Below the pieces are notes generated by a model. That model was given only the letters and a program-made list of their open reading frames with translations, did not search any database and was not told the origin of the DNA. This document shows, piece after piece, positions 1-64,000 of a stretch of 64,000 nucleotides of DNA. The translations under genes and the position numbers were made by a program. Source of the DNA: Pseudomonas sp. B6002 (GTDB lineage: Bacteria; Pseudomonadota; Gammaproteobacteria; Pseudomonadales; Pseudomonadaceae); NCBI RefSeq assembly GCF_013385985.1, contig NZ_JACAOY010000002.1:124001-188000 (forward strand), read 5' to 3'. Position 1 is the first letter of the stretch; every line of letters begins with the position of its first letter.

Positions 1-35
1 CCCCCTCCCACATTTATTCTGCGTTGACTTATAAA

Positions 36-1706
36 TCAGCTATCCAGCGCTTTGTATTTCTCGCGCAGGTGGTTACGAATCCACACTGCCGACAGGTTAA
101 GCGTGGCGATCACCAGCACCAGCAGCAAGGCGGTGGCGTACACCAGTGGCCGTGCGGCTTCGACGTTCGGGCTCTGGAAGCCGACGTCATAAATATGGAA
201 GCCCAAGTGCATGATCTTCTGGTCCAGGTGCAGGTACGGGTAGTTGCCATCCAGCGGCAGCGACGGCGCCAGCTTCACCACACCGACCAGCATCAGCGGC
301 GCCACTTCACCGGCGGCACGGGCCACGGCGAGGATCATGCCGGTCATCATTGCCGGGCTGGCCATCGGCAGCACGATTTTCCACAGCGTTTCCGCCTTGG
401 TCGCGCCCAATGCCAGGGAGCCTTCACGCACGGTGCGAGGAATTCGCGCCAGGCCTTCTTCAGTGGCCACGATCACCACCGGCACTGCCAGCAGCGCCAG
501 GGTCAGTGAAGCCCACAACAGGCCCGGGGTACCGAAGGTCGGTGCCGGCAAGGCTTCGGCGAAGAACAGGCGGTCAACCGAACCACCCAGTACATACACG
601 AAGAAGCCCAGGCCGAACACGCCGTAGACGATGGCCGGTACGCCCGCCAGGTTGTTCACCGCAATGCGGATAACCCGCGTCAGGGTGTTCTGCTTGGCGT
701 ATTCACGCAGGTACACCGCCGCCAGTACGCCGAACGGGGTCACGATCATCGCCATGATCAAGGTCATCATCACGGTACCGAAGATGGCCGGGAAGATCCC
801 GCCTTCGGTGTTGGCTTCCCGCGGGTCGTCGCTGAGGAACTCCCAGACCTTGCTGAAGTAGAAGCCGATCTTGGTCATGGTGCCCATGGCGTTCGGCTGG
901 TAGGCGTGCACCACTTTGCCGATGCCGATTTCCACTTCCTTGCCGTTGCCATCGCGGGCCGTCAGCGAGTCGCGGTTGAACTGGGTGTGCAGGTCAGCCA
1001 GGCGCGCTTCGATCTCTTTATAGCGGTTGTTCAGCTCGGCACGGCCAGTGTCCATGTCGGCCTGGGCGGTGGCGTCGAGCTTGCCTTCCAGCTCCAGCTT
1101 GCGACCGTGCAGGCGGATGCGCTCCAGCCCGGCGTTGATCGCGCCGATATCGGTTTTTTCCAGGCTTTTGAGCTGGGCCGCCAGCTTGTTCACACGGTCG
1201 ACACGCGCCTGCAGCTCAGGCCATGCGGCCTCGCCTTCAGCAATGACCTTGCCGTCCTGCTTGACGTTGACCAGGGTGCCGTAGAAGTTGCCCCACTCGC
1301 GACGCTCGATGGCCATCAACTCGACCGGCTTGGTCTGGTCCTTCAACCATTCGCCGACGATCCAGGTGAAGTCGTTGCCGTTCAGGTCCCGGTTACCGAC
1401 CTTGATCAGCTCGCGGGTCATGAATTCCGGGCCTTGCTCCGGCACAGGCAGGCCAGCGCTTTTCAGGCGCTCGCGCGGCACTTCTTCCTTCTGCACCACT
1501 TCGCCGATGACGATATGGTTTTCCAGACCCGGCACGCTGTAGTTGGCCTGGATCAGGTCGGCCGGCCAGAAGTGGCCGAGGCCACGCACGGCAATCACCG
1601 CCAGCAAACCAATGGTCATGATGACCGCGATGGACACCGCGCCACCGCTGATCCAGACGCCGGGGGCGCCGCTCTTGAACCATCCATTCAGGGAGTTCTG
1701 TTTCAC
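36..1706 (-). CDS. pstA: Phosphate ABC transporter permease PstA
   Basis: Inner-membrane permease of the high-affinity phosphate importer, pairing with PstC to form the channel for phosphate delivered by PstS. The 556-residue product has one N-terminal membrane segment (about 17-41), a long non-membrane insert with a helical, coiled-coil-like stretch (about 165-245), then the ABC permease domain (about 300-545) with the EAA-type loop around 'RTVREGSLALGATKAETLWKIV'-like sequence near 420-445. Enteric PstA is about 296 residues, so the N-terminal half is extra, as is typical of Pseudomonas. It follows pstC by 15 bp and is surely cotranscribed. pstB would be expected just beyond the left window edge. 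Confidence 0.95.
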   Translation of the reverse strand: MKQNSLNGWFKSGAPGVWISGGAVSIAVIMTIGLLAVIAVRGLGHFWPADLIQANYSVPGLENHIVIGEVVQKEEVPRERLKSAGLPVPEQGPEFMTRELIKVGNRDLNGNDFTWIVGEWLKDQTKPVELMAIERREWGNFYGTLVNVKQDGKVIAEGEAAWPELQARVDRVNKLAAQLKSLEKTDIGAINAGLERIRLHGRKLELEGKLDATAQADMDTGRAELNNRYKEIEARLADLHTQFNRDSLTARDGNGKEVEIGIGKVVHAYQPNAMGTMTKIGFYFSKVWEFLSDDPREANTEGGIFPAIFGTVMMTLIMAMIVTPFGVLAAVYLREYAKQNTLTRVIRIAVNNLAGVPAIVYGVFGLGFFVYVLGGSVDRLFFAEALPAPTFGTPGLLWASLTLALLAVPVVIVATEEGLARIPRTVREGSLALGATKAETLWKIVLPMASPAMMTGMILAVARAAGEVAPLMLVGVVKLAPSLPLDGNYPYLHLDQKIMHLGFHIYDVGFQSPNVEAARPLVYATALLLVLVIATLNLSAVWIRNHLREKYKALDS

Positions 1707-1721
1707 AGACTTCTACCTTTC

Positions 1722-4007
1722 TTAAAGCGACGAGTATTTCTTGCGCAGACGCTGACGGATCAGCTCGGCGAGGGTGTTCATGATGAAGGTGAACAGCAGC
1801 AGTACCAGTGCCGAGAGGAACAGCACACGGTAGTGACTACCGCCCACTTCCGATTCCGGCATCTCGACCGCCACGTTGGCCGCCAGGGTGCGCAGGCCTT
1901 CGAACAGGTTCATCTCCATCACCGGGGTGTTACCGGTGGCCATCAGCACGATCATGGTTTCGCCGACCGCACGGCCCATGCCGATCATCAGCGCCGAGAA
2001 GATACCCGGGCTGGCGGTCAGGATGACCACGCGGGTCATGGTCTGCCATGGCGTGGCGCCGAGGGCCAGGGAACCCAGGGTCAGGCCGCGTGGCACGCTG
2101 AACACGGCGTCTTCGGCGATGGAGTAGATGTTCGGGATCACCGCAAAACCCATGGCCAGGCCGACCACCAGTGCGTTGCGCTGGTCGTAGGTGATGCCCA
2201 GGTCGTGGGAGATCCACATGCGCATGTCGCCGCCGAAGAACCAGGTTTCCAGGTACGGGCTCATATACAGCGAGAGCCAGCCCACGAACAGGATCACCGG
2301 GATCAGGATCGCGCTTTCCCAGCCATCAGGAACGCGCAGGCGCAACGACTCGGGCAAACGGCTGAAGATAAAACCGGCCACCAGGATGCCAATCGGCAAC
2401 AGCATCAGCAGACTGAAGATGCCCGGCAGGTGCCCTTCCACATACGGCGCCAGGAACAGGCCGGCGAAGAAGCCGAGGATCACCGTCGGCATCGCTTCCA
2501 TCAACTCGATCACCGGCTTGACCTTGCGGCGCAGGCTCGGGGCCATGAAATAAGCGGTGTAGATCGCAGCGGCAACTGCCAGCGGTGCAGCCAGCAGCAT
2601 GGCGTAGAACGCAGCCTTCAACGTACCGAACGTCAGCGGAGCCAGGCTCATCTTCGGTTCGAAGTCGGTGTTGGCGGCGGTCGATTGCCAGACGTATTTA
2701 GGCTCGTCGTAGTTTTCGTACCAGACCTTGCTCCACAGCGCGCTCCAGGACACTTCCGGGTGCGGGTTGTCCAGCACCAGCGGTTGCAGCTTCCCGCCGG
2801 CTTCCACGATCACGCGGTTGGCGCGCGGCGACAGGCCGAACAGGCCTTGGCCATCAACCACCGGGTCGACCAGCAGGGTACGGTGGGCAGTGCTGTGGAA
2901 CACGCCGAACTTGCCGGACGCATCCAGGGCGGTGAAGCCTTTGCGACGTTCTTCAGCGGTGATTTCCACGATCGGCGCAGTGCCCATCTGGAAGGTGCGG
3001 ATCTGTTTCAGGCGTTGCTCGCCATCCGGGTCGCGAGCCATGAACCACTGGGCCAGGCCACCCTTGGAGTTACCGACGATCAGCGAGATACCGCCCACCA
3101 GTTGGGTGCTGGCAGTGATGTCGGCAGCGCCGTCTTCTAGCAGTTTGTAGCGGCCGTTGAGGCTCTTGTCACGCAGGCTGAACACATCGGCCAGCGCGCG
3201 ACCGTTGATCACGTACAGCCACTGCTGGCGTGGGTCGATGAAGATCGCCTTCACCGGCTCGGTCATTTGCGGCAGCTCGATACGCTTCTGCTCGCTGGTG
3301 ACTTCACCGGTCATCATGTTTTCTTCGCGGCTCAGCGACAGCACGTTCAAGTGCGAGCCCGACGAACCGGCGACCACCAGGGAGGAGTCAGTGGCGTTCA
3401 GTGCAACGTGTTCCAGCGGGCGACCGCCATCGTCCAGCACGATTGGCGTTTCACCGTAAGGGTATTCGACTGCCGGGTTGATGGTTTTCTTGCCGTCCGG
3501 GTACGACACTTTATAGGTGTGGCGGAACACCAGGGATTGGCCATTGGACAAACCGAGGATCACCAACGGGCTGCCCGGCTGATCTTTACCAATGGACACC
3601 ACTTGGCTGCCAGCCGGCAACGGCAAGTCGACGCGCTTGATCTCAGCGCCGCTGTCCACATCAAAGAACAGCGCCTGGCCCTTGTCGGAAACCCGCATGG
3701 CGACCTGGTTCTGTTCTTCCAGAGAGATCATCAGCGGCTTGCCGGCGTCCTGGATCCACGCAGGCGTGAGGGCGTCTTCCTTGGTCAACGAGGCACCCTG
3801 GAACAACGGCGCAACGACATAGGCGAGGAAGAAGAAGATCAGGGTGATGGCGCCGAGGACGGCGAGGCCGCCGATCAAGACGTACCAACGGGTCAGGCGA
3901 TCTTTGAGCGCGCGGATGCGGCGCTTGCGTTGCAGCTCAGGCGTATTGAAATCAATGCGCTTGGGGGGAGAAGTCGTCGTCATGGTGGAATTGGCCAGAT
4001 CATTCAT
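1722..4007 (-). CDS. pstC: Phosphate ABC transporter permease PstC (long form)
   Basis: Second permease subunit of the Pst phosphate importer. The 761-residue product begins with a basic cytoplasmic tail, a membrane helix near 45-68, a roughly 360-residue periplasmic domain rich in beta strands, and the permease domain from about 440 with the EAA-type loop 'GLTLGSLALGATPW' near 645. The ATG at 4007 (MNDLANS) is chosen because AGGGTG lies 8 bases upstream; the GTG two codons earlier is less likely. Enteric PstC is about 319 residues. The function of the periplasmic domain is not evident from sequence. A REP doublet separates it from pstS. Confidence 0.95.
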   Translation of the reverse strand: MNDLANSTMTTTSPPKRIDFNTPELQRKRRIRALKDRLTRWYVLIGGLAVLGAITLIFFFLAYVVAPLFQGASLTKEDALTPAWIQDAGKPLMISLEEQNQVAMRVSDKGQALFFDVDSGAEIKRVDLPLPAGSQVVSIGKDQPGSPLVILGLSNGQSLVFRHTYKVSYPDGKKTINPAVEYPYGETPIVLDDGGRPLEHVALNATDSSLVVAGSSGSHLNVLSLSREENMMTGEVTSEQKRIELPQMTEPVKAIFIDPRQQWLYVINGRALADVFSLRDKSLNGRYKLLEDGAADITASTQLVGGISLIVGNSKGGLAQWFMARDPDGEQRLKQIRTFQMGTAPIVEITAEERRKGFTALDASGKFGVFHSTAHRTLLVDPVVDGQGLFGLSPRANRVIVEAGGKLQPLVLDNPHPEVSWSALWSKVWYENYDEPKYVWQSTAANTDFEPKMSLAPLTFGTLKAAFYAMLLAAPLAVAAAIYTAYFMAPSLRRKVKPVIELMEAMPTVILGFFAGLFLAPYVEGHLPGIFSLLMLLPIGILVAGFIFSRLPESLRLRVPDGWESAILIPVILFVGWLSLYMSPYLETWFFGGDMRMWISHDLGITYDQRNALVVGLAMGFAVIPNIYSIAEDAVFSVPRGLTLGSLALGATPWQTMTRVVILTASPGIFSALMIGMGRAVGETMIVLMATGNTPVMEMNLFEGLRTLAANVAVEMPESEVGGSHYRVLFLSALVLLLFTFIMNTLAELIRQRLRKKYSSL

Positions 4008-4120
4008 GCGCACACCCTAGCGATCCTGTATGACAGAAAGATGACAATGCAGTGACGCAAGAAATCCGCCGCGGAGCAGGGCTGGCAGCGGACTAAAAAA
4101 TAGTGGTGTAGGTAGGCTTG

Positions 4121-4207
4121 TGTGGGAGCGGGCTTGCCCGCGATGGCATCAACACGATTTCAATCTTGAACCGCGTCGCCAGCATCGCGGGCAAGCCCGC
4201 TCCCACA
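4121..4207. repeat. REP doublet (REPIN), GTGGGAGC type
   Basis: Two inverted REP units: TGTGGGAGCGGGCTTGCCC at the left end is mirrored by GGGCAAGCCCGCTCCCACA at the right end, with about 45 bases between them. It sits between pstS and pstC, where it could form a large hairpin in the transcript and help keep pstS mRNA more abundant than pstCA; that role is inference. Such doublets are typical intergenic elements of fluorescent pseudomonads. Confidence 0.92.
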
Positions 4208-4240
4208 GAAAAGCCTGCCCCTACACAGGGTATTGCAGGC

Positions 4241-5227
4241 TTAGTTGCCTTCTTTCAGACCCAGGTCAGCCAGGGCCTTGGCGGCGACTTTGGCTGGCAG
4301 TGGGATGTAGCCGTCTTTCACTACAACTTCCTGGCCCTGTTTGGACAGAACCAGCTTCACGAACTCAGCTTCCAGCGGGGCCAGAGGCTTGTTCGGGGCT
4401 TTGTTGACGTACACGTACAGGAAGCGGGACAGCGGGTATTTGCCGTTCAGGGCGTTTTCTTCGCTGTCTTCGATGAAGTCAGTGCTGCCTTTCTTGGCCA
4501 GAGCAACGGTCTTCACGCTTGCAGTCTTGTAGCCGATGCCCGAGTAACCGATGCCGTTCAGCGAGGAGCTGATCGACTGCACGACCGAAGCCGAGCCTGG
4601 TTGTTCGTTCACGTTTGGCTTGTAGTCGCCTTTGCACAGGGCTTCTTCTTTGAAGTAGCCGTAGGTGCCGGATACCGAGTTACGACCGAACAGTTGCACT
4701 GGCTTGTTGGCCAGGTCGCCGGTCACGCCCAGGTCACCCCAGGTTTTCACGTCGGCTTTGGCGCCACACAGACGAGTCGAGGAGAAGATCGCGTCGACTT
4801 GTTCCATGGTCAGGTGCTGGATCGGGTTGTCCTTGTGCACGAACACAGCCAGGGCGTCTACGGCAACCGGGATAGCGGTTGGCTTGTAGCCGTACTTCTG
4901 CTCGAAGGCAGCCAGTTCGGTGTCCTTCATCTTGCGGCTCATCGGGCCCAGGTTGGAGGTGCCTTCAGTCAGCGCAGGTGGTGCAGTGGCGGAGCCGGCA
5001 GCCTGAATCTGGATGTTGACGTTCGGGTATTCCTTTTTGTAGGACTCAGCCCACAGGGTCATCAGGTTAGCCAGGGTGTCGGAACCAACGCTGGACAGGT
5101 TGCCCGATACACCGGTGGTCTTGGCGTAAGCCGGAATTGCCGGGTCAACACCAGCGGCCACCGCGTGGGCGGTCGCAACGCCAGCAGCGACAAAAGTCAT
5201 TGCCGCCATCAAACGCTTCAGTTTCAT
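4241..5227 (-). CDS. pstS: Periplasmic phosphate-binding protein PstS
   Basis: Captures phosphate in the periplasm and delivers it to PstCA. The 328-residue product has a Sec signal peptide (cleavage around residues 22-25, after the AHA-VAAG region), then the type-II binding-protein fold with the phosphate-contacting segments VGSDTL (near 47), SGTYGYF (near 168) and the Gly-rich '[10 protein letters not shown]' (near 230). A good Shine-Dalgarno (AGGAGC) lies 6 bases before the ATG. It is first in the pst operon and has a Pho box upstream, so induction by PhoB under phosphate limitation is expected. Confidence 0.96.
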
Positions 5228-5289
5228 GCCTTGCTCCTAGCAGATAGGGATAGTTGGATCGGGGCCAAGTATCGGTAGGCCGTGTGAAC

Positions 5290-5323
5290 ACTCTATGTCT
5301 GGAATATGACAATTAGATGAAAG
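5290..5323 (-). promoter_or_regulatory. Pho box and -10 element of pstS
   Basis: On the minus strand the sequence CTTTCAT-CTAA-TTGTCAT (5323-5306) matches the PhoB box pattern CTGTCAT-N4-CTGTCAT with one mismatch per half. Ten bases downstream lies TAGAGT (5295-5290), the expected spacing to a -10 in a Pho promoter that lacks a -35. A weaker second unit, CTGTCAG-GATT-TTCACAA, lies at 5349-5332. Confidence 0.8.
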
Positions 5324-5445
5324 GCCAGCATTTGTGAAAATCCTGACAGGAAGGGCAAAGATCAATAAAACCGGGGCTTGCGGGGGAAAAGCGGGGATTT
5401 AGGCGATGTTTCAGAAACACTCTGCAAACGTTGGCATAAACGAAA

Positions 5446-5479
5446 CGTGTAGCGAGGCAGTTTGCGCCCTCGCTACACG
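5446..5479 (-). terminator. Hairpin downstream of the first MFS gene
   Basis: Perfect 12-bp inverted repeat CGTGTAGCGAGG / CCTCGCTACACG with a 10-base loop, just after the stop codon of the 5492-6781 gene. On the minus strand the stem is followed by TTTCGTTT, a poor U-tract, so it is a plausible but weak intrinsic terminator. Confidence 0.55.
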
Positions 5480-5491
5480 GTTATCAGCGAG

Positions 5492-6781
5492 TCAGCGCCC
5501 GCGCTTCCACAGGTAGCCACCCACCAGCGTCCCCATCACACACAGCACGGCGACATAGTAGGCAGGGCCCATCGGGCTTTCCTTCATCAGCAGCGATACC
5601 GCGAGCGGCGTCAGGCCGCCGAACACGGCGTAGGCAACGTTGTACGAGAACGACAACCCGCTGAAACGCACCACAGGCGGGAAGGCTTTCACCATCACGT
5701 AGGGCACCACACCAATCACGCCCACAAACAGGCCGGTCAGGGTGTACAGCGGGAAGAGCCAGTTCGGGTGCTCGATGAGGCTGTGATACAGCGTCCACGA
5801 GGTTGCCAGCAGCAGCAGGCAACCGATCACCAGCACACGGCCTGCGCCGAAGCGGTCGGCCAGGGCACCGGAGGCAATACAACCCAGGCTCAAGGTGACG
5901 ATGGCCAGGCTGTTGGCCTGCAACGAAACAGTGGGGCTGAAGTGGTAGACGGTCTGCAGCACGGTCGGGGTCATCAGGATGACCACTACCACACCGGCTG
6001 ACAGCAGCCAGGTCAGCAGCATCGACAGCACGATGGCGCCACGGTGGTCACGCAACACCGCACGCAACGGCAGCTCGGCCGCCAGGGCTTTGCGCTGCTG
6101 CATTTCGGCGAAGATTGGCGTTTCATGCAGCCAGCGGCGCAGGTACACCGAGAGCAAACCGAACACGCCGCCGAGCAGGAACGGGATACGCCATGCGTAG
6201 TCCGAAACCTGTTCCGGGCTATAGACGGTATTGATGCCAGTGGCCACCAGCGAGCCCAACAGGATGCCCGCAGTCAGGCCGCTGGTCAGGGTGCCGCAGG
6301 CGTAGCCGATATGACGGGGTGGCACGTGTTCGGACACGAACACCCAGGCGCCCGGCACTTCGCCGCCGATCGCCGCGCCCTGGATGACGCGCATCAGCAG
6401 CAACAGCAGCGGCGCCCACAAACCGATCTGCGCGTAGGTGGGCAACAGGCCCATGATCAGGGTTGGCACGGCCATCATGAAGATGCTCAAGGTGAACATC
6501 TTCTTGCGACCCAGCAGGTCACCGAAGTGCGCCATGATAATGCCGCCCAGGGGGCGCGCCAGGTAGCCCGCGGCGAAGATGCCGAAAGTCTGCATCATGC
6601 GCAGCCACTCGGGCATATCGACGGGGAAGAACAGTTTTCCGACCACAGTGGCGAAAAACACGAAAATGATGAAGTCGTAGAATTCCAGCGCCCCGCCCAA
6701 GGCAGACAGCGACAGGGTTTTGTAGTCGTTGCGGGTCAGCGGGCGCGAAGGTTGCGCACTGCTTGCGGGCACGGAGGACAT
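5492..6781 (-). CDS. MFS transporter, metabolite:H+ symporter (MHS) type, copy A
   Basis: Twelve-helix major facilitator of 429 residues. The N-terminal helix with 'GALEFYDFIIFVFFA' and the loop 2-3 signature 'GGIIMAHFGDLLGRKKMF' (near 90) are the hallmarks of the MHS family, which includes ProP, KgtP and ShiA. Substrate cannot be told from sequence; organic acids or osmolytes are usual for the family. The ATG at 6781 is preferred over an in-frame start 23 codons upstream because the 16 bases AGAGAAGCCTTGCCATG around it are duplicated exactly at the start of copy B. It is downstream of copy B on the same strand, 102 bases apart. Confidence 0.88.
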   Translation of the reverse strand: MSSVPASSAQPSRPLTRNDYKTLSLSALGGALEFYDFIIFVFFATVVGKLFFPVDMPEWLRMMQTFGIFAAGYLARPLGGIIMAHFGDLLGRKKMFTLSIFMMAVPTLIMGLLPTYAQIGLWAPLLLLLMRVIQGAAIGGEVPGAWVFVSEHVPPRHIGYACGTLTSGLTAGILLGSLVATGINTVYSPEQVSDYAWRIPFLLGGVFGLLSVYLRRWLHETPIFAEMQQRKALAAELPLRAVLRDHRGAIVLSMLLTWLLSAGVVVVILMTPTVLQTVYHFSPTVSLQANSLAIVTLSLGCIASGALADRFGAGRVLVIGCLLLLATSWTLYHSLIEHPNWLFPLYTLTGLFVGVIGVVPYVMVKAFPPVVRFSGLSFSYNVAYAVFGGLTPLAVSLLMKESPMGPAYYVAVLCVMGTLVGGYLWKRGR

Positions 6782-6883
6782 GGCAAGGCTTCTCTTATTG
6801 TCAGGACGGCGAACGCGAGACCCCGGCAAGCGCCGGGGTCGGTTCGGCACGATAACAAATCGCCCGCAAAAGCACAGCGTTGC

Positions 6884-8161
6884 TTAGCGCCCGCGCTTGC
6901 AGAGGTATCCACCCACCAGCATCCCCATCACACACACCAGCGCCACATAGTAGGCCGGGCCCATCGGGCTCTCCTTGAGCAGCAGCGACACGAATACCGG
7001 GCTCAGCCCGCCAAGCACGGCATAGGCCAGGTTGTAGGAAAACGACAGGCCACTGAAACGCACGGCCGCCGGGAAACCCGTGACCATGACGAAGGGGGCT
7101 GCGGTCACGGTGCCGACAAACAGCCCGGTCAACATGTACAACGGGAATAGCCATTCAGGGTGGCCAGCCAGGCTGGCGTACAGCGCCCAGCACGTCACCA
7201 TCAAGCCGAAACAGCCGAACACCAACACGCGGCCAGCCCCCAGGCGGTCGCACAACTTGCCGGCAATCACCAAGCCCAGCGCCATGCTGATGATCGCCAG
7301 GCTATTGGCCTGCAACGCCACTTTAGGGGCGACATGGTAGACACCTTGCAGCAGGGCGGGCGTCATCAGGATCACCACCACCACACCGGCCGACAAAAAC
7401 CAGGTCATCAACATCGACAACACAATCGACTCACGACTCTCGCGCAGTACCGTGCGCAGCGGCACTTCCCGGGACAACGCCTTGCGCTGCTGCAACTCGG
7501 CGAACACCGGCGTTTCATGCAGCCAACGGCGCAGGTACACCGACATCAAGCCGAATACCCCGCCCAGCAGAAACGGAATGCGCCACGCATAATCGGCCAC
7601 CTGCTCGGGGCTGTACGCACCATTGATACCCGTGGCGACCAGCGAGCCGAGCAGAATCCCCAGGTTCAGGCCCACCGACAACACGCCGACGGCATAGCCA
7701 ATTCGCTTGGCCGGCACGTGTTCGGCCACAAAAATCCACGCGCCCGGTACCTCACCGCCAATCGCCGCGCCCTGGATGATGCGCATCAACAGCAACAGCA
7801 CCGGCGCCAGCAGGCCGACCTGCGCATACGTCGGTAGCAAGCCGATGGCCAGGGTCGGCAACGCCATCAGGAAGATACTGAGGGTGAACATCTTCTTGCG
7901 CCCCAGTAGGTCGCCGAAGTGCGCCATGACGATGCCGCCCAAGGGCCGGATCAGGTAGCCGGCGGCAAAAATGCCGAAGGTCTGCACCAGGCGCATCCAT
8001 TCGGGCATGTCCGGCGGGAAAAACAGCTTGCCCACCACGGCCGCGAAAAACACAAAGATGATGAAGTCATAGAACTCCAGCGCACTGCCCAGGGCGGAAA
8101 GCGACAGGGTTTTGTAGTCGCTGCGGGTCAGCGAGCGCGCAAGGGGCGCAGCAGTCGGCAT
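6884..8161 (-). CDS. MFS transporter, metabolite:H+ symporter (MHS) type, copy B
   Basis: A 425-residue paralogue of the adjacent permease, alignable along its full length by eye with most positions identical, including 'ALEFYDFIIFVFFA', the 'GDLLGRKKMFTLSIF' loop and the C-terminal 'KESPMGPAYYVA...GGYLCKRGR'. The two genes look like a tandem duplication that carried its ribosome-binding region along. Substrate is unknown. Differences cluster in the central loop and helices 8-10, so the copies may have diverged in specificity. Confidence 0.88.
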   Translation of the reverse strand: MPTAAPLARSLTRSDYKTLSLSALGSALEFYDFIIFVFFAAVVGKLFFPPDMPEWMRLVQTFGIFAAGYLIRPLGGIVMAHFGDLLGRKKMFTLSIFLMALPTLAIGLLPTYAQVGLLAPVLLLLMRIIQGAAIGGEVPGAWIFVAEHVPAKRIGYAVGVLSVGLNLGILLGSLVATGINGAYSPEQVADYAWRIPFLLGGVFGLMSVYLRRWLHETPVFAELQQRKALSREVPLRTVLRESRESIVLSMLMTWFLSAGVVVVILMTPALLQGVYHVAPKVALQANSLAIISMALGLVIAGKLCDRLGAGRVLVFGCFGLMVTCWALYASLAGHPEWLFPLYMLTGLFVGTVTAAPFVMVTGFPAAVRFSGLSFSYNLAYAVLGGLSPVFVSLLLKESPMGPAYYVALVCVMGMLVGGYLCKRGR

Positions 8162-8537
8162 GGCAAGGCTTCTCTATAAAGACGGGTACTTGCCGGAACA
8201 ACACTCCACGCCCGGTAAATATTCCGTGCAACGAGCACAGTTTCCGGAAAAAGCCCCATTACAGCTGGGATTTGGCGACCAAATGAACGCTGGGAGGTCG
8301 TCGCGACGCCAGCGTCTCGATATACTCGGCCCTTGCAAGCGCCAAACCCGCTGTCTTGAGGGGCTGCTGTGCCAAAACGTCGTTGGGTGCCATCCAGCCG
8401 ATTTGGCAGAGTTTCCCTTTAGTACGCCTTACGAGAAACGCATCACGCGGTGTATGTTGGTGCTGAAACGTTTTTTTCGAAGACGGCTATCCACTTGAAA
8501 TACCCATGAAGCGTTACGGGTCAGAGGCACCCTTGGC
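8162..8537. other. Intergenic region, divergent promoters and possible 17-codon ORF
   Basis: Holds the promoter of the MFS pair (leftward) and of the thioesterase gene (rightward). A -10-like GATATACT occurs near 8317-8324. Downstream, a GTG at 8370 with TGAGGGG about 7 bases upstream opens a 17-codon basic peptide (MPKRRWVPSSRFGRVSL) ending at 8423. No longer coding sequence looks convincing here. The peptide is a weak candidate only. Confidence 0.35.
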
Positions 8538-8942
8538 ATGATCGAACTCGAACAAGAAGATCCTATCCCGCAAGGCGATCTCGCCCTGCAAATCACCGCG
8601 CTCCCGCGTGAAACCAATGGTTTTGGCGATATCTTCGGCGGCTGGCTGGTCGCGCAGATGGACCTGGCCGGCACCGCCATGGCCAGCAAGGTCGCAGGCG
8701 GCCGCGTGGCCACCGTGGCCATCGATCGCATGGCGTTCCTGGTACCGGTCGCTGTGGGCGCGCAGTTGTCCTTCTATACCCAGGCCCTGGAAATCGGCCG
8801 CAGCTCGATCCAGATGATGGTCGAAGTGTGGAGCGATGACCCGCTGTCCAGCGAATGGCGCAAGGTCACCGAGGCCGTGTTCGTGTTCGTCGCCATCGAT
8901 GGCAGCGGTCGCACGCGCTCGGTTCCGTCGCGCGCACGTTAA
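8538..8942 (+). CDS. Acyl-CoA thioesterase, hotdog fold (YciA-like)
   Basis: Predicted to hydrolyse acyl-CoA to free acid and CoA. The 134-residue product is the size of single-domain hotdog thioesterases, with the fold's helix start 'DIFGGWLVAQMDLAG' (near 33-47), where the conserved Gly-Gly and Asp belong to the active site, and the beta strand 'VATVAIDRMAFLVPV'. Cytoplasmic. A second, clearly different hotdog thioesterase lies at 53265. Substrate chain length cannot be inferred. Confidence 0.88.
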   Translation: MIELEQEDPIPQGDLALQITALPRETNGFGDIFGGWLVAQMDLAGTAMASKVAGGRVATVAIDRMAFLVPVAVGAQLSFYTQALEIGRSSIQMMVEVWSDDPLSSEWRKVTEAVFVFVAIDGSGRTRSVPSRAR

Positions 8943-8999
8943 ACCTCATCGGGTTTTGACGGTCAATTGCCCCATTGCCTGCCATAAAGAGTGCTTTGT

Positions 9000-9899
9000 A
9001 TGCCTGTGCCCCACGTTGAAACCGTGAAAATCGACGAGCTGGACTGCTGGCGCATTCGCCACAACGGCGCTGAATTGATGATCGCCCAACAAGGCGCGCA
9101 TATCTTCAGTTACGGCCGCGAGGGCGAACAGCCGCTGATCTGGCCCAACCCTGAGGCAGTGTTCAAGCAGGGCAAAGGCATCCGTACTGGCGTACCGGTG
9201 TGCTGGCCGTGGTTCGGCGTGTTCGACCGCAACCCGCCCAGCGTGAAGGCCATGCGCCAAAGCGAACAGCCTGCCGGTGCCCACGGTTTTGTGCGCACGG
9301 CGCTCTGGGAATTGGCCGGAACCACACTCGAAGGCGAAGCACTGCGCGTGGACCTGGTGCTTCCAGTACCTGCAGGCGGTTTCCCGGGCTGGCCCCACAA
9401 GGTCGACCTGAACCTGAGCCTGCTGCTGGACGACCAACTGCACATCCGCCTGACCAGCCATAACCGTGGCACCGACACCGTGACCCTCAGCCAGGCACTG
9501 CACACCTACTTCGCCGTGAGCGACGTGCGCAATGTGCACGTCGAGGGGTTGGACGGTGGAACCTACATCGACACCGCCGACGGCTGGACCACCAAGCAAC
9601 AGGCTGGGCCCCTGCACTTCACCGCCGAGACTGATCGCATCTACCTCGACACCCCGGCGCAACTGAACATCGTCGACAAAGACTGGCAGCGCCGCATCCA
9701 GCTCACGGCCGAGGGGTCGACGTCCACCGTAATCTGGAACCCATGGACCGAGCGCGCCAAGGCGTTCGACGACATGGCCGATGATGGCTGGACGGGCATG
9801 CTGTGTATCGAGACGGCGAATGTGCTGGATGATGTGGTGACCTTGGCACCAGGCCAACACCACACCTTGGGCGTGAGCATCACCAGTATCGCGCTGTAA
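9000..9899 (+). CDS. D-hexose-6-phosphate mutarotase (YeaD-like)
   Basis: Aldose-1-epimerase superfamily protein predicted to interconvert alpha and beta anomers of glucose-6-phosphate. The 299-residue product carries 'GAHIFSY' near the N-terminus, 'IRTGVPVCWPWFG' (near 65), 'AHGFVRTALWEL' with a catalytic-region His (near 98), and 'VIWNPWTERAKAF.DM' and 'GWTGMLCIETAN' toward the end, the usual family signatures. The ATG at 9000 is chosen over the GTG at 8991 because AAAGAG lies about 8 bases upstream. Followed by a REP doublet. Confidence 0.92.
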   Translation: MPVPHVETVKIDELDCWRIRHNGAELMIAQQGAHIFSYGREGEQPLIWPNPEAVFKQGKGIRTGVPVCWPWFGVFDRNPPSVKAMRQSEQPAGAHGFVRTALWELAGTTLEGEALRVDLVLPVPAGGFPGWPHKVDLNLSLLLDDQLHIRLTSHNRGTDTVTLSQALHTYFAVSDVRNVHVEGLDGGTYIDTADGWTTKQQAGPLHFTAETDRIYLDTPAQLNIVDKDWQRRIQLTAEGSTSTVIWNPWTERAKAFDDMADDGWTGMLCIETANVLDDVVTLAPGQHHTLGVSITSIAL

Positions 9900-9909
9900 A
9901 CCCGATCCA

Positions 9910-10000
9910 AATGTGGGAGCTGGCTTGCCTGCGATAGCATCGCCTCGGCGACACTGATACACCGAGGTGCCTGCATCGCAGGCAAGCCAGCTCCCACATT
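9910..10000. repeat. REP doublet (REPIN), GTGGGAGC type
   Basis: AATGTGGGAGCTGGCTTGCC at the left is mirrored by GGCAAGCCAGCTCCCACATT at the right, with a second inner pairing GCGAT/ATCGC. It lies between the convergent mutarotase and DUF3299 genes and may serve as a bidirectional transcript end. Confidence 0.92.
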
Positions 10001-10015
10001 GATAGGTGTTGGGTT

Positions 10016-10552
10016 TTAGAGATCCGACTCCTTCACCACCCTCACCTTCCCCGCATCCAGCGCATACGCCGCGTCCGCCAGGTCGTTATTGACCTTCTCC
10101 ACCTTCAGTGTGCCCGTCACCCACAAAGGCGTGTAGATATCATCCAGCTTCAACCCTTTGGGGTAGCGCACCAGCACCAGCTGATTAGGCGGCGGTGGCG
10201 GCACGTGGATACAGGCGCCTGGGTACGGCACAAGGAAGAACAAGGTGCTGCGGCCCTTGGCGTCGGTTTCCAACGGCACCGGGTAACCGCCGATGCGGAT
10301 GTTCTTGCCGTTCATGGCAGCCACGGTCTTGGTGGAGTACATCACCGCCGGCAAGCCTTTGCTTTGCTTCAAGCCACCTTTGTCGGTGAACGTGCCTTGG
10401 GCTTCAGGGGAGTTGTGGTCGATCTCGGGCATGGCCTCGAGGGCTTTCTGATCCGACAGCGGCATCAGGTCGAGCCAGTCGGTTTCCGGCAGTTCGCCGG
10501 CGTGCGCCAGGCCAGAGCCCAGCAGGAGGAGAGTCAACAGAAGACGGCGCAT
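10016..10552 (-). CDS. DUF3299 family exported protein
   Basis: A 178-residue protein with a clear signal peptide (RRLLLTLLLLGSGLAHA, cleavage after about 18). The mature part carries the DUF3299 hallmark 'LVPYPGACIHVPPPPPNQLVLV' near 120, with the single Cys and poly-Pro stretch. Members are often near ABC export systems, but that is not so here and the role is unknown. The ATG at 10552 is preferred because the only upstream option is a TTG that would disrupt the signal peptide. Confidence 0.82.
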   Translation of the reverse strand: MRRLLLTLLLLGSGLAHAGELPETDWLDLMPLSDQKALEAMPEIDHNSPEAQGTFTDKGGLKQSKGLPAVMYSTKTVAAMNGKNIRIGGYPVPLETDAKGRSTLFFLVPYPGACIHVPPPPPNQLVLVRYPKGLKLDDIYTPLWVTGTLKVEKVNNDLADAAYALDAGKVRVVKESDL

Positions 10553-10587
10553 GGAGAGGCTCGACAAATACAGGTGGCGAGCATTCT

Positions 10588-10618
10588 AGCCCTCTGCGCC
10601 TGCGCAGCGCAGAGGGCT
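10588..10618. terminator. Hairpin between GlsB-like and DUF3299 genes
   Basis: Perfect 12-bp inverted repeat AGCCCTCTGCGC / GCGCAGAGGGCT with a 7-base loop, immediately after the GlsB-like gene. No U-tract follows on the minus strand, so termination is uncertain. It could instead stabilise the 3' end of that mRNA. Confidence 0.5.
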
Positions 10619-10630
10619 TTGTCGCTTAGA

Positions 10631-10876
10631 TCATTTCTTTTTGATCAGGCCGTAGATCACCAGCAGCACGATGGCGCCGATCAGTGCGCCGATGAAGCCT
10701 GCACCCTGGCCCGCCTGGTAGATACCCAGCGCCTGGCCACCGTAGGTGGCGACCAGGGAACCGGCGATACCCAGCAGGATGGTCATGATCCAGCCCATGC
10801 TGTCGTCGCCTGGCTTGAGGAAACGCGCCAGCAGGCCGACGATCAGGCCGATAAAGATGGTTCCGATGATACCCAT
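10631..10876 (-). CDS. GlsB/YeaQ/YmgE family stress-response membrane protein
   Basis: An 81-residue, almost wholly hydrophobic inner-membrane protein: 'MGIIGTIFIGLIVGLLARFLKP' forms helix 1, 'MGWIMTILLGIAGSLVATYGGQ' helix 2 and 'GFIGALIGAIVLLVIYGLIKKK' helix 3, the standard transglycosylase-associated (DUF/PF04226) small-protein pattern. The start at 10876 removes a 28-residue upstream extension that shows no homology pattern. Members of this family are often induced by stress; no regulator site was identified here. Confidence 0.9.
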   Translation of the reverse strand: MGIIGTIFIGLIVGLLARFLKPGDDSMGWIMTILLGIAGSLVATYGGQALGIYQAGQGAGFIGALIGAIVLLVIYGLIKKK

Positions 10877-10980
10877 GGCATTTCCCTCTGAATGAAGTGA
10901 GCTACACGAAAGCCTAGTCAGACTTTGGCGTCCTGCAATCAGAGAGACGACGGTCACCAATGGTTCCCGTCGGACTTGGC

Positions 10981-12066
10981 TTATTGCTCGGCGATCAGCG
11001 CTTCAACCTTGAGGATCTGCGCCTGCAACGTCGCACGGTCCTTGCAACGCAGGTTGGCGTGACCCACCTTGCGCCCGGCCTTGAAGGCCTTGCCGTAGTG
11101 ATGCAGGTGGCAGTCGTCGATGGCGATGACTTTTTCCACCGCAGGCACGGTGCCGATGAAGTTGAGCATGGCGCTCTCGCCCACCTTGGCCGTGGAACCC
11201 AACGGCAAGCCCGCAACCGCCCGCAGGTGGTTTTCGAACTGGCTGCACTCGGCGCCTTCGGTGGTCCAGTGCCCGGAGTTGTGCACACGCGGGGCGATTT
11301 CGTTGGCCTTGAGGCCACCGTCGACTTCAAAGAACTCGAACGCCATCACACCGACATAATCCAGCTGCTTGAGCACACGGCTGGAGTAGTCTTCGGCCAG
11401 GGCCTGCAGCGGATGGTCGGTGCTGGCCACGGACAGCTTGAGGATGCCGCTGTCGTGGGTGTTGTGCACCAACGGGTAGAAGCGGGTTTCGCCATCCCGG
11501 GCACGCACGGCGATCAGCGAGACTTCACCGGTGAACGGCACGAAGCCTTCCAGCAGGCAGGCAACGCTGCCCAACTCGGCGAAGGTACCGACCACATCAG
11601 CCGCGGTGCGCAGGACTTTCTGGCCCTTGCCGTCGTAACCCAGGGTGCGGGTTTTCAGCACGGCCGGCAGGCCGATACTGGCAACGGCCGCGTCCAGGTC
11701 TGCCTGGGACTGGATATCGGCGAAGGCCGGGGTCGGAATGCCCAGGTCCTTGAACATGCTTTTCTCGAACCAGCGGTCGCGGGCAATGCGCAAGGCTTCG
11801 GCGCTCGGGTACACCGGCACGAACTGCGACAGGAAGGCTACGGTTTCAGCCGGGACGCTTTCGAACTCGAAGGTCACCAGGTCGACTTCGTCGGCCAGCT
11901 GGCGCAGGTGGTCCGGGTCGCTGTAGTCAGCACGCAGATGTTCACCCAGGGCGGCCGCACAGGCGTCCGGCGCCGGGTCCAGGAAAGCGAAGTTCATCCC
12001 CAGCGGGGTTCCCGCCAGGGCCAGCATACGACCCAGTTGGCCGCCACCGATTACACCGATTTTCAT
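10981..12066 (-). CDS. purK: 5-(carboxyamino)imidazole ribonucleotide synthase PurK
   Basis: ATP-grasp enzyme converting AIR, bicarbonate and ATP to N5-CAIR in purine synthesis. The 361-residue product begins 'MKIGVIGGGQLGRMLALAG' and has the ATP-grasp core 'LKTRTLGYDGKGQ' (near 145) and 'FEFFEVDGGLKANEIAPRVHNSGHWT' (near 255-280), all diagnostic of PurK. The ATG at 12066 is chosen because TGAGG lies 9 bases upstream. It follows purE with an 11-base gap, so PurE and PurK, consecutive enzymes, are made from one transcript. Confidence 0.96.
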   Translation of the reverse strand: MKIGVIGGGQLGRMLALAGTPLGMNFAFLDPAPDACAAALGEHLRADYSDPDHLRQLADEVDLVTFEFESVPAETVAFLSQFVPVYPSAEALRIARDRWFEKSMFKDLGIPTPAFADIQSQADLDAAVASIGLPAVLKTRTLGYDGKGQKVLRTAADVVGTFAELGSVACLLEGFVPFTGEVSLIAVRARDGETRFYPLVHNTHDSGILKLSVASTDHPLQALAEDYSSRVLKQLDYVGVMAFEFFEVDGGLKANEIAPRVHNSGHWTTEGAECSQFENHLRAVAGLPLGSTAKVGESAMLNFIGTVPAVEKVIAIDDCHLHHYGKAFKAGRKVGHANLRCKDRATLQAQILKVEALIAEQ

Positions 12067-12077
12067 CGTCAACAACC

Positions 12078-12569
12078 TCAGGCGATGCGTGGGTCTGGAT
12101 TGTCCAGCACGCTGTCTGTCTGCTCAGCACGGAATTTTTTCAGCACCGCATGGAACTGCGGGTGCTTGGCGCCCAGGATGCTGGCGGACAACAACGCGGC
12201 ATTGATCGCGCCCGCTTTGCCGATTGCCAGGGTGGCCACCGGGATACCGGCCGGCATCTGCACGATGGACAACAGCGAGTCCACGCCCGAGAGCATTGCC
12301 GACTGCACCGGCACGCCGAGTACCGGCAGATGGGTCTTGGCCGCACACATGCCCGGCAGGTGCGCCGCACCACCGGCACCGGCGATGATCACCTCGATGC
12401 CACGGGATTCTGCTTCATCGGCATACTGGAACAGCAGATCCGGGGTGCGGTGGGCAGAGACCACTTTCACTTCATACGGAATGCCGAGTTTTTCCAGCAT
12501 ATCGGCGGTGTGGCTAAGGGTGGACCAATCGGACTTGGAGCCCATGATCACGCCAACCAATGCACTCAT
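12078..12569 (-). CDS. purE: N5-carboxyaminoimidazole ribonucleotide mutase PurE
   Basis: Converts N5-CAIR to CAIR in de novo purine synthesis. The 163-residue product has the family start '[14 protein letters not shown]' and the substrate-binding 'SAHRTPD', '[12 protein letters not shown]' and 'PVLGVPV' motifs. First gene of purEK. An intrinsic-terminator-like hairpin lies in its 5' leader, which suggests control by attenuation (see separate feature). Confidence 0.97.
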
Positions 12570-12607
12570 CGTCGTGCCTCTTCTCTCTGGGCGCCCGCAG
12601 GCGCGTC

Positions 12608-12693
12608 AAAAAACAACAAGCCACGCGGGAAATCCGGCGTGGCTTGTTGTACGAAATTTGGCCGGTTGGACCGGCCGAAGGCCGCGCAGTATA
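12608..12693 (-). promoter_or_regulatory. purE leader: -10 element, two hairpins, attenuator-like terminator
   Basis: On the minus strand a -10-like TATACT (12693-12688) would give a start near 12680 and a leader of about 110 nt. The leader contains a GGCCGGT-TGG-ACCGGCC type hairpin (12676-12660), then a perfect 14-bp stem (12650-12637 with 12626-12613, 10-base loop) followed at once by six U (12613-12608). The Shine-Dalgarno AAGAGG comes after it. A terminator between promoter and start codon is the layout of an attenuator. It could alternatively be the terminator of the upstream lysR gene, but about 230 bases and a REP doublet intervene. Confidence 0.6.
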
Positions 12694-12793
12694 CCGTAAT
12701 AATCAAGATAAACAGCCCCTGGCATGACCATCTGTCTAGCGGGGCAAAGTGGCGGTTTTATTGACTCAAGAGTCAGTCAAAACACCCTAAAAC

Positions 12794-12884
12794 CTGTAGG
12801 AGCCGGCTTGCCAGCGATAGCGGTGGATCAGTGACACAAATGCTGCCGGACAAACCGCGATCGCCGGCAAGCCGGCTCCTACAG
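12794..12884. repeat. REP doublet (REPIN), GTAGGAGCC type
   Basis: CTGTAGGAGCCGGCTTGCC at the left is mirrored by GGCAAGCCGGCTCCTACAG at the right. It abuts the stop codon of the HypT-like lysR gene with no gap. Confidence 0.92.
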
Positions 12885-13796
12885 TTAACTGCGTTCGGCG
12901 GCCGCCCCACCTTCCAACTTGCGCCACAACAACCGCACATTCGCCTTGCGCACCAGCGCACAGCGATACAGGCGAATCTCCAGCGGCACGTGCCATTGCG
13001 GGCCGCCGCACACCACCAATTCACCACGCGCCAATTCAGCCCGCACACTCAACTGCGGCACCCAGGCGATGCCCAGGCCTTCCAGCGCCATGCTCTTGAG
13101 GCTGTCGGCCATGGCGGTTTCGTACACGGTGGTGAAGCGCAGGGCGCGCTGGCGCAGCAGCAAGTGCACCGAACGGCCAAGGAACGCGCCTGCGCTGTAC
13201 GCCAGCAACGGCACGCTGCCTTCGCCTTCCAGATCGAACAACGGCTTGCCCTCGGCATCGGCGGCACACACCGGAAGCATTTCAGTATTGCCCAAGTGCA
13301 GCGAAGGGAAAATCTCGGCATCCATCTGCATGGCTGCATCAGGGTCGTAGAACGCCAGCATCAGGTCGCAACCGCCTTCACGCAGGGCGTGTACCGCGTC
13401 GCCCACGTTAGTCGCCACCAGCCGTGTGGCGATGTTCAAGCCTTCGTTGCGCAGTTGTGCAATCCAGCGCGGGAAGAAGCCCAACGCAAGGGAGTGAGCA
13501 GCAGCCACTTGCATGACCTCGCCCTGCCCGCCTTCCAGATGGTGCAAATGGCGCAGCACTTCACCCAGCTGTTCGACCACGGTACGCGCCGTCACCAGGA
13601 ACAATTGCCCCGCCGCCGTCAGCTCGACCGGTGTGCGCGAGCGGTTGACCAGCGTCAGGCCCAACGCCGCCTCCAGGCTACGGATACGGCGACTGAACGC
13701 CGGCTGGGTTACAAAGCGCCGTTCCGCCGCCTGGGAAAAACTGCGCGTCGCCGCCAAGGCGCTGAAGTCTTCCAGCCATTTGCTCTCAAGGTTCAT
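12885..13796 (-). CDS. LysR-type regulator, HypT (YjiE)-like
   Basis: A 303-residue LTTR with an N-terminal winged HTH (about 3-62; 'SFSQAAERRFVTQPAFSRRIRSLE') and a C-terminal effector domain. The sequence pattern 'LESKWLEDF..LA..RSFSQAA', 'VMQVAAAHSLALGFFP' and 'LEGLGIAWVPQ' resembles the hypochlorite-responsive HypT group rather than generic LysR proteins. The ATG at 13796 follows GGGAGGAAGTG, a strong Shine-Dalgarno. It is divergent from aspA, with an LTTR palindrome between them, so control of aspA and of itself is the natural inference. Confidence 0.87.
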   Translation of the reverse strand: MNLESKWLEDFSALAATRSFSQAAERRFVTQPAFSRRIRSLEAALGLTLVNRSRTPVELTAAGQLFLVTARTVVEQLGEVLRHLHHLEGGQGEVMQVAAAHSLALGFFPRWIAQLRNEGLNIATRLVATNVGDAVHALREGGCDLMLAFYDPDAAMQMDAEIFPSLHLGNTEMLPVCAADAEGKPLFDLEGEGSVPLLAYSAGAFLGRSVHLLLRQRALRFTTVYETAMADSLKSMALEGLGIAWVPQLSVRAELARGELVVCGGPQWHVPLEIRLYRCALVRKANVRLLWRKLEGGAAAERS

Positions 13797-13865
13797 CACT
13801 TCCTCCCGCAGGTACGCACCATTTTGGCACACACGCCCGCCATGATAACCGGGTCACACGCACAT

Positions 13866-13882
13866 TATGCCGTTTGTGCATA
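13866..13882. promoter_or_regulatory. LysR-type operator between lysR and aspA
   Basis: TATGC-N7-GCATA, a perfect interrupted palindrome that contains the T-N11-A core (T at 13868, A at 13880) typical of LTTR sites. It lies about 70 bases upstream of the lysR start and about 100 bases upstream of aspA. Confidence 0.65.
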
Positions 13883-13978
13883 GGTTAGTGCTTAACAGCA
13901 TTGGCCCAAAAACTTCTACAAGCCTAGCATTCGCAGCGTTCCGGCCAGTTCCGGGTCCATATCGAGATGATTTCCGTC

Positions 13979-15403
<1,425 letters not shown>

Positions 15404-15457
15404 GCGTTTGTTGCACCGCTCACCAGGTTGAGGGACTAGACACCTCTCACCTTTTGA

Positions 15458-15492
15458 GGGCCTGAAGGCTCGTTCTTCAGGCCCTTTTTTTT
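15458..15492 (+). terminator. Intrinsic terminator of aspA
   Basis: Perfect 10-bp stem GGGCCTGAAG / CTTCAGGCCC with a 7-base loop, followed by an unbroken run of eight T. Confidence 0.95.
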
Positions 15493-15612
15493 GCCTCAAG
15501 GTTGTGAAATGACGCTTATAAAAAATCCAATATCGCCCTGCAAACCCACTCCCCCCGCCACAGCTCGGCTGAAACCTTTAATCGCCCCGTGCAGACGGAT
15601 CACGCTCGCCTA

Positions 15613-15796
15613 GGTATAGTGCCGCCCCTCTTCGCGCCTGCGGCCGTCGGTAACGAGGCCCGGACACAACGCGAAAGCGCATGAATAACAACACCCGCAA
15701 AAGGATTGGGGTCCAAGCGTCGTGCACTGCCTGGTGCTGAGCGATGCGTCGGACCGTCCTGCGTTTGCCATTAGAAAAATCAGCGAGGAACACTCC
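15613..15796 (+). promoter_or_regulatory. Promoter and long leader of the AGCS symporter gene
   Basis: A -10-like TATAGT lies near 15613-15618, which implies a leader of about 170 nt before the ATG at 15797. A short frame in it (ATG at 15680, 19 codons, MNNNTRKRIGVQASCTAWC) could be a leader peptide, but it has no clear Shine-Dalgarno. I looked for a glycine riboswitch, common before this transporter family, and did not see its conserved core. Confidence 0.4.
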
Positions 15797-17242
15797 ATGC
15801 TCGAAGTCATCAACGACTTCCTCTCAGGGAAAGTACTGATCGTGCTCATTGTCGGGCTCGGCGGTTATTTCACGATTCGCTCGCGTTTCGTACAGCTGCG
15901 TCACTTTTTCCACATGTTCTCGGTGTTTCGCGACAGCCTGAAGAACAGCTCCGACCAACTCAGCTCGTTCCAGGCGCTGATGCTCAGCCTGGCTGGCCGT
16001 GTAGGTGCGGGTAACATCGCCGGTGTCGGCATTGCCGTGACCCTGGGTGGCCCGGGTGCCGTGTTCTGGATGTGGGTCACCGCGTTGGTGGGCATGTCGT
16101 CGAGCTTTATCGAGTGCTCCCTCGGCCAGCTGTACAAGCGCACCGATGCCGAAGGCACCTTCCGTGGCGGCCCGGCGTATTACATCCAGCACGGCCTGCA
16201 AAAACGCTGGTTGGGTATGGTCATTGCGTTCCTGTTGCTGGTGACCTTCGGTTTCGCCTTCAACGGCCTGCAAGCCCACGCCGTGACCCACTCCCTGAAC
16301 AGCGCCTTTGGCCTGGACACCACCTACACCGGCCTGGCCCTGGCCGTGTTGCTGGGCATGGTATTCATCGGCGGGATCAAGCGTATCGCCTCGATCGCCG
16401 ACCTGCTGGTGCCGGTCAAGACCCTGATCTACATCGCGGTGACCCTGTACGTGATCGTGCTGCAGTTCGACCACGTGCCGGCCATGCTCGCGACCATCGT
16501 CAAGAGCGCCTTCGGCCTCGACCAGGCCTTCGGTGGCCTGGTCGGCAGCGCGATCATCATGGGTGTGAAGCGCGGCGTGTTCGCCAACGAAGCCGGCCTG
16601 GGCAGTGCGCCTAACGTGGCCGCAGTCGCTTCCGTAGAACACCCGATCGCCCAAGGCGTGGTCCAGGCGTTCAGCGTGTTCCTCGACACCTTCGTGATCT
16701 GCACCTGCACCGCGCTGCTGATCCTGCTCTCCGGTTTCTACACCCCAGGCTTCGAAGGCGACGGCATTGCCCTGACCCAGAACTCCCTGGCCGCTGTAGT
16801 CGGTGACTGGGGCCGCATGTTCATCTCCGTGGCCCTGGCGTTGTTCGTGTTCACCTCGATCATGTACAACTACTACCTGGGCGAGAGCAACCTGCGTTTC
16901 CTGGTTGGCAACAACCGCAAGATGCTGATGGCCTACCGTGCAGTGGTGCTGGCGCTGATTTTCTGGGGCTCGATCGAGAACCTGAGCACCGTGTTCGCGT
17001 TCGCCGACATCACTATGACGATGCTCGCATTCGTCAACCTGTTCGCCCTGGCGTTCCTGTTCAAGATTGCCATGCGTATCCTGAACGACTACGACAACCA
17101 GCGTGCAGCGGGTATCAAGACCCCGGTGTTCGACTCCAGCCAGTTCTCTGACCTGGATCTGGACCTGAAGGCCTGGCCGGCCAACCCGGTGAAACCGCAA
17201 GCGGCCCCCTCGGCTGAACTGAACGCTCAAGCGCAACGCTAA
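15797..17242 (+). CDS. Sodium:alanine/glycine symporter, AGCS family
   Basis: Na+-coupled uptake of small neutral amino acids across the inner membrane. The 481-residue product shows the family's multi-helix profile and signatures 'SLAGRVGAGNIAGVGIAVTLGGPGAVFWMW' (near 60-90), 'GVKRGVFANEAGLGSAPNVAA' (near 260) and 'YYLGESNLRF' (near 355). The ATG at 15797 follows GAGGAAC and removes an unrelated 25-residue extension. A terminator follows, but the asparaginase gene begins only 76 bases later on the same strand. Confidence 0.92.
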   Translation: MLEVINDFLSGKVLIVLIVGLGGYFTIRSRFVQLRHFFHMFSVFRDSLKNSSDQLSSFQALMLSLAGRVGAGNIAGVGIAVTLGGPGAVFWMWVTALVGMSSSFIECSLGQLYKRTDAEGTFRGGPAYYIQHGLQKRWLGMVIAFLLLVTFGFAFNGLQAHAVTHSLNSAFGLDTTYTGLALAVLLGMVFIGGIKRIASIADLLVPVKTLIYIAVTLYVIVLQFDHVPAMLATIVKSAFGLDQAFGGLVGSAIIMGVKRGVFANEAGLGSAPNVAAVASVEHPIAQGVVQAFSVFLDTFVICTCTALLILLSGFYTPGFEGDGIALTQNSLAAVVGDWGRMFISVALALFVFTSIMYNYYLGESNLRFLVGNNRKMLMAYRAVVLALIFWGSIENLSTVFAFADITMTMLAFVNLFALAFLFKIAMRILNDYDNQRAAGIKTPVFDSSQFSDLDLDLKAWPANPVKPQAAPSAELNAQAQR

Positions 17243-17257
17243 GCGTAGATAGATGAC

Positions 17258-17302
17258 ACGCCGCCCGGCCTTGGGCATGCTCTGGGCCCGGCGGCGTTTT
17301 TC
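17258..17302 (+). terminator. Intrinsic terminator after the AGCS symporter gene
   Basis: Arms ACGCCGCC (17258-17265) and GGCGGCGT (17290-17297), extended inward by further GC pairing, followed by TTTTTC. It separates the symporter from ansA. Confidence 0.85.
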
Positions 17303-17318
17303 GTTCAGGAGAATCTCA

Positions 17319-18296
17319 ATGTCAGCATCCAATAACGTCATGGTGCTCTACACCGGCGGCACCATCGGCATGCAGGCCAGCGCCAACGGCCTGGCCCCCG
17401 CATCCGGTTTCGAAGCGCGCATGCGCGAACAGCTTGCCGGCCAGCCACTGCCCACCTGGCGTTTCCAGGAAATGACCCCGCTGATCGACAGCGCCAACAT
17501 GACGCCCGCGTATTGGCAGCGCCTGCGCATCGCCGTGATCGACGCGGTGGACCAAGGCTGCGATGGCGTGCTGATCCTGCACGGCACCGACACGCTGGCT
17601 TACAGCGCGGCGGCCATGAGCTTTCAACTGTTGGGCTTGCCGGCACCGGTGGTGTTCACCGGTTCCATGTTGCCGGCCGGCGTGCCGGACAGCGATGCGT
17701 GGGAAAACGTCAGTGGCGCCTTGCAGGCACTGGGCACGGGCCTGACGCCGGGTGTGCACCTGCATTTCCACGGCGCAATGATCGCGCCGACCCGCTGCGC
17801 GAAGATCCGCAGTTTCGGCCGCAACCCGTTCGCGGCGCTGAATCGCCAAGGCGGTGCAGCCCGTGCAGACACCCTTCCCCAGATTCTGGACTATCGCCTG
17901 CCCAAAGCCCTGGTCACCGTCGGCGTACTGCCGCTGGTGCCGGGTATTGGCGCTGCGCAGTTGGACGCCATGATCGGCAGCGGCATCCAGGGCCTGATTC
18001 TTGAATGCTTCGGCAGCGGCACCGGCCCGAGTGACAATGCGGGCTTTCTCGCCAGCCTCCAGCTCGCCCAGGAGCACGGCATTGTGGTAGTGGCGATCAC
18101 CCAATGCCATGAGGGCGGTGTGGAGCTGGATGTCTATGAGGCCGGCAGCCGCCTGCGCCGCGTCGGTGTGCTGTCCGGTGGTGGCATGACCCGCGAGGCG
18201 GCGTTCGGCAAGCTCAATGCGCTGCTCGGCAGCGGGCTCGACACTCAGGAAGTACGGCGTCTGGTGGAGCTGGACCTGTGCGGCGAGTTGCAGTGA
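17319..18296 (+). CDS. ansA: L-asparaginase (AnsA-like)
   Basis: Hydrolyses L-asparagine to aspartate and ammonia. The 325-residue product has both catalytic Thr motifs of the family: 'VLYTGGTIGM' (near 9-18) and 'LHGTDTLAYSA' (near 87-97), plus 'GSMLP' and 'QCHEGGV'. No signal peptide is present, which points to a cytoplasmic type I enzyme rather than the periplasmic type II. The ATG at 17319 follows AGGAGA. Its product aspartate is the substrate of the nearby aspA. Confidence 0.92.
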   Translation: MSASNNVMVLYTGGTIGMQASANGLAPASGFEARMREQLAGQPLPTWRFQEMTPLIDSANMTPAYWQRLRIAVIDAVDQGCDGVLILHGTDTLAYSAAAMSFQLLGLPAPVVFTGSMLPAGVPDSDAWENVSGALQALGTGLTPGVHLHFHGAMIAPTRCAKIRSFGRNPFAALNRQGGAARADTLPQILDYRLPKALVTVGVLPLVPGIGAAQLDAMIGSGIQGLILECFGSGTGPSDNAGFLASLQLAQEHGIVVVAITQCHEGGVELDVYEAGSRLRRVGVLSGGGMTREAAFGKLNALLGSGLDTQEVRRLVELDLCGELQ

Positions 18297-18332
18297 ATAC
18301 CCGCCTTACATAAGCACCACCGCACCCGGTTC

Positions 18333-18403
18333 GACGCTTCCTAGCATGGCAACGCCCAGGTTTTTACTGGGCCTGTTGCCATTCTTTCGTGCAAGGAAGC
18401 GTC
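18333..18403 (+). promoter_or_regulatory. Long hairpin sequestering the ribosome-binding site of the DUF6543 gene
   Basis: Outer stem GACGCTTCCT (18333-18342) pairs perfectly with AGGAAGCGTC (18394-18403), which contains the AGGAAG Shine-Dalgarno and ends one base before the ATG at 18404. Inside it, ATGGCAAC-GCCCAG pairs with CTGGGC-(CT)-GTTGCCAT (18346-18382), an inner hairpin followed by ATTCTTTC that may also act as the ansA terminator. If transcribed as one RNA, translation of the downstream gene would be blocked until the outer stem opens. Confidence 0.7.
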
Positions 18404-21400
18404 ATGACTGCATCCCCTTCAACCGAACCTCATCAAAGCCTCACTGACGCGCTGATCGCGCAAATGTCCACTGGCCCCGCGTTTCGCGAAGTGGCCGCCA
18501 CCTTGCTGCGTGAGCAATTGCAGGCGCTGTACCCCACGCTCGATATCGACCCGAATACCGCCGTGGTCGGTACTCCGCTGTGGGACATCGAGGATGACCA
18601 GGTCGTACCGGCCGGCCGCCATTACCAGGTGCTCACCGACGTGCTCGCCGTGCAATCCGTGTTGGCAGTGCCTACGCTCTATATCGAAGGCCAGCATTTT
18701 CTGACCCAACTGCCCGTCATTGAGCCAGCGATCCACCTGCCGGTGCGCATCCTCGATATCGCCAGTATCCTCAATACCCTGGCACCCGTGATGTTGCGCG
18801 GCTACCAACAGGCCCAACTGGAGTACTGGAACACCACCGAAAGTGACAGCGGCCCACGCTGGCACGGGCTATCGACCGTGCTGCGCGACCACTGGAACCT
18901 GGAACAAGTGCCTGGCTGGACCACGGCTGATTGCCAAATGGCACGCCAGCTGTTTCAAACCCCGGACGCGGCTACTCGCAAGCAACAAAACCCAAATGGC
19001 GCTCGAGCCTATGTGGTGGATGTCGACCAGATTGATGACGCGGGCAATACCTCCCACCTTGATGAGAACCTGATCAGCGTGCTTATCGGCAAACCGGAAG
19101 GCACCGAGGTGGTCCTCACCCATTCACTGATGGCGGGTTTCAAGAAGTACCGCTCCCTCGACGAACTGGGCAAGGACCTGTCACTGCCGGCGGTGTACAA
19201 AAAACTGGAGTGGCGCCTGGTCGAACCTGATGGTGATTTTTTCGACTACCTGGCCATTGCTTTCATCGGCATCCAGACCAAGGCGATCGGAGCTATCGAC
19301 TTTTCCTACCTGCGCGAGCCGAACGTTTCACAGCACGTGCTGGCGCAACCGCCAACCCCCCGCGCCAAACGAAGCACACCGGCCCTGCTCGATTACATCC
19401 AAGCGCTCCCCGACTGGCTCACCAGCGCCACTGCGGCAGACCAGGCGGCGTACTCACGCCACCTCAAGGACCTGGCAGCCCTGCATAACGCCAACGAGGG
19501 CCGTACTTATGACGAAGGCATCAGCCCGCTCCCTCAATACACGCTCGAACAGCTCAGCGCGGAAATGCTCAAGGACCACCCCGACGCACTCACGCAGTGG
19601 CTGAGCGACCTCGACATCGTCGTGCGCAGCCCCGTGGTCTGGGGCACATTCGCGGTGCCGGGGCAAATCGACACCACGGTGTTCAGCCTGGTGGAACTGG
19701 CCCTGCAAAACCTGATTGCCTTGCCGCTGGGCATCAAGTCCCTGCGCCTGCGAAACCCACACCCGCTGCCGGACTGGCTGACCGTCGAGTACCTGGAAGG
19801 CTTGATCAGCCGCGTGGACATCGGCAGCACCTACCTGGCGCTGATCCGCCGGACGCTGCTGGATAACGCTCAAGAGTCCGCACGCCGACGCTCGCTCTAC
19901 GCCCAGCACTTGCGCATTCAACTGCCGTTATTGGCTTTGCAGTGCAAGTTGCGCCACGAAGATGGCATCGATGAACAAGGCTATGCGTATGTAAAAGCCG
20001 TGACACAGGCTGAGACCGCAGAACGCCAGGTACAGGGCCAGCGCATTGTGATGCGAGCGCTGGCGTTCGTGCCAACCCGTCGGCAGGGCAACATTGCCGA
20101 CCAGGTCACCAATATGTTCGTGATCGGGCCGGAAGACCCGACCACCGGCCCCTGCCTACTGTACCGGCCGCTGCTGGACAAACCCCTTTCCCAGTTCCCT
20201 TCGCAAAGCAACCTGCTCTATGCCTTGCAGCAGTCCAGAAGCCTGCGCGATTCGGTGCTGGCGTGGCTGCCGGATGACGTGCGCGATGATTATGCCCAAT
20301 ACGTGTTTCCCGGCGACCTGCCGTCGCCCTGGGCCGTGGTCGAATTCCTGGTAGACCCGTTCAAGCTATGGATCATGGGCGGGCCGCTGGCGCTCGGCCA
20401 GGAGGCCATCGAAGGCGACCTGCCAGGCGTACTGTACGATGCCAATGCCAACGCGCTGATCACTCTCGCCGACCGGCAATCGGTGTCCAACGCCGAAGCG
20501 CGCTGGGCCACGTTCAAACGCGCCGGCTGGCTGATCTTCAATAGCGCACTGCCGTTTCTGGGGCGCACCGTCGGTGTGGCGGCCTGGATCTGGCAAATCA
20601 TGGTTCAGCTGCAAACCGTGGTCGACGCCCAGGAGCATCCCGAGCAGCGATCCACCTGGGCCGCACTCGCCGAATTGCTGCTCAACCTCGGCACGGCCCT
20701 GACCCTGCACAGTGTCACCCGCACCACACCACGCCGACCAACGCTCGGCAACACTGTGGTGGTGCCAAAACAACCGTCCCCTCCAACACCCGTCAGCATC
20801 ACTCGACTGACGCCGATTGCCTCAGACGCGCTGATCGCCCATGACCAGCCCTTGCACGTCAGCGGCGCAATCAACCGGGCGTCTACCCGCCTGGCCACCG
20901 TGCTGGACAGCTTCATGGTGGCCAAACCCGACGCGCTGGAAGAAGTCCACAACAAACCTGGGGCTTATCATCTTCTGTATGGCGACGGGCAAAGCTGGTA
21001 CGCCCCGGTGGCACATCGCTGGTTCAAAGTGTTGGTCGACGAAAACGACGATGTACAGATTGTCGACCCCGCGCAACCCAGTCGTACCGGCCCGCTGTTG
21101 ATTCACAACCGCAGCGGTCAGTGGTTTATCGATACCCGCCTGCGTCTGCGGGGAGGCGGTCCCAAGCTCCTGACCGCCAAGGCCCGCGCGCAAGCCAGGC
21201 AAAAGGCGCAGCAATTGCGCGAGCGCCTGGAGGCCTTCGAAAAAGGTAAACGGGCCGCCCAAGACGCGCTGCAACGGGCCCGGCAAGCGTTGGACGCCGC
21301 GCCCTCCTCCTCGGCCGATGCGCTCAGGCACACCTATATCCAGACCCTGGAGACCCAGCGTACGGAATACGAGTCGGCCCTGCAGATGCTCAAGGAGATG

Positions 21401-23005
21401 AATGTCCACGAACCCAGCGCAGAGTACGCGCCCAAGGCCCTCAACTACATCAAGGCCCAGGCCAGGCTGACCCAGGCCGCGCTCAGCGATATCCTCGCCC
21501 GCTTCACCCCCAAGTGGCGCACCGTGCACGATCAGATGCAGCGCCAGATCGAAGTGCCGCAAGAGCGTCATATCGAGGACTTTCGCGAAATGCGCGAGCT
21601 GGCCGGCAAGCTGCTCGTGCAGTTGGACTACATGCACGGTCGCTTCATCCAACTCAAGGGCCTGGCCAGGGATGGTGCGCTGTTACTCAATACCCTCAAG
21701 GGCTCGATGCCGGTCTACACCCCCGACGACCTCAAGGCGATACGCATATCACTGACGCGCAACCTGTGCCTGCCCGAGACAAGCATCAAGAGCACGCCGC
21801 AAGCCTGGTTGGCGATTGACCAGATTGTCGACACCGCCGACATCGCGATCCAATGCCTGCGTGACACCCTGGAGGAGCACAGCGATCGACGCCTGGACGA
21901 ACGCATTGATACCTTGAGCAGCCTGATCGAACAGTTTCAATTACTGGACGAGCGCTTGCAGGATTTTCCCGTGGAGTTCTCCGAACAAGCTATCACCGAT
22001 CAGTTGCTTGAACTGCGCGGGGAGCTGAGCGAGTTCCAGCACCGGGCCACCAGCAACCTCGGCATGCTGAGCCTGGAAAGAACCGCGCTCAGAAACCGCC
22101 CCACCCCGCCGTCTACGCCGCCGCGCCCCAGGAAACAATTTATCCACACCCGCTACAACGGCCTGTTGATCGGTGAGCCGCGCCTGACCGACTTGGGCCT
22201 GGAAACCGGCCTCGTGGATATTCGCTCACCCCTGACCCAGCAGGTGCTGGCTACCTATCATGAAAAAACCAAGGGCGTCTGGGTTGTACGCGACCGCACC
22301 CCGCCGCCGTCGGCCGGGCCCATTGCCGTGGATCTGCAGCAGAGCATCAGCCAGGGCCAGCGCCTGTTGAGTGAGCTGCCCGCATTTCTCGCACGGGCCC
22401 GTACCCACGCCAACCTCGCTGATCGTGCACCGTTTGGCATCGAGCACTTGTACCACCAGCATGCCAGTAGGCTGGAGTTGGCGCGTCACTCGATCGAACA
22501 GGCCCTGACGCAGCGCAACATCACCGACAGTGAAGCCTTGTCAGCACCGGCCAGCGCCGTGATCAAAGCCCTCGACGACGCCTTGGCCGACCTCTATCAG
22601 CAGAGCAATCAGCTGGTGCAACGCACGCTCAAGCTGCGGCCACCCACCGTATCGGGGGTTGAATGGCTCAAGCGGCACAATGTGATATCCATCAAGAAAA
22701 CCGTGGCCCGCCGTCGCATCAAGTCCATAAACCCGGACTACCTGGATGAATACACCATCAGCGATCGCGTGACGGGGCAGGTGCTGTGGTACGCACATTT
22801 TCATTACAGCACTCACTGGACACCGGACAAAGCCTACCTGTCTGCCCGCCTGAAAACCCCGGACGAGTACCGCCTGGGCGCGGCTGCCGATACGGCCAAG
22901 GGCCTTGACCGCGCCCGGACCGTGGCGTTCTATCGCAGCGAGATAAGCCTGGAACAGGCCCGCGAACTGTTTTTTCAACGACCGAAGTCCGAGTCCGGGA
23001 ACTGA
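18404..23005 (+). CDS. Large DUF6543 ('dermonecrotic toxin domain')-like protein
   Basis: A 1533-residue protein without signal peptide. Its N-terminal two thirds resembles the large Pseudomonas proteins annotated with a DUF6543/dermonecrotic-toxin-like domain. Visible parts: a shared block 'LRIQLPLLALQCKLR..DGIDEQGY' near 505-530; a hydrophobic stretch near 707-735; a charged coiled coil near 924-966 ('QKAQQLRERLEAFEKGKRA'); Pro-rich hinge near 1235; and a C-terminal block with 'LWYAHFHY' near 1460. No LRR or NEL ligase domain is visible. A shorter paralogue lies at 26309. The family name suggests a toxin, but target, export route and activity are unknown; no immunity gene is evident. The Shine-Dalgarno is within a hairpin. 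Confidence 0.7.
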   Translation: MTASPSTEPHQSLTDALIAQMSTGPAFREVAATLLREQLQALYPTLDIDPNTAVVGTPLWDIEDDQVVPAGRHYQVLTDVLAVQSVLAVPTLYIEGQHFLTQLPVIEPAIHLPVRILDIASILNTLAPVMLRGYQQAQLEYWNTTESDSGPRWHGLSTVLRDHWNLEQVPGWTTADCQMARQLFQTPDAATRKQQNPNGARAYVVDVDQIDDAGNTSHLDENLISVLIGKPEGTEVVLTHSLMAGFKKYRSLDELGKDLSLPAVYKKLEWRLVEPDGDFFDYLAIAFIGIQTKAIGAIDFSYLREPNVSQHVLAQPPTPRAKRSTPALLDYIQALPDWLTSATAADQAAYSRHLKDLAALHNANEGRTYDEGISPLPQYTLEQLSAEMLKDHPDALTQWLSDLDIVVRSPVVWGTFAVPGQIDTTVFSLVELALQNLIALPLGIKSLRLRNPHPLPDWLTVEYLEGLISRVDIGSTYLALIRRTLLDNAQESARRRSLYAQHLRIQLPLLALQCKLRHEDGIDEQGYAYVKAVTQAETAERQVQGQRIVMRALAFVPTRRQGNIADQVTNMFVIGPEDPTTGPCLLYRPLLDKPLSQFPSQSNLLYALQQSRSLRDSVLAWLPDDVRDDYAQYVFPGDLPSPWAVVEFLVDPFKLWIMGGPLALGQEAIEGDLPGVLYDANANALITLADRQSVSNAEARWATFKRAGWLIFNSALPFLGRTVGVAAWIWQIMVQLQTVVDAQEHPEQRSTWAALAELLLNLGTALTLHSVTRTTPRRPTLGNTVVVPKQPSPPTPVSITRLTPIASDALIAHDQPLHVSGAINRASTRLATVLDSFMVAKPDALEEVHNKPGAYHLLYGDGQSWYAPVAHRWFKVLVDENDDVQIVDPAQPSRTGPLLIHNRSGQWFIDTRLRLRGGGPKLLTAKARAQARQKAQQLRERLEAFEKGKRAAQDALQRARQALDAAPSSSADALRHTYIQTLETQRTEYESALQMLKEMNVHEPSAEYAPKALNYIKAQARLTQAALSDILARFTPKWRTVHDQMQRQIEVPQERHIEDFREMRELAGKLLVQLDYMHGRFIQLKGLARDGALLLNTLKGSMPVYTPDDLKAIRISLTRNLCLPETSIKSTPQAWLAIDQIVDTADIAIQCLRDTLEEHSDRRLDERIDTLSSLIEQFQLLDERLQDFPVEFSEQAITDQLLELRGELSEFQHRATSNLGMLSLERTALRNRPTPPSTPPRPRKQFIHTRYNGLLIGEPRLTDLGLETGLVDIRSPLTQQVLATYHEKTKGVWVVRDRTPPPSAGPIAVDLQQSISQGQRLLSELPAFLARARTHANLADRAPFGIEHLYHQHASRLELARHSIEQALTQRNITDSEALSAPASAVIKALDDALADLYQQSNQLVQRTLKLRPPTVSGVEWLKRHNVISIKKTVARRRIKSINPDYLDEYTISDRVTGQVLWYAHFHYSTHWTPDKAYLSARLKTPDEYRLGAAADTAKGLDRARTVAFYRSEISLEQARELFFQRPKSESGN

Positions 23006-23057
23006 CACCCGGCATGTAACTTGCTGCCCGTAAGCCATACCCTCTACAGGTTTGCCC

Positions 23058-24050
23058 ATGCTGCACTCACACCTGACCACGCTCAACGCCGTGTCCCTGG
23101 TGCTGTCCACCTTCAACGCCCAGGGTCTGGCGAGCGAGGTGTTGCTGGCCGGCAGCGGCATTGGCCTGACGGATCTGCGCCACGCCGACACACGTATCAC
23201 CACGTGCCAGGAGATGCGGGTGTGTGCCAACGCCGTGGCGCTGCGCCAGGACATCGGCCTGGAGCTGGGCCAGCGCATGCATGTGTCGAGCTACGGTCTG
23301 CTGGGTTACGCGCTGCTCACCAGTGCCACCTTAGGTGACGCTTTGCGCCTGGCACTGCGCTACCCGGCGCTGTTGGGAACACTTTTCGAGCTGCGCCTGA
23401 TGGAGGACGGCGAGCAGGTCTGGCTGACCGCCGGCGACTATCGGGAAGATCCGGCGCTGGCAGCGTTCAACGTGGAGTTTTGCCTGGTGTCGATGAAGGT
23501 CATCTGCGATGACTTGCTCGGCTGCGCGCTGCCTTTGCGTGAGGCGCGCTTCGACTACCCGGCGCCGGATTATCACGCCCGCTATGCCGAACGCTTTGGC
23601 TGCCCGCTGCAGTTCGACGCCCCGGTCAACGGGTTTGCCTTTGACCAGGCATTGCTGGAACAACCCCTGCCCCTGGCAGACGCCATCACCCATCGGGCTA
23701 TGGCCGACCGCTGTCGCAAACAGAACTCCGAGTTCACAGGGCGCCAGGCCTGGCTGAACCGTGTGCGCCAATTGCTGGCCGACCAACTGCATGCCGCTCC
23801 CGGCCTTGAGGGCTTGGCCGCGCAGATGAATTGTTCTGCACGCACGCTGCGCCGGCACTTGCAGGCCCTGGGTTGCAGCTACCAGCAACTGCTCGACGAG
23901 CTGCGCTTTGAAAAGGCCAAGCTGTGGCTCGCGCAAGACCAGATGCCGATCCACAAGATCGCCGAACAGCTGGGTTTCAGCGAAACCGCCAGCTTTCGCC
24001 ACGCGTTTGTGCGCTGGAGTGGGGTAGCGCCCAGCCTGATGCGCCATTAA
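23058..24050 (+). CDS. AraC-family transcriptional regulator
   Basis: A 330-residue regulator with the 'arabinose-binding-like' N-terminal domain found in OruR/ArgR-like and OxoD-like AraC proteins (about 10-200) and a C-terminal double HTH (about 230-328; 'LEGLAAQMNCSARTLRRHLQALGCSYQQLLDELRFEKAK' region and 'KIAEQLGFSETASFRHAFVRWSG'). The ATG at 23058 follows ACAGG at 7 bases. It sits directly upstream of the acetylpolyamine hydrolase/polyamine-binding pair on the same strand, so polyamine-responsive control of these two genes is the likely role. Confidence 0.9.
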   Translation: MLHSHLTTLNAVSLVLSTFNAQGLASEVLLAGSGIGLTDLRHADTRITTCQEMRVCANAVALRQDIGLELGQRMHVSSYGLLGYALLTSATLGDALRLALRYPALLGTLFELRLMEDGEQVWLTAGDYREDPALAAFNVEFCLVSMKVICDDLLGCALPLREARFDYPAPDYHARYAERFGCPLQFDAPVNGFAFDQALLEQPLPLADAITHRAMADRCRKQNSEFTGRQAWLNRVRQLLADQLHAAPGLEGLAAQMNCSARTLRRHLQALGCSYQQLLDELRFEKAKLWLAQDQMPIHKIAEQLGFSETASFRHAFVRWSGVAPSLMRH

Positions 24051-24172
24051 AGGGCGAATTACGGTCACGTTCTTTGGCCACATTTATCCCCTTCTGGCCG
24101 CTCCTGCCGTTTTCATGACTCGCGCTGAACGCAACACTGCAAGGCACAACAATGAGCCTGCGGGAGCCACCC

Positions 24173-25213
24173 ATGCTGACGATCTACTCCGACGACCACC
24201 ACTTGCACCACGGCCGCTGCGAACTGATGGACGGGCAACTGATGCCTTGCTTCGAGATGCCGTCGCGTGCCGACCATGTGTTGCAACGGGTCAAAGCCCG
24301 CGAACTGGGCCCAGTGCAGGCTCCCCAGGACTTCGGCCTGGCACCGCTGCAGCGCATCCACAGTCGCGACTACCTCGATTTTTTCAAAGGGGCCTGGGCG
24401 CGCTGGACCGCGTTCAACACGGACGGCGACCTGCTGCCATACACTTGGCCCGCCCGCACACTGCGCCGGGTATTGCCCACCAGCCTGCATGGTCAGTTGG
24501 GCTATTACAGCTTCGATGGCGGCGCACCGATCACGGCCGGCACCTGGCAAGCGGCCTACAGCGCGGCACAAGTGGCGCTCACCGCACAGCAGGCCATCCA
24601 ACAGGGCGCCCACAGTGCCTTTGCCTTGTGCCGCCCGCCGGGGCATCACGCCGCCAGTGATTTGATGGGTGGTTATTGCTACCTCAACAACGCCGCCATC
24701 GCCGCCCAGGCGTTTCTCGATCAGGGTCACCAACGGGTTGCGATCATCGATGTGGACTACCACCACGGCAACGGCACCCAGTCGATTTTCTACGACCGCA
24801 GCGACGTGCTCTTCACCTCCATCCACGGCCACCCAGAGGCGGAGTTCCCGTTTTTCCTGGGGTATGCCGACGAGTTGGGAGAAGGCGCGGGCGAAGGCTT
24901 CAATTTCAACTACCCGCTACCGGCCGGCTCCGGTTGGGAAGTGTGGAGCGCCGCACTCGACGCGGCGTGTCAGGAGACCGAACGCTATGACGCCGACATC
25001 ATCGTGGTGTCCCTGGGTGTCGACACGTTCAAGGACGACCCCATCTCTCAGTTCAAGCTCGACAGCCCGGATTACCTGGCCATGGGCCGACGCATAGCAC
25101 GCCTGGGCAAGCCCACGCTGTTCGTGATGGAAGGCGGTTACGCGGTAGAAGAAATCGGCATCAACGCCGTCAACGTGCTCGAAGGTTTCGAACAAGAAGG
25201 AGCCACCCGATGA
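24173..25213 (+). CDS. Acetylpolyamine amidohydrolase (histone deacetylase superfamily)
   Basis: Predicted zinc enzyme removing acetyl groups from acetylputrescine or related acetylpolyamines. The 346-residue product has the class signatures '[10 protein letters not shown]' (catalytic His pair, near 156-160), '[17 protein letters not shown]' (Asp and His zinc ligands, near 192-205), '[12 protein letters not shown]' (Asp ligand, near 282) and 'MEGGYAVEE' (near 320). It closely follows the pattern I recall for P. aeruginosa AphA-type enzymes. The ATG at 24173 follows GGGAGCC; the ATG at 24152 lacks a site. Its stop overlaps the next start (ATGA). Confidence 0.92.
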
Positions 25214-26301
25214 AGATGCTCGCCTCCCTGGCCCTATGCGCCGCCGTGTTGAGCGGTGCAGTGCAGGCCGAAGAAAAAACCCTCAAGGTCTACAACTGGT
25301 TCGACTACATCACCCCCAAGGCGCTGGAAGATTTCAAGGCGCAGAACCCCAGGATCAAGCTGGTGTACGACATCTTCGACACCAACGAAGCCCTGGAAGC
25401 CAAGCTGCTGACCGGCAACTCCGGGTATGACGTGGTGGTGCCCTCCAACGTGTTCCTCGCCAAGCAGATCGAAGCCGGCGTGTTCCAGCCCCTGGACCGC
25501 AGCCAGCTACCCAACTGGAACCACCTCGATCCCAAGCTGATGAAGCTGATCGAAGCCAATGACCCCGGCAACAAATTCGCCGTGCCCTACATGTACGGCA
25601 CCATCCTCATCGGCTTCAACCCGGACAAGGTCAAGGCGGTGCTGGGGCCGAACGCGCCGGTGGACAGCTGGGACCTGATCTTCAAGGAAGAGAACATCAG
25701 CAAGCTCAAGCAATGCGGCGTGGCCTTCCTCGATTCGCCGTCAGAGATTCTACCGCTGGCCCTGCAGCACCTGGGCCTGGACCCCAACAGCAGCAACCCC
25801 AAGGACTACGTCAAGGCTGAAGCGCTGTTGATGAAGATCCGCCCCTACATCACCTACTTCCACTCCTCCAAGTACATGGCCGACATCGCCAATGGCGACA
25901 TCTGCGTGGCCGTGGGCTATTCGGGCAGTTTTTCCCAGGCGGCCAACCGCGCCAAGGAAGCCAAGAACGGTGTGACCGTGGACATGCGCCTGCCTAAGGA
26001 AGGCGCGCCGATCTGGTTCGACATGCTCGCCATTCCCAAAGGCGCGCAAAACCCGCAGGACGCCTACACCTTCATCAACTACCTGCTGCAACCCCAGGTG
26101 ATCGCGCCAATCAGTGACTTTGTCGGTTACCCGAACCCGAACAAGGACGCGACCGAACAGGTGGACCCGGCCATTCGCAACAACCCTAACCTGTACCCGA
26201 CCGAGGCCGCGATGAGCACGCTCTATACCCTCAAACCGTTGGGGCGTGACGCGGAACGGGCCAGGACACGGGCCTGGACCAAGATCAAGTCGGGCACCTA
26301 A
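25210..26301 (+). CDS. Periplasmic polyamine-binding protein (PotF/SpuD-like)
   Basis: ABC-type solute-binding protein for putrescine/spermidine-like ligands. The 363-residue product has a signal peptide (cleavage near VQA-EE, residue 20) and the PotD/PotF features '[15 protein letters not shown]' (near 26-40), '[14 protein letters not shown]' and '[11 protein letters not shown]' near the end. PotF-type proteins usually have Ser or Thr where this has Phe in YNWFDY, which may alter specificity. It is translationally coupled (ATGA) to the acetylpolyamine hydrolase. No permease or ATPase follows, so it must use a transporter elsewhere or act as a sensor. Confidence 0.9.
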
Positions 26302-26308
26302 GCCGGGC

Positions 26309-28594
26309 TCAAACGGCCAGGAAGACCTGTCGCCCCGCGGCATTGGTGATCGGGCCACGATAGACCTTGCGCCCGGTCTCACGCTCGTACTCACGGCCCA
26401 GTCTGCGCTGGGCCGCTGTTTTCAGGTGAGCAGCCGTGGGTTGGTCGCTGGCGGCCTCAACGCTGGGGTAATGAAAGTGGGCGTACCACAAGGGCCGCTC
26501 GCCCTCGGTGAGGTCCAGCACCTCGTATTCCTGCAAGTAGTCCACCACGCCATCGATGGTTTCCGGCACGCGGCCACCGACCCGCTGGATGCGGATCACT
26601 TTTTGCTCAAGCAAAAATTGCACGTCACCCAGTGTCGGCGTGGGTGTGTGCCGAGCCATTTCAATACGCAGGCAGCGGCCGTGGGCGCGCAGTTGTACGG
26701 CCTCGCCTCGCAACTGAGTGATCATTGGCGCAGCGCTGCTGGTGCGTTGAATGGTCTGTGCCGCGTCGTCGAAACGACGCGCGTTGCGTTCCAGGCCTTC
26801 CTCCACTTCTACCGCCAAAGTACCCGGCGCCTGGGACCGCCGGGTCGCGTCGCCGAGCAGCGCAGGCAAGGTGGCGCTGAGGGTGGTGCCTGCACTGATG
26901 GCACGGCGCGCCGCCGGGCTCAATTGATCAATGTCACGCCGCAGCCTGGGCGCGCGTTGCAACTGCCAGCGGCCACGCGCGTCCGGAGCAAGGCCGGGCC
27001 CGTAGACTGTCGGCTGTTCGGGGTTATCGACGATTCGGTGCTCCACGAAGTTGATGTTCACGACGGGTGCAAACCGGTTATTCGATAAAACATTGAAGTG
27101 GTTTTCGTCTTTGTTGTAGATGAGCACATTGCCTACGCGATGAAGACCTTTGTGAACCCCTTCACCAATCGGCTGGCCCAGTGGCAACGGTAGCGGGCGT
27201 TTCAATTCGGCCAAGCGTTGTTCCTGCTTAACCGACAACGCCTTGCGAACGCCGGCCCAGGCAGTATCCATCCGCCTGACCCTGGGGTGTGCATCCGCAG
27301 CCTCAACGGGATGCTCCGTACCCGGACATACCAGCAGCACCGCCAGGTTGCGCAGCAGGCTGACCTCACAGCGCCAGCCTCGCTCAGCGTCGCAGGCTCC
27401 CTGAAGGTTGCCGCCCACTTGCTTGAGACGCGCCAGTGTATGCAAGGGATGCTCGAACAGCGGCAACCATCGCGAGACGCTGGCGTGGTACAGAACGCTG
27501 AACGGATCCTCCAGCGGCGCCCCGGCCTGCGGCGCGAGCATCACCTGCTCGATGACCTGTTGCGCCTCGGGCCGCAGCACCAGCCAGGGACCTTGCAGGG
27601 TCGTCGGCGGGCCCAGCAGATAGCCGCTGCCATCGAGCAACGGCATGAACCCCATGGTGACGCCGCGCAGCCGCCGGTGCACGGCAAAGGTATTCACCGC
27701 TGCGCGCACCGTTCGATACCCCTCATGGGTGACATTGGCCTCATTGCGCAGGCTGCATTCCAGGGCCAGGCGACGCAGCTGCAGAGCCAACTGCCGGGTA
27801 AACAACGCCTGTGCCTGTTCCGCGTCAGCCTCCAGTGCGCCGGCGCCCCTGGATTTCTCGTGGAACCGCGCCAGCGCTTCCAGCCACTGGCTATAAGCCA
27901 AGCGGCCGGAGGACGAGGCGTTTTTCAGCCACGGCGGCAACTGCTGTTCCAGCTCGAAACGCAGGCTGTCTTGCTCCGCCTGCAGCCCGAGAAAATCGGC
28001 AAAACCAGATGCCCAGGCCAGTTGCCGATCCAACGCCGCCAACGAGGAAAACGCGTCGGGATCGATCCAGGCGATGCGCTGCAACGCCCCCTCCAATGCA
28101 CCCAGGGCGTACCCTTCGAAGACGTTATGTTCAAGGCGCTCTGCCGGTTTCGGCGGCACCGAGGAGTGATCTTCAATGTCCAGGCCTCGAGCCACGGTGA
28201 ACATCAGTGGCGCGTCGTTGCCATGGGTAATGGTCAGTGCCAGGCAACCGTGCCGGGTGGTGAGATAAACCTGCGGCGAACGCTCGCCAAGCTGCTGCTC
28301 GCGCTCGCCACTGTCGGGGTAGTCCAGGATCGCCTTGACCATTTCCCGCGAAGACGCGGTATTCAACGCCCTGCGAGCGGTGCGCAAACGCCGCTCCAGT
28401 TGCTGTGCCAGATGTCGCCAGCGGCTGAACCTGCGGGTATCGGCACCCGTGAAAAAAGCGATCAGGTGCTCGCAGTAGTGTTCGAGCACCCCCTGATAGT
28501 GCTGGTCGAGACGGGCTTGGGTAATCCCCAGCGATTGAAGCGTGGGGCGCAGGGCAAACAGTTGGCTGAGCTGCAGCATGAAAGGGTCGAACAT
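26309..28594 (-). CDS. Shorter DUF6543-like protein, paralogue of the 18404 gene
   Basis: A 761-residue protein without signal peptide that lines up with the ends and middle of the 1533-residue neighbour: 'LQLRRLALECSLRNEANVTHEGY' (near 270-295) matches its 'LRIQLPLLALQCKLR..DGIDEQGY', the block ending 'GRWQLQRAPRLRRD' (near 530) matches 'GQWFIDTRLRLRGG', and both end with 'LWYAHFHY' (here near 701) and a final 'R.VF/ELFF' segment. The long coiled-coil centre of the larger copy is missing. The ATG at 28594 is chosen because AAGG lies 8 bases upstream. It converges on the polyamine-binding gene with a 7-base gap and follows the MocR gene on the same strand. Function unknown. Confidence 0.68.
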   Translation of the reverse strand: MFDPFMLQLSQLFALRPTLQSLGITQARLDQHYQGVLEHYCEHLIAFFTGADTRRFSRWRHLAQQLERRLRTARRALNTASSREMVKAILDYPDSGEREQQLGERSPQVYLTTRHGCLALTITHGNDAPLMFTVARGLDIEDHSSVPPKPAERLEHNVFEGYALGALEGALQRIAWIDPDAFSSLAALDRQLAWASGFADFLGLQAEQDSLRFELEQQLPPWLKNASSSGRLAYSQWLEALARFHEKSRGAGALEADAEQAQALFTRQLALQLRRLALECSLRNEANVTHEGYRTVRAAVNTFAVHRRLRGVTMGFMPLLDGSGYLLGPPTTLQGPWLVLRPEAQQVIEQVMLAPQAGAPLEDPFSVLYHASVSRWLPLFEHPLHTLARLKQVGGNLQGACDAERGWRCEVSLLRNLAVLLVCPGTEHPVEAADAHPRVRRMDTAWAGVRKALSVKQEQRLAELKRPLPLPLGQPIGEGVHKGLHRVGNVLIYNKDENHFNVLSNNRFAPVVNINFVEHRIVDNPEQPTVYGPGLAPDARGRWQLQRAPRLRRDIDQLSPAARRAISAGTTLSATLPALLGDATRRSQAPGTLAVEVEEGLERNARRFDDAAQTIQRTSSAAPMITQLRGEAVQLRAHGRCLRIEMARHTPTPTLGDVQFLLEQKVIRIQRVGGRVPETIDGVVDYLQEYEVLDLTEGERPLWYAHFHYPSVEAASDQPTAAHLKTAAQRRLGREYERETGRKVYRGPITNAAGRQVFLAV

Positions 28595-28690
28595 GATCAT
28601 TACCTTGGCAAACACAGGAAACGCCGGGCGCAGATTGCCGCCGGCCTTGCGTGCTCAAGGTAGGGACCCGCGTCCTTGCGGTGTCTGTAG

Positions 28691-30235
28691 TTAGTTGACA
28701 CACCCCCAGGCCTTGCACAGACGCGCCAGCGCCAGGGCAATCCCCGCTTCCGGGACGGCAGCAAAGCCCAGCACCAGGCCGGCGCGCTGATCGTCGGGCG
28801 GGGCCGATTGCGCCAACCAGTAAGTGCTCAAGCCATTGATCTCGACATCCGCCGCGTGAGCTTGCGCGAGCAATTGCTGCTCACGGGCCAGGCTGTCCAC
28901 GCGCACGGTCATATGCAGCCCCGCCGCTACACCAGGCAATGCACCCACACCCGGCAAATCGCGAGGCCAGCCCGCCAGCAAGGCGTTACGCCGGCTCAAG
29001 GCGGCGCGGCGCATGCGGCGAATGTGCCGCTGAAAATGCCCGGCCGCCATGAACTCGGCCATGACGGCCTGGGTGCTGACTTCCGAGTGGCGCATGTCCA
29101 CCGCACGGCGTCGGGAGAAGGCATCCACCAGCCGCGCCGGCAGCACCAGGTAGCCCAGGCGCAACGCCGGAAAGGCCACTTTGCCGAACGTGCCGACATA
29201 CAGCACTCGCCCGCTACGGTCCAACGCTGCCAGGGGCGACAGGGGCGCGCCGCTGTAGCGGTACTCGCCGTCGTAGTCGTCCTCGATGATCCAGCCGCCC
29301 GTGCGCTCGGCCCAGGCCAGCAGCTCCAGGCGCCGTGCCAGGCTCATCACCACGCCCAACGGGTATTGGTGGGACGGCGTGACATAGGCCAGGCGACAGT
29401 CACCAAGGGTGTTCAACACCTGGCAGTCGATGCCCTCACTGTCCACGGGCACACCGTGCAATCGCCCACCCGCCAAGGCAAACGCATGGCCTGCCGCGCG
29501 GTAGCCAGGATTTTCTATGGCCACCCCATCACCCGGCTCCACCAGCAACTGTGCACAAAGGCTGATTGCCTGCTGCGCGCCACTGGTGATCACAATTTGT
29601 TCAGCTGTGCACTGCATGCCGCGCGAGCTGCGTAAATAAGCGGCGATCAAACCGCGCAAACGCGCATCGCCTGCGGGGTCGCCATAGCAGAGCTGCTCAA
29701 GGTCGGGTTTACGCCAGAACGCCCCGTTCAGCTTGGCCCATACCTCGAACGGAAACAGGTCGAACGCCGGAACACCCACTCGAAATGCCCTTGGCGGCCC
29801 CAATGGGACCTGCGCCAAATGGTTATTTTTTATCCGAGCCAAACCCGCGCTGTGGATAACTTCGCTGTCCAGATCTTCCGGCAATTTTGCCCATTTTGTG
29901 GATAAGGCTGGGGATAAGCCTGTCGATAACCCTGTGGACAGTTTTGTGGATAGTTTTTTCGTGCTCGGCAATTGAGCTACATAGGTGCCATCACCGACCC
30001 GACTTTCGATAAACCCCTCGGCATACAGCTGGTCATAGGCGCGCACCACGCTGTTGCGGGAGATGGACAAGGCTGCCGCCAGATCACGGGTCGCAGGCAA
30101 ACGTGTGCCGCTGACCAACCGCCCGTCCAACACGCGCTGGCGCAGGGCTTCATACAATTGGCGAGTCAGACCGTGGCGGCGATCCAGCTCGATCCCGGCG
30201 GGGTTGAAGGACAGCGGTGGCGTGATCGGCGACAT
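28691..30235 (-). CDS. MocR-type regulator (GntR HTH fused to aminotransferase-like domain)
   Basis: A 514-residue PLP-binding transcription factor of the MocR/PdxR family. N-terminal GntR winged HTH (about 15-85; 'RLPATRDLAAALSISRNSVVRAYDQLYAEGFI'), a linker (about 88-125) with the 4-residue repeat LST[KG], then a fold-type I aminotransferase domain (about 155-510) with 'VEPGDGVAIENPGYRAA', 'VTPSHQYPLG', 'IIEDDYDGEYRY' and 'GTFGKVAFPALRLGYLV', where the Lys of FGK is the PLP-binding Lys. It is divergent from the paiB-like gene, 87 bases away, which it probably regulates along with itself. Confidence 0.92.
   Translation of the reverse strand: MSPITPPLSFNPAGIELDRRHGLTRQLYEALRQRVLDGRLVSGTRLPATRDLAAALSISRNSVVRAYDQLYAEGFIESRVGDGTYVAQLPSTKKLSTKLSTGLSTGLSPALSTKWAKLPEDLDSEVIHSAGLARIKNNHLAQVPLGPPRAFRVGVPAFDLFPFEVWAKLNGAFWRKPDLEQLCYGDPAGDARLRGLIAAYLRSSRGMQCTAEQIVITSGAQQAISLCAQLLVEPGDGVAIENPGYRAAGHAFALAGGRLHGVPVDSEGIDCQVLNTLGDCRLAYVTPSHQYPLGVVMSLARRLELLAWAERTGGWIIEDDYDGEYRYSGAPLSPLAALDRSGRVLYVGTFGKVAFPALRLGYLVLPARLVDAFSRRRAVDMRHSEVSTQAVMAEFMAAGHFQRHIRRMRRAALSRRNALLAGWPRDLPGVGALPGVAAGLHMTVRVDSLAREQQLLAQAHAADVEINGLSTYWLAQSAPPDDQRAGLVLGFAAVPEAGIALALARLCKAWGCVN
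29851..29953. repeat. 12-bp-period array of DnaA-box-like 9-mers inside the MocR gene
   Basis: Plus-strand 9-mers begin at 29851 (TGTGGATAA), 29897 (TGTGGATAA), 29909 (TGGGGATAA), 29921 (TGTCGATAA), 29933 (TGTGGACAG) and 29945 (TGTGGATAG). The last five are exactly 12 bases apart and all in the same orientation. Two are perfect matches to the DnaA box (TTATCCACA on the other strand). In the protein the unit encodes LST[KG] in the interdomain linker. Confidence 0.85.
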
Positions 30236-30236
30236 A

Positions 30237-30264
30237 TTGGACCTATGAAATTGGCCTTAGATGG
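30237..30264. promoter_or_regulatory. Direct repeat in the mocR-paiB intergenic region
   Basis: TTGGACCTATGAAA is followed in tandem by TTGGCCTTAGATGG (14-base period, TTGG.C.TA conserved). MocR regulators usually bind direct repeats, so this is the best operator candidate between the divergent genes. Confidence 0.45.
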
Positions 30265-30322
30265 CTCTTACAACGAACCATTAGCCTGCCTAGGATGCAG
30301 GCATTCGCCAAGGAATATTTCC

Positions 30323-30961
30323 ATGTACACACCCCGCGCCTTTGCCCTCGACGACCTGCCCGAACTGCAGCAACTGATCCAGCACACCCGCCTGGCGCAG
30401 TTGGTGACCTTTGGTGAGCAAGGTCTGCAAGCCAGTCATTTGCCGCTGCTGCTCAACCCCGATGAGGGCCCGAACGGCACACTTTATGGCCACCTGGCCA
30501 AGGCCAATCCGCAGTGGAAAGACCTGCAGAACGGTAGCGATGCATTGGTGATTTTTGCGGGCGCCGAGGCCTACATCAGCCCGTCGTTCTACCCGGCCAA
30601 GGCCGAGCACGGCAAAGTGGTGCCCACCTGGAACTACATCGCCGTGCACGCCTACGGCAAAGCTGAGGTGTTTAGCGATGCCGAACGGTTGCTCGCAGTA
30701 GTCAGTGCGCTGACCGACCGCCATGAAGGCGGCCGCGCCCAACCATGGAAAGTCAGTGACGCCCCGGCCGACTACATCGACGGCATGCTCAAGGCCATCG
30801 TCGGTTTTGCCTTGCCGGTCGAACGCCTGATCGGCAAACGCAAACTCAGCCAGAACCGCAGCCCGGCCGACGTTGCCGGCGTACGCGAAGGCCTGGCCGC
30901 CTGCAGCGATGTGCGTGACCAGACCCTCGCACGCTTTATTCCCCAAGGAGTTTCAGAATGA
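30323..30961 (+). CDS. FMN-binding negative transcriptional regulator, PaiB-like
   Basis: A 212-residue protein of the PaiB/FMN-binding split-barrel family. 'MYTPRAFALDDLPELQQLI', 'TFGEQGLQASHLPLLL', 'GHLAKANPQWKDL', 'YISPSFYPAK' and 'VPTWNYIAVHAYG' are the typical conserved segments. The ATG at 30323 follows AAGGAA. Despite the family name, members are best regarded as flavin-binding proteins with a poorly known role. Its stop overlaps the start of a GNAT gene (ATGA), so the two are coupled, and a MocR regulator is divergent. Confidence 0.9.
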   Translation: MYTPRAFALDDLPELQQLIQHTRLAQLVTFGEQGLQASHLPLLLNPDEGPNGTLYGHLAKANPQWKDLQNGSDALVIFAGAEAYISPSFYPAKAEHGKVVPTWNYIAVHAYGKAEVFSDAERLLAVVSALTDRHEGGRAQPWKVSDAPADYIDGMLKAIVGFALPVERLIGKRKLSQNRSPADVAGVREGLAACSDVRDQTLARFIPQGVSE

Positions 30962-31404
30962 GCCAGATCGACATCCGCCAAGTCACCGCCGCCGACCACG
31001 CGGCCTGGCTGCCACTGTGGCAGGCGTACTTGAAGTTCTACGAGACCGAACTGCCGGAGGCTGTGACCCAAAGCACCTGGCAGCGCCTGATCGACGCCCA
31101 TGAGCCGACCCATTCGGCGCTCGCCTGGCAGGACGGCAAGGCGGTGGGCATGGTCAACTTCATTTACCACCGCTCCAATTGGAGCATCGAGAATTCCTGC
31201 TACCTGCAGGACCTGCTGGTGGAGCCGGCCCAGCGCGGCACCGGTGTGGGCCGCAAGCTGATCGAGTTCGTCTACGCCACCGCCAAGGCCGACGGCTGCT
31301 GCAAGGTGCATTGGTTGACCCACGAAACCAATGCCACGGCGATCCAGTTGTACGAACGCATCGCCGAACGCCCGGGTTTCATTCAATTTCGCAAAGGCCT
31401 TTAA
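30958..31404 (+). CDS. GNAT-family N-acetyltransferase
   Basis: A 148-residue acetyl-CoA-dependent acetyltransferase. The acetyl-CoA-binding motif A is 'LQDLLVEPAQRGTGVGRKLIEFVY' (near 83-105; consensus Q/R-x-x-G-x-G/A as R-G-T-G-V-G). 'VHWLTHETNATAIQLYERI' forms motif B. Substrate is unknown; members near PaiB-like proteins often act on polyamines or amines, but that is only contextual. It is followed by a second GNAT gene 10 bases later. Confidence 0.88.
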   Translation: MSQIDIRQVTAADHAAWLPLWQAYLKFYETELPEAVTQSTWQRLIDAHEPTHSALAWQDGKAVGMVNFIYHRSNWSIENSCYLQDLLVEPAQRGTGVGRKLIEFVYATAKADGCCKVHWLTHETNATAIQLYERIAERPGFIQFRKGL

Positions 31405-31414
31405 GGAGCACAGC

Positions 31415-32086
31415 ATGACCATTTCCCCCGCCGACTGGAAAGGCGTCCCGGCCCCTACCGTGCAACGGCTCGAAGGGCGCTTTATCCGCCTGGAAAAACT
31501 CGACCCTGCACGCCATGGCGATGACTTGTTCCAGGCCCTGCAAGGCCCCGGCGCCGACCCGAAACTGTGGGATTACCTGCCTTATGGCCCGTTCCCCGAG
31601 CGCGCCGCGTTTGATGCCTGGCTCGACAACCATGCCCAGCACGCCGACCCGTATTTCTTCAGCGTGATTGACCGCGCCACGGGCCAGGTGCAGGGCATCC
31701 TCAGCCTGATGTCCATCGTGCCGGCCCAGGGCCGCATCGAAATCGGCCACGTGACCTTCGGCGCACCCATGCAGCGCTCGCCAAAAAGCACCGAGGCGGT
31801 GTACCTGCTGGCCAAGCATGCGTTCGAACAGGGCTACCGTCGCCTGGAGTGGAAGTGCAACAACGGCAACGCCCGCTCCAAATATGCGGCCGAACGCTTG
31901 GGCTTCAGTTTTGAAGGGGTGTTCCGCCAGCACATGGTGGTCAAGGGCCAAAACCGCGATACGGCGTGGTATTCGATTATCGACTCGGAATGGCCCAAGG
32001 TGGGGGCGGGCTTTGAGGAATGGTTGTCGGAGGGGAATCAGAGGGGTGATGGCCAGCTGAAAACCTTGGCCGAGTGCCGGGCCTAG
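31415..32086 (+). CDS. GNAT acetyltransferase, RimJ/RimL-type
   Basis: A 223-residue protein with the RimJ/RimL-like layout: 'LEGRFIRLEKLDPARHGDDLF' at the start, 'IEIGHVTFGAPMQRSPKSTEAVYLLAKHAFE' (near 110-140) and 'YRRLEWKCNNGNARSKYAAERLGFSFEGVFRQHMVVKGQNRDTAWYSII' at the end, the standard segment of this acetyltransferase group. Sequence is most like the group annotated as generic N-acetyltransferases, so the acceptor is unknown. ATG at 31415 follows AAGGAG. Third gene of the paiB-GNAT-GNAT operon; a hairpin terminator follows. Confidence 0.88.
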   Translation: MTISPADWKGVPAPTVQRLEGRFIRLEKLDPARHGDDLFQALQGPGADPKLWDYLPYGPFPERAAFDAWLDNHAQHADPYFFSVIDRATGQVQGILSLMSIVPAQGRIEIGHVTFGAPMQRSPKSTEAVYLLAKHAFEQGYRRLEWKCNNGNARSKYAAERLGFSFEGVFRQHMVVKGQNRDTAWYSIIDSEWPKVGAGFEEWLSEGNQRGDGQLKTLAECRA

Positions 32087-32094
32087 CGCCTTGT

Positions 32095-32125
32095 ACGGTT
32101 CCCACAACAGTGGGAACCGTTCTGT
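32095..32125. terminator. Bidirectional terminator between the GNAT and HTH genes
   Basis: Perfect 11-bp stem ACGGTTCCCAC / GTGGGAACCGT with loop AACA, followed by TTCTGT on the plus strand and ACAAGG on the minus strand. The genes on both sides converge on it. The U-tract is weak. Confidence 0.7.
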
Positions 32126-32400
32126 CACACCTCCCGTCGTACCTTCACCACCCCCATTTTCAGCCCGAACGGCCTGAACACGGCATTCAGCGATTTCAGT
32201 GTCTGATTGCCTTCACCATGCTCAATATGCACCAAGGTGCGCACGGAGATTTTGCACATCCTGGCGAACTGGCTTTGGTGCAGCCCGGTGACTTCGGTGC
32301 GAAGACGGCGTACGGCCTCGCCCAACTCAAGTGTGCCCTGCGCCAAGCCCAGCTCAACGTCTTCAATGACCTGTGCACGCTGGTCAATGGAAATACTCAT
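32125..32400 (-). CDS. HTH (XRE/HipB-like) antitoxin-type regulator
   Basis: A 91-residue protein with one Cro/C1-type HTH (about 22-80: 'LGEAVRRLRTEVTGLHQSQFARMCKISVRTLVHIEHGEGNQTLKSLNAVFRPFG'-type sequence). The ATG at 32400 overlaps the stop of the hipA-like gene (ATGA), so it is translated after the toxin in a coupled manner. In E. coli hipB precedes hipA; here the order is reversed. It probably represses the operon through the upstream repeats and neutralises the kinase. Confidence 0.86.
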   Translation of the reverse strand: MSISIDQRAQVIEDVELGLAQGTLELGEAVRRLRTEVTGLHQSQFARMCKISVRTLVHIEHGEGNQTLKSLNAVFRPFGLKMGVVKVRREV

Positions 32401-33737
32401 ATCAAACCCCATTCAGCCAAACGCCGGTCCAGCTCACGCAGCGCGATACGAGGATGGTTCAAGGTGACCTCCGGCAGGCCGCTGGCGACAAGGATGTCGG
32501 GCAAGGCTCGCAGACGCTGCGCTTCTTCACGAAGGCGCTCGTAAACCAAGCCTGGGTCAACCACTGGCGAAAGCACGTTGCAAACGCCTCGCCAATCAAT
32601 GTCCCCCGCAACTTCCAGTGCCCCCGGCCACTTCGTGGTACGGGTGATGCCTTCATCATCCATGACCATTGGGGCCAGGTCGTAGATAGGCGCAAGGCGC
32701 AAGCTGCCGGGGCCCCTGATAATGGAGGTATTGCGCCCATGGTTATCGGAGTTACCGAGGATTTTGTTCAGCAAATCACGACGCAGGTAATCGACGATAA
32801 GGTCCGTGATTTGCTCGCCCTGACCGGCGGTTTTCCAAAGACTGGCCAGCAGTTGCACAACGTTTACATGATCCATGGAACTGCCGGGCGCTGTATTGCC
32901 CGCCGCCGAATAAATCGACTCTACCGCAAAACGCTCTACGCCCTTGTCACTGACAGCACGATCAAATCGGTGCATCCACACACTGGGCTTGCTGGCTTCT
33001 TCCAACGCGAGCCCTTCTGCTGCAACCGTTTCAATGCCCAGCGCCTGCAATGCCTTGTAGAAGTGGTATTCGCTCCTGAGGATGTCCTGATCGCGCTGCA
33101 AGCCTTGGTTACGGGCGAACTTGATAAACCAGTGCTGGCTAACGTTTTCATCCTCCAGTACCGCATCGGGGTACAGCAGCCCGTCACGGCCTTGAGCAAG
33201 CAGCAATTTTGGGGCTTCACCACCCGCCCCCGTGGCGCCACCAATGGCAGCTCCCTGCTCATAAGCGTACTCAAGAAAGCGGTTATCGCGCTCAACGACC
33301 TCTTTGCGCGCAAAGCCGACGACAGGGCGACTTGCCTCTGCACGCACAGACTCCTTGATGCGCATATGGCCGATGGGCGCGGGCGTACTGCGCGCCAGCA
33401 GGAACAGGTCCGCGCTGAGGTTGTCAGGTTTTTCTGCGCCAATACGGTTCAGGAGAAAGCGTTTTGCAGCACCTGCCGGGGCAATGTCGTACAGGAACGC
33501 GGGCGCCTGATTGAGCGACTCCCGTCCCCAGGTGGGCGGTACTCGTACGCTGACCGCCGCGGAAAACAAAGTCTCAATGTAGTCCAGGTGATTCTCTAGA
33601 TAGACGCTCTCGTAGGCGTAGCGACAAGGGCCGGCGAAACCGGCTTGTGGCTCGGTAAATTCCAGACTCATCGCGTCCTGCCAGACATCGGCATCGAACA
33701 CCTGAAGCGTCAATTTGAACGTGGTTTCGATCTGCAA
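32397..33737 (-). CDS. HipA-family serine/threonine kinase toxin
   Basis: A HipA-like kinase of 446 residues if started at the TTG (33737) that follows TTAAGG at 9 bases. Family members phosphorylate tRNA synthetases or similar targets and cause persistence. Visible elements: the Gly-rich loop 'GGATGAGGEAPKLLLA' (near 180), catalytic 'KILGNSDNHGRNTS' (Asp and Asn, near 326) and the metal-binding 'APIYDLAPM' (near 345). An upstream in-frame ATG at 33830 would place the start inside the operator-like repeats, which is unlikely. The following HTH gene overlaps its stop. Confidence 0.85.
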   Translation of the reverse strand: MQIETTFKLTLQVFDADVWQDAMSLEFTEPQAGFAGPCRYAYESVYLENHLDYIETLFSAAVSVRVPPTWGRESLNQAPAFLYDIAPAGAAKRFLLNRIGAEKPDNLSADLFLLARSTPAPIGHMRIKESVRAEASRPVVGFARKEVVERDNRFLEYAYEQGAAIGGATGAGGEAPKLLLAQGRDGLLYPDAVLEDENVSQHWFIKFARNQGLQRDQDILRSEYHFYKALQALGIETVAAEGLALEEASKPSVWMHRFDRAVSDKGVERFAVESIYSAAGNTAPGSSMDHVNVVQLLASLWKTAGQGEQITDLIVDYLRRDLLNKILGNSDNHGRNTSIIRGPGSLRLAPIYDLAPMVMDDEGITRTTKWPGALEVAGDIDWRGVCNVLSPVVDPGLVYERLREEAQRLRALPDILVASGLPEVTLNHPRIALRELDRRLAEWGLI

Positions 33738-33829
33738 TTTAATGCACCTTAAGTCATCAGGAGGGCAATTAATCTGCAATATAGTGCATAATTTCGAATG
33801 TCGCCGAGCAATTAGCGCAATATAATGCA
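33733..33829. promoter_or_regulatory. Three phased operator-like repeats upstream of hipA
   Basis: Copies of TGCA-N6-TGCA: TGCAATTTAATGCA (33733-33746), TGCAATATAGTGCA (33775-33788) and CGCAATATAATGCA (33816-33829). Spacing is 42 and 41 bases, close to four helical turns. The second and third are each preceded by a GCAATTA half-element. The first overlaps the proposed TTG start. The region is AT-rich compared with its surroundings. Confidence 0.75.
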
Positions 33830-33960
33830 TGCGCATGCCCTTTATGGCATGGACTCAAGCAATAAACTGCAGATTTACTACCCGTCATCTCCCCGACACA
33901 TTCCTGTAAACACCCTCCGCTATACAGGTCGACTCGTTTCTTATAACAAGGTCGTCCGTC

Positions 33961-36846
33961 ATGCCCCCGTCACCCCACCGTCTTGCATTGGCCATCACTT
34001 TATTGGCTGGCAGCGGTTTCGTTGAAGCAGACCCTGCGCCGCCGAAGAACCTGCAAATCACTGCACCCACTACCACCGGGCAAACCCTGGGTGGCAGTGA
34101 TGCGCTGACCACCTCGGCCACCGGCAGCATCACCACGTCCGGCGTGGCGGTGACCTTGAAGGACGGCACCAGCGGTGCAGGCGTGGTCATCACCAACGCG
34201 GGCAAGCTGGTGTCCAGCGGCGGCCGGGGTATCGACAGCTCGGGGACGATTACCGGGGCGCGCAACTACAGCATCTACAACCTTGCGGGCGGTGTGATCC
34301 AGGGCGCCAACGATGCGCTGCGCATCAACAGCAATTTCGCCAGCGGCACGCTGTTGATCGACAACAGTGGCACCATTCGCTCGGCCACCGGCCAAGGGCT
34401 GGACCTGGATGCGATTCGCAGCAACAACGTCGCCACCACCATTATCAACCGCGCAGGCGGGCTGATTCGCGGTGACGCCAGCGACGGCATGAAGACCGGG
34501 GCCAACGCCAGCATCACCAACTATGGCGAGATCTCCACCGGCGACACCTTTTCCCGCGATGATAAATTCGACGGCGTCGATATCGACTCCGCCACCGGCG
34601 TGACGGTGACCAACTACGGCCTGATTTCCGGCGGCCGCCACGGCATTACCACCGACCTGGGCGCCACGCTGACCAACTACGGCACGGTGATCGGCCGCAA
34701 CGGTTCGGGCTTTGGCTCCGACGGCGACGGCACGGTGATCAACCATGGCACCATCACCGGCGCGTTTTCCGGGCTGCAACCGGACGGCGACGGCGATGGC
34801 GTGGACATCGACAAGATCGCTCACATCGAAAACTACGGCATCATCCAGGGCGTCGGCGCAGGTGGCGTCGACAAGAACGGCTTTGCCAACGGCAGCGAAG
34901 GCATCGCTCTGGGTGGCGGCACGGTGTACAACGCCAAGGGCGCGCTGGTCAGCGGCGCGAACAACGCGATCCTGGTGGACGACGGCAGTGACGGCCCGGG
35001 CCTGGCCGCCACCACCCTGGAAAACCATGGCGTCATCCAGGGCCTGAATGGCTTTGGCGTGAAGTTCGTCGGCAACTTTGCCGACACCGTGATCAACAGC
35101 GGCACCATCAGTGGCAGCAACGGCCTGGCCCTGGACCTGGGCGGCGGCGACGACAAACTGGTATTGCTGGCGGGCAGCCGGTTTGTCGGTACGGTCGATG
35201 GCGGCGCCGGCTATGACCGGGTCACGATGGATGACGCCGCAGGCGGCAGCTTGGGTGACAGCCGCAACTTCGAATGGCTGGACGTCAAGCGAGGCACCTG
35301 GACGCTCACCGGCAGCGGTGATTTCAGCGATGGCGGCGAGATTTTCAGCGGCGCCACACTGATCAACCAGGGCGGTATCGCGGGCAACGTGACGGTCGAC
35401 GCTGGCGGCGTGTATGCCGGCAACGGCTCGGTAGGCGGCCTGACCGTCAACGGTACGCTGCAGGCCAATACTACCCAGGGCCCCATCACCATCACCCGCG
35501 ACCTGGTCCTGGGCAGCAACTCGGTGTTGGCACTCAGTGGCAATTCACCGTGGCAAGGCCATTACACCTTGCTGCAAGCAGGCAACATCAACGGGCAGTT
35601 TGCGAAGGTCACCAGCGACTATGCCTTCCTGACCCCAACCCTGGACTACAGCGCCACCCAAGTCGGCCTGACCTACACCCGCAATGACGTCAGCTTCAAC
35701 AGTTTCGCCAGCAGCGCCAACGGCAGCAGCGCCGCCGCTGGCCTGGCAGGCCTGGGCAAAGACAACGCGCTGTACAACGCCTTGATCACCACCACGGCCG
35801 CTACCGCTGGTGCGGCCATCGAGCAACTGGCCGGCAGCAGCACCGCCAACCTCACCAGCGCTACCCTCGGCGCGAGCGCCCAAGTGGGCGGCAGCATGCT
35901 CGCGGCGATGCACCAATTGGGCGGCGGCGCGGGGTTGCTGGTGGGGCTCGACAGCCGCGACACCCCCGTACTGGCGGCCACCGGTGTACCCGCTGCGGCG
36001 CGTAACCTCAACGACCCGAACGCTCGCGGCCGCCTGTGGCTGCAAGGCATCGGCAGCTACGGCAAGCTGGACGGCGAGCACGGCAACAGCGGGCTGACCC
36101 AACGCACCAAAGGCAGCGTTCTCGGCGCCGACTGGGCACTCGACAGCGACTGGCGCCTGGGTGTGCTGGGCGGCTACTCCAAGACCGACCTGGACACCAC
36201 CGGCGTCGACGGCAGTGTCGACAGCTGGCACGCCGGCGTCTACGCCCTGCGCCAGAGCGGCCCCTTGGCCTTGCGCCTGGGCGCGGCCTACAGCGGGCAC
36301 CAGGGTGACAGCAAACGCACGGTCGCCTTCAATGGGTTCAGCGACAAACCCAAAGGCGACTACGACGCCAACAGCCAACAAGCCTTTGCCGAACTGGGTT
36401 ACGCCATGGGCAGCGGGCGCTTGAGCGCCGAACCGTTCGCCAACCTCGGCTACCAGCGTTACCACCGCGACAGCTACAACGAAAAAGGCGGCGCCGCCGC
36501 GCTGCATGTCGACGGCCAGACCCAGGACAACGTCAACAGCACCCTGGGCCTGCGCCTGGCACACCTGAGCCAGTTGGAAAACGGCATCAGCCTCACCCCA
36601 CGGGTCAGCGCTGGCTGGAAGCACACCTACGGCGATGTCGACAGCAACACACGCCAAGCCTTTCTCGCGGGCGGCACCGCGTTCAATGTCGAAGGCAGCG
36701 CCCTGGACCGCGACAGCCTGCTGCTGGAAGCAGGCCTGGACGTCGGCTTGTCGGCCCGCCATACCCTGGGCCTGGGCTACAACGGCGAGATTGGCAGCAA
36801 CAGCCGCAACCACGCCGTGATCGGACAATGGCAGATGAGTTTTTAA
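33961..36846 (+). CDS. Autotransporter with beta-helix passenger (type Va)
   Basis: A 961-residue surface protein. Signal peptide 1-23 (LALAITLLAGSGFVEA). The passenger (about 24-660) is a repeat-rich beta helix with recurrent N-[YH/S]-G-x-[IV] turns: 'TNYGEIS', 'TNYGLISGG', 'TNYGTVIG', 'NHGTITG', 'ENYGIIQG', 'ENHGVIQG', 'NSGTISG'. A junction segment (about 610-650) precedes the 12-strand outer-membrane barrel (about 680-961) that ends in the canonical terminal Phe. Ligand or activity is unknown; no catalytic motif was seen. It is divergent from hipA and followed by a second, short autotransporter with a related barrel. Confidence 0.9.
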   Translation: MPPSPHRLALAITLLAGSGFVEADPAPPKNLQITAPTTTGQTLGGSDALTTSATGSITTSGVAVTLKDGTSGAGVVITNAGKLVSSGGRGIDSSGTITGARNYSIYNLAGGVIQGANDALRINSNFASGTLLIDNSGTIRSATGQGLDLDAIRSNNVATTIINRAGGLIRGDASDGMKTGANASITNYGEISTGDTFSRDDKFDGVDIDSATGVTVTNYGLISGGRHGITTDLGATLTNYGTVIGRNGSGFGSDGDGTVINHGTITGAFSGLQPDGDGDGVDIDKIAHIENYGIIQGVGAGGVDKNGFANGSEGIALGGGTVYNAKGALVSGANNAILVDDGSDGPGLAATTLENHGVIQGLNGFGVKFVGNFADTVINSGTISGSNGLALDLGGGDDKLVLLAGSRFVGTVDGGAGYDRVTMDDAAGGSLGDSRNFEWLDVKRGTWTLTGSGDFSDGGEIFSGATLINQGGIAGNVTVDAGGVYAGNGSVGGLTVNGTLQANTTQGPITITRDLVLGSNSVLALSGNSPWQGHYTLLQAGNINGQFAKVTSDYAFLTPTLDYSATQVGLTYTRNDVSFNSFASSANGSSAAAGLAGLGKDNALYNALITTTAATAGAAIEQLAGSSTANLTSATLGASAQVGGSMLAAMHQLGGGAGLLVGLDSRDTPVLAATGVPAAARNLNDPNARGRLWLQGIGSYGKLDGEHGNSGLTQRTKGSVLGADWALDSDWRLGVLGGYSKTDLDTTGVDGSVDSWHAGVYALRQSGPLALRLGAAYSGHQGDSKRTVAFNGFSDKPKGDYDANSQQAFAELGYAMGSGRLSAEPFANLGYQRYHRDSYNEKGGAAALHVDGQTQDNVNSTLGLRLAHLSQLENGISLTPRVSAGWKHTYGDVDSNTRQAFLAGGTAFNVEGSALDRDSLLLEAGLDVGLSARHTLGLGYNGEIGSNSRNHAVIGQWQMSF

Positions 36847-36920
36847 TCGCTGCGCACGAGAGACGACTCCTGCAAACCAGGGGTCGATGACCTGACAGTT
36901 ATCCCCCCGCCACCCCGCTA

Positions 36921-36954
36921 AATTCCCGACCTCATTCAACAGAGGTCGGGAATT
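36921..36954 (+). promoter_or_regulatory. Perfect hairpin covering the ribosome-binding site of the short autotransporter
   Basis: AATTCCCGACCTC (36921-36933) and GAGGTCGGGAATT (36942-36954) form a perfect 13-bp stem with an 8-base loop. The right arm contains the only Shine-Dalgarno (GAGGT, 9 bases before the ATG at 36956) and ends one base before the start codon. No U-tract follows, so it does not look like a terminator. Sequestration of the ribosome site is the simplest reading. Confidence 0.78.
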
Positions 36955-36955
36955 C

Positions 36956-38242
36956 ATGCCCCATATACCCCGTAGATCAGCATTCATCATCAGCCTTGTG
37001 GCTGCTGTCGGTTTTCAACTGGCGTATGCCCGTGGTGATATCGAATACCTGCCGTACTCGATCCAACCGTATGGCGCGCTTGATGAGTGGAACTATCCGC
37101 CTGAAGAGCCAGCGGCGCCTTTGGACAACTACCTTGCCCGGCAGGCCACCACCTACAACGGTTTGCAGGTGGCCCGGGTACTGGACCCGGCGCCGATTCG
37201 CCTGCTGGAGTCAGGCCAACTGACCTCCGAACAGCTCAAGGCCCTGCAAAAGTTGGACGATGCGCTCAAGAGACAACCGGGTGCCTATGGCGCAGCCCTG
37301 GAGCAACTGGCGGGCAGCCAACATGCCAACCTGGCCGCTGCCACCCAAAACACCACACAACAACTGAGCCACCGCTTGCTCACCACCCTGCGCGAATTGC
37401 CGACGGACGACGATGGCCACTTCTGGGTAAAAAACCTCGGCAATGAAGGCCGCCTCGACGGACAGCGCGACAGTGCTGGCTTGAAACAGGGCACACAAGG
37501 CCTGCTGTTGGGTGCGGATTGGGCATTGGACCATGCCTGGCGGGTCGGCCTGCTGGGCGCAAAGTCCACCCATCGCCTGGACGCCAAACGCTTCGCCGCC
37601 GAACTGGACAGCTGGCACCTAGGCGCCTACGCCGTACGCCAGGACGGCCCGCTGGCCGTACGCCTTGGCGCGATCTACAGCAACCATGCCGGGCAGAACA
37701 AACGTGCAGTCGAGATTCTGGGCTACAAGAACTCGCTCAAAGGCAATTACGACGCGACAAGCCAGACGGCCTTCGCCGAATTCGGCTATCAGCTGGGCCG
37801 TGGGGACTTCAGCCTTGAGCCGTTTGCCGGCCTTGGCTACCAGCGCTATCAACGCGACGGCTTCCAGGAGCATGGCGGGCTGACGGCGCTGAATGTCCGC
37901 GCCCAAACCCAGCAGAACGTCAACAGCACCCTCGGCCTGCGCCTGGCGAAGTCGTACCGGTTCGATAACCAGATGATCCTTACGCCGCATTTGAGCACCG
38001 GCTGGAAACACCTGTATGGCGATGTGGACAGTCGGGTACGCCAATCTTTCCGATATGGCGGCGGCACCATTGGCGACTTCACCGTCCAAGGCACATCTCT
38101 GGACCGCAACAGCCTCAACCTGCAGGCGGGGTTGGACCTGGCCCTGACGAACAACCATAGCATCGGCCTGGCCTACGCCAGCGAGTCCGGCACCCACAGC
38201 AGCAGCCAGAGCCTGACCGGGCAGTGGCGCATGCGGTTCTGA
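36956..38242 (+). CDS. Nearly passenger-less autotransporter beta-barrel protein
   Basis: A 428-residue protein with signal peptide (1-25, ending AYA), about 75 residues of low-complexity sequence ('YLPYSIQPYGALDEWNYPPEEPAAPLD' region) and then the same junction helix and outer-membrane barrel as the preceding gene: 'AALEQLAGSQHANLAAAT', 'LLLGADWALDHAWRVGLLG', 'GLGYQRYQRDGF', 'NVNSTLGLRLA', 'GWKHLYGDVDS' and terminal Phe. It appears to be a tandem duplicate that has lost the beta-helix passenger. It may be a porin-like barrel or helper, or simply a relic, though the frame and signal peptide are intact. Confidence 0.87.
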   Translation: MPHIPRRSAFIISLVAAVGFQLAYARGDIEYLPYSIQPYGALDEWNYPPEEPAAPLDNYLARQATTYNGLQVARVLDPAPIRLLESGQLTSEQLKALQKLDDALKRQPGAYGAALEQLAGSQHANLAAATQNTTQQLSHRLLTTLRELPTDDDGHFWVKNLGNEGRLDGQRDSAGLKQGTQGLLLGADWALDHAWRVGLLGAKSTHRLDAKRFAAELDSWHLGAYAVRQDGPLAVRLGAIYSNHAGQNKRAVEILGYKNSLKGNYDATSQTAFAEFGYQLGRGDFSLEPFAGLGYQRYQRDGFQEHGGLTALNVRAQTQQNVNSTLGLRLAKSYRFDNQMILTPHLSTGWKHLYGDVDSRVRQSFRYGGGTIGDFTVQGTSLDRNSLNLQAGLDLALTNNHSIGLAYASESGTHSSSQSLTGQWRMRF

Positions 38243-38259
38243 CCCTCAAATCCCAGGCG

Positions 38260-38286
38260 AAAAAAAAGGGGGGCACCTGCCCCCCC
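38260..38286 (-). terminator. Intrinsic terminator of pycAB
   Basis: On the minus strand GGGGGGG-CAGGTG-type hairpin with CCCCCC, followed by eight T (38267-38260). It is 30 bases past the pycB stop and also separates the converging autotransporter gene. Confidence 0.93.
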
Positions 38287-38316
38287 GAGGATTAAGCGGT
38301 CGTGTCGAAGGCTGGA

Positions 38317-40125
38317 TCAGCCTTCGATTTCAATCAGGATTTCACCCGGGTTGACCCGGTCGCCCTTGGCCACATGAACGGCGGTGACTTTGCCGGCGAT
38401 GGCCGCCTGCACTTCGGTCTCCATCTTCATGGCTTCGGTGATCAGCACGGCCTGGCCGGCCTTGACCACGTCACCTTCCTTGACCAGCACGTCGACGATA
38501 TTGCCCGGCATTGCCGTGCTGACGTGACCCGGCGCAGTGGCGTGCTTGCGCTTGCTGCCGCCGCTGCTGACGAACTCGTTGAGCGGTTCGAACACCACTT
38601 CTTCGGGCATGCCGTCGATGGACAGGTAGAAGTGACGCTTGCCTTCGGCCTTCACGCCAACACCGGTGATGTCCACGCGGTAGCTTTCACCGTGCACGTC
38701 GATGACGAACTCGGTCGGTACGCCTTCGCCACCCGGGCGAGCCACGCCGCCGGCTTCAGGAATCGGCAACAGCACTTCTGGCGCCAGGGTGCCCGCGTCG
38801 CGTTCTTCGAGGAACTTACGCCCGATGTCCGGGAACATGGCGTAGGTCAGCACGTCTTCTTCGGACTTGGCCAACGCGCCGATTTCGCCGCGCAGCTTGG
38901 TCATTTCCGGCTTGAGCAGGTCAGCCGGGCGCACGTCGATCACCTCTTCGCTGCCGATGGCCTGGCGCCGCAGTTTCTCGTTCACGGTGCCCGGCGCCTT
39001 GCCGTAGCCACCTTGCAGGTACAGCTTCACTTCGTTGGTGATGGTCTTGTAGCGCTCGCCGGCCAGCACGTTGAAGAACGCCTGGGTGCCGACGATCTGC
39101 GAGGTCGGCGTCACCAGCGGCGGGAAGCCGAGGTCTTCACGCACACGCGGGATCTCGGCCAGCACTTCGCTCATGCGGTTCAGTGCGCCCTGCTCTTTGA
39201 GCTGGTTGGCCAGGTTGGAAATCATCCCGCCCGGCACCTGATTGACTTGCACGCGGGTGTCGACGGCGGTGAATTCGCTTTCGAACTGGTGGTACTTCTT
39301 GCGCACGGCGTAGAAGTACAGGCCGATCTCTTGCAGCAGCTCCAGGTCGAGACCGGTGTCGAACTCGCTGCCTTTGAGGGCGGCGACCATCGACTCGGTA
39401 CCCGGGTGGCTGGTGCCCCAGGCGAAGCTGGAGATGGCGGTGTCGATGTGGTCGGCACCGTTTTCAATGGCCTTGAGCTGGCACATCGCGGCCAGGCCAG
39501 CGGTGTCATGGGAGTGAATGAAAATCGGCAGGGTCTGCTCGGCTTTCAGCGCCTTGACCAGCTCGCCTGTGGCGTACGGGGTCAGCAGGCCAGCCATGTC
39601 CTTGATCGCAATGGAGTCGCAACCCATGGATTCCAGTTGCTTGGCCTGTGCCACGAACGCTTCGACTGTGTGCACCGGGCTGGTGGTGTAGGCGATGGTG
39701 CCCTGGGCATGTTTGCCGGCAGCCTTCACGGCTTCGATGGCCACGCGCAGGTTACGCACGTCATTCATCGCGTCAAAGATGCGGAACACGTCGATGCCAT
39801 TCACGGCAGCCTTGGCGACGAAGGCTTTGACCACGTCGTCGCTGTAGTGGCGGTAGCCCAGCAGGTTCTGGCCACGCAGCAGCATTTGCAGGCGGGTGTT
39901 GGGCAACGCAGCGCGCAGTTTGCGCAGGCGCTCCCACGGGTCTTCTTTCAGGAAGCGCACGCAGGCGTCGAAGGTCGCGCCGCCCCAGACTTCCAGGGAC
40001 CAGTAGCCGACTTTGTCGAGCTTGTCGCAGATCGGCAGCATGTCGTCGGTGCGCATGCGGGTCGCGAGCAACGATTGGTGAGCGTCGCGCAGGATGGTGT
40101 CGGTTACGAAGATTTTCTTGCTCAT
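38317..40125 (-). CDS. pycB: Pyruvate carboxylase subunit B (carboxyltransferase-biotin carrier; OadA-like)
   Basis: Transfers the carboxyl group from biotin to pyruvate, giving oxaloacetate. The 602-residue product has an N-terminal carboxyltransferase barrel ('TDTILRDAHQSLLATRMRTDDML' near 8-30; 'FIHSHDTAGLA' with metal-binding His near 205; 'DTAISSFAWGTSHP'), a conserved middle domain, and a C-terminal biotinyl domain with the biotinylation motif 'EAMKMETE' (Lys near 567). No membrane partners of a decarboxylase (OadB/OadG) are nearby, so pyruvate carboxylase is preferred over oxaloacetate decarboxylase. The ATG at 40125 follows GAGGAAAAG. It follows pycA by 11 bases. Confidence 0.93.
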   Translation of the reverse strand: MSKKIFVTDTILRDAHQSLLATRMRTDDMLPICDKLDKVGYWSLEVWGGATFDACVRFLKEDPWERLRKLRAALPNTRLQMLLRGQNLLGYRHYSDDVVKAFVAKAAVNGIDVFRIFDAMNDVRNLRVAIEAVKAAGKHAQGTIAYTTSPVHTVEAFVAQAKQLESMGCDSIAIKDMAGLLTPYATGELVKALKAEQTLPIFIHSHDTAGLAAMCQLKAIENGADHIDTAISSFAWGTSHPGTESMVAALKGSEFDTGLDLELLQEIGLYFYAVRKKYHQFESEFTAVDTRVQVNQVPGGMISNLANQLKEQGALNRMSEVLAEIPRVREDLGFPPLVTPTSQIVGTQAFFNVLAGERYKTITNEVKLYLQGGYGKAPGTVNEKLRRQAIGSEEVIDVRPADLLKPEMTKLRGEIGALAKSEEDVLTYAMFPDIGRKFLEERDAGTLAPEVLLPIPEAGGVARPGGEGVPTEFVIDVHGESYRVDITGVGVKAEGKRHFYLSIDGMPEEVVFEPLNEFVSSGGSKRKHATAPGHVSTAMPGNIVDVLVKEGDVVKAGQAVLITEAMKMETEVQAAIAGKVTAVHVAKGDRVNPGEILIEIEG

Positions 40126-40136
40126 TATTCTTTTCC

Positions 40137-41552
40137 TCACAGGCCTGCGTGGGCGGCGATGGCGGCGGCGATGGCCAGGGCCAGCTCTTCGGGTTTGCGC
40201 TTGATCGAGTAGTTGGTCAGCTCAGGATGGCTTTCCACAAAGCTTGTATTGAACTGGCCGCTGCGGAATTCCGGGTTGCGCAGGATTTCCTGGTAGTAGG
40301 CGGCGGTGGTCTTCACGCCTTGCAGGCGCATGTCGTCCAGGGCACGCAGGCCACGGTCCATGGCTTCTTCCCAGGTCAACGCCCACACCACCAGTTTCAG
40401 GCACATGGAGTCGTAGAACGGTGGGATGGTGTAGCCGGTATAGATCGCCGTGTCGGTGCGCACGCCGGGGCCGCCGGGCGCGTAGTAGCGGGTGATCTTG
40501 CCGAAGCTCGGCAGGAAGTTGTTCTTCGGGTCTTCAGCGTTGATACGGAACTGCAACGCGAAACCACGGTGCTGGATGTCTTCCTGCTTGACCGACAGCG
40601 GCAGCCCCGACGCAATGCGGATCTGCTCACGCACGATGTCGATGCCGGTGATTTCCTCGGTGATGGTGTGCTCCACCTGCACCCGGGTGTTCATTTCCAT
40701 GAAGTACACCTCGCCCTCGGCGAGCAGGAACTCCACGGTGCCGGCGTTCTCGTAGCCCACGGCCTTGGCCGCGCGCACCGACAGGTCGCCGATGTAGGCG
40801 CGCTGCTCGGGGGTCAGCTGGGGGCTTGGGGCGATTTCGATGAGTTTCTGGTTACGACGCTGGATCGAGCAATCGCGCTCGAACAGGTGCACCACGTTGC
40901 CAAAGCTGTCACCGAGGATCTGCGCCTCGATGTGCTTGGGGTTGACGATGCACTTTTCCAGGAACACTTCCGCCGAACCGAACGCCTTGGTGGCTTCGGA
41001 AATCACGCGGGGGAACGCTTGTTCGAGTTCTTCGCGGCTGTTGCAACGACGGATACCGCGCCCGCCACCACCGGAGGTGGCCTTGAGCATCACCGGGTAA
41101 CCAATGCGGTCGCCTTCGGTCAGCGCTTCATGGATGTCGGCGACGTTGCCTTCGGTGCCGGGGGTGACCGGTACGCCGGCCTTGATCATGCTGCGGCGCG
41201 CCTCGGTCTTGTCGCCCATGCGGCGGATGACTTCGGCGGACGGACCAATGAACTTGATCCCACGTTCGGCACAGATGTCTGCCAGTTCGGCGTTTTCCGA
41301 GAGAAAACCATAGCCCGGGTGCAACGCGTCACAACCGGTTTCCACGGCCAGGTTCACCAGCTTGCGCGGGTTCAGGTAGCCGGCCAGTGGCTCGGCACCA
41401 ATGCTGTGGGCTTCGTCGGCACGTTTGACGTGCAACGCATGGCGGTCGGCGTCGGAAAAGACCGCGACCGAGCGAATGCCCATCTCGGCGCAGGCACGCA
41501 CGATTCGTACGGCAATTTCACCACGGTTGGCGATCAGGATCTTTTTTATCAC
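40137..41552 (-). CDS. pycA: Pyruvate carboxylase subunit A (biotin carboxylase)
   Basis: ATP-dependent carboxylation of the biotin carried by PycB. The 471-residue product has the biotin carboxylase order: 'KKILIANRGEIAVRIVRACAEMGI' (N-domain), 'MLKATSGGGGRGIRRC' (ATP-grasp glycine loop, near 160), 'HIEAQILGD', 'FLLAEGEVYFMEMNTRVQVEHTITEEITGID' (near 275-305) and 'HRGFALQFRINAEDP'. It resembles AccC, but the two-gene context with an OadA-like subunit indicates the two-subunit pyruvate carboxylase of Pseudomonas. A LysR gene is divergent. Confidence 0.94.
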   Translation of the reverse strand: MIKKILIANRGEIAVRIVRACAEMGIRSVAVFSDADRHALHVKRADEAHSIGAEPLAGYLNPRKLVNLAVETGCDALHPGYGFLSENAELADICAERGIKFIGPSAEVIRRMGDKTEARRSMIKAGVPVTPGTEGNVADIHEALTEGDRIGYPVMLKATSGGGGRGIRRCNSREELEQAFPRVISEATKAFGSAEVFLEKCIVNPKHIEAQILGDSFGNVVHLFERDCSIQRRNQKLIEIAPSPQLTPEQRAYIGDLSVRAAKAVGYENAGTVEFLLAEGEVYFMEMNTRVQVEHTITEEITGIDIVREQIRIASGLPLSVKQEDIQHRGFALQFRINAEDPKNNFLPSFGKITRYYAPGGPGVRTDTAIYTGYTIPPFYDSMCLKLVVWALTWEEAMDRGLRALDDMRLQGVKTTAAYYQEILRNPEFRSGQFNTSFVESHPELTNYSIKRKPEELALAIAAAIAAHAGL

Positions 41553-41675
41553 TTGGAAATTCCCTTGAGCCGATTGCTGCGTTCTTCAACCCGCTAGACC
41601 CGGGTCGGTGCGTGACCAAATGTTTCATGACAGTCGCGAGACACACACTAAGCCGCGCAAGGGATTAACAAAAAT

Positions 41676-41711
41676 CAATAATTATTGGGTCGCGCATAAG
41701 TAAAGACTTAT
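41676..41711. promoter_or_regulatory. Two adjacent palindromes in the pycA-lysR intergenic region
   Basis: CAATAATTATTG (41676-41687) is a perfect 12-bp palindrome. ATAAGT-AAAG-ACTTAT (41696-41711) is an interrupted palindrome of LTTR-box type, 37 bases before the lysR start. Their centres are 22 bases apart, which fits the paired recognition and activation sites of a LysR regulator acting on both divergent genes. Confidence 0.65.
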
Positions 41712-41748
41712 AGTTGGCCGGACGGCCCAGGGCGAAAGGACAAAAATA

Positions 41749-42723
41749 ATGCGTAAGTCATTGATGCGTATGACATTGCGTCAATTGCAGATCTTCAACG
41801 AAGTGTGTGATTTGCGCTCCTACAGCCGCGCCGCCGAGGAAATGTCCCTCACACAACCAGCCGTTAGCCTACAAATTCGCCAGCTGGAAGAGCTGATCGG
41901 CCAGCCGCTGTTCGACTACGTCGGCAAAAAGCTCTACATGACCGAAGCCGCCGAAGCGCTGCAACGGGCCAGCCGCGATATCTTCGGACGCCTGGAAAAC
42001 CTCGATATGCAGCTCTCGGACATGCAAGGCTCGCTGCAAGGCCAGTTAAAGCTGGCGATTGAGTCCAGCGCCAAGTACTTCGTGCCGCACCTGTTTGCCG
42101 CCTTCAAGCGCCAGCATCCCGAGGTGCAATTGCACCTGACGGTGGTCAACCGCGCACAGGTGATCCGCAGGCTGTCGGACAACCGTGACGACCTGGTGAT
42201 CATGTCCATGGTGCCCCAGGACATGGGCCTGGAATTCCTGCCCTTCCTCAACAACCCGATTGTCGCCGTGGCGCCACCGGACCACCCCTTGAGCCTGCAA
42301 GGCCCGTTGCGCCTGCAGGACCTGGAACCCTACACGCTGCTGCTGCGCGAGCCGGGCTCCGGTACGCGACTGGCGTGCGAGGAGTACTTCAAGGAGAAGC
42401 GCGTGCACTTCACCCAGACGGTGGAAGTGGCCTCGGCCGAGGCGCAGCGCGAATGTGTCTGTGCAGGCCTGGGCGTGGCCCTGCTGACGCGTCATGCGGT
42501 CAACATGGAGCTGGCCACCGGCGGGCTCAAGGAGCTGCCGGTGGAAGAACTGCCGCTGTACCGCAGTTGGTGCCTGGTGCAAGCCAAGGCCAAGCGCTTG
42601 TCACCGGTGGCCCATGCGTTCCTGGGCTTTATCCGCAGCGAACGGGCGCAGATCAGCGTGCTGGCTGAGCGTTTCGCTGGGCAGCCACGGGTGCCTGCCA
42701 GTGGAGTTCCGGGTAGTCACTGA
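41749..42723 (+). CDS. LysR-type regulator divergent from pycAB
   Basis: A 324-residue LTTR. HTH at about 9-68 ('TLRQLQIFNEVCDLRSYSRAAEEMSLTQPAVSLQIRQLEELIGQPLF') and an effector domain of the CbbR/CysB-like type with 'LKLAIESSAKYFVPHLFAAFKRQHPEV' and 'LLREPGSGTRLACEEYF' (near 205). Start at 41749 is supported by AAAGGAC upstream; a start five codons later is possible. The gene position matches PA5437 next to the PA5435-PA5436 carboxylase genes, so it probably controls pyruvate carboxylase. Its 3' end overlaps the converging small gene by 71 bases. Confidence 0.9.
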   Translation: MRKSLMRMTLRQLQIFNEVCDLRSYSRAAEEMSLTQPAVSLQIRQLEELIGQPLFDYVGKKLYMTEAAEALQRASRDIFGRLENLDMQLSDMQGSLQGQLKLAIESSAKYFVPHLFAAFKRQHPEVQLHLTVVNRAQVIRRLSDNRDDLVIMSMVPQDMGLEFLPFLNNPIVAVAPPDHPLSLQGPLRLQDLEPYTLLLREPGSGTRLACEEYFKEKRVHFTQTVEVASAEAQRECVCAGLGVALLTRHAVNMELATGGLKELPVEELPLYRSWCLVQAKAKRLSPVAHAFLGFIRSERAQISVLAERFAGQPRVPASGVPGSH

Positions 42724-42850
42724 TGCTCTGGAGCAGTTGACGCTCTTCACAACGGTCTTCGATTGCGCGACGGAACGCCATGCGGCGCTGGTCTTCCTGC
42801 TGACGACGGGTCTTTACGGCGCTGTTGCTGTCTTCGTAGGGACGTGCCAT
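42653..42850 (-). CDS. Small basic protein (PA3496-like), overlapping the lysR 3' end
   Basis: A 65-residue, highly charged protein beginning 'MARPYEDSNSAVKTRRQQEDQRRMAFRRAIEDRCEERQLLQ', then a less conserved tail. The Arg-rich helix with 'MAFRRAIED' matches my recollection of the small Pseudomonas family called PA3496-type putative envelope integrity protein, but I am not certain. No signal peptide or membrane helix. The upstream GGAGATTCC (minus strand) offers a ribosome site. Its last 71 bases overlap the lysR gene on the other strand. Confidence 0.65.
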   Translation of the reverse strand: MARPYEDSNSAVKTRRQQEDQRRMAFRRAIEDRCEERQLLQSISDYPELHWQAPVAAQRNAQPAR

Positions 42851-42960
42851 TTGGAATCTCCCAATGCGAGTACGGGGAGTTCAGGATGGGCTTGGGGGGT
42901 TACGGTTTAGCGGCGCGGGGATGACAGGACGATGAATTCGGTGAATTCTCACCGATAACC

Positions 42961-43027
42961 TGTAGGAGCCGGCTTGCCGGCGATGGCGCCCTCAAGATCG
43001 CAATCGCCGGCAAGCCGGGCTCCTACA
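42961..43027. repeat. REP doublet (REPIN), short GTAGGAGCC type
   Basis: TGTAGGAGCCGGCTTGCCGG at the left is mirrored by CCGGCAAGCCGGGCTCCTACA at the right with a short spacer. The right arm has one inserted G. It lies between the small protein gene and the RpiR-family gene. Confidence 0.9.
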
Positions 43028-43057
43028 AGGGTCGTGTAAAGTCAGCAAGGGGTCGGA

Positions 43058-43924
43058 TCAGTCGTCGAGGGCTTTGACGGACTTTGGCGACAACCGCAGG
43101 CTGCGCAAGCTGCGCTTCACGCTCTTGAGGTGGTTGACCAGGCTCGGCCCGCGCGCCATGGCCACGCCCATGGCCAGCACGTCGATCACCACCAGGTGGG
43201 CGATGCGCGAAGTCAGCGGCGTGTAGATTTCGGTGTCTTCATGCACGTCGATCGCCAGATTGACCGTGGACAGCTCCGCCAATGGCGTCTGGCTCGGGCA
43301 CAGGGTGATCAGCGAAGCGCCGCTTTCACGCACCAGGTTGGCGGTGATCAGCAGGTCCTTGGAGCGACCGGACTGCGAAATGCAGATCGCCACATCCGTA
43401 GGCTTCAAGGTCACTGCCGACATCGCCTGCATATGCGGGTCGCTGTAGGCCGCTGCGGTGAGCAGCAGGCGGAAGAACTTGTGCTGGGCGTCGGCCGCCA
43501 CGGCGCCGGAAGCACCGAAGCCATAGAACTCGACACGCTGGGCCTGGGACATGGCGGTCACGGCCTTTTGCAGCTCCACCGGGTCGAGCTTCTCGCGCAC
43601 TTCCATGAGGGTGTGCAACGTGGTGTCGAAGATCTTCAGGCTGTAGTCGGCGACGGAGTCGTCTTCATGGATCGCAAATTGCCCGAAGCTCGCGCCCGCA
43701 GCCAGGCTCTGGGCCAGCTTGAGTTTCAGGTCCTGGAACCCGGAGCAGCCGATGGCGCGGCAAAAGCGCACGATGGTCGGCTCACTGATGCCCACGCTGT
43801 GGGCCAGGTCGGCCATGGAACTGTGCATCACGGCCGCAGGGTCAAGCAGCACGTGATCGGCAACCTTGAGTTCCGATTTGCGTAACAGGTGGCGCGACTG
43901 GGCGATATGTTGCAACAGGTTCAA
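43058..43924 (-). CDS. MurR/RpiR-family transcriptional regulator, HexR-like
   Basis: A 288-residue regulator with an N-terminal RpiR HTH (about 1-77; 'MADLAHSVGISEPTIVRFCRAIGCSGFQDLKLKLAQSL') and a C-terminal SIS sugar-phosphate-binding domain (about 125-260; 'FYGFGASGAVAADAQHKFFRL', 'ICISQSGRSKDLL'). It shares many blocks with HexR, the repressor of zwf/edd/gap in Pseudomonas, but is not in that context. The gene order next to pycAB and uvrD points to the PA5438-type paralogue. The ligand is probably a phosphorylated sugar or acid. A perfect palindrome upstream suggests autoregulation. Confidence 0.88.
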   Translation of the reverse strand: MNLLQHIAQSRHLLRKSELKVADHVLLDPAAVMHSSMADLAHSVGISEPTIVRFCRAIGCSGFQDLKLKLAQSLAAGASFGQFAIHEDDSVADYSLKIFDTTLHTLMEVREKLDPVELQKAVTAMSQAQRVEFYGFGASGAVAADAQHKFFRLLLTAAAYSDPHMQAMSAVTLKPTDVAICISQSGRSKDLLITANLVRESGASLITLCPSQTPLAELSTVNLAIDVHEDTEIYTPLTSRIAHLVVIDVLAMGVAMARGPSLVNHLKSVKRSLRSLRLSPKSVKALDD

Positions 43925-43968
43925 AGGGCAGGACTCTTGTTATTGGCAGACGCCAGGGATGTAGCAAG

Positions 43969-43987
43969 CTTGTAGTTATACTACAAG
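43969..43987. promoter_or_regulatory. Perfect 19-bp palindrome, likely HexR-like operator
   Basis: CTTGTAGT-TAT-ACTACAAG, 8-3-8, 45 bases upstream of the RpiR-family start. HexR operators in Pseudomonas are described as TTGT-N7/8-ACAA; this one is TTGT-N9-ACAA with full inner symmetry. Confidence 0.75.
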
Positions 43988-44086
43988 AATTGCCGTTTTG
44001 CCCGCCCGATGCATCACTAAATCGCCCTGCTGCCCTCTGATTCAAAGGGCACAGGCTTTGTAGCCACAGGGGCGCGTCCTGCGTCC

Positions 44087-46960
44087 CTAAGGAAAATCTG
44101 CATTTTTACGTAACAAATCTGCCAGCCCTTGCGCCTGCATCGGCCGGCTGATCAGGTAGCCCTGCACTTCATCGCAGCGTTCCCCGCGCAGGAAATCCAG
44201 CTGCTGCTGATCTTCCACACCTTCGGCCACCACTTTGAGCGCCAATCCATGGGCCATGGCGATGATCGCCCGGGTGATCGCGGCGTCTTCGCGGCCCTGG
44301 CCAAGCCCACGGATGAAGGTCTGGTCGATCTTCACGTAGTCCACCGGGATGCGCTTGAGGTAACTGAGGGACGAATAGCCCGTGCCGAAGTCGTCAATCG
44401 CCAACTTCACCCCCAGGTCACGCAGCTGCTGGAAGGTGGCGATGATGTGCTCAACGCTGTCGAGCAACTGGCTTTCAGTCAGTTCCAGCTCCAGGTATTG
44501 CGGATCGAGGCCGGTTTCTTCGAGTACCTGGCGTACCAGGCTCACCAGTTTGCCCTGGCGCAATTGATGCACCGACAGGTTCACCGACACCCGGATCGGC
44601 GCCAGCCCCTGGCGCTGCCACTCGCACGCCTGCCAACAGGCCTGGCGCAACACGAACTCGCCCAGCGGCACGATCAGGCCAGTCTCCTCGGCCAGGCCGA
44701 TGAAATCGCCCGGCGGCACCATGCCCCACTGTGGGTGCTCCCAGCGAATCAGCGCTTCGGCGGCATTCAGCTTGCCAGTGGCCAGGCACAGCTTGGGTTG
44801 GTAGAACACCGTGAGCTGGCGCTCGTCGATGGCCTTGCGCAGGTGGTTTTCCAGCTGCAAGCGTTCCAGGGTGCTGGCTTGCAGGCTGTCGGTGTAGAAC
44901 TGGAAGTTATTGCCGCCCAAGTGCTTGGCGTGTTGCATGGCCATGTTCGATTGGCTGACCAACGCAGAAATTTCCCGCGCGTTATCCGGCAGCAAGCTGA
45001 CGCCCATGGAGGCACTCACCACCAGCTCATGCCCTTCCACCGTTACCGGGACCCGCAACTTGGCCAGCAAGCGCGTGGCCACCCGCGCCAGGCTCGACAG
45101 GTTGCCATAGGCGTCAAACAGCACGGCGAATTCATCCCCGGACAGGCGCGCAATAGTGTCGGCTTCTGGCAGCGCATTGATCAGGCGACGGGACATCTTC
45201 TGCAGCAATTGGTCGGCCACTTCATGGCCCAGGCTGTCGTTGAGCAGCTTGAAGCGGTCCAGGTTGATATGCAGCAATGCCAAACTGCGCCCGCCCTGAC
45301 GCACCCGCGCATGAGCCTCGCGCAAGCGCTCGCGAAACAGCGAGCGGTTGGCCAGGCCGGTCAGTTCGTCATAGTGGGTGAGGTAGCGCATGCGCTCTTC
45401 AGATTCACGACGGGCCGAGAGATCGGCGAAGAAGCCCACTATATGACTGACTTTTCCGCGAACATCGCGCACCACGTTCAGCTGCAGCCATTGTGGGTAC
45501 AGCTCGCCGTTCTTACGGGTCTCCACCAACTCCCCTTGCCAGGTGCCATGGCTGAGCAATGCCTGGCGGATCACCGGAAAATGGCGGCGCGCATCGCGGC
45601 TGCTGGGCAGTTCGACGACGTTGCGACCGATCATGTCGTCGATATCAAAGCCGGTGACACGGCTGAAGGCCTGGTTCACGGCGATCAGCACGTAGTTGGG
45701 GTCGAGGATGACGATGCCTTCGCTGGCGGCCTCGAACACTGTCGACGCCAGGCGCTGCTGCTCTTCCAGGGCCTTGTCGGCACTGATATCGCGGCGCGTG
45801 CCCAGCATGCGCGTGACTCGTCCGCTGGGCGCACGCTCCACGGCGCGGCCACGGTCTTCGATCCATACCCAATGGCCATCACCGTGGCGCACGCGGTATT
45901 CGACCTGGTAGTCCTCGCTGCGCCCCTTGAGGTGCTCCACCAGCGCGCGCTTGAGCAATGGCAAGTCTTCGGGGTGCAGGCGCGGCTTGAGGTGGCTGAG
46001 CATCGCCGTGACGTATTCGGGCTCCAGGCCAAACAGCTCTTTAAGCTGGGTGTGATGGACTTCGTCGGTCTGCAGGTTCCAGTCCCACAGGCCCAGTTCG
46101 CTGGCTTGCAGCGCCATGGCCAGGCGCGCTTCGCTTTTGTTCAGGGCGAGGCTGGCGGCATCCAGTTCCTGGCTGCGTTGCGCCACGCGGTCTTGCAGGC
46201 CGATTTGCGCGTCACGCAGTTCCTGCTCGACCTGACGGCGCTGTTCCACTTCGCGCACCAGCTCCTGGTTCAGTTGCTCGCTGCGTTGCTGCGCCTGCTG
46301 CAGGTGTTCGATCAGCGCCTGGTTCTGGAAACGGCGTAGCAACCCACGCTGTATCAGGCGATTGACCTGCCACGCCACCACACTCAATGAGGCCAGCAGG
46401 ATCAGGCCGAGCACGCCCCAGCCTTGCTGCTGCGGGGCGCCGTTCCAAAACAAGTAAAGGATGGCCGGTACAAGACACGGCACGGCAAAGGACAGGAATG
46501 CGGGCAGGCTCACGGCGTAGGCCACGCTGGCCGAGAGCGTCGCGGCGCCAATCAGGCCGAATACCCAGGCCTGTTGCATGAAGCTGTCCACCGGCACCAA
46601 GGCGATGGCTGCCGTGGCCAGGGTCAGGCCGCTGACCGCCGAACCGAGCATGAACATGCGCCGCCACACGGGCTGGGCCTGGCGGCTGGGCATGGCCGAA
46701 TCAAAGGCTGCCACCTGGATCACGCGCATGGCCACCAGCGCGAGCAGCCACACCAACCAGATGCTGTCGAGCAGGTATTGCTTGGGGTTCCACAACAGCC
46801 AGGCGCAGACCAGGCCGTTGACCAGCATCAATAAGGTGGGCAGCAACGAGCCCTGATACAGCAGGCGTGTACGCTCGACCGCCATCTCTGTGGCGTAATG
46901 TTTACGGATGACCTGCGCGGGCGCCGCCGAGGGGCCGAACAGGTCGGTGCTGAGGGTCAT
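44087..46960 (-). CDS. Membrane PAS-GGDEF-EAL cyclic-di-GMP protein
   Basis: A 957-residue signalling protein. N-terminal region with five to six hydrophobic segments (about 25-190), a coiled coil (about 200-285), two PAS domains (about 290-400 and 410-520), GGDEF domain (about 530-690) with the active-site motif as SGDEF (near 607), and EAL domain (about 700-945) with intact 'AEALIRW' (near 731) and 'DFGTGYSSLSYLKRIPVDYVKID' (near 855). EAL residues look competent, and SGDEF motifs can be active or act as GTP sensors, so either net activity is possible. The ATG at 46960 is chosen; the upstream extension is not conserved in style. Position matches PA5442. Confidence 0.9.
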   Translation of the reverse strand: MTLSTDLFGPSAAPAQVIRKHYATEMAVERTRLLYQGSLLPTLLMLVNGLVCAWLLWNPKQYLLDSIWLVWLLALVAMRVIQVAAFDSAMPSRQAQPVWRRMFMLGSAVSGLTLATAAIALVPVDSFMQQAWVFGLIGAATLSASVAYAVSLPAFLSFAVPCLVPAILYLFWNGAPQQQGWGVLGLILLASLSVVAWQVNRLIQRGLLRRFQNQALIEHLQQAQQRSEQLNQELVREVEQRRQVEQELRDAQIGLQDRVAQRSQELDAASLALNKSEARLAMALQASELGLWDWNLQTDEVHHTQLKELFGLEPEYVTAMLSHLKPRLHPEDLPLLKRALVEHLKGRSEDYQVEYRVRHGDGHWVWIEDRGRAVERAPSGRVTRMLGTRRDISADKALEEQQRLASTVFEAASEGIVILDPNYVLIAVNQAFSRVTGFDIDDMIGRNVVELPSSRDARRHFPVIRQALLSHGTWQGELVETRKNGELYPQWLQLNVVRDVRGKVSHIVGFFADLSARRESEERMRYLTHYDELTGLANRSLFRERLREAHARVRQGGRSLALLHINLDRFKLLNDSLGHEVADQLLQKMSRRLINALPEADTIARLSGDEFAVLFDAYGNLSSLARVATRLLAKLRVPVTVEGHELVVSASMGVSLLPDNAREISALVSQSNMAMQHAKHLGGNNFQFYTDSLQASTLERLQLENHLRKAIDERQLTVFYQPKLCLATGKLNAAEALIRWEHPQWGMVPPGDFIGLAEETGLIVPLGEFVLRQACWQACEWQRQGLAPIRVSVNLSVHQLRQGKLVSLVRQVLEETGLDPQYLELELTESQLLDSVEHIIATFQQLRDLGVKLAIDDFGTGYSSLSYLKRIPVDYVKIDQTFIRGLGQGREDAAITRAIIAMAHGLALKVVAEGVEDQQQLDFLRGERCDEVQGYLISRPMQAQGLADLLRKNADFP

Positions 46961-47204
46961 AGGCAGTGTTCTTATAATGGTGAGCCCGAAACGTCGACGG
47001 AGCATACACAAGCACGCGCTTGGGCCAAACTGCTCCAAGTCATAAAAAACGCACGATAAACCGTCGCAAACCTTGGTGCCAGACAGCTTGAGCGAGACGC
47101 TGCGCGGGCTGTGGCCCATGACCGACCGGTCATCACCCCCGACAGAATGTTTCAGCCGCCCCGCTCACCCTTGCAGTTTTCCATCGACCACCCGGCATTG
47201 GGAT

Positions 47205-47233
47205 TTGCCCCACTCCCCCCGGGGCCATAGAAT
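47205..47233 (+). promoter_or_regulatory. Putative promoter of uvrD giving a leaderless mRNA
   Basis: TTGCCC (47205-47210) and TAGAAT (47228-47233) are 17 bases apart. The predicted start is six to seven bases past the -10, at the A of the uvrD ATG (47240). There is no Shine-Dalgarno at useful distance. Confidence 0.5.
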
Positions 47234-47239
47234 GCGCCG

Positions 47240-49423
47240 ATGCGCGATGATCTCTCCCTTTTGCTGAACTCCCTCAACGATGCCCAACGCCAGGCCGTAG
47301 CGGCCCCCGTTGGCCGTCAGTTGGTCCTGGCCGGTGCTGGCTCCGGTAAAACCCGAGTGCTGGTACACCGTATTGCCTGGTTGATCCAGGTCGAAAACGC
47401 GTCTCCGCATTCCATCCTGTCGGTGACGTTCACCAACAAGGCCGCTGCCGAGATGCGCCACCGCATCGAGCAGTTAATGGGCATCAGCCCGGCCGGCATG
47501 TGGGTGGGCACCTTCCACGGCCTGGCGCATCGCCTGTTGCGAGCGCACTGGCAGGAGGCGGGCCTGGCCCAGACCTTCCAGATTCTCGACAGCGACGACC
47601 AGCAACGCCTGGTCAAGCGCGTCATCCGTGAGCTGGGCCTGGATGAACAGCGCTGGCCGGCGCGTCAGGCGCAATGGTTTATCAACGGCCAGAAAGACGA
47701 AGGCCTGCGCCCGCAACATATCCAGGCCAGCGGCGATCTGTTCCTGGCCACCATGCGCAGCATTTATGAGGCGTATGAAGCCGCCTGCGTGCGCGCCGGT
47801 GTGATCGACTTCTCCGAGCTGCTGCTGCGCGCCCTCGACCTGTGGCGCGACAACCCGGGTTTGCTGGCGCACTACCAGAAACGCTTCCGCCACATCCTGG
47901 TGGACGAGTTCCAGGACACCAACGCCGTGCAGTACGCCTGGTTGCGCCTGCTGGCCAAAGGCGGCGACAGCCTGATGGTGGTGGGCGACGACGACCAGTC
48001 GATCTACGGCTGGCGTGGCGCGAAAATCGAGAACATCTACCAATATTCCGAAGATTTCCCGGACGCCGAGACCATTCGCCTGGAGCAGAACTACCGCTCC
48101 ACCGCAGGCATCCTCAAGGCCGCCAACGCCTTGATCGCCAACAACACCGGGCGCCTGGGCAAAGAGCTGTGGACCGACGGCGGCGAAGGCGAAGCGATCA
48201 ACCTGTACGCGGCCTTCAACGAGCACGATGAAGCGCGCTACGTGGTGGAAACCATCGAGAGCGCCCTGAAAACCGGCCTGGCACGCAGCGATATCGCAAT
48301 CCTGTACCGCTCCAACGCCCAGTCGCGGGTGCTGGAAGAAGCCTTGCTGCGTGAGCGCATTCCGTACCGCATCTATGGCGGCCAGCGCTTCTTCGAACGC
48401 GCTGAAATCAAGAACGCCATGGCCTACCTGCGTTTGCTGGAAGGCCGTGGCAACGATGCGGCGCTGGAACGGGTGATCAACATCCCGGCCCGTGGCATCG
48501 GTGAAAAGACCGTTGAAGCGATCCGCGACCACGCACGCCACGCCGACGTGTCGATGTGGGAATCCATGCGTTTGCTCATCGCCAACAAAGGCCTGACCGG
48601 CCGTGCGGCGGGTGCGCTGGGTGTGTTTGTCGAGCTGATCGAGAACCTGGCGGCCAAGTGCGCGGAAATGCCCCTGCACCTGATGACCCAGACGGTGATC
48701 GAACAGTCCGGCCTGATCGCCTATCACGAAGCGGAAAAAGGCGAGAAAGGCCAGGCCCGGGTAGAAAACCTTGAGGAACTGGTCAGCGCCGCCCGCGCGT
48801 TCGAGAACACCGAGGAAGATGAAGAGCTGACCCCGCTCGCCGCGTTCCTCGGCCATGCCTCGCTGGAGGCCGGTGATACCCAGGCCGACGAGCATGAAGA
48901 CAGCATCCAGCTGATGACCTTGCACAGTGCCAAGGGCCTGGAGTTCCCCTACGTGTTCCTGGTGGGCATGGAAGAAGGCCTGTTCCCCCACAAGATGAGC
49001 CTGGAAGAGCCCGGCCGCCTTGAGGAAGAACGCCGCCTGGCCTACGTGGGCATCACCCGCGCCATGCAGAACCTGGTGATGACCTACGCCGAGACCCGAC
49101 GCTTGTATGGCAGCGAGACCTACAACAAGGTGTCGCGCTTCGTACGCGAAGTGCCGAAGGGGCTGATCCAGGAAGTGCGTTTGTCCAACAGCGTCAGCCG
49201 CCCGTTCGGCGGTGGCCAGCAGCAGAACGCCAGCACGCTGTTCGCCGGCTCCGAGATTCCGGAGACCCAGTTCAGCCTCGGCCAGCAGGTCAAGCATGCG
49301 ATCTTCGGCGAAGGGGTCATCCTCAACTTCGAAGGTGCCGGCGCCCAGGCCCGGGTGCAGGTGAATTTCGCCGAAGGCAGCAAGTGGCTGATGATGGGTT
49401 ACGCGAAGCTCGAAGCGATCTGA
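47240..49423 (+). CDS. uvrD: DNA helicase II, UvrD
   Basis: SF1A 3'-5' helicase of nucleotide excision and mismatch repair. The 727-residue product has all family motifs: Walker A 'LAGAGSGKT' (near 30-38), 'VTFTNKAAAEMRHRI', motif II 'VDEFQDTN' (near 220), 'GDDDQSIYGWRGA', 'LEQNYRS' (motif IV) and 'LMTLHSAKGLEFPYVFLVGMEEGLFPH' (motif V), 'EEERRLAYVGITRA' (motif VI). The C-terminus carries the Tudor-like 'GQQVKHAIFGEGVILNFEG' module that contacts RNA polymerase. Start MRDDLSLLLNSLNDAQ is the standard N-terminus. Confidence 0.97.
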   Translation: MRDDLSLLLNSLNDAQRQAVAAPVGRQLVLAGAGSGKTRVLVHRIAWLIQVENASPHSILSVTFTNKAAAEMRHRIEQLMGISPAGMWVGTFHGLAHRLLRAHWQEAGLAQTFQILDSDDQQRLVKRVIRELGLDEQRWPARQAQWFINGQKDEGLRPQHIQASGDLFLATMRSIYEAYEAACVRAGVIDFSELLLRALDLWRDNPGLLAHYQKRFRHILVDEFQDTNAVQYAWLRLLAKGGDSLMVVGDDDQSIYGWRGAKIENIYQYSEDFPDAETIRLEQNYRSTAGILKAANALIANNTGRLGKELWTDGGEGEAINLYAAFNEHDEARYVVETIESALKTGLARSDIAILYRSNAQSRVLEEALLRERIPYRIYGGQRFFERAEIKNAMAYLRLLEGRGNDAALERVINIPARGIGEKTVEAIRDHARHADVSMWESMRLLIANKGLTGRAAGALGVFVELIENLAAKCAEMPLHLMTQTVIEQSGLIAYHEAEKGEKGQARVENLEELVSAARAFENTEEDEELTPLAAFLGHASLEAGDTQADEHEDSIQLMTLHSAKGLEFPYVFLVGMEEGLFPHKMSLEEPGRLEEERRLAYVGITRAMQNLVMTYAETRRLYGSETYNKVSRFVREVPKGLIQEVRLSNSVSRPFGGGQQQNASTLFAGSEIPETQFSLGQQVKHAIFGEGVILNFEGAGAQARVQVNFAEGSKWLMMGYAKLEAI

Positions 49424-49429
49424 AATCCT

Positions 49430-49512
49430 CTGTAGGAGCCGGCTTGCCGGCGATGGCGTTCTCACGGGCGCCATCGCCGCGGTGCGACGATTCGACAAGC
49501 CGGCTCCTACAG
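49430..49512. repeat. REP doublet (REPIN), GTAGGAGCC type
   Basis: CTGTAGGAGCCGGCTTGCC at the left is mirrored by GACAAGCCGGCTCCTACAG at the right, immediately after uvrD. The inner part has an additional ATGGCG/CGCCAT pair. Confidence 0.9.
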
Positions 49513-49684
49513 GGATCAGCGTTGCGCCCTTGTTTTTCCCCCGCTCGGACCAATATCTGTAACTAGTCCTACAGACCCTTCGGAATCGGTCTTACGCAAA
49601 AGCCCGAAACACTCTGCCGCTAGCCACTGTCACTGCACCTGTGCAACATGGCGCGCGTGCAATCCACAAATGGGAATTCCCTTT

Positions 49685-50557
49685 ATGAAACGTTTTCTTA
49701 GCATCGCCATGGCGTTGTGCATCGGCCTGACGATGAGCCTCGACGCCAACGCCAAACGCTTCGGTGGCGGCAAAAGCATGGGCTCGGCACCGACTCACCA
49801 GACCAGCCAAATGGCTCCATCTGCCGGTGGCATGGGCGGTGCAGCCGCTACCGCGGGCGCAGCCGGTGCTGCTGGCGCCGCTGCCAAGGCTGGCGGTGCT
49901 TCGCGCTGGTTGGGCCCTCTGGCCGGTATCGCGGCCGGTGGCCTGCTCGCGTCCATGTTCATGGGCGGCGGGTTCCAGGGCATGCAGATCTTCGACATCC
50001 TGATCATGGCGGTCATCGCCTTTGTGATCTTCCGCTTTATCGCCGCCCGTCGCCGCAAGCAGCAGGAGCACCTGGCTCCAGCCGGCGCGCCGATGCAGCG
50101 TGAAGTGTTCGAGCAAAAGCCTGCCATGGGCTCGATCTTCGGTGGTTCGGCAGCCCCTGCGGCTGCACGCCCGGTGATCAACGCACCGGCCTGGTTCAAC
50201 GAAGAGCGTTTTGTCGAAGCGGCCCGCAACCACTTCCAGTCCCTGCAACAGCACTGGGACGCCAACGAAATGGACAAGATCGCCGAGTTCGTGACCCCGC
50301 AACTGCTGGAGTTCCTCAAGCGCGAACGCGCTGACCTGGGCGACGGCTTCCAGTCGACCTACATCGACGACCTGCGCGTACAGCTCGAAGGCGTGGACGA
50401 TCGCGCCGACAAGACCATCGCCACCCTGACCTTCAGCGGTGTGTCGAAGACCTCGCGTTTCGACCAGGGCGAAGTGTTCAGCGAAAGCTGGAACATGGAA
50501 CGCCCACAAGGCGAGAACCAGCCTTGGCTGGTCGCCGGTATCCGCCAGAACGGCTGA
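49685..50557 (+). CDS. Tim44-domain exported/membrane protein
   Basis: A 290-residue protein with a signal peptide (about 1-23, ending DANA), a low-complexity Ala/Gly-rich segment, a membrane helix pair near 75-125 ('WLGPLAGIAAGGLLASMFMGG' and 'IFDILIMAVIAFVIFRFIAARRR') and a C-terminal Tim44-like domain (about 155-288; 'FVEAARNHFQSLQQHWDANEMDKIAEFVTPQLLEFLK'). The role of bacterial Tim44-domain proteins is not established. The ATG at 49685 is preferred to that at 49670 for the standard signal-peptide start. A terminator follows. Confidence 0.88.
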   Translation: MKRFLSIAMALCIGLTMSLDANAKRFGGGKSMGSAPTHQTSQMAPSAGGMGGAAATAGAAGAAGAAAKAGGASRWLGPLAGIAAGGLLASMFMGGGFQGMQIFDILIMAVIAFVIFRFIAARRRKQQEHLAPAGAPMQREVFEQKPAMGSIFGGSAAPAAARPVINAPAWFNEERFVEAARNHFQSLQQHWDANEMDKIAEFVTPQLLEFLKRERADLGDGFQSTYIDDLRVQLEGVDDRADKTIATLTFSGVSKTSRFDQGEVFSESWNMERPQGENQPWLVAGIRQNG

Positions 50558-50584
50558 TACCCGCACGCTTGAGCAAGCGGTAAT

Positions 50585-50616
50585 AAAAACCCCGGACATG
50601 TTCCGGGGTTTTCTAT
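50585..50616 (+). terminator. Intrinsic terminator of the Tim44-like gene
   Basis: AAAACCCCGGA / TCCGGGGTTTT, perfect 11-bp stem with a 5-base loop, then TCTATTT. The A-rich and T-rich flanks make it likely to work in both directions. Confidence 0.9.
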
Positions 50617-50693
50617 TTCACGGTTGCACTTATAGCGAGCTACTGTATAAAACGCCCCTATAAACCGCGCCATCTAGCAAGAGGATCCCGGCC

Positions 50694-51101
50694 GTGGAAG
50701 AAATCATCGAACAATTGCGTGAAGCCAACGAACCGGTCCCGGTTCCTCTGGAACTGCCTGACGAAGACCTGCTGGTGGAAATCGAGGAACAACTGTTCAT
50801 CGACATCCCGTTTGTCTTCCGTGAATTCCTGCTGACCGTCAGCGACGTGGTGTACGGCAGCCTGGAGCCGGTGACCGTCACCGACCCGCAATCCCACACC
50901 TACCTGCCGGACGTTGCTGCCAACGCCTGGGACGCCGGTGTCGACCGCAGCCTGATCCCGATCTGCCAGGACGGCGATGACTACTACTGCGTCGAAGAAG
51001 ACGGCACCGTGGTGCTGTGGTCTGGCGAGGAAGAAATCGTTACCGAGGAAACCTGGGAATCGGTGTGGCACTGGGCGCGGGACGTCTGGCTGGAAAGCTG
51101 A
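50694..51101 (+). CDS. SMI1/KNR4-family protein
   Basis: A very acidic 135-residue protein beginning at a GTG (50694) that follows AGAGGATC. It has the SUKH/SMI1-KNR4 pattern: 'LLVEIEEQLFIDIPFVFREFLLTVSDVVYGSLEPV', 'AGVDRSLIPICQDGDDYYCVEEDGTVVLWSGEE' and 'TEETWESVWHWARDVWLE'. SUKH proteins include immunity proteins against nucleases and many of unknown role. No toxin partner is adjacent and the gene is in a conserved core context, so a housekeeping function is likelier. A REP doublet follows the stop. Confidence 0.88.
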   Translation: MEEIIEQLREANEPVPVPLELPDEDLLVEIEEQLFIDIPFVFREFLLTVSDVVYGSLEPVTVTDPQSHTYLPDVAANAWDAGVDRSLIPICQDGDDYYCVEEDGTVVLWSGEEEIVTEETWESVWHWARDVWLES

Positions 51102-51116
51102 TCACACCGCGATCCC

Positions 51117-51202
51117 GTAGGAGCCGGCTTGCCGGCGATAGGATCGCAGCGGTGAACTTGATGCACCGCGGTGCCTGAATCGCCGGCAAGCCAGCTCCTA
51201 CA
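51117..51202. repeat. REP doublet (REPIN), GTAGGAGCC type
   Basis: GTAGGAGCCGGCTTGCCGGCGAT at the left is mirrored by ATCGCCGGCAAGCCAGCTCCTAC at the right (trimmed here to the matching ends). It separates the convergent SMI1/KNR4 and antiporter genes. Confidence 0.9.
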
Positions 51203-51209
51203 AAAGCGA

Positions 51210-52973
51210 TTAGTGCTCTGGCGTGTCCTTGTGGTTATCCAGCGTCTCCAGCAAAGCGACCTGCATCCGCGTATGCACCCGGATAAACCAGCGCCAGAGC
51301 ACCGCCGCCACCGCTGCCGTGACCACGGCGATCAGCACCAGCAGCTTGTTGGTCGGCAGGATACTGGCCGACAACGCAGCCAATAGCAGGAAGATCACCA
51401 GCAGCGACAGGAGGGGGATCAGCTCCGCGATCACCCGCCGCACACGCTGGGTATGGCGCCCGGCCATTTCCGGCTTCACGCTCATCTCTGCCAGCAGCAT
51501 CGACAGCGCCTTGAGCTTGCGGTATGCCGCAATCAGGAACGGCAGCGACAACAGCAACGCACCGCCCCAGATCAACGCCTTCTGCCAGCTCGGATCGCTG
51601 ATCCAGCCCTCCAGATACCCACCGATACGCGCCGCGAAAAAGCTGCCGGCGAAGAAGATCGCCACCACCAACGCCAGGTTCACCCCCACTTGCAGGATGA
51701 TCTTGCGGATCATCGAGGCCAGCATCGCGCCCTCGCCTTGGGGCTGAATGCTGCGCAGCCATTCGCCATACAGGCCAAACACCCGGCTCATGCGCTTGGG
51801 CATCACCGCCGCAATCTTCAATGACAAGGGGTCGGCGCCGCGAATCAGGTACGGCGTCAGCAGTGTGGTAATTGCCGAAACCGCCACCGCGACCGGGTAA
51901 AGGAAATCACTGGTCACCTGCAGGGTCATGCCCAGCGCGGCGATGATGAAGGAAAACTCGCCAATCTGTGACAGCCCCATGCCCACCCGCAGTGAGGTAC
52001 GCCCGTCATTACCGGCGATAAACGCCCCCAACCCGCAGGACAACATCTTGCCGAGCACCACCGCCACCGTGATCACCGCGATTGGCCAGGCGTATTGCAG
52101 CAGGATCTGTGGGTCGATCATCAAGCCAATGGCCACAAAGAAGATGGCGCTGAACATGTCGCGAACCGGCTCGATCAGGCGCTCGATCTTAATCAGCTGG
52201 CGGGATTCGGCCATGATCGCACCGATCAGGAACGCGCCCAGCACCATGCTGTATTCCAGCTTCACCACCAACAGACAGAAGCCGAAACACAGGCCCAGTA
52301 CGGTGATCAGCAACATCTCATTGCTTTCGAACTTGGCCACATAAGCCAAGAGGCGCGGCACCAGCAAAATGCCAATGACCAGGGCGACGATCATGAACAG
52401 CGACAGCTTGCCGACCGTGGAGAACACCTCGCCGGAGCTGACCGTGCCACTGACGGCAATGCTCGACAGCAAGGCGATGATGCCGATGCCGAGGATGTCC
52501 TCCACGATCAGCACGCCGAATATCAGCTGGGCGAAACGCTGGTTCTTCATCTTCAGGTCGTTGAGCGCCTTGACGATGATGGTGGTGGAAGAGATCGCCA
52601 GGATCGCGCCAAGGAACAGTGAGTCCATGGTGTTCCAGTCGAACCAGCGGCCGATCTCGTAGCCGATCCAGATCATCAGGATGATCTCGAGGAACGCTGC
52701 GATGAACGCCGTGGCGCCCACCTTGAACAGCTTGCGCAGGCTGAACTCCAGGCCCAGGCAGAACATCAGGAAGATCACGCCCAGTTCGGCCAGGGTCTTG
52801 ATGGTGTCTTCGTCGTGGATCAGGCCGAACGGCGGGGTGTGAGGGCCGATGATGAAGCCGGCGACGATGTAGCCCAGCACCACCGGCTGCTTGAGGCGGT
52901 GGAACAGGATGGTGACCACCCCTGCCACCAGCATGATCACAGCCAAGTCCTGGATAAAGCTGATGGCGTGCAT
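51210..52973 (-). CDS. CPA2-type cation:proton antiporter (KefB/YbaL-like)
   Basis: A 587-residue inner-membrane antiporter predicted to exchange K+ or Na+ for H+. The CPA2 domain covers about 1-400, with 'FLMFCLGLEFSLRKLF' (near 70), 'GAILAISSTTIIVKALNDL' (near 120) and 'LIVEDILGIGIIAL' (near 150, with the ion-binding Asp). Three further membrane segments fill 430-570; the RCK/TrkA-N domain of KefB/YbaL is absent, so the C-terminal regulatory unit differs. The ATG at 52973 follows AAGGAG at 9 bases, removing a 22-residue non-conserved extension. The thioesterase gene is divergent. Confidence 0.9.
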   Translation of the reverse strand: MHAISFIQDLAVIMLVAGVVTILFHRLKQPVVLGYIVAGFIIGPHTPPFGLIHDEDTIKTLAELGVIFLMFCLGLEFSLRKLFKVGATAFIAAFLEIILMIWIGYEIGRWFDWNTMDSLFLGAILAISSTTIIVKALNDLKMKNQRFAQLIFGVLIVEDILGIGIIALLSSIAVSGTVSSGEVFSTVGKLSLFMIVALVIGILLVPRLLAYVAKFESNEMLLITVLGLCFGFCLLVVKLEYSMVLGAFLIGAIMAESRQLIKIERLIEPVRDMFSAIFFVAIGLMIDPQILLQYAWPIAVITVAVVLGKMLSCGLGAFIAGNDGRTSLRVGMGLSQIGEFSFIIAALGMTLQVTSDFLYPVAVAVSAITTLLTPYLIRGADPLSLKIAAVMPKRMSRVFGLYGEWLRSIQPQGEGAMLASMIRKIILQVGVNLALVVAIFFAGSFFAARIGGYLEGWISDPSWQKALIWGGALLLSLPFLIAAYRKLKALSMLLAEMSVKPEMAGRHTQRVRRVIAELIPLLSLLVIFLLLAALSASILPTNKLLVLIAVVTAAVAAVLWRWFIRVHTRMQVALLETLDNHKDTPEH

Positions 52974-53264
52974 GGCGAGGGGCTCCTTGAGGGTACTGGC
53001 GCTTTTCCCACTTCCGCGCGCGCCGTTGAACAATCGCAATGCGCGGAAGGAAAAGTCGGCCTAAATCGTAAGAAATGCCCTGAGACGGGCTTTTGAAGGT
53101 TAACACCGCGACTTCCGGCAGAAAGCCGGTGCAATATATGGAAACAGAACGGTGCAGGCGTGACGACAACCCGCCCACCGGCGTCCGGTTATGGATGGCT
53201 CTGCAAAGATTCCAGCACCCGCAGAGGTGCCCCCCAACCAATGCCTACAACCCGTGAGTGTGCT

Positions 53265-53750
53265 ATGGAACCCGGAAACGCCCAGCTGTCGATGACGGTA
53301 CTGATGACCCCTGATATGGCCAACTTCTCAGGCAATGTCCACGGCGGCACCTTGCTCAAGTACCTCGACGAAGTGGCTTACGCCTGCGCCAGCCGTTATG
53401 CCGGTCGCTATGTGGTGACGCTGTCGGTAGACCAGGTGATTTTTCGCGAGCCGATCCATGTCGGCGAACTGGTGACCTTCCTCGCGTCAGTCAACTACAC
53501 CGGCAACACCTCGATGGAGGTGGGCATCAAGGTGGTGACCGAGAACATCCGCGAACGCTCGGTGCGCCACACCAACAGCTGCTTCTTCACCATGGTGGCC
53601 GTGGACGACCAGCGCAAACCCGCCGCCGTCCCGCCGCTGCAGCCGCAGAACAGCGAAGACAAGCGCCGTTTCGTACAGGCCCAGCAGCGTCGGCAGATTC
53701 GCCAGGAATTGGAGAAGCGTTACCAGGAAATCAAGGACGACGCGCCGTAA
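53265..53750 (+). CDS. Acyl-CoA thioesterase, hotdog fold (YciA/BACH-like)
   Basis: A 161-residue thioesterase with the BACH-type motif 'GNVHGGTLLKYLDEVAYACASRYAG' (near 19-43), 'TLSVDQVIFREPIHVGELVTF' and 'VRHTNSCFFTMVAVD', then a charged C-terminal helix ('RRQIRQELEKRYQEIKDD'). The ATG at 53265 is chosen because the upstream 35 codons have no family similarity. Its stop is only 16 bases from the converging lipoprotein gene. It is distinct from the thioesterase at 8538. Confidence 0.9.
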   Translation: MEPGNAQLSMTVLMTPDMANFSGNVHGGTLLKYLDEVAYACASRYAGRYVVTLSVDQVIFREPIHVGELVTFLASVNYTGNTSMEVGIKVVTENIRERSVRHTNSCFFTMVAVDDQRKPAAVPPLQPQNSEDKRRFVQAQQRRQIRQELEKRYQEIKDDAP

Positions 53751-53766
53751 GCCTCTTCGCCCGCCC

Positions 53767-54807
53767 TCAATAGCGCCAGCACTGGTCGTAGTGCGCGCAC
53801 ACGTCAAAGCGCTGGTCCAATTGGGCCATGCGCTCCATGTGAAGGTTGAGGGTCTCGACCATCATCGACTTGTCGGTGTCCTGGTAGTAGCGCTCCATGA
53901 ATTTGTCGTTCGCCTTGACGCGTTCGGTGACAGCGCGGTCCGTGGGGTTCATCCACTGTTCCAGCACAGCGTCTTCGGTGCCACTCAGGCGCAGCCGATA
54001 CACCTGCTCGTAAAGCGCCAGCGTGCGCGCCTTGCGGCCGGCCATTTCCTGACTGAACAGGACATAGTTCTGACGGTATTGCGTCCAATAGGCTTCAGGC
54101 GGGGTAAACGCACCCAGTTGCGCCTTGCGCTTGGCGATCACACCGTCGATCTCGTCCAGGGACGCTTGCAGGCGCCCCTGAGTGTCGGGCTCCATCAGCG
54201 TGATCAGTTGCAGGTTGGTGGACGTGATCGTGTTGATCAGGGCCGCGCGCTTGGGGGTTTCTGCGATTGACTTGCCGAAGACCGGACTTTGGCCCGTGCA
54301 CGCCATCATCCCTTTATCAAAAATAGGCAGCGGAATGCGCTGGTCCTTGCCGTCAAAACGGGTCAGGCGCTGCAGCAGCGTGGTGCAGCTGCCGCCTCGC
54401 ATATCGAAGGTCACTTCATACTCTTGCCCCGCCTTGGGCGTGAAGCTCACGGCCTTGCCACAGACGTAGCTGCCGCCGTTGGTGTTGATCATCAACATGA
54501 CGTCTTTACCCGGCTCCAGCTTGACCTCCAACAGGCCCCTGGCCTTGGCGGGCGGAGGGACGATCATGTCGACACGCCGCTTGGTATCGACCAGCAGGAA
54601 GTTGTTGAGCATGCCAGTGTTGCGGCCCTGGCAATGCTGGGCGTCGTAGATGTCGAGGGTGCTGTTCGAGGTGTTGGAGACAAAGCGCAACTTGGCGGCA
54701 TCGGGTGCCGTCGAGTCGGTGTAGGCACCGTTGACGCTGCAGCCTGTGAGCAATGACGTCAGGGCCAGGGCGGTGAGCGCCCGTGGCGATGGGAATACGG
54801 CTGGCAT
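53767..54807 (-). CDS. Putative lipoprotein of unknown function
   Basis: A 346-residue exported protein with a lipoprotein signal (lipobox LLTGC, Cys 23). The mature part has an N-terminal beta-rich domain (about 40-140; 'LRFVSNTSNSTLDIYDAQHC', 'VMLMINTNGGSYVCG', 'YEVTFDMRGGSCTTLL') with several Cys, and a helical C-terminal half ending in 'FDVCAHYDQCWRY'. I do not recognise the family. The residue after Cys 23 is Ser, so outer-membrane sorting is expected. It is followed by pdxY on the same strand 82 bases upstream of it, without evident coupling. Confidence 0.8.
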   Translation of the reverse strand: MPAVFPSPRALTALALTSLLTGCSVNGAYTDSTAPDAAKLRFVSNTSNSTLDIYDAQHCQGRNTGMLNNFLLVDTKRRVDMIVPPPAKARGLLEVKLEPGKDVMLMINTNGGSYVCGKAVSFTPKAGQEYEVTFDMRGGSCTTLLQRLTRFDGKDQRIPLPIFDKGMMACTGQSPVFGKSIAETPKRAALINTITSTNLQLITLMEPDTQGRLQASLDEIDGVIAKRKAQLGAFTPPEAYWTQYRQNYVLFSQEMAGRKARTLALYEQVYRLRLSGTEDAVLEQWMNPTDRAVTERVKANDKFMERYYQDTDKSMMVETLNLHMERMAQLDQRFDVCAHYDQCWRY

Positions 54808-54889
54808 CGGTCTTCCTTGATTAGCACAGGGGACAAAGAGGCGGCCGATACTACCGGACGCCCTTTGCCTCGCTCAATCAGGAATACTC

Positions 54890-55762
54890 CTACAGCTCGA
54901 TGGGCGTTGCTTCAAACCGTACGCGGGGATGGGCGATACGGTCCTGGGCGCGTACCAGCTCCAGCTCGTAACTGGCGCACGCCTGGGTTTCCAGCAGCAC
55001 TTCATGCACTGCTGCTGCGGTGAACTCGAAGGCGGCCAACAGGCTGTCGCCCAGCAGCACCCGCGCCAGGAACAGCCCCGAGGTCAGGTCGCCCACGCCC
55101 ACCGGCTGGCGCGGGAACGCCAACAGCGGCCGACGCAAATGCCAACTGCCTTCGGCGGTCACCAGCAACATCTCAAAACCTTCGGGCAACTTGCCTGGGT
55201 AATCCAGGTGCTTGACCAGCACCGCTTTGGGCCCGCGTGCCAGCAACGCCTTGGCCATGGCCAGGCAATCGAACAGCGATTGCGGCTTGCGACCGGCAAA
55301 GCTGTCGAGCTCCAGCTGGTTAGGGCACAGGAAATCGGCCATGGCCGCTGCTTCGTCCAGCAGGAAATCGCTGACTTCCTGCGGCACGATGCAGCCTTTT
55401 TCCGGATGGCCCATCACCGGGTCGCACAGGTACAGCGCCTTGGGGTTGATCGCCTTGATGCGTGCCACACCGCTGAGGATCGCCCGCCCCTGGTCTGCAC
55501 TGCCCAGGTAGCCGGACAGTATGGCGTCGCAGTTGCCCAGCTCGCCGATGGCCGCAATGCCTTCGACCAGCGCCGGAATTTGCTGCGGCGCCAACACTTC
55601 GCCCGCCCACTGGCCATACTGGGTATGGTTGGAGAATTGCACCGTGTTCAGCGGCCAGACGTTCACCCCGACCCGTTGCATAGGGAATACGGCAGCGCTG
55701 TTTCCGGCGTGGCCAAAGACCACATGAGACTGGATCGCAAGCAGATGAGGTGTGCGTTTCAT
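54890..55762 (-). CDS. pdxY: Pyridoxal kinase PdxY
   Basis: Phosphorylates pyridoxal to PLP in the vitamin B6 salvage pathway. The 290-residue product shows '[44 protein letters not shown]' (N-terminal substrate loop), '[13 protein letters not shown]' and the catalytic '[16 protein letters not shown]' (Asp near 228), as in PdxY/PdxK enzymes. Length and start agree with the family. Adjacent genes are unrelated. Confidence 0.95.
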
Positions 55763-55879
55763 GCGGGAGATTTCCGTAAAGCCATTGAAATTCTGGCCGC
55801 GCAGTATGCGACTAAACGCAGCCTGTACGACAGACCGGCGACACAGTTAAGCTGCTCTCACTTTGTTGGAGTTTTTCGC

Positions 55880-56275
55880 ATGCTGACCCTGGGAAACATC
55901 TTCGTGTTGATGCTGCTGGCGACCGGCGCTGCCTGGGTCTGGCACAACCACGGCCTGCGTGAGCGGGCGCTGGAGCGGGTCAAGCAGCATTGCGCCAAGC
56001 TCGACATCGAACTGCTCGACGGTGCCGTGGCGCTCAAGCGCATCGGTTTTGTGAAGGATGCCAACGGTCGGCGGCGCCTGGCACGCATCTACAATTTCGA
56101 GTTCACAGTGACCGGCGAAGCCCGCCATCCAGGGACCATCACCCAATTCGGCGCCCACAGCGCTCAAATCGAACTGGCACCCTACCCGTTCGAAATCAAG
56201 ACCCCCCTGCCCAGCGCCGAAGTCATCGAGCTGAGCCAATGGCGTCAGGATCACGCCACCAAGAACCGTCACTGA
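55880..56275 (+). CDS. DUF3301 family protein
   Basis: A 131-residue protein with one N-terminal membrane helix ('MLTLGNIFVLMLLATGAAWVWHNHG') and a soluble domain containing 'LDGAVALKRIGFVKDANGRRRLARIYNFEFTVTG', typical of DUF3301. Function is unknown. The ATG at 55880 follows GGAG; a longer frame reaching upstream is only read-through antisense to pdxY. It overlaps the converging GTPase gene by 7 bases. Confidence 0.86.
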   Translation: MLTLGNIFVLMLLATGAAWVWHNHGLRERALERVKQHCAKLDIELLDGAVALKRIGFVKDANGRRRLARIYNFEFTVTGEARHPGTITQFGAHSAQIELAPYPFEIKTPLPSAEVIELSQWRQDHATKNRH

Positions 56276-57243
56276 CGGCAGGCGGCCAGCGCAGCCTGCA
56301 GCGCCGCCACGTCCTGTGGTGCGCTGAAGATCAATTCGATACGCGAATCACGCCGCCACTCGCTGGGCTGCCAGGCGAGCGGGCTGTTATCCACAGCGTT
56401 GGCGCTGAGCCAGCCGTCCACGCTGTGGATAACCAGTTTGGCGCGGCGCCACTCAAGGCTGGTAAGCCAGCGATGCAGGTGTTGAACATCAAATTGCTGG
56501 CTTGGGTGCCAACGCCAGCCGATGCTCCAGCCGCCCTCTTGGGCCTGGCTCAAGCAGATGGGCAGCGCCGGGTCGCTCCAGAGAGCTGGCATCTGGGCCA
56601 AGCCTTGAGGTGCTTCGAAGTTATCCACGGCCGCGCTGGCCTTGGCGTGCAGGCCGGGCAAGTGCTCCAGCGGCAATTGCGCCTGGCGGGCCCAATACAG
56701 CGGTTTTTCGGGTAGCTGCCGTTCGATGGCCAGGCGTTGCTCGCCATCCAGCGACTCCTCTTTGTTCAACACCAGCAAGCCGGCACTGGCCAGCGCCTCA
56801 CGCTGCGATTCGGGCAAGGGTTTGTCCGCCGCCAGCGCCTGGGCATCCAGCACCAGCACGCAGGGCTGAACCGCCAGCACGTTTTGCCACGGCGCTTCGC
56901 GCAATTGCTTGAGCAACTGTGCCGGATGGCCCAGGCCAGAGGGCTCGATAAACAGCCGATCCGGCTTGGCCTTACGCAGCAAGCGGCCCAGGCCTACCTG
57001 AAACGGCGCACCATTCACACAACACAGACAGCCGCCCGCCACTTCGCCCAAGGCGATGCCGTCGTCATCCTGGGTGAGCAAGGCCGCGTCCAGGCCGATC
57101 TGCCCGAACTCGTTGATCAACACCGCCCAGCGCTCGTTGGCCGGGCGTTGGGCGAGCAGGTGCTTGATCAGGCTGGTCTTGCCGGCGCCCAAAGGCCCGG
57201 CAATCACGTGGGTGGGAATGTTCTGCAACATGAAAGGTGTCAT
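56269..57243 (-). CDS. CobW/COG0523-type GTPase, putative zinc metallochaperone
   Basis: A 324-residue G3E GTPase. Walker A 'GPLGAGKTS' (16-24), metal-binding 'GGCLCCVNG' (CxCC, near 72), 'IEPSGLGHPAQ' and 'LNKEESLD' (in the place of the NKxD guanine-specificity motif). The C-terminal domain has 'HLHRWLTSLEWRRAKLVIHS'. It is a second, divergent CobW-like protein beside ZigA and likely belongs to the Zur regulon downstream of zigA-DUF1826, 32 bases from the latter. Two perfect DnaA-box 9-mers in opposite orientation lie inside it (56387, 56424); probably chance. Confidence 0.86.
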   Translation of the reverse strand: MTPFMLQNIPTHVIAGPLGAGKTSLIKHLLAQRPANERWAVLINEFGQIGLDAALLTQDDDGIALGEVAGGCLCCVNGAPFQVGLGRLLRKAKPDRLFIEPSGLGHPAQLLKQLREAPWQNVLAVQPCVLVLDAQALAADKPLPESQREALASAGLLVLNKEESLDGEQRLAIERQLPEKPLYWARQAQLPLEHLPGLHAKASAAVDNFEAPQGLAQMPALWSDPALPICLSQAQEGGWSIGWRWHPSQQFDVQHLHRWLTSLEWRRAKLVIHSVDGWLSANAVDNSPLAWQPSEWRRDSRIELIFSAPQDVAALQAALAACRQ

Positions 57244-57275
57244 TCAGGCCGTGTAGAGCGTTTGATCCTACGCGG

Positions 57276-57920
57276 TTATGCCAGCCAATCCAGTGTCAGG
57301 ATCAAACGACGCTCATCGGCCTTCAGCGCCGGTGAGCGATGGATCAAGCCATGGCCTTCATTACCATGCCATTTGGTGCCCTTGAGCAAGGCCACTTCAC
57401 CGCAGTGGATCTGCTCGATACGGTCAGTGGGCTCGGCGTCGGGCTGGCTGAGCTGGCGGCGGTCCATCACGCCTTCGCGCAACCACTGGCTGCCGATGCC
57501 GGCATAGGTGGTGATCAGGCGCACCGGCACGTGGTCGACGTGAAAACGCGGGCACATGGCCTTGTCCAGCAACCTCAGACGCACGCCAATGCGCTTGGCG
57601 CCGAGCAAACAGGCGAAGGCACTGACCAACCAGGAGACATCGGCGATGAAGCCTTCGTAGCCTTCCAGATCGCGGCAACTGGACGCCAAACCTTGCAGGT
57701 TCGGCACTGCGTCCTCGTTGTTGAGCTCAATCACGAGGGATTCGGCCAAAGGCTCGTTCAGCGCCACCAGCAACGCCCCGAATTCGGCGATATGCAGGGG
57801 CAACTGGCGCTGCCACACGGCCAGGTTGACGCCGTCTTCCAGAATATCGGACAGGGCCAGCGGCGTTTCGCCGTGGCTCTGGCGGATCACGGGGCGCAGG
57901 GGGATAACCGGGGCAAGCAT
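57276..57920 (-). CDS. DUF1826 family protein of the zinc cluster
   Basis: A 214-residue protein of DUF1826, whose members are usually found beside COG0523 GTPases. Conserved-looking elements are 'MCPRFHVDHVPVRLITTYAG' and 'LLKGTKWHGNEGHGLIHRSP', with several His and Asp that could bind metal. The role is unknown. Its ATG overlaps the stop of zigA (TGATG), so translation is coupled. Equivalent to PA5534 next to PA5535 in P. aeruginosa, from memory. Confidence 0.85.
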   Translation of the reverse strand: MLAPVIPLRPVIRQSHGETPLALSDILEDGVNLAVWQRQLPLHIAEFGALLVALNEPLAESLVIELNNEDAVPNLQGLASSCRDLEGYEGFIADVSWLVSAFACLLGAKRIGVRLRLLDKAMCPRFHVDHVPVRLITTYAGIGSQWLREGVMDRRQLSQPDAEPTDRIEQIHCGEVALLKGTKWHGNEGHGLIHRSPALKADERRLILTLDWLA

Positions 57921-59128
57921 CAGGCGGCAGCCTCCTCATACCAAGGGCCAAAAGGGTCAGCCAGCAAGCGCCAGCCTTCGACGCCCAGCGCCATTTCTTC
58001 ATCGTTGAGCAGGCAGGCATCCAGCTCTGCGCGCATTTGGTCGAAGTCGATGTTTTGCCCGATAAACACCAGCTCCTGGCGGCAGTCACCGGTGCTCAAC
58101 TGCCAGTTGCCCATGATGGCCGCGATGCTTTCTTCGTCTTGGGGCCACTGGCTTTTTGGCACAAAACGCCACCAACGCCCGGCAAAACCATGGCGCATCA
58201 AGCCACCGGCCTGGGACCAGCTGCCCGCGTCCCGATGCTTGCTGGCCAGCCAGAAAAAGCCCTTGGAGCGCAGCAATTTGCCGTTCACCCACGGGCGGTC
58301 GATGAAGTCGAAGAAGCGCTGTGGGTGGAAGGGGCGGCGCGCGCGGTAAGCGGTGGACGCGATGCCATATTCTTCGGTTTCCGGCACGTGCTCGCCGCGC
58401 AACTCCTGCAGCCAGCCCGGGGCCTGGGCGGCGCGTTCGAAGTCAAAGCGGCCGGTGTTGAGGATCTTGTTCAGCGGCACTTCACCCATGACCATCGGGA
58501 TGATTTCGGCCTGGGCATTCAGGCGTTCAAGGATCACCATCAGCTCTTCGCGCTCGCGGCGGCTGATGAGGTCGATCTTGCTGATCAGGATGACGTCAGC
58601 AAATTCGATCTGCTCGATCAGCAGGTCGGTGATGGAACGTTCGTCGTCCTCCCCCAGGGTTTCACCCCGTGAGGCCAGGCTTTCGGCGGCCTGGTAGTCG
58701 AGCAGGAAGTTCATGCCGTCGACCACCGTGACCATGGTGTCCAGGCGGGCGATGTCGGCCAGGCTCTGCTCGTTTTCGTCGCGAAAGGTAAATGTCTCGG
58801 CCACGGGCAAAGGCTCGGAGATGCCGGTGGATTCGATCAACAGGTAATCGAACCGACCTTCCTTGGCGAGTTTTCCAACTTCTTCCAGCAAGTCTTCACG
58901 CAAGGTGCAGCAGATGCAGCCGTTGCTCATCTCCACCAGCTTCTCTTCGGCGCGGTTGAGGGTGACGTCGCGCTGTACCTCGCTGCCGTCGATGTTGATT
59001 TCGCTCATGTCATTGACGATTACCGCCACCCGCAGGTTTTCGCGGTTGCGCAGGACATAGTTGAGCAGCGTACTTTTGCCGGCGCCGAGAAAGCCGGATA
59101 ACACGGTAACGGGAAGGCGGTTGGTCAT
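57920..59128 (-). CDS. zigA: Zinc metallochaperone GTPase ZigA
   Basis: A 402-residue COG0523 GTPase made under zinc limitation. Walker A '[15 protein letters not shown]' (10-24), CxCC zinc motif '[13 protein letters not shown]' (near 67-79), '[16 protein letters not shown]' and 'ISKIDLIS' (NKxD-like), then the CobW C-terminal domain with '[15 protein letters not shown]' and '[10 protein letters not shown]' (histidine rich). Matches P. aeruginosa PA5535/ZigA in layout. It follows dksA2 by 27 bases; both are presumably controlled by the Zur box at 59595. Confidence 0.94.
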
Positions 59129-59155
59129 CAGGTGGTCCTCATCAGGGGTGGCCGG

Positions 59156-59560
59156 TCAAATCGCCCGTTTGTGGCGTTCGCGCAGCTCTTCACGTTCTTT
59201 GGCTTCGATACACAAGGTGGCGGTAGGACGCAGCAGCAGGCGCTGTAGGCCGATGGGCTCGCCGGTTTCACGGCACCAGCCGTATTCGCCGCGCGCCAGC
59301 AGTTCGAGGGCGTCGTCGATCTTGTCCAACAGCTTCTTTTCCCGCTCGAGCAGGCGCAGTTGCCACTGGCGCTGTTCTTCGGCGCTGCCTACGTCAGCCG
59401 GGTCGCTGTTGGTTTCTTGCTCACGCAGGACGAGGAACTCGGCGTCGATACGCACTTGCAGCTCATTGCGCTGAACCAACAGCAGTTCTCGGAAGAAGCC
59501 TTGCTGGGCTTCATTCATGTATTCGGCGGCGGGTTGGGCCAGGAGGTCTTGTTCAGTCAT
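59156..59560 (-). CDS. dksA2: DksA-like transcription factor DksA2 (zinc-finger-less)
   Basis: A 134-residue DksA paralogue that binds RNA polymerase secondary channel. The coiled-coil tip has 'DPAD' (near 68). The zinc-finger region reads C-X2-T-X17-C-X2-A (CRET ... CIEA), losing two of the four Cys ligands. This is the arrangement I recall for P. aeruginosa DksA2, the zinc-independent replacement for DksA. The ATG at 59560 (MTEQDLLAQ) gives the right length, and the perfect Zur box is 35 bases upstream. First gene of dksA2-zigA-DUF1826-COG0523. Confidence 0.94.
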   Translation of the reverse strand: MTEQDLLAQPAAEYMNEAQQGFFRELLLVQRNELQVRIDAEFLVLREQETNSDPADVGSAEEQRQWQLRLLEREKKLLDKIDDALELLARGEYGWCRETGEPIGLQRLLLRPTATLCIEAKEREELRERHKRAI

Positions 59561-59594
59561 GGGAAGCGGTTCACGGGTCAGGCTGTTTTTTAAT

Positions 59595-59607
59595 GTTATA
59601 GTATAAC
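59595..59607. promoter_or_regulatory. Zur box upstream of dksA2
   Basis: GTTATA-G-TATAAC, a perfect 13-bp palindrome matching the Pseudomonas Zur consensus GTTATAnTATAAC. It lies 35 bases upstream of dksA2 and 79 bases upstream of the divergent small gene at 59687, so may serve both. Confidence 0.9.
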
Positions 59608-59686
59608 AATACAAATAAGCCAATCCCCCTTGCTCGTCGCGACGAAGGGCGCAATGCTTGACCACCCTCTGCCCCTGAGAAAACCT

Positions 59687-60055
59687 ATGAAATCCCTGGT
59701 GTGCGCCCTGTTATTGGCAGCGGCAGGATCGGCCTGCGCCCAGCCACCGAGCCTGTTGGCCAACTGCACGCGCAGCGCCAACCTGCTGGCGTGTGTGGAC
59801 CCATTGGGGAATGCCTACAGCGTGGCGACGGCGGGCAGCACCACGTACTTGCGGGGGTTTGAAGTGATCGGCAAACGCTATTGGGCACAGACCAACAGCC
59901 GCTATGGGCAACTGACGTTCTTTACCGGGCTGGCTTCCGATGGTGAGGCGTGGGTCGGCTACACGCGCCGCGTGGGCTGGACCACCCTCAACCGGTTCTC
60001 CAGTTCAGGGGGCGCCAGCGCCAAGTTCACGTGCAGCCGTATCACCGGCTGTTAG
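59687..60055 (+). CDS. Small exported protein of the zinc cluster (PA5537-like position)
   Basis: A 122-residue protein with signal peptide (SLVCALLLAAAGSACA, cleavage about 18). The mature part has four Cys in pairs ('LANCTRSANLLACVDPLGN' and 'FTCSRITGC' at the end) and a beta-rich middle ('VIGKRYWAQTNSRYGQLTFFTG'). I do not recognise the family; the position is that of PA5537. The ATG at 59687 is preferred to an upstream in-frame one on signal-peptide grounds. It is divergent from dksA2 with the Zur box between, and its stop overlaps the amidase stop on the other strand. Confidence 0.78.
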   Translation: MKSLVCALLLAAAGSACAQPPSLLANCTRSANLLACVDPLGNAYSVATAGSTTYLRGFEVIGKRYWAQTNSRYGQLTFFTGLASDGEAWVGYTRRVGWTTLNRFSSSGGASAKFTCSRITGC

Positions 60056-61263
60056 ACCTGGCCGTTCTTCTGCTCCTGGACCCAGGCCATGTAGCTGTTC
60101 ATCGGTGGGTTCTTCTGGAAGTAACTTTTCAGACCTTCGAACAGGCCATCGGCCACAGCCTGCTGATGACGCGCCGTCACCAGCCGCTGGGCGTCCTGGG
60201 TGTTGGAGATAAACCCGGTCTCCACCAAAATCGACGGCACATCAGGTGACTTGAGCACCGCAAAACCTGCCTGTTCCACGCGCTTCTGGTGCAGCGTGGT
60301 GATGCTTTGCAGGCTGCCCAATACCGAGCTGCCCAATTGAAGGCTGGAAGCGATGGTGGCGTTCATCGACATATCGAGAATCACACCGGCCAACATCGGA
60401 TCTTTGTCTTTCAAGTTGAGCAAGGTGGTAGCGCCCAACAAGTCCGCGCCGTTTTCACGCTGCGCCATGAAACGCGCGGTAGCCGAAGTTGCTCCGCCTT
60501 CTGACAGCGCATAGACCGAGGCGCCCGAAGCCGTGAGCCGTGGTGCAGCATCGGCGTGTACCGAAATGAACATATCCGCCTTGTGCTGACGCGCAATGTC
60601 CACGCGCTTGCGCAACGGCACGAAGAAGTCGTCGTTGCGCACCAGCTTCACGTCAAAGCCCTTCTCGCGCTTCAAACGCTTGGCCAGCAACTGGGCGATC
60701 GACAACACCACATCTTTTTCGCGCTGGCCTTTGGAACCGATGGCGCCGGGGTCTTTGCCGCCGTGGCCAGGGTCGACCACCACAATAATGTCGCGCTTGG
60801 GGTGGGCTTTATCCACCGGAGCGGCCAGCGGCGCCGGCTCAGCGGCGATCTGGCGCGGAGCGTGGGTGGCGCTGGTCAAGTCCAGCACCAGGCGGTGGCC
60901 TTGGCCGTCCTGAGGCGGCAGCAAGAAGCTGTTGAGCTGCATCGGCGCGGCCAGGTCCAGCACGATCCGCGTGTCGCCCTTGCCGAAATGCCCGGAGCGA
61001 ATCGACGTGATCCCGCTGTTCTTCAACGCCAGTTGAGAAAAATCACCGGTGAGCCCGGCGCCGCTCAAATCGATGATCAAGCGTTCAGGCGATGTCAGGG
61101 AAAAGGTCTTGTATTGCACCGGGCCGCTGAGGTCGAACACCAGCCGTAGCTTGTCGTCCGAACGCCACAGGCGTGCATTACGGATCTGCGTGGCGTAGGC
61201 CCCCAACGGCAACGTGAACAGGGGACTGACCAGCAGCAGGTTAAGAAGCTGACGTCTGTGCAT
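60052..61263 (-). CDS. amiA: N-acetylmuramoyl-L-alanine amidase (AMIN + Amidase_3)
   Basis: Cuts the stem peptide from N-acetylmuramic acid in peptidoglycan. The 403-residue product has a signal peptide (about 1-24, AYA), an AMIN septum-targeting domain (about 26-130; 'LRLVFDLSGPVQYKTFSLTSPERLIIDL'), and the zinc amidase domain (about 160-385) with 'VVVDPGHGGKDPGAIG' (His ligand, near 162), 'DMFISVHADAAPR' (His near 235) and 'ILVETGFISN' (catalytic Glu near 348). A zinc enzyme in a zinc-limitation cluster is notable. Position agrees with PA5538. Divergent from folE2, with a Zur box between. Confidence 0.93.
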   Translation of the reverse strand: MHRRQLLNLLLVSPLFTLPLGAYATQIRNARLWRSDDKLRLVFDLSGPVQYKTFSLTSPERLIIDLSGAGLTGDFSQLALKNSGITSIRSGHFGKGDTRIVLDLAAPMQLNSFLLPPQDGQGHRLVLDLTSATHAPRQIAAEPAPLAAPVDKAHPKRDIIVVVDPGHGGKDPGAIGSKGQREKDVVLSIAQLLAKRLKREKGFDVKLVRNDDFFVPLRKRVDIARQHKADMFISVHADAAPRLTASGASVYALSEGGATSATARFMAQRENGADLLGATTLLNLKDKDPMLAGVILDMSMNATIASSLQLGSSVLGSLQSITTLHQKRVEQAGFAVLKSPDVPSILVETGFISNTQDAQRLVTARHQQAVADGLFEGLKSYFQKNPPMNSYMAWVQEQKNGQV

Positions 61264-61346
61264 GACATATACCGCGAATAAAGGAGCGTCCCTGCTCGAT
61301 ATGACTGAAGAAAGGCTGGAGCAGAAAAATCATCGTCGACTCAATA

Positions 61347-61359
61347 GTTATAATATAAC
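61347..61359. promoter_or_regulatory. Zur box between amiA and folE2
   Basis: GTTATA-A-TATAAC, a perfect 13-bp palindrome of the Zur consensus, 32 bases upstream of folE2 and 83 bases upstream of amiA. It is an independent copy of the site at 59595. Confidence 0.92.
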
Positions 61360-61391
61360 ATGTCTTTTTATTTCCAACGATGGACCTGCTC

Positions 61392-62288
61392 ATGAATGCG
61401 CTGACTCTGCCGGATATCGCCGCGCAGGCTTCACGCCAAGCCTTGCCACTCGACTGGGTGGGCATGTGCGGCATTGCCCTGCCGATTCTCATCGACGGCC
61501 AGCGTCTGACGGCCACCGCCGATGCCGGCGTAAGCCTGGACGACGGTGAGGCCCGTGGCATTCATATGTCACGCCTGTACCTGGCCCTGGAAATGCTCGA
61601 CCAACAGCCCCTTACGCCTGCGCTTCTGCATACTCTACTTGAGCGCTTTCTTGAGAGTCATGAAGGTTTATCTAAGAACGCCTACCTGCGTATCCACACC
61701 GATTTGCTGCTCAAACGGCCGGCGCTGGTCAGCCCGCTGGCCGGCTGGAAAGGCTATCCGGTGAGCATCGAAGCGCGCCTGGAAAACCAGATGTTCCACG
61801 TGGAACTAAAAATTGACGTTACTTACTCGTCAACCTGCCCTTGCTCCGCCGCGCTCGCCAGGCAGCTGATTCAGCAGCAATTTCTTGAAGATTTCGCCAA
61901 TACGCCGCTACAACACGAGGACGTGCTGACCTGGCTCGGCAGCGCCAACGGCATCGTCGCCACACCTCACAGCCAGCGCAGCAGCGCGCAGCTTTCCATC
62001 CAGCTGGATGAAACCCAGCCAGGTTTTCCCCTGACTGACCTGATCAACAACGTCGAGGCCGCTCTCGGCACCGCTGTGCAAACCGCAGTAAAACGTGCGG
62101 ACGAACAAGCCTTCGCGCTGGCCAACGGGCAGAACCTGATGTTCTGCGAAGACGCCGCCCGCCGCCTGAACCTCGCCTTGAAACGCTCGGATGCCGTCAA
62201 AGCCTTCCACCTGAAAGTGATCCACGCCGAAAGCCTGCACGCGCACGATGCCGTGGCTGAAAGCCGCTGGACGAGACACTCTGCATGA
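61392..62288 (+). CDS. folE2: GTP cyclohydrolase FolE2 (type IB, zinc-independent)
   Basis: Replaces the zinc-dependent FolE in the first step of folate synthesis. The 298-residue product has the GTP cyclohydrolase IB motifs 'GIHMSRLY' (near 55), 'VTYSSTCPCSAALARQL' (conserved Cys and region near 150) and 'ATPHSQRSSAQLSIQL' (near 190-205). The ATG at 61392 (MNALTLPDIAAQ) is chosen over that at 61380 because TGGAC is 8 bases away and the family begins there. It is Zur-box controlled and overlaps the ABC ATPase start (ATGA). Confidence 0.94.
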   Translation: MNALTLPDIAAQASRQALPLDWVGMCGIALPILIDGQRLTATADAGVSLDDGEARGIHMSRLYLALEMLDQQPLTPALLHTLLERFLESHEGLSKNAYLRIHTDLLLKRPALVSPLAGWKGYPVSIEARLENQMFHVELKIDVTYSSTCPCSAALARQLIQQQFLEDFANTPLQHEDVLTWLGSANGIVATPHSQRSSAQLSIQLDETQPGFPLTDLINNVEAALGTAVQTAVKRADEQAFALANGQNLMFCEDAARRLNLALKRSDAVKAFHLKVIHAESLHAHDAVAESRWTRHSA

Positions 62289-62953
62289 TCACCTGCACCG
62301 CTTTGCGCTGGGGCGCTCCTGGCCAACCGCTGACGCCCGCCATTGATCTCACCTTGGAGAAAGGCAGCCTCACCGGCGTGATCGGCGCCAACGGCACCGG
62401 CAAAAGCAGCCTGCTCAAAGTCATCGCCGGCCTGCAAAAGCCACTGGCAGGGAAAGTCACCGTGGATGTTCCACGCCGTGGTGGCTTGTCGTTCCTGCCC
62501 CAGCAACAACACCTCGACCGCCAGTTCCCTATCAGCCTGCAAGAGCTGGTGGCCGCTGGCTTCTGGGGCACCAAGCTGACCCCGGAGCAGCGCAACCAGC
62601 GCCTACAAGCGGTGCTGGAAGACTGGTGCCTCAGCGGCCTCGAACATCGCCCATTAATGGCGTTATCGGGTGGCGAACTGCAACGCGCCCTGCTCGCCCG
62701 CATGAGCCTGGCCGAAGCGCCGGTATTGCTGCTGGATGAGCCCCACGCCGCCCTCGATGAAGAAGGCCAGGCCCTGTGCTGGAAACACGTACACGCCTGG
62801 CACGATCAAGGCCGCACCGTGGTGATCGTGTGCCATGACCTCGCCTCCGTGCGCCATCACACCCAGCAAGTGGTTCAAATCAAAAGCACCGGCTGCGTGT
62901 TCGGCCCAAGCAAAGAACTGATTCGCCCGCAACCGCACATGCAGGTGGCCTGA
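62285..62953 (+). CDS. Metal ABC transporter ATP-binding protein (ZnuC/AztA-like)
   Basis: A 222-residue ATPase energising the adjacent permease. Walker A 'GANGTGKSS' (34-42), signature 'LSGGELQRA' (near 127), Walker B 'VLLLDEPHAALDEE' (near 147-158) and H-loop 'IVCHDLASV' (near 184). It is in a Zur-controlled operon with folE2, the permease and a cluster A-I binding protein, so zinc is the most likely substrate; manganese is the alternative for this family. The start is coupled to the folE2 stop. Confidence 0.9.
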   Translation: MITCTALRWGAPGQPLTPAIDLTLEKGSLTGVIGANGTGKSSLLKVIAGLQKPLAGKVTVDVPRRGGLSFLPQQQHLDRQFPISLQELVAAGFWGTKLTPEQRNQRLQAVLEDWCLSGLEHRPLMALSGGELQRALLARMSLAEAPVLLLDEPHAALDEEGQALCWKHVHAWHDQGRTVVIVCHDLASVRHHTQQVVQIKSTGCVFGPSKELIRPQPHMQVA

Positions 62954-63819
62954 TGCACTTCGCCGCCCACCTGTGGATGCCGTTCTTCGATTTCGTCTTT
63001 ATGCGCCGCGCCCTGATCGGCGGCCTGGTGCTCGCCTGCAGCACCGCGCCACTCGGCGTGTTCCTGATCCTGCGCCGCATGAGCCTGATCGGCGACGCCG
63101 TGGCCCACGGCATCCTGCCCGGTGCCGCACTGGGCTTCTGGTTCGCCGGGCTCAGTCTGCCCGCCCTGACCATCGGCGGCCTCGGTGCCGGCCTGGGCAT
63201 GGCCGGGCTCTCGGCATGGATCACCCGCCGCACCGGGCTGCGTGAAGACGCCAGCCTCGCCGCCATCTACCCCATTTCCCTCGCGGCCGGCGTGCTCATC
63301 CTTGGCATCGCCGGCAAGCGCCTGGACCTGCTTCACCTGCTGTTCGGCTCTGCCCTGGCCGTGGACGAAACCACCCTCACCGGCATGTTGTGGGTCTCCG
63401 GGTTCAGCCTGATCGCCATGGCGGTGATCTACAAACCGCTGCTGCTGGACACCCTCGACCCGCTGTTCCTGCAAACCGTCAGCCGCCTGGGCCCGCTGGC
63501 TCATGGGTTGTTCCTGACCCTGGTGGTGCTGAACCTGGTGATCGGCTTCCAGGCCATCGGCGCCTTGATGGTCGTGGGTTTGATGATGTTGCCGGCCATT
63601 GCTTCACGCTTCTGGAGCCGGCGCCTGCCGGTGTTGATCGCGGTATCGGCGGTGCTGGGATGCCTGTCGGTGTGGTTCGGTTTGTTGCTGTCGTTCTACT
63701 ACTCACTGCCCAGCGGCCCGGCCATCGTGCTGGTGGCTGGCATTGGGTACCTGCTGTCTGTGGTTTTCGGTCCGGTGCACGGCTTGCTGCGCCGTCCGCC
63801 CTCTCTTACATCCCAATGA
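62953..63819 (+). CDS. Metal ABC transporter permease (ZnuB/AztB-like)
   Basis: A 288-residue integral membrane permease of the ABC-3 family with about eight hydrophobic segments. 'FMRRALIGGLVLACSTAPLGVFLILRRMSLIGDAVAHGILPGAALGFW' (N-terminal), 'REDASLAAIYPISLAAGVLILGI' and 'GFQAIGALMVVGLMMLPAIASRFW' (near 200) are typical. The last base of the ATPase stop is the first of its ATG (position 62953), so translation is coupled. Followed by the binding-protein gene after 11 bases. Confidence 0.92.
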   Translation: MHFAAHLWMPFFDFVFMRRALIGGLVLACSTAPLGVFLILRRMSLIGDAVAHGILPGAALGFWFAGLSLPALTIGGLGAGLGMAGLSAWITRRTGLREDASLAAIYPISLAAGVLILGIAGKRLDLLHLLFGSALAVDETTLTGMLWVSGFSLIAMAVIYKPLLLDTLDPLFLQTVSRLGPLAHGLFLTLVVLNLVIGFQAIGALMVVGLMMLPAIASRFWSRRLPVLIAVSAVLGCLSVWFGLLLSFYYSLPSGPAIVLVAGIGYLLSVVFGPVHGLLRRPPSLTSQ

Positions 63820-63830
63820 GGTGTTTCCCG

Positions 63831-64000
63831 ATGCGCGCTTTACTCGTGCTGTTCAGTCTGCTGCTGCCGTTGTCGATGGCCCAGGCCGCCGACAAACTCC
63901 AGGTGGTTACCAGCTTCAGTATTCTCGATGACATCACCCACCAGATCGGTGGCGATCACATCCAGATCAGCAACATGGTCGGCCCCGATTCCGACGCCCA
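63831..64000 (+). CDS. Metal ABC transporter substrate-binding protein, partial (cut by window end)
   Basis: Start of a cluster A-I periplasmic binding protein. Visible: signal peptide MRALLVLFSLLLPLSMAQAA (cleavage near 19), then 'LQVVTSFSILDDITHQIGGD' and 'ISNMVGPDSDA', where the family places its first metal-binding His right after DxD/A. Shine-Dalgarno TGAGGTG overlaps the permease stop. It completes the ATPase-permease-binding-protein set for zinc or manganese. About 250 residues are missing beyond the window. Confidence 0.88.
   Translation, partial: MRALLVLFSLLLPLSMAQAADKLQVVTSFSILDDITHQIGGDHIQISNMVGPDSDA

Follow-up and report, generated by a model that had tools for sequence, protein, structure and literature searches.

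Fold-back inhibition of the IS10/Tn10 transposase was reportedly described by Davis, Simons and Kleckner in 1985. In IS10, only RNA that comes from an outside promoter has both arms of the inverted repeat and hides the Shine-Dalgarno sequence (SD). Class II activator-dependent promoters have a dyad that overlaps the -35 region and a -10 element, and lack a -35 consensus. Insertion sequences can also carry 5′ terminators, which are supposed to silence a harmful gene against incoming RNA (PMC2965389).

The window that we analysed, a stretch of 64,000 nt from Pseudomonas sp. B6002, has at positions 18333-18403 the inverted repeat of fold-back inhibition, with the SD inside its right arm; this hairpin, the genes on either side of it and the promoter-like elements described below all lie on the + strand. 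A first-pass annotation had presented the segment as two complementary arms around an inner hairpin, and its description proved accurate: the left arm, the anti-Shine-Dalgarno GACGCTTCCT (18333-18342), is the exact complement of the right arm, AGGAAGCGTC (18394-18403), which contains the SD AGGAAG and whose end at 18403 abuts the ATG at 18404. In the predicted fold these arms form an outer stem of 10 bp, inside which lie three further helices, GCA/TGC (18344-46/18390-92), TGGCAAC/GTTGCCA (18347-53/18375-81) and GCCCAG/CTGGGC (18354-59/18367-72). The last of these gives an inner stem-loop at 18354-18372 that is predicted both in read-through RNA and in RNA from the gene's own promoter. The predicted fold of 18325-18425 reaches -46.4 kcal/mol, compared with -24.9 (sd 3.1) for shuffled sequences (z -7.0; 0 of 200 shuffles as good), and the longer segment 18270-18433 has a fold z of -4.9 against its shuffles. 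We regard the hairpin over the SD as confirmed. Searches of the window against Rfam at the gathering score gave 0 matches, with no known riboswitch or RNA thermometer family among them, and a comparison of the leader with a plasmid collection also returned no match.

The gene behind the hairpin (18404-23005) encodes a toxin-like protein of 1533 aa, in which a whole-genome profile search placed a ToxA_N domain (PF20178) at 19559-20254 with 77.2 bits against a cut-off of 27. The DUF6543 label that the gene had received earlier was right in substance, as the matched PF20178 is now named ToxA_N and we take the two names to be one accession. PF20178 was absent from the hmmscan list for the 1533-aa protein, although the whole-genome search recovered it at this score; NCBIfam listed no family for the protein, and none of the solved structures matched it. 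The domain was present in 5 of 6 homologues scanned, and homologues of the gene occurred in 116 of 150 genomes of the genus. In the whole-genome profile search of its own genome, 22 ToxA_N stretches were matched, 21 of them above the cut-off. Literature searches found nothing on DUF6543, nor on a 'dermonecrotic toxin domain' in Pseudomonas, and the accessible part of the dermonecrotic toxin literature for Pseudomonas fluorescens yielded nothing on the ToxA_N toxin-like family. Upstream lies an ansA-like asparaginase gene (17319-18296; Pfam PF00710 and PF17763), the start of which was picked by eye (the longest frame starts at 17253) and the stop codon of which (18294-18296) is 10 nt upstream of an operator-like site; ansA is the presumed source of any read-through RNA.

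Between the two genes we found a promoter-like pair that the first reading had missed. Its upstream element is TACATAAGCACCACC at 18307-18321, the right half of a dyad-like operator, TAnnTAnnYACCRCC, which is conserved at a fixed distance from a -10-like hexamer, TAGCAT (18342-18347), itself recognized by conservation and placed 27 nt after the Y of YACC (18315). Because of these two elements, transcription is predicted to start near 18353 (18352-18354), and with this start the left arm would consist of promoter spacer plus the first base of the -10-like hexamer and would therefore be absent from the gene's own mRNA. The dyad is centred at about -43 relative to the predicted start and a -35 consensus is absent, so that, judged by sequence, the segment has the arrangement of a class II activator-dependent promoter (dyad near -42, a -10, no -35 consensus), and 18307-18347 looks like an activator-type promoter. 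A consensus sigma-70 scan found no promoter at the locus.

Upstream of the homologues, TAnnTAnnYACCRCC is followed 26-28 nt on by TAnnnT in 62 of 88 cases. Measured between the Y of YACC and the T that opens TAnnnT, and counted within 4-49 nt, the distance was 26-28 in 62 of 66 site pairs and exactly 27 in 51. The pair is absent from 26 of the 88 upstreams, 17 of which belong to distant relatives (L073-L095). In a second set, drawn from named genomes, a script found the pair in 63 of 67 homologues of full length, at a distance of 26 or 27, a figure that includes two rows (L273, L294) resembling chance matches by eye. Across 399 genomes of the genus, the pattern of clade A, the clade that includes the window gene, has 53 occurrences in 51 genomes, all of them upstream of a homologue, compared with only 4 for the reversed pattern. 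Of 150 genomes, 16 have the perfect dyad form, GGYGGTANNTANNTACCRCC, and none has its reversed control; the 16 loci comprise 6 before distant toxin paralogues, 9 before an M3 peptidase-like frame (one is Peptidase_M3 by Pfam, the other 8 were assigned by likeness) and 1 other, and 14 of them have TAnnnT at 26-28. The M3 oligopeptidase-like genes (L165, L167, L169, L171-L174, L177, L178) have the operator dyad with TAnnnT 27 nt on, and the spacer there, GCGCTTCCT, looks complementary to the SD, AGGAAGACGC. A perfect operator dyad stands before an open frame without a Pfam match at L168:1501-1520. In the genome of the window itself, the degenerate operator pattern was uninformative (596 matches vs 1103 for the control), while the strict operator plus -10 pattern matched only at the window gene (control 1 match). 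Among 17 upstreams of ToxA_N genes in this genome (L215-L231), 2 carry the promoter-like pair under a strict rule (TAnCTAnnTA with TAnnnT at 27; other upstreams alike by eye were left uncounted), against a shuffled mean of 0.03.

Many of the homologues share a common upstream plan, in which TAnnTAnnYACCRCC is followed by a spacer, by CTAGCATG in clade A or a CTACCTTG-like word in clade B, and then by the hairpin and the SD. Although ansA adjoins 12 of 30 homologue loci, the same plan is also found beside other upstream genes, and the segment therefore accompanies the toxin-like gene rather than being just the terminator of ansA. We examined pairing between spacer and SD in clade-A leaders that had been cut from 57 to 44 by similarity; in 7 clade-A rows a rule was used to assign a different start codon, and for 8 homologue upstreams the nearest ATG was taken as the start. 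Across the 44 leaders, pairing of a spacer with the SD region of the same leader reaches -18.3 kcal/mol, compared with -13.5 kcal/mol for the SD regions of relatives (z -10.0; 0 of 10000 permutations). Controls gave z -2.9 for the reversed SD region, +0.5 and +0.5 for two stretches upstream of the operator, and -2.4 for the first 26 nt of the gene. The sub-clades of A gave -8.7 (n=31) and -2.7 (n=13), with reversed controls of -2.1 and -0.4. The 22 clade-A leaders that had been found by protein search, without the pattern, gave z -6.5 with a reversed control of -4.0, which shows that relatedness contributes to the pairing signal. In clade B (n=40) the spacer gave -5.0 and the -10 region -7.1, with controls of -1.5 and -2.5. 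From the 72 loci of the second set we dropped 5 that were partial, 4 without the promoter pair, 2 without a clear ATG or SD and 20 more that repeated the first set, which left 41, or 37 after reduction by similarity; loci not used before gave z -4.0 in clade A (n=11, control 0.0) and -4.2 in clade B (n=26, control +0.4).

Covariation of the arms across Pseudomonas relatives, which the first-pass annotation had named as a check, pointed the same way, as pairing is kept in the alignment as it is at the new loci. For the outer stem, a structure named by us and not predicted from the alignment, 8 of 12 pairs in the 44-leader alignment have changes on both sides and 71.7% of cells are paired; for the inner stem, changes on both sides occur at 4 of 6 pairs and 89.8% of cells are paired. 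The two stems together score 0.223 for covariation; shuffles average 0.109 (sd 0.010), and no slid structure exceeds 0.109. Given the 44 leaders, RNAalifold returned the inner hairpin and two short pairs but not the outer stem, and earlier runs on 20 and 10 leaders had predicted next to nothing.

We then compared the predicted accessibility of the SD in read-through RNA and in RNA from the predicted own promoter. Over the 44 clade-A leaders, the mean unpaired probability was 0.14 in read-through RNA and 0.46 in own-promoter RNA, the latter being the higher in 42 of 44; with the upstream part shuffled or swapped it was 0.36 and 0.29 (p 6.5e-10 and 1.7e-7). In clade B the corresponding values were 0.32 for read-through, 0.54 for own-promoter, 0.43 for shuffled and 0.44 for swapped RNA. 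The window itself shows 0.17 vs 0.29, a gap below the mean of the 44 leaders, and the fold of its own-promoter RNA is not unusual (z -0.46). Read-through RNA is plausible in clade A, since 25 of 44 leaders are preceded by ansA on the same strand, a co-directional open frame of at least 73 codons (a frame, which is not the same as a proven gene) ends 10-53 nt before the pattern in 38 of 44, and terminators are few: an upstream terminator was found in 1 of 44 leaders in clade A vs 25 of 40 in clade B. The z-score of the SD-hiding pairing is -2.82 in clade A and -1.03 in clade B. Within clade B, terminator presence and this pairing were unrelated (p 0.89), so that insulation as a purpose rests on one clade contrast.

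On balance, we think it somewhat more probable than not that the segment 18307-18403 combines an activator-type promoter and a built-in read-through lock. A regulator, likely an activator, would bind the dyad-like site at 18307-18321, and RNA polymerase would use TAGCAT and start near 18353. The mRNA made in this way would have the short stem-loop at 18354-18372 as its 5′ end and would have lost the partner of the SD, leaving it translatable. RNA entering from ansA, if it is made, would include the promoter sequence, and the spacer in that RNA would pair with the SD beside the start codon and block translation. As an arm upstream of the predicted start still pairs with the SD, it would act only in RNA from farther upstream, and the lock would close only on stray RNA from the upstream gene because the SD-hiding arm lies inside the putative promoter. 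This reading draws on what can be observed directly, namely the arms, their coevolution, two conserved elements at fixed spacing and an upstream gene that ends 10 nt before the site. Against it stand the lack of a sigma-70 consensus, the small exposure gap in the window, the 26 of 88 upstreams without the pair, the lack of any relation between terminator and lock within clade B, the effect of relatedness in the reversed controls and the failure of RNAalifold to predict the outer stem. More tentatively, we raise the possibility of a family-wide safety catch, in which the promoters of Pseudomonas ToxA_N toxin-like genes encode an anti-Shine-Dalgarno and protein would come only from regulated-promoter mRNA; this might extend to an accessory M3 oligopeptidase that shares the operator, with one activator governing the set and with read-through countered in some lineages by an upstream terminator and in others by the lock.

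The main rival of the read-through lock is ordinary SD-hiding control, in which transcription would start upstream of 18333, the whole fold would be part of the main mRNA and be opened by a protein, a small RNA or an RNase, and CTAGCATG would be an RNA motif and not a -10. Such a leader would account for the very stable whole fold and for the coevolution of the arms, as well as for the near invariance of CTAGCATG in clade A (though the pattern behind most rows requires CTAGCATG), and the start near 18353 that speaks for a lock is a prediction. We nevertheless think it unlikely, as TAnnnT stands at the same operator distance in clade B and beside the M3 peptidase gene, where the leaders differ, and no Rfam family was matched. 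In clade B, 25 of 40 loci have a terminator immediately before the site, which leaves little space for a farther promoter, and the promoter is therefore expected within the site and downstream of it. The same evidence bears on the translational control that the first-pass annotation had proposed: the stem does cover the SD and the pairing of its arms is kept by coevolution, whereas the idea that the gene's own mRNA is controlled by opening of the stem was not supported, the left arm being in the spacer of the promoter-like pair and the predicted start downstream of 18342, a position that the annotation itself had named as counting against its proposal. The proposal as a whole is partly supported, and what is left of it is translational control of read-through RNA. 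A temperature switch, which had also been suggested, was set aside, as a fold of -46 kcal/mol would fit it poorly.

The complementarity could also be a functionless inheritance among relatives in which promoter spacer and SD are each conserved separately. The core CCTG/CAGG pairs hardly vary on both sides and an effect of relatedness is visible in the reversed controls, yet changes on both sides at 8 of 12 outer pairs are difficult to reconcile with coincidence, as are the pairs that appear as T-A, A-T and G-C at one outer position and as T-A, C-G and G-C at another; replication in new loci with flat controls, and window arms that sit in another register and are still perfectly paired, make this explanation improbable. 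Least of all do we favour an ansA terminator or attenuator that covers the SD by chance, an alternative that had been offered along with the original description and now seems very improbable. A scan of 17200-18600 found no terminator-like site, that is, no GC-rich stem followed by a T run, and the T-tail score of the hairpin in the window is 2.48, whereas the stretches that precede clade-B operators have a median of 5.07. The stem also stands beside upstream genes other than ansA, even if ansA immediately precedes 25 of the 44 clade-A leaders, the GC-rich inner stem is followed by some T, and the T-tail score is at least 3.5 in 11 of these 44.

A second hairpin in the window, at 36921-36954, may be a similar case, judging by its sequence. 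The same layout had been pointed out there from the start, and we recovered a hairpin of 13 bp, with GAGG at the start of a right arm that ends 2 nt before the ATG at 36956, the start of an autotransporter-like gene (PF03797). A stem lies opposite the GAGG in 11 of 11 other orthologues examined (those among the 30 loci whose match begins at residue 1-6); it is shorter in two, and changes on both sides are visible by eye. This hairpin (36919-36956) directly follows CTAAATT or CTACATT, of which TAAATT/TACATT resembles a -10.

If the read-through lock is correct, one sequence would serve as promoter DNA and, when transcribed by accident, as a silencing arm for the gene behind it. This would explain what keeps toxin-like genes of the chromosome silent when no terminator stands upstream of them, would extend to host genes a trick known from insertion sequences, and would provide a sequence signature for spotting other insulated genes. 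The clear operator over Pseudomonas toxin-like genes points to a regulator yet to be assigned. As a caution, a hairpin that covers an SD should not be equated with a translational switch until the transcription start is known. A literature search on anti-SD, read-through transcript and Pseudomonas showed no such arrangement by title and abstract among the matches listed.

Compared with known systems, the locus resembles SD-hiding riboswitch leaders and RNA thermometers in that the SD lies in a stem beside the start codon, but differs from them in that the hiding arm is upstream of the predicted start and that Rfam gave no match. It has in common with class II promoters a dyad centred near -43 that overlaps the -35 region, a -10-like hexamer and no -35 consensus, and departs from them in that its spacer also encodes an anti-SD. 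The supposed purpose, silencing when RNA enters from outside, is that of the 5′ terminators of insertion sequences; those terminate, as the upstream terminators of clade B (25 of 40) may do, whereas the lock would hide the SD. Like IS10, the locus has an inverted repeat that flanks the gene's promoter (predicted here) and the SD in the right arm; unlike IS10, it belongs to a family of toxin-like genes on the chromosome, with a promoter of the operator type, and not to a mobile element, and is known here from sequence and predicted folds. The reading that we favour is a probable read-through lock, akin to the fold-back inhibition of IS10 and placed on a chromosomal toxin family.
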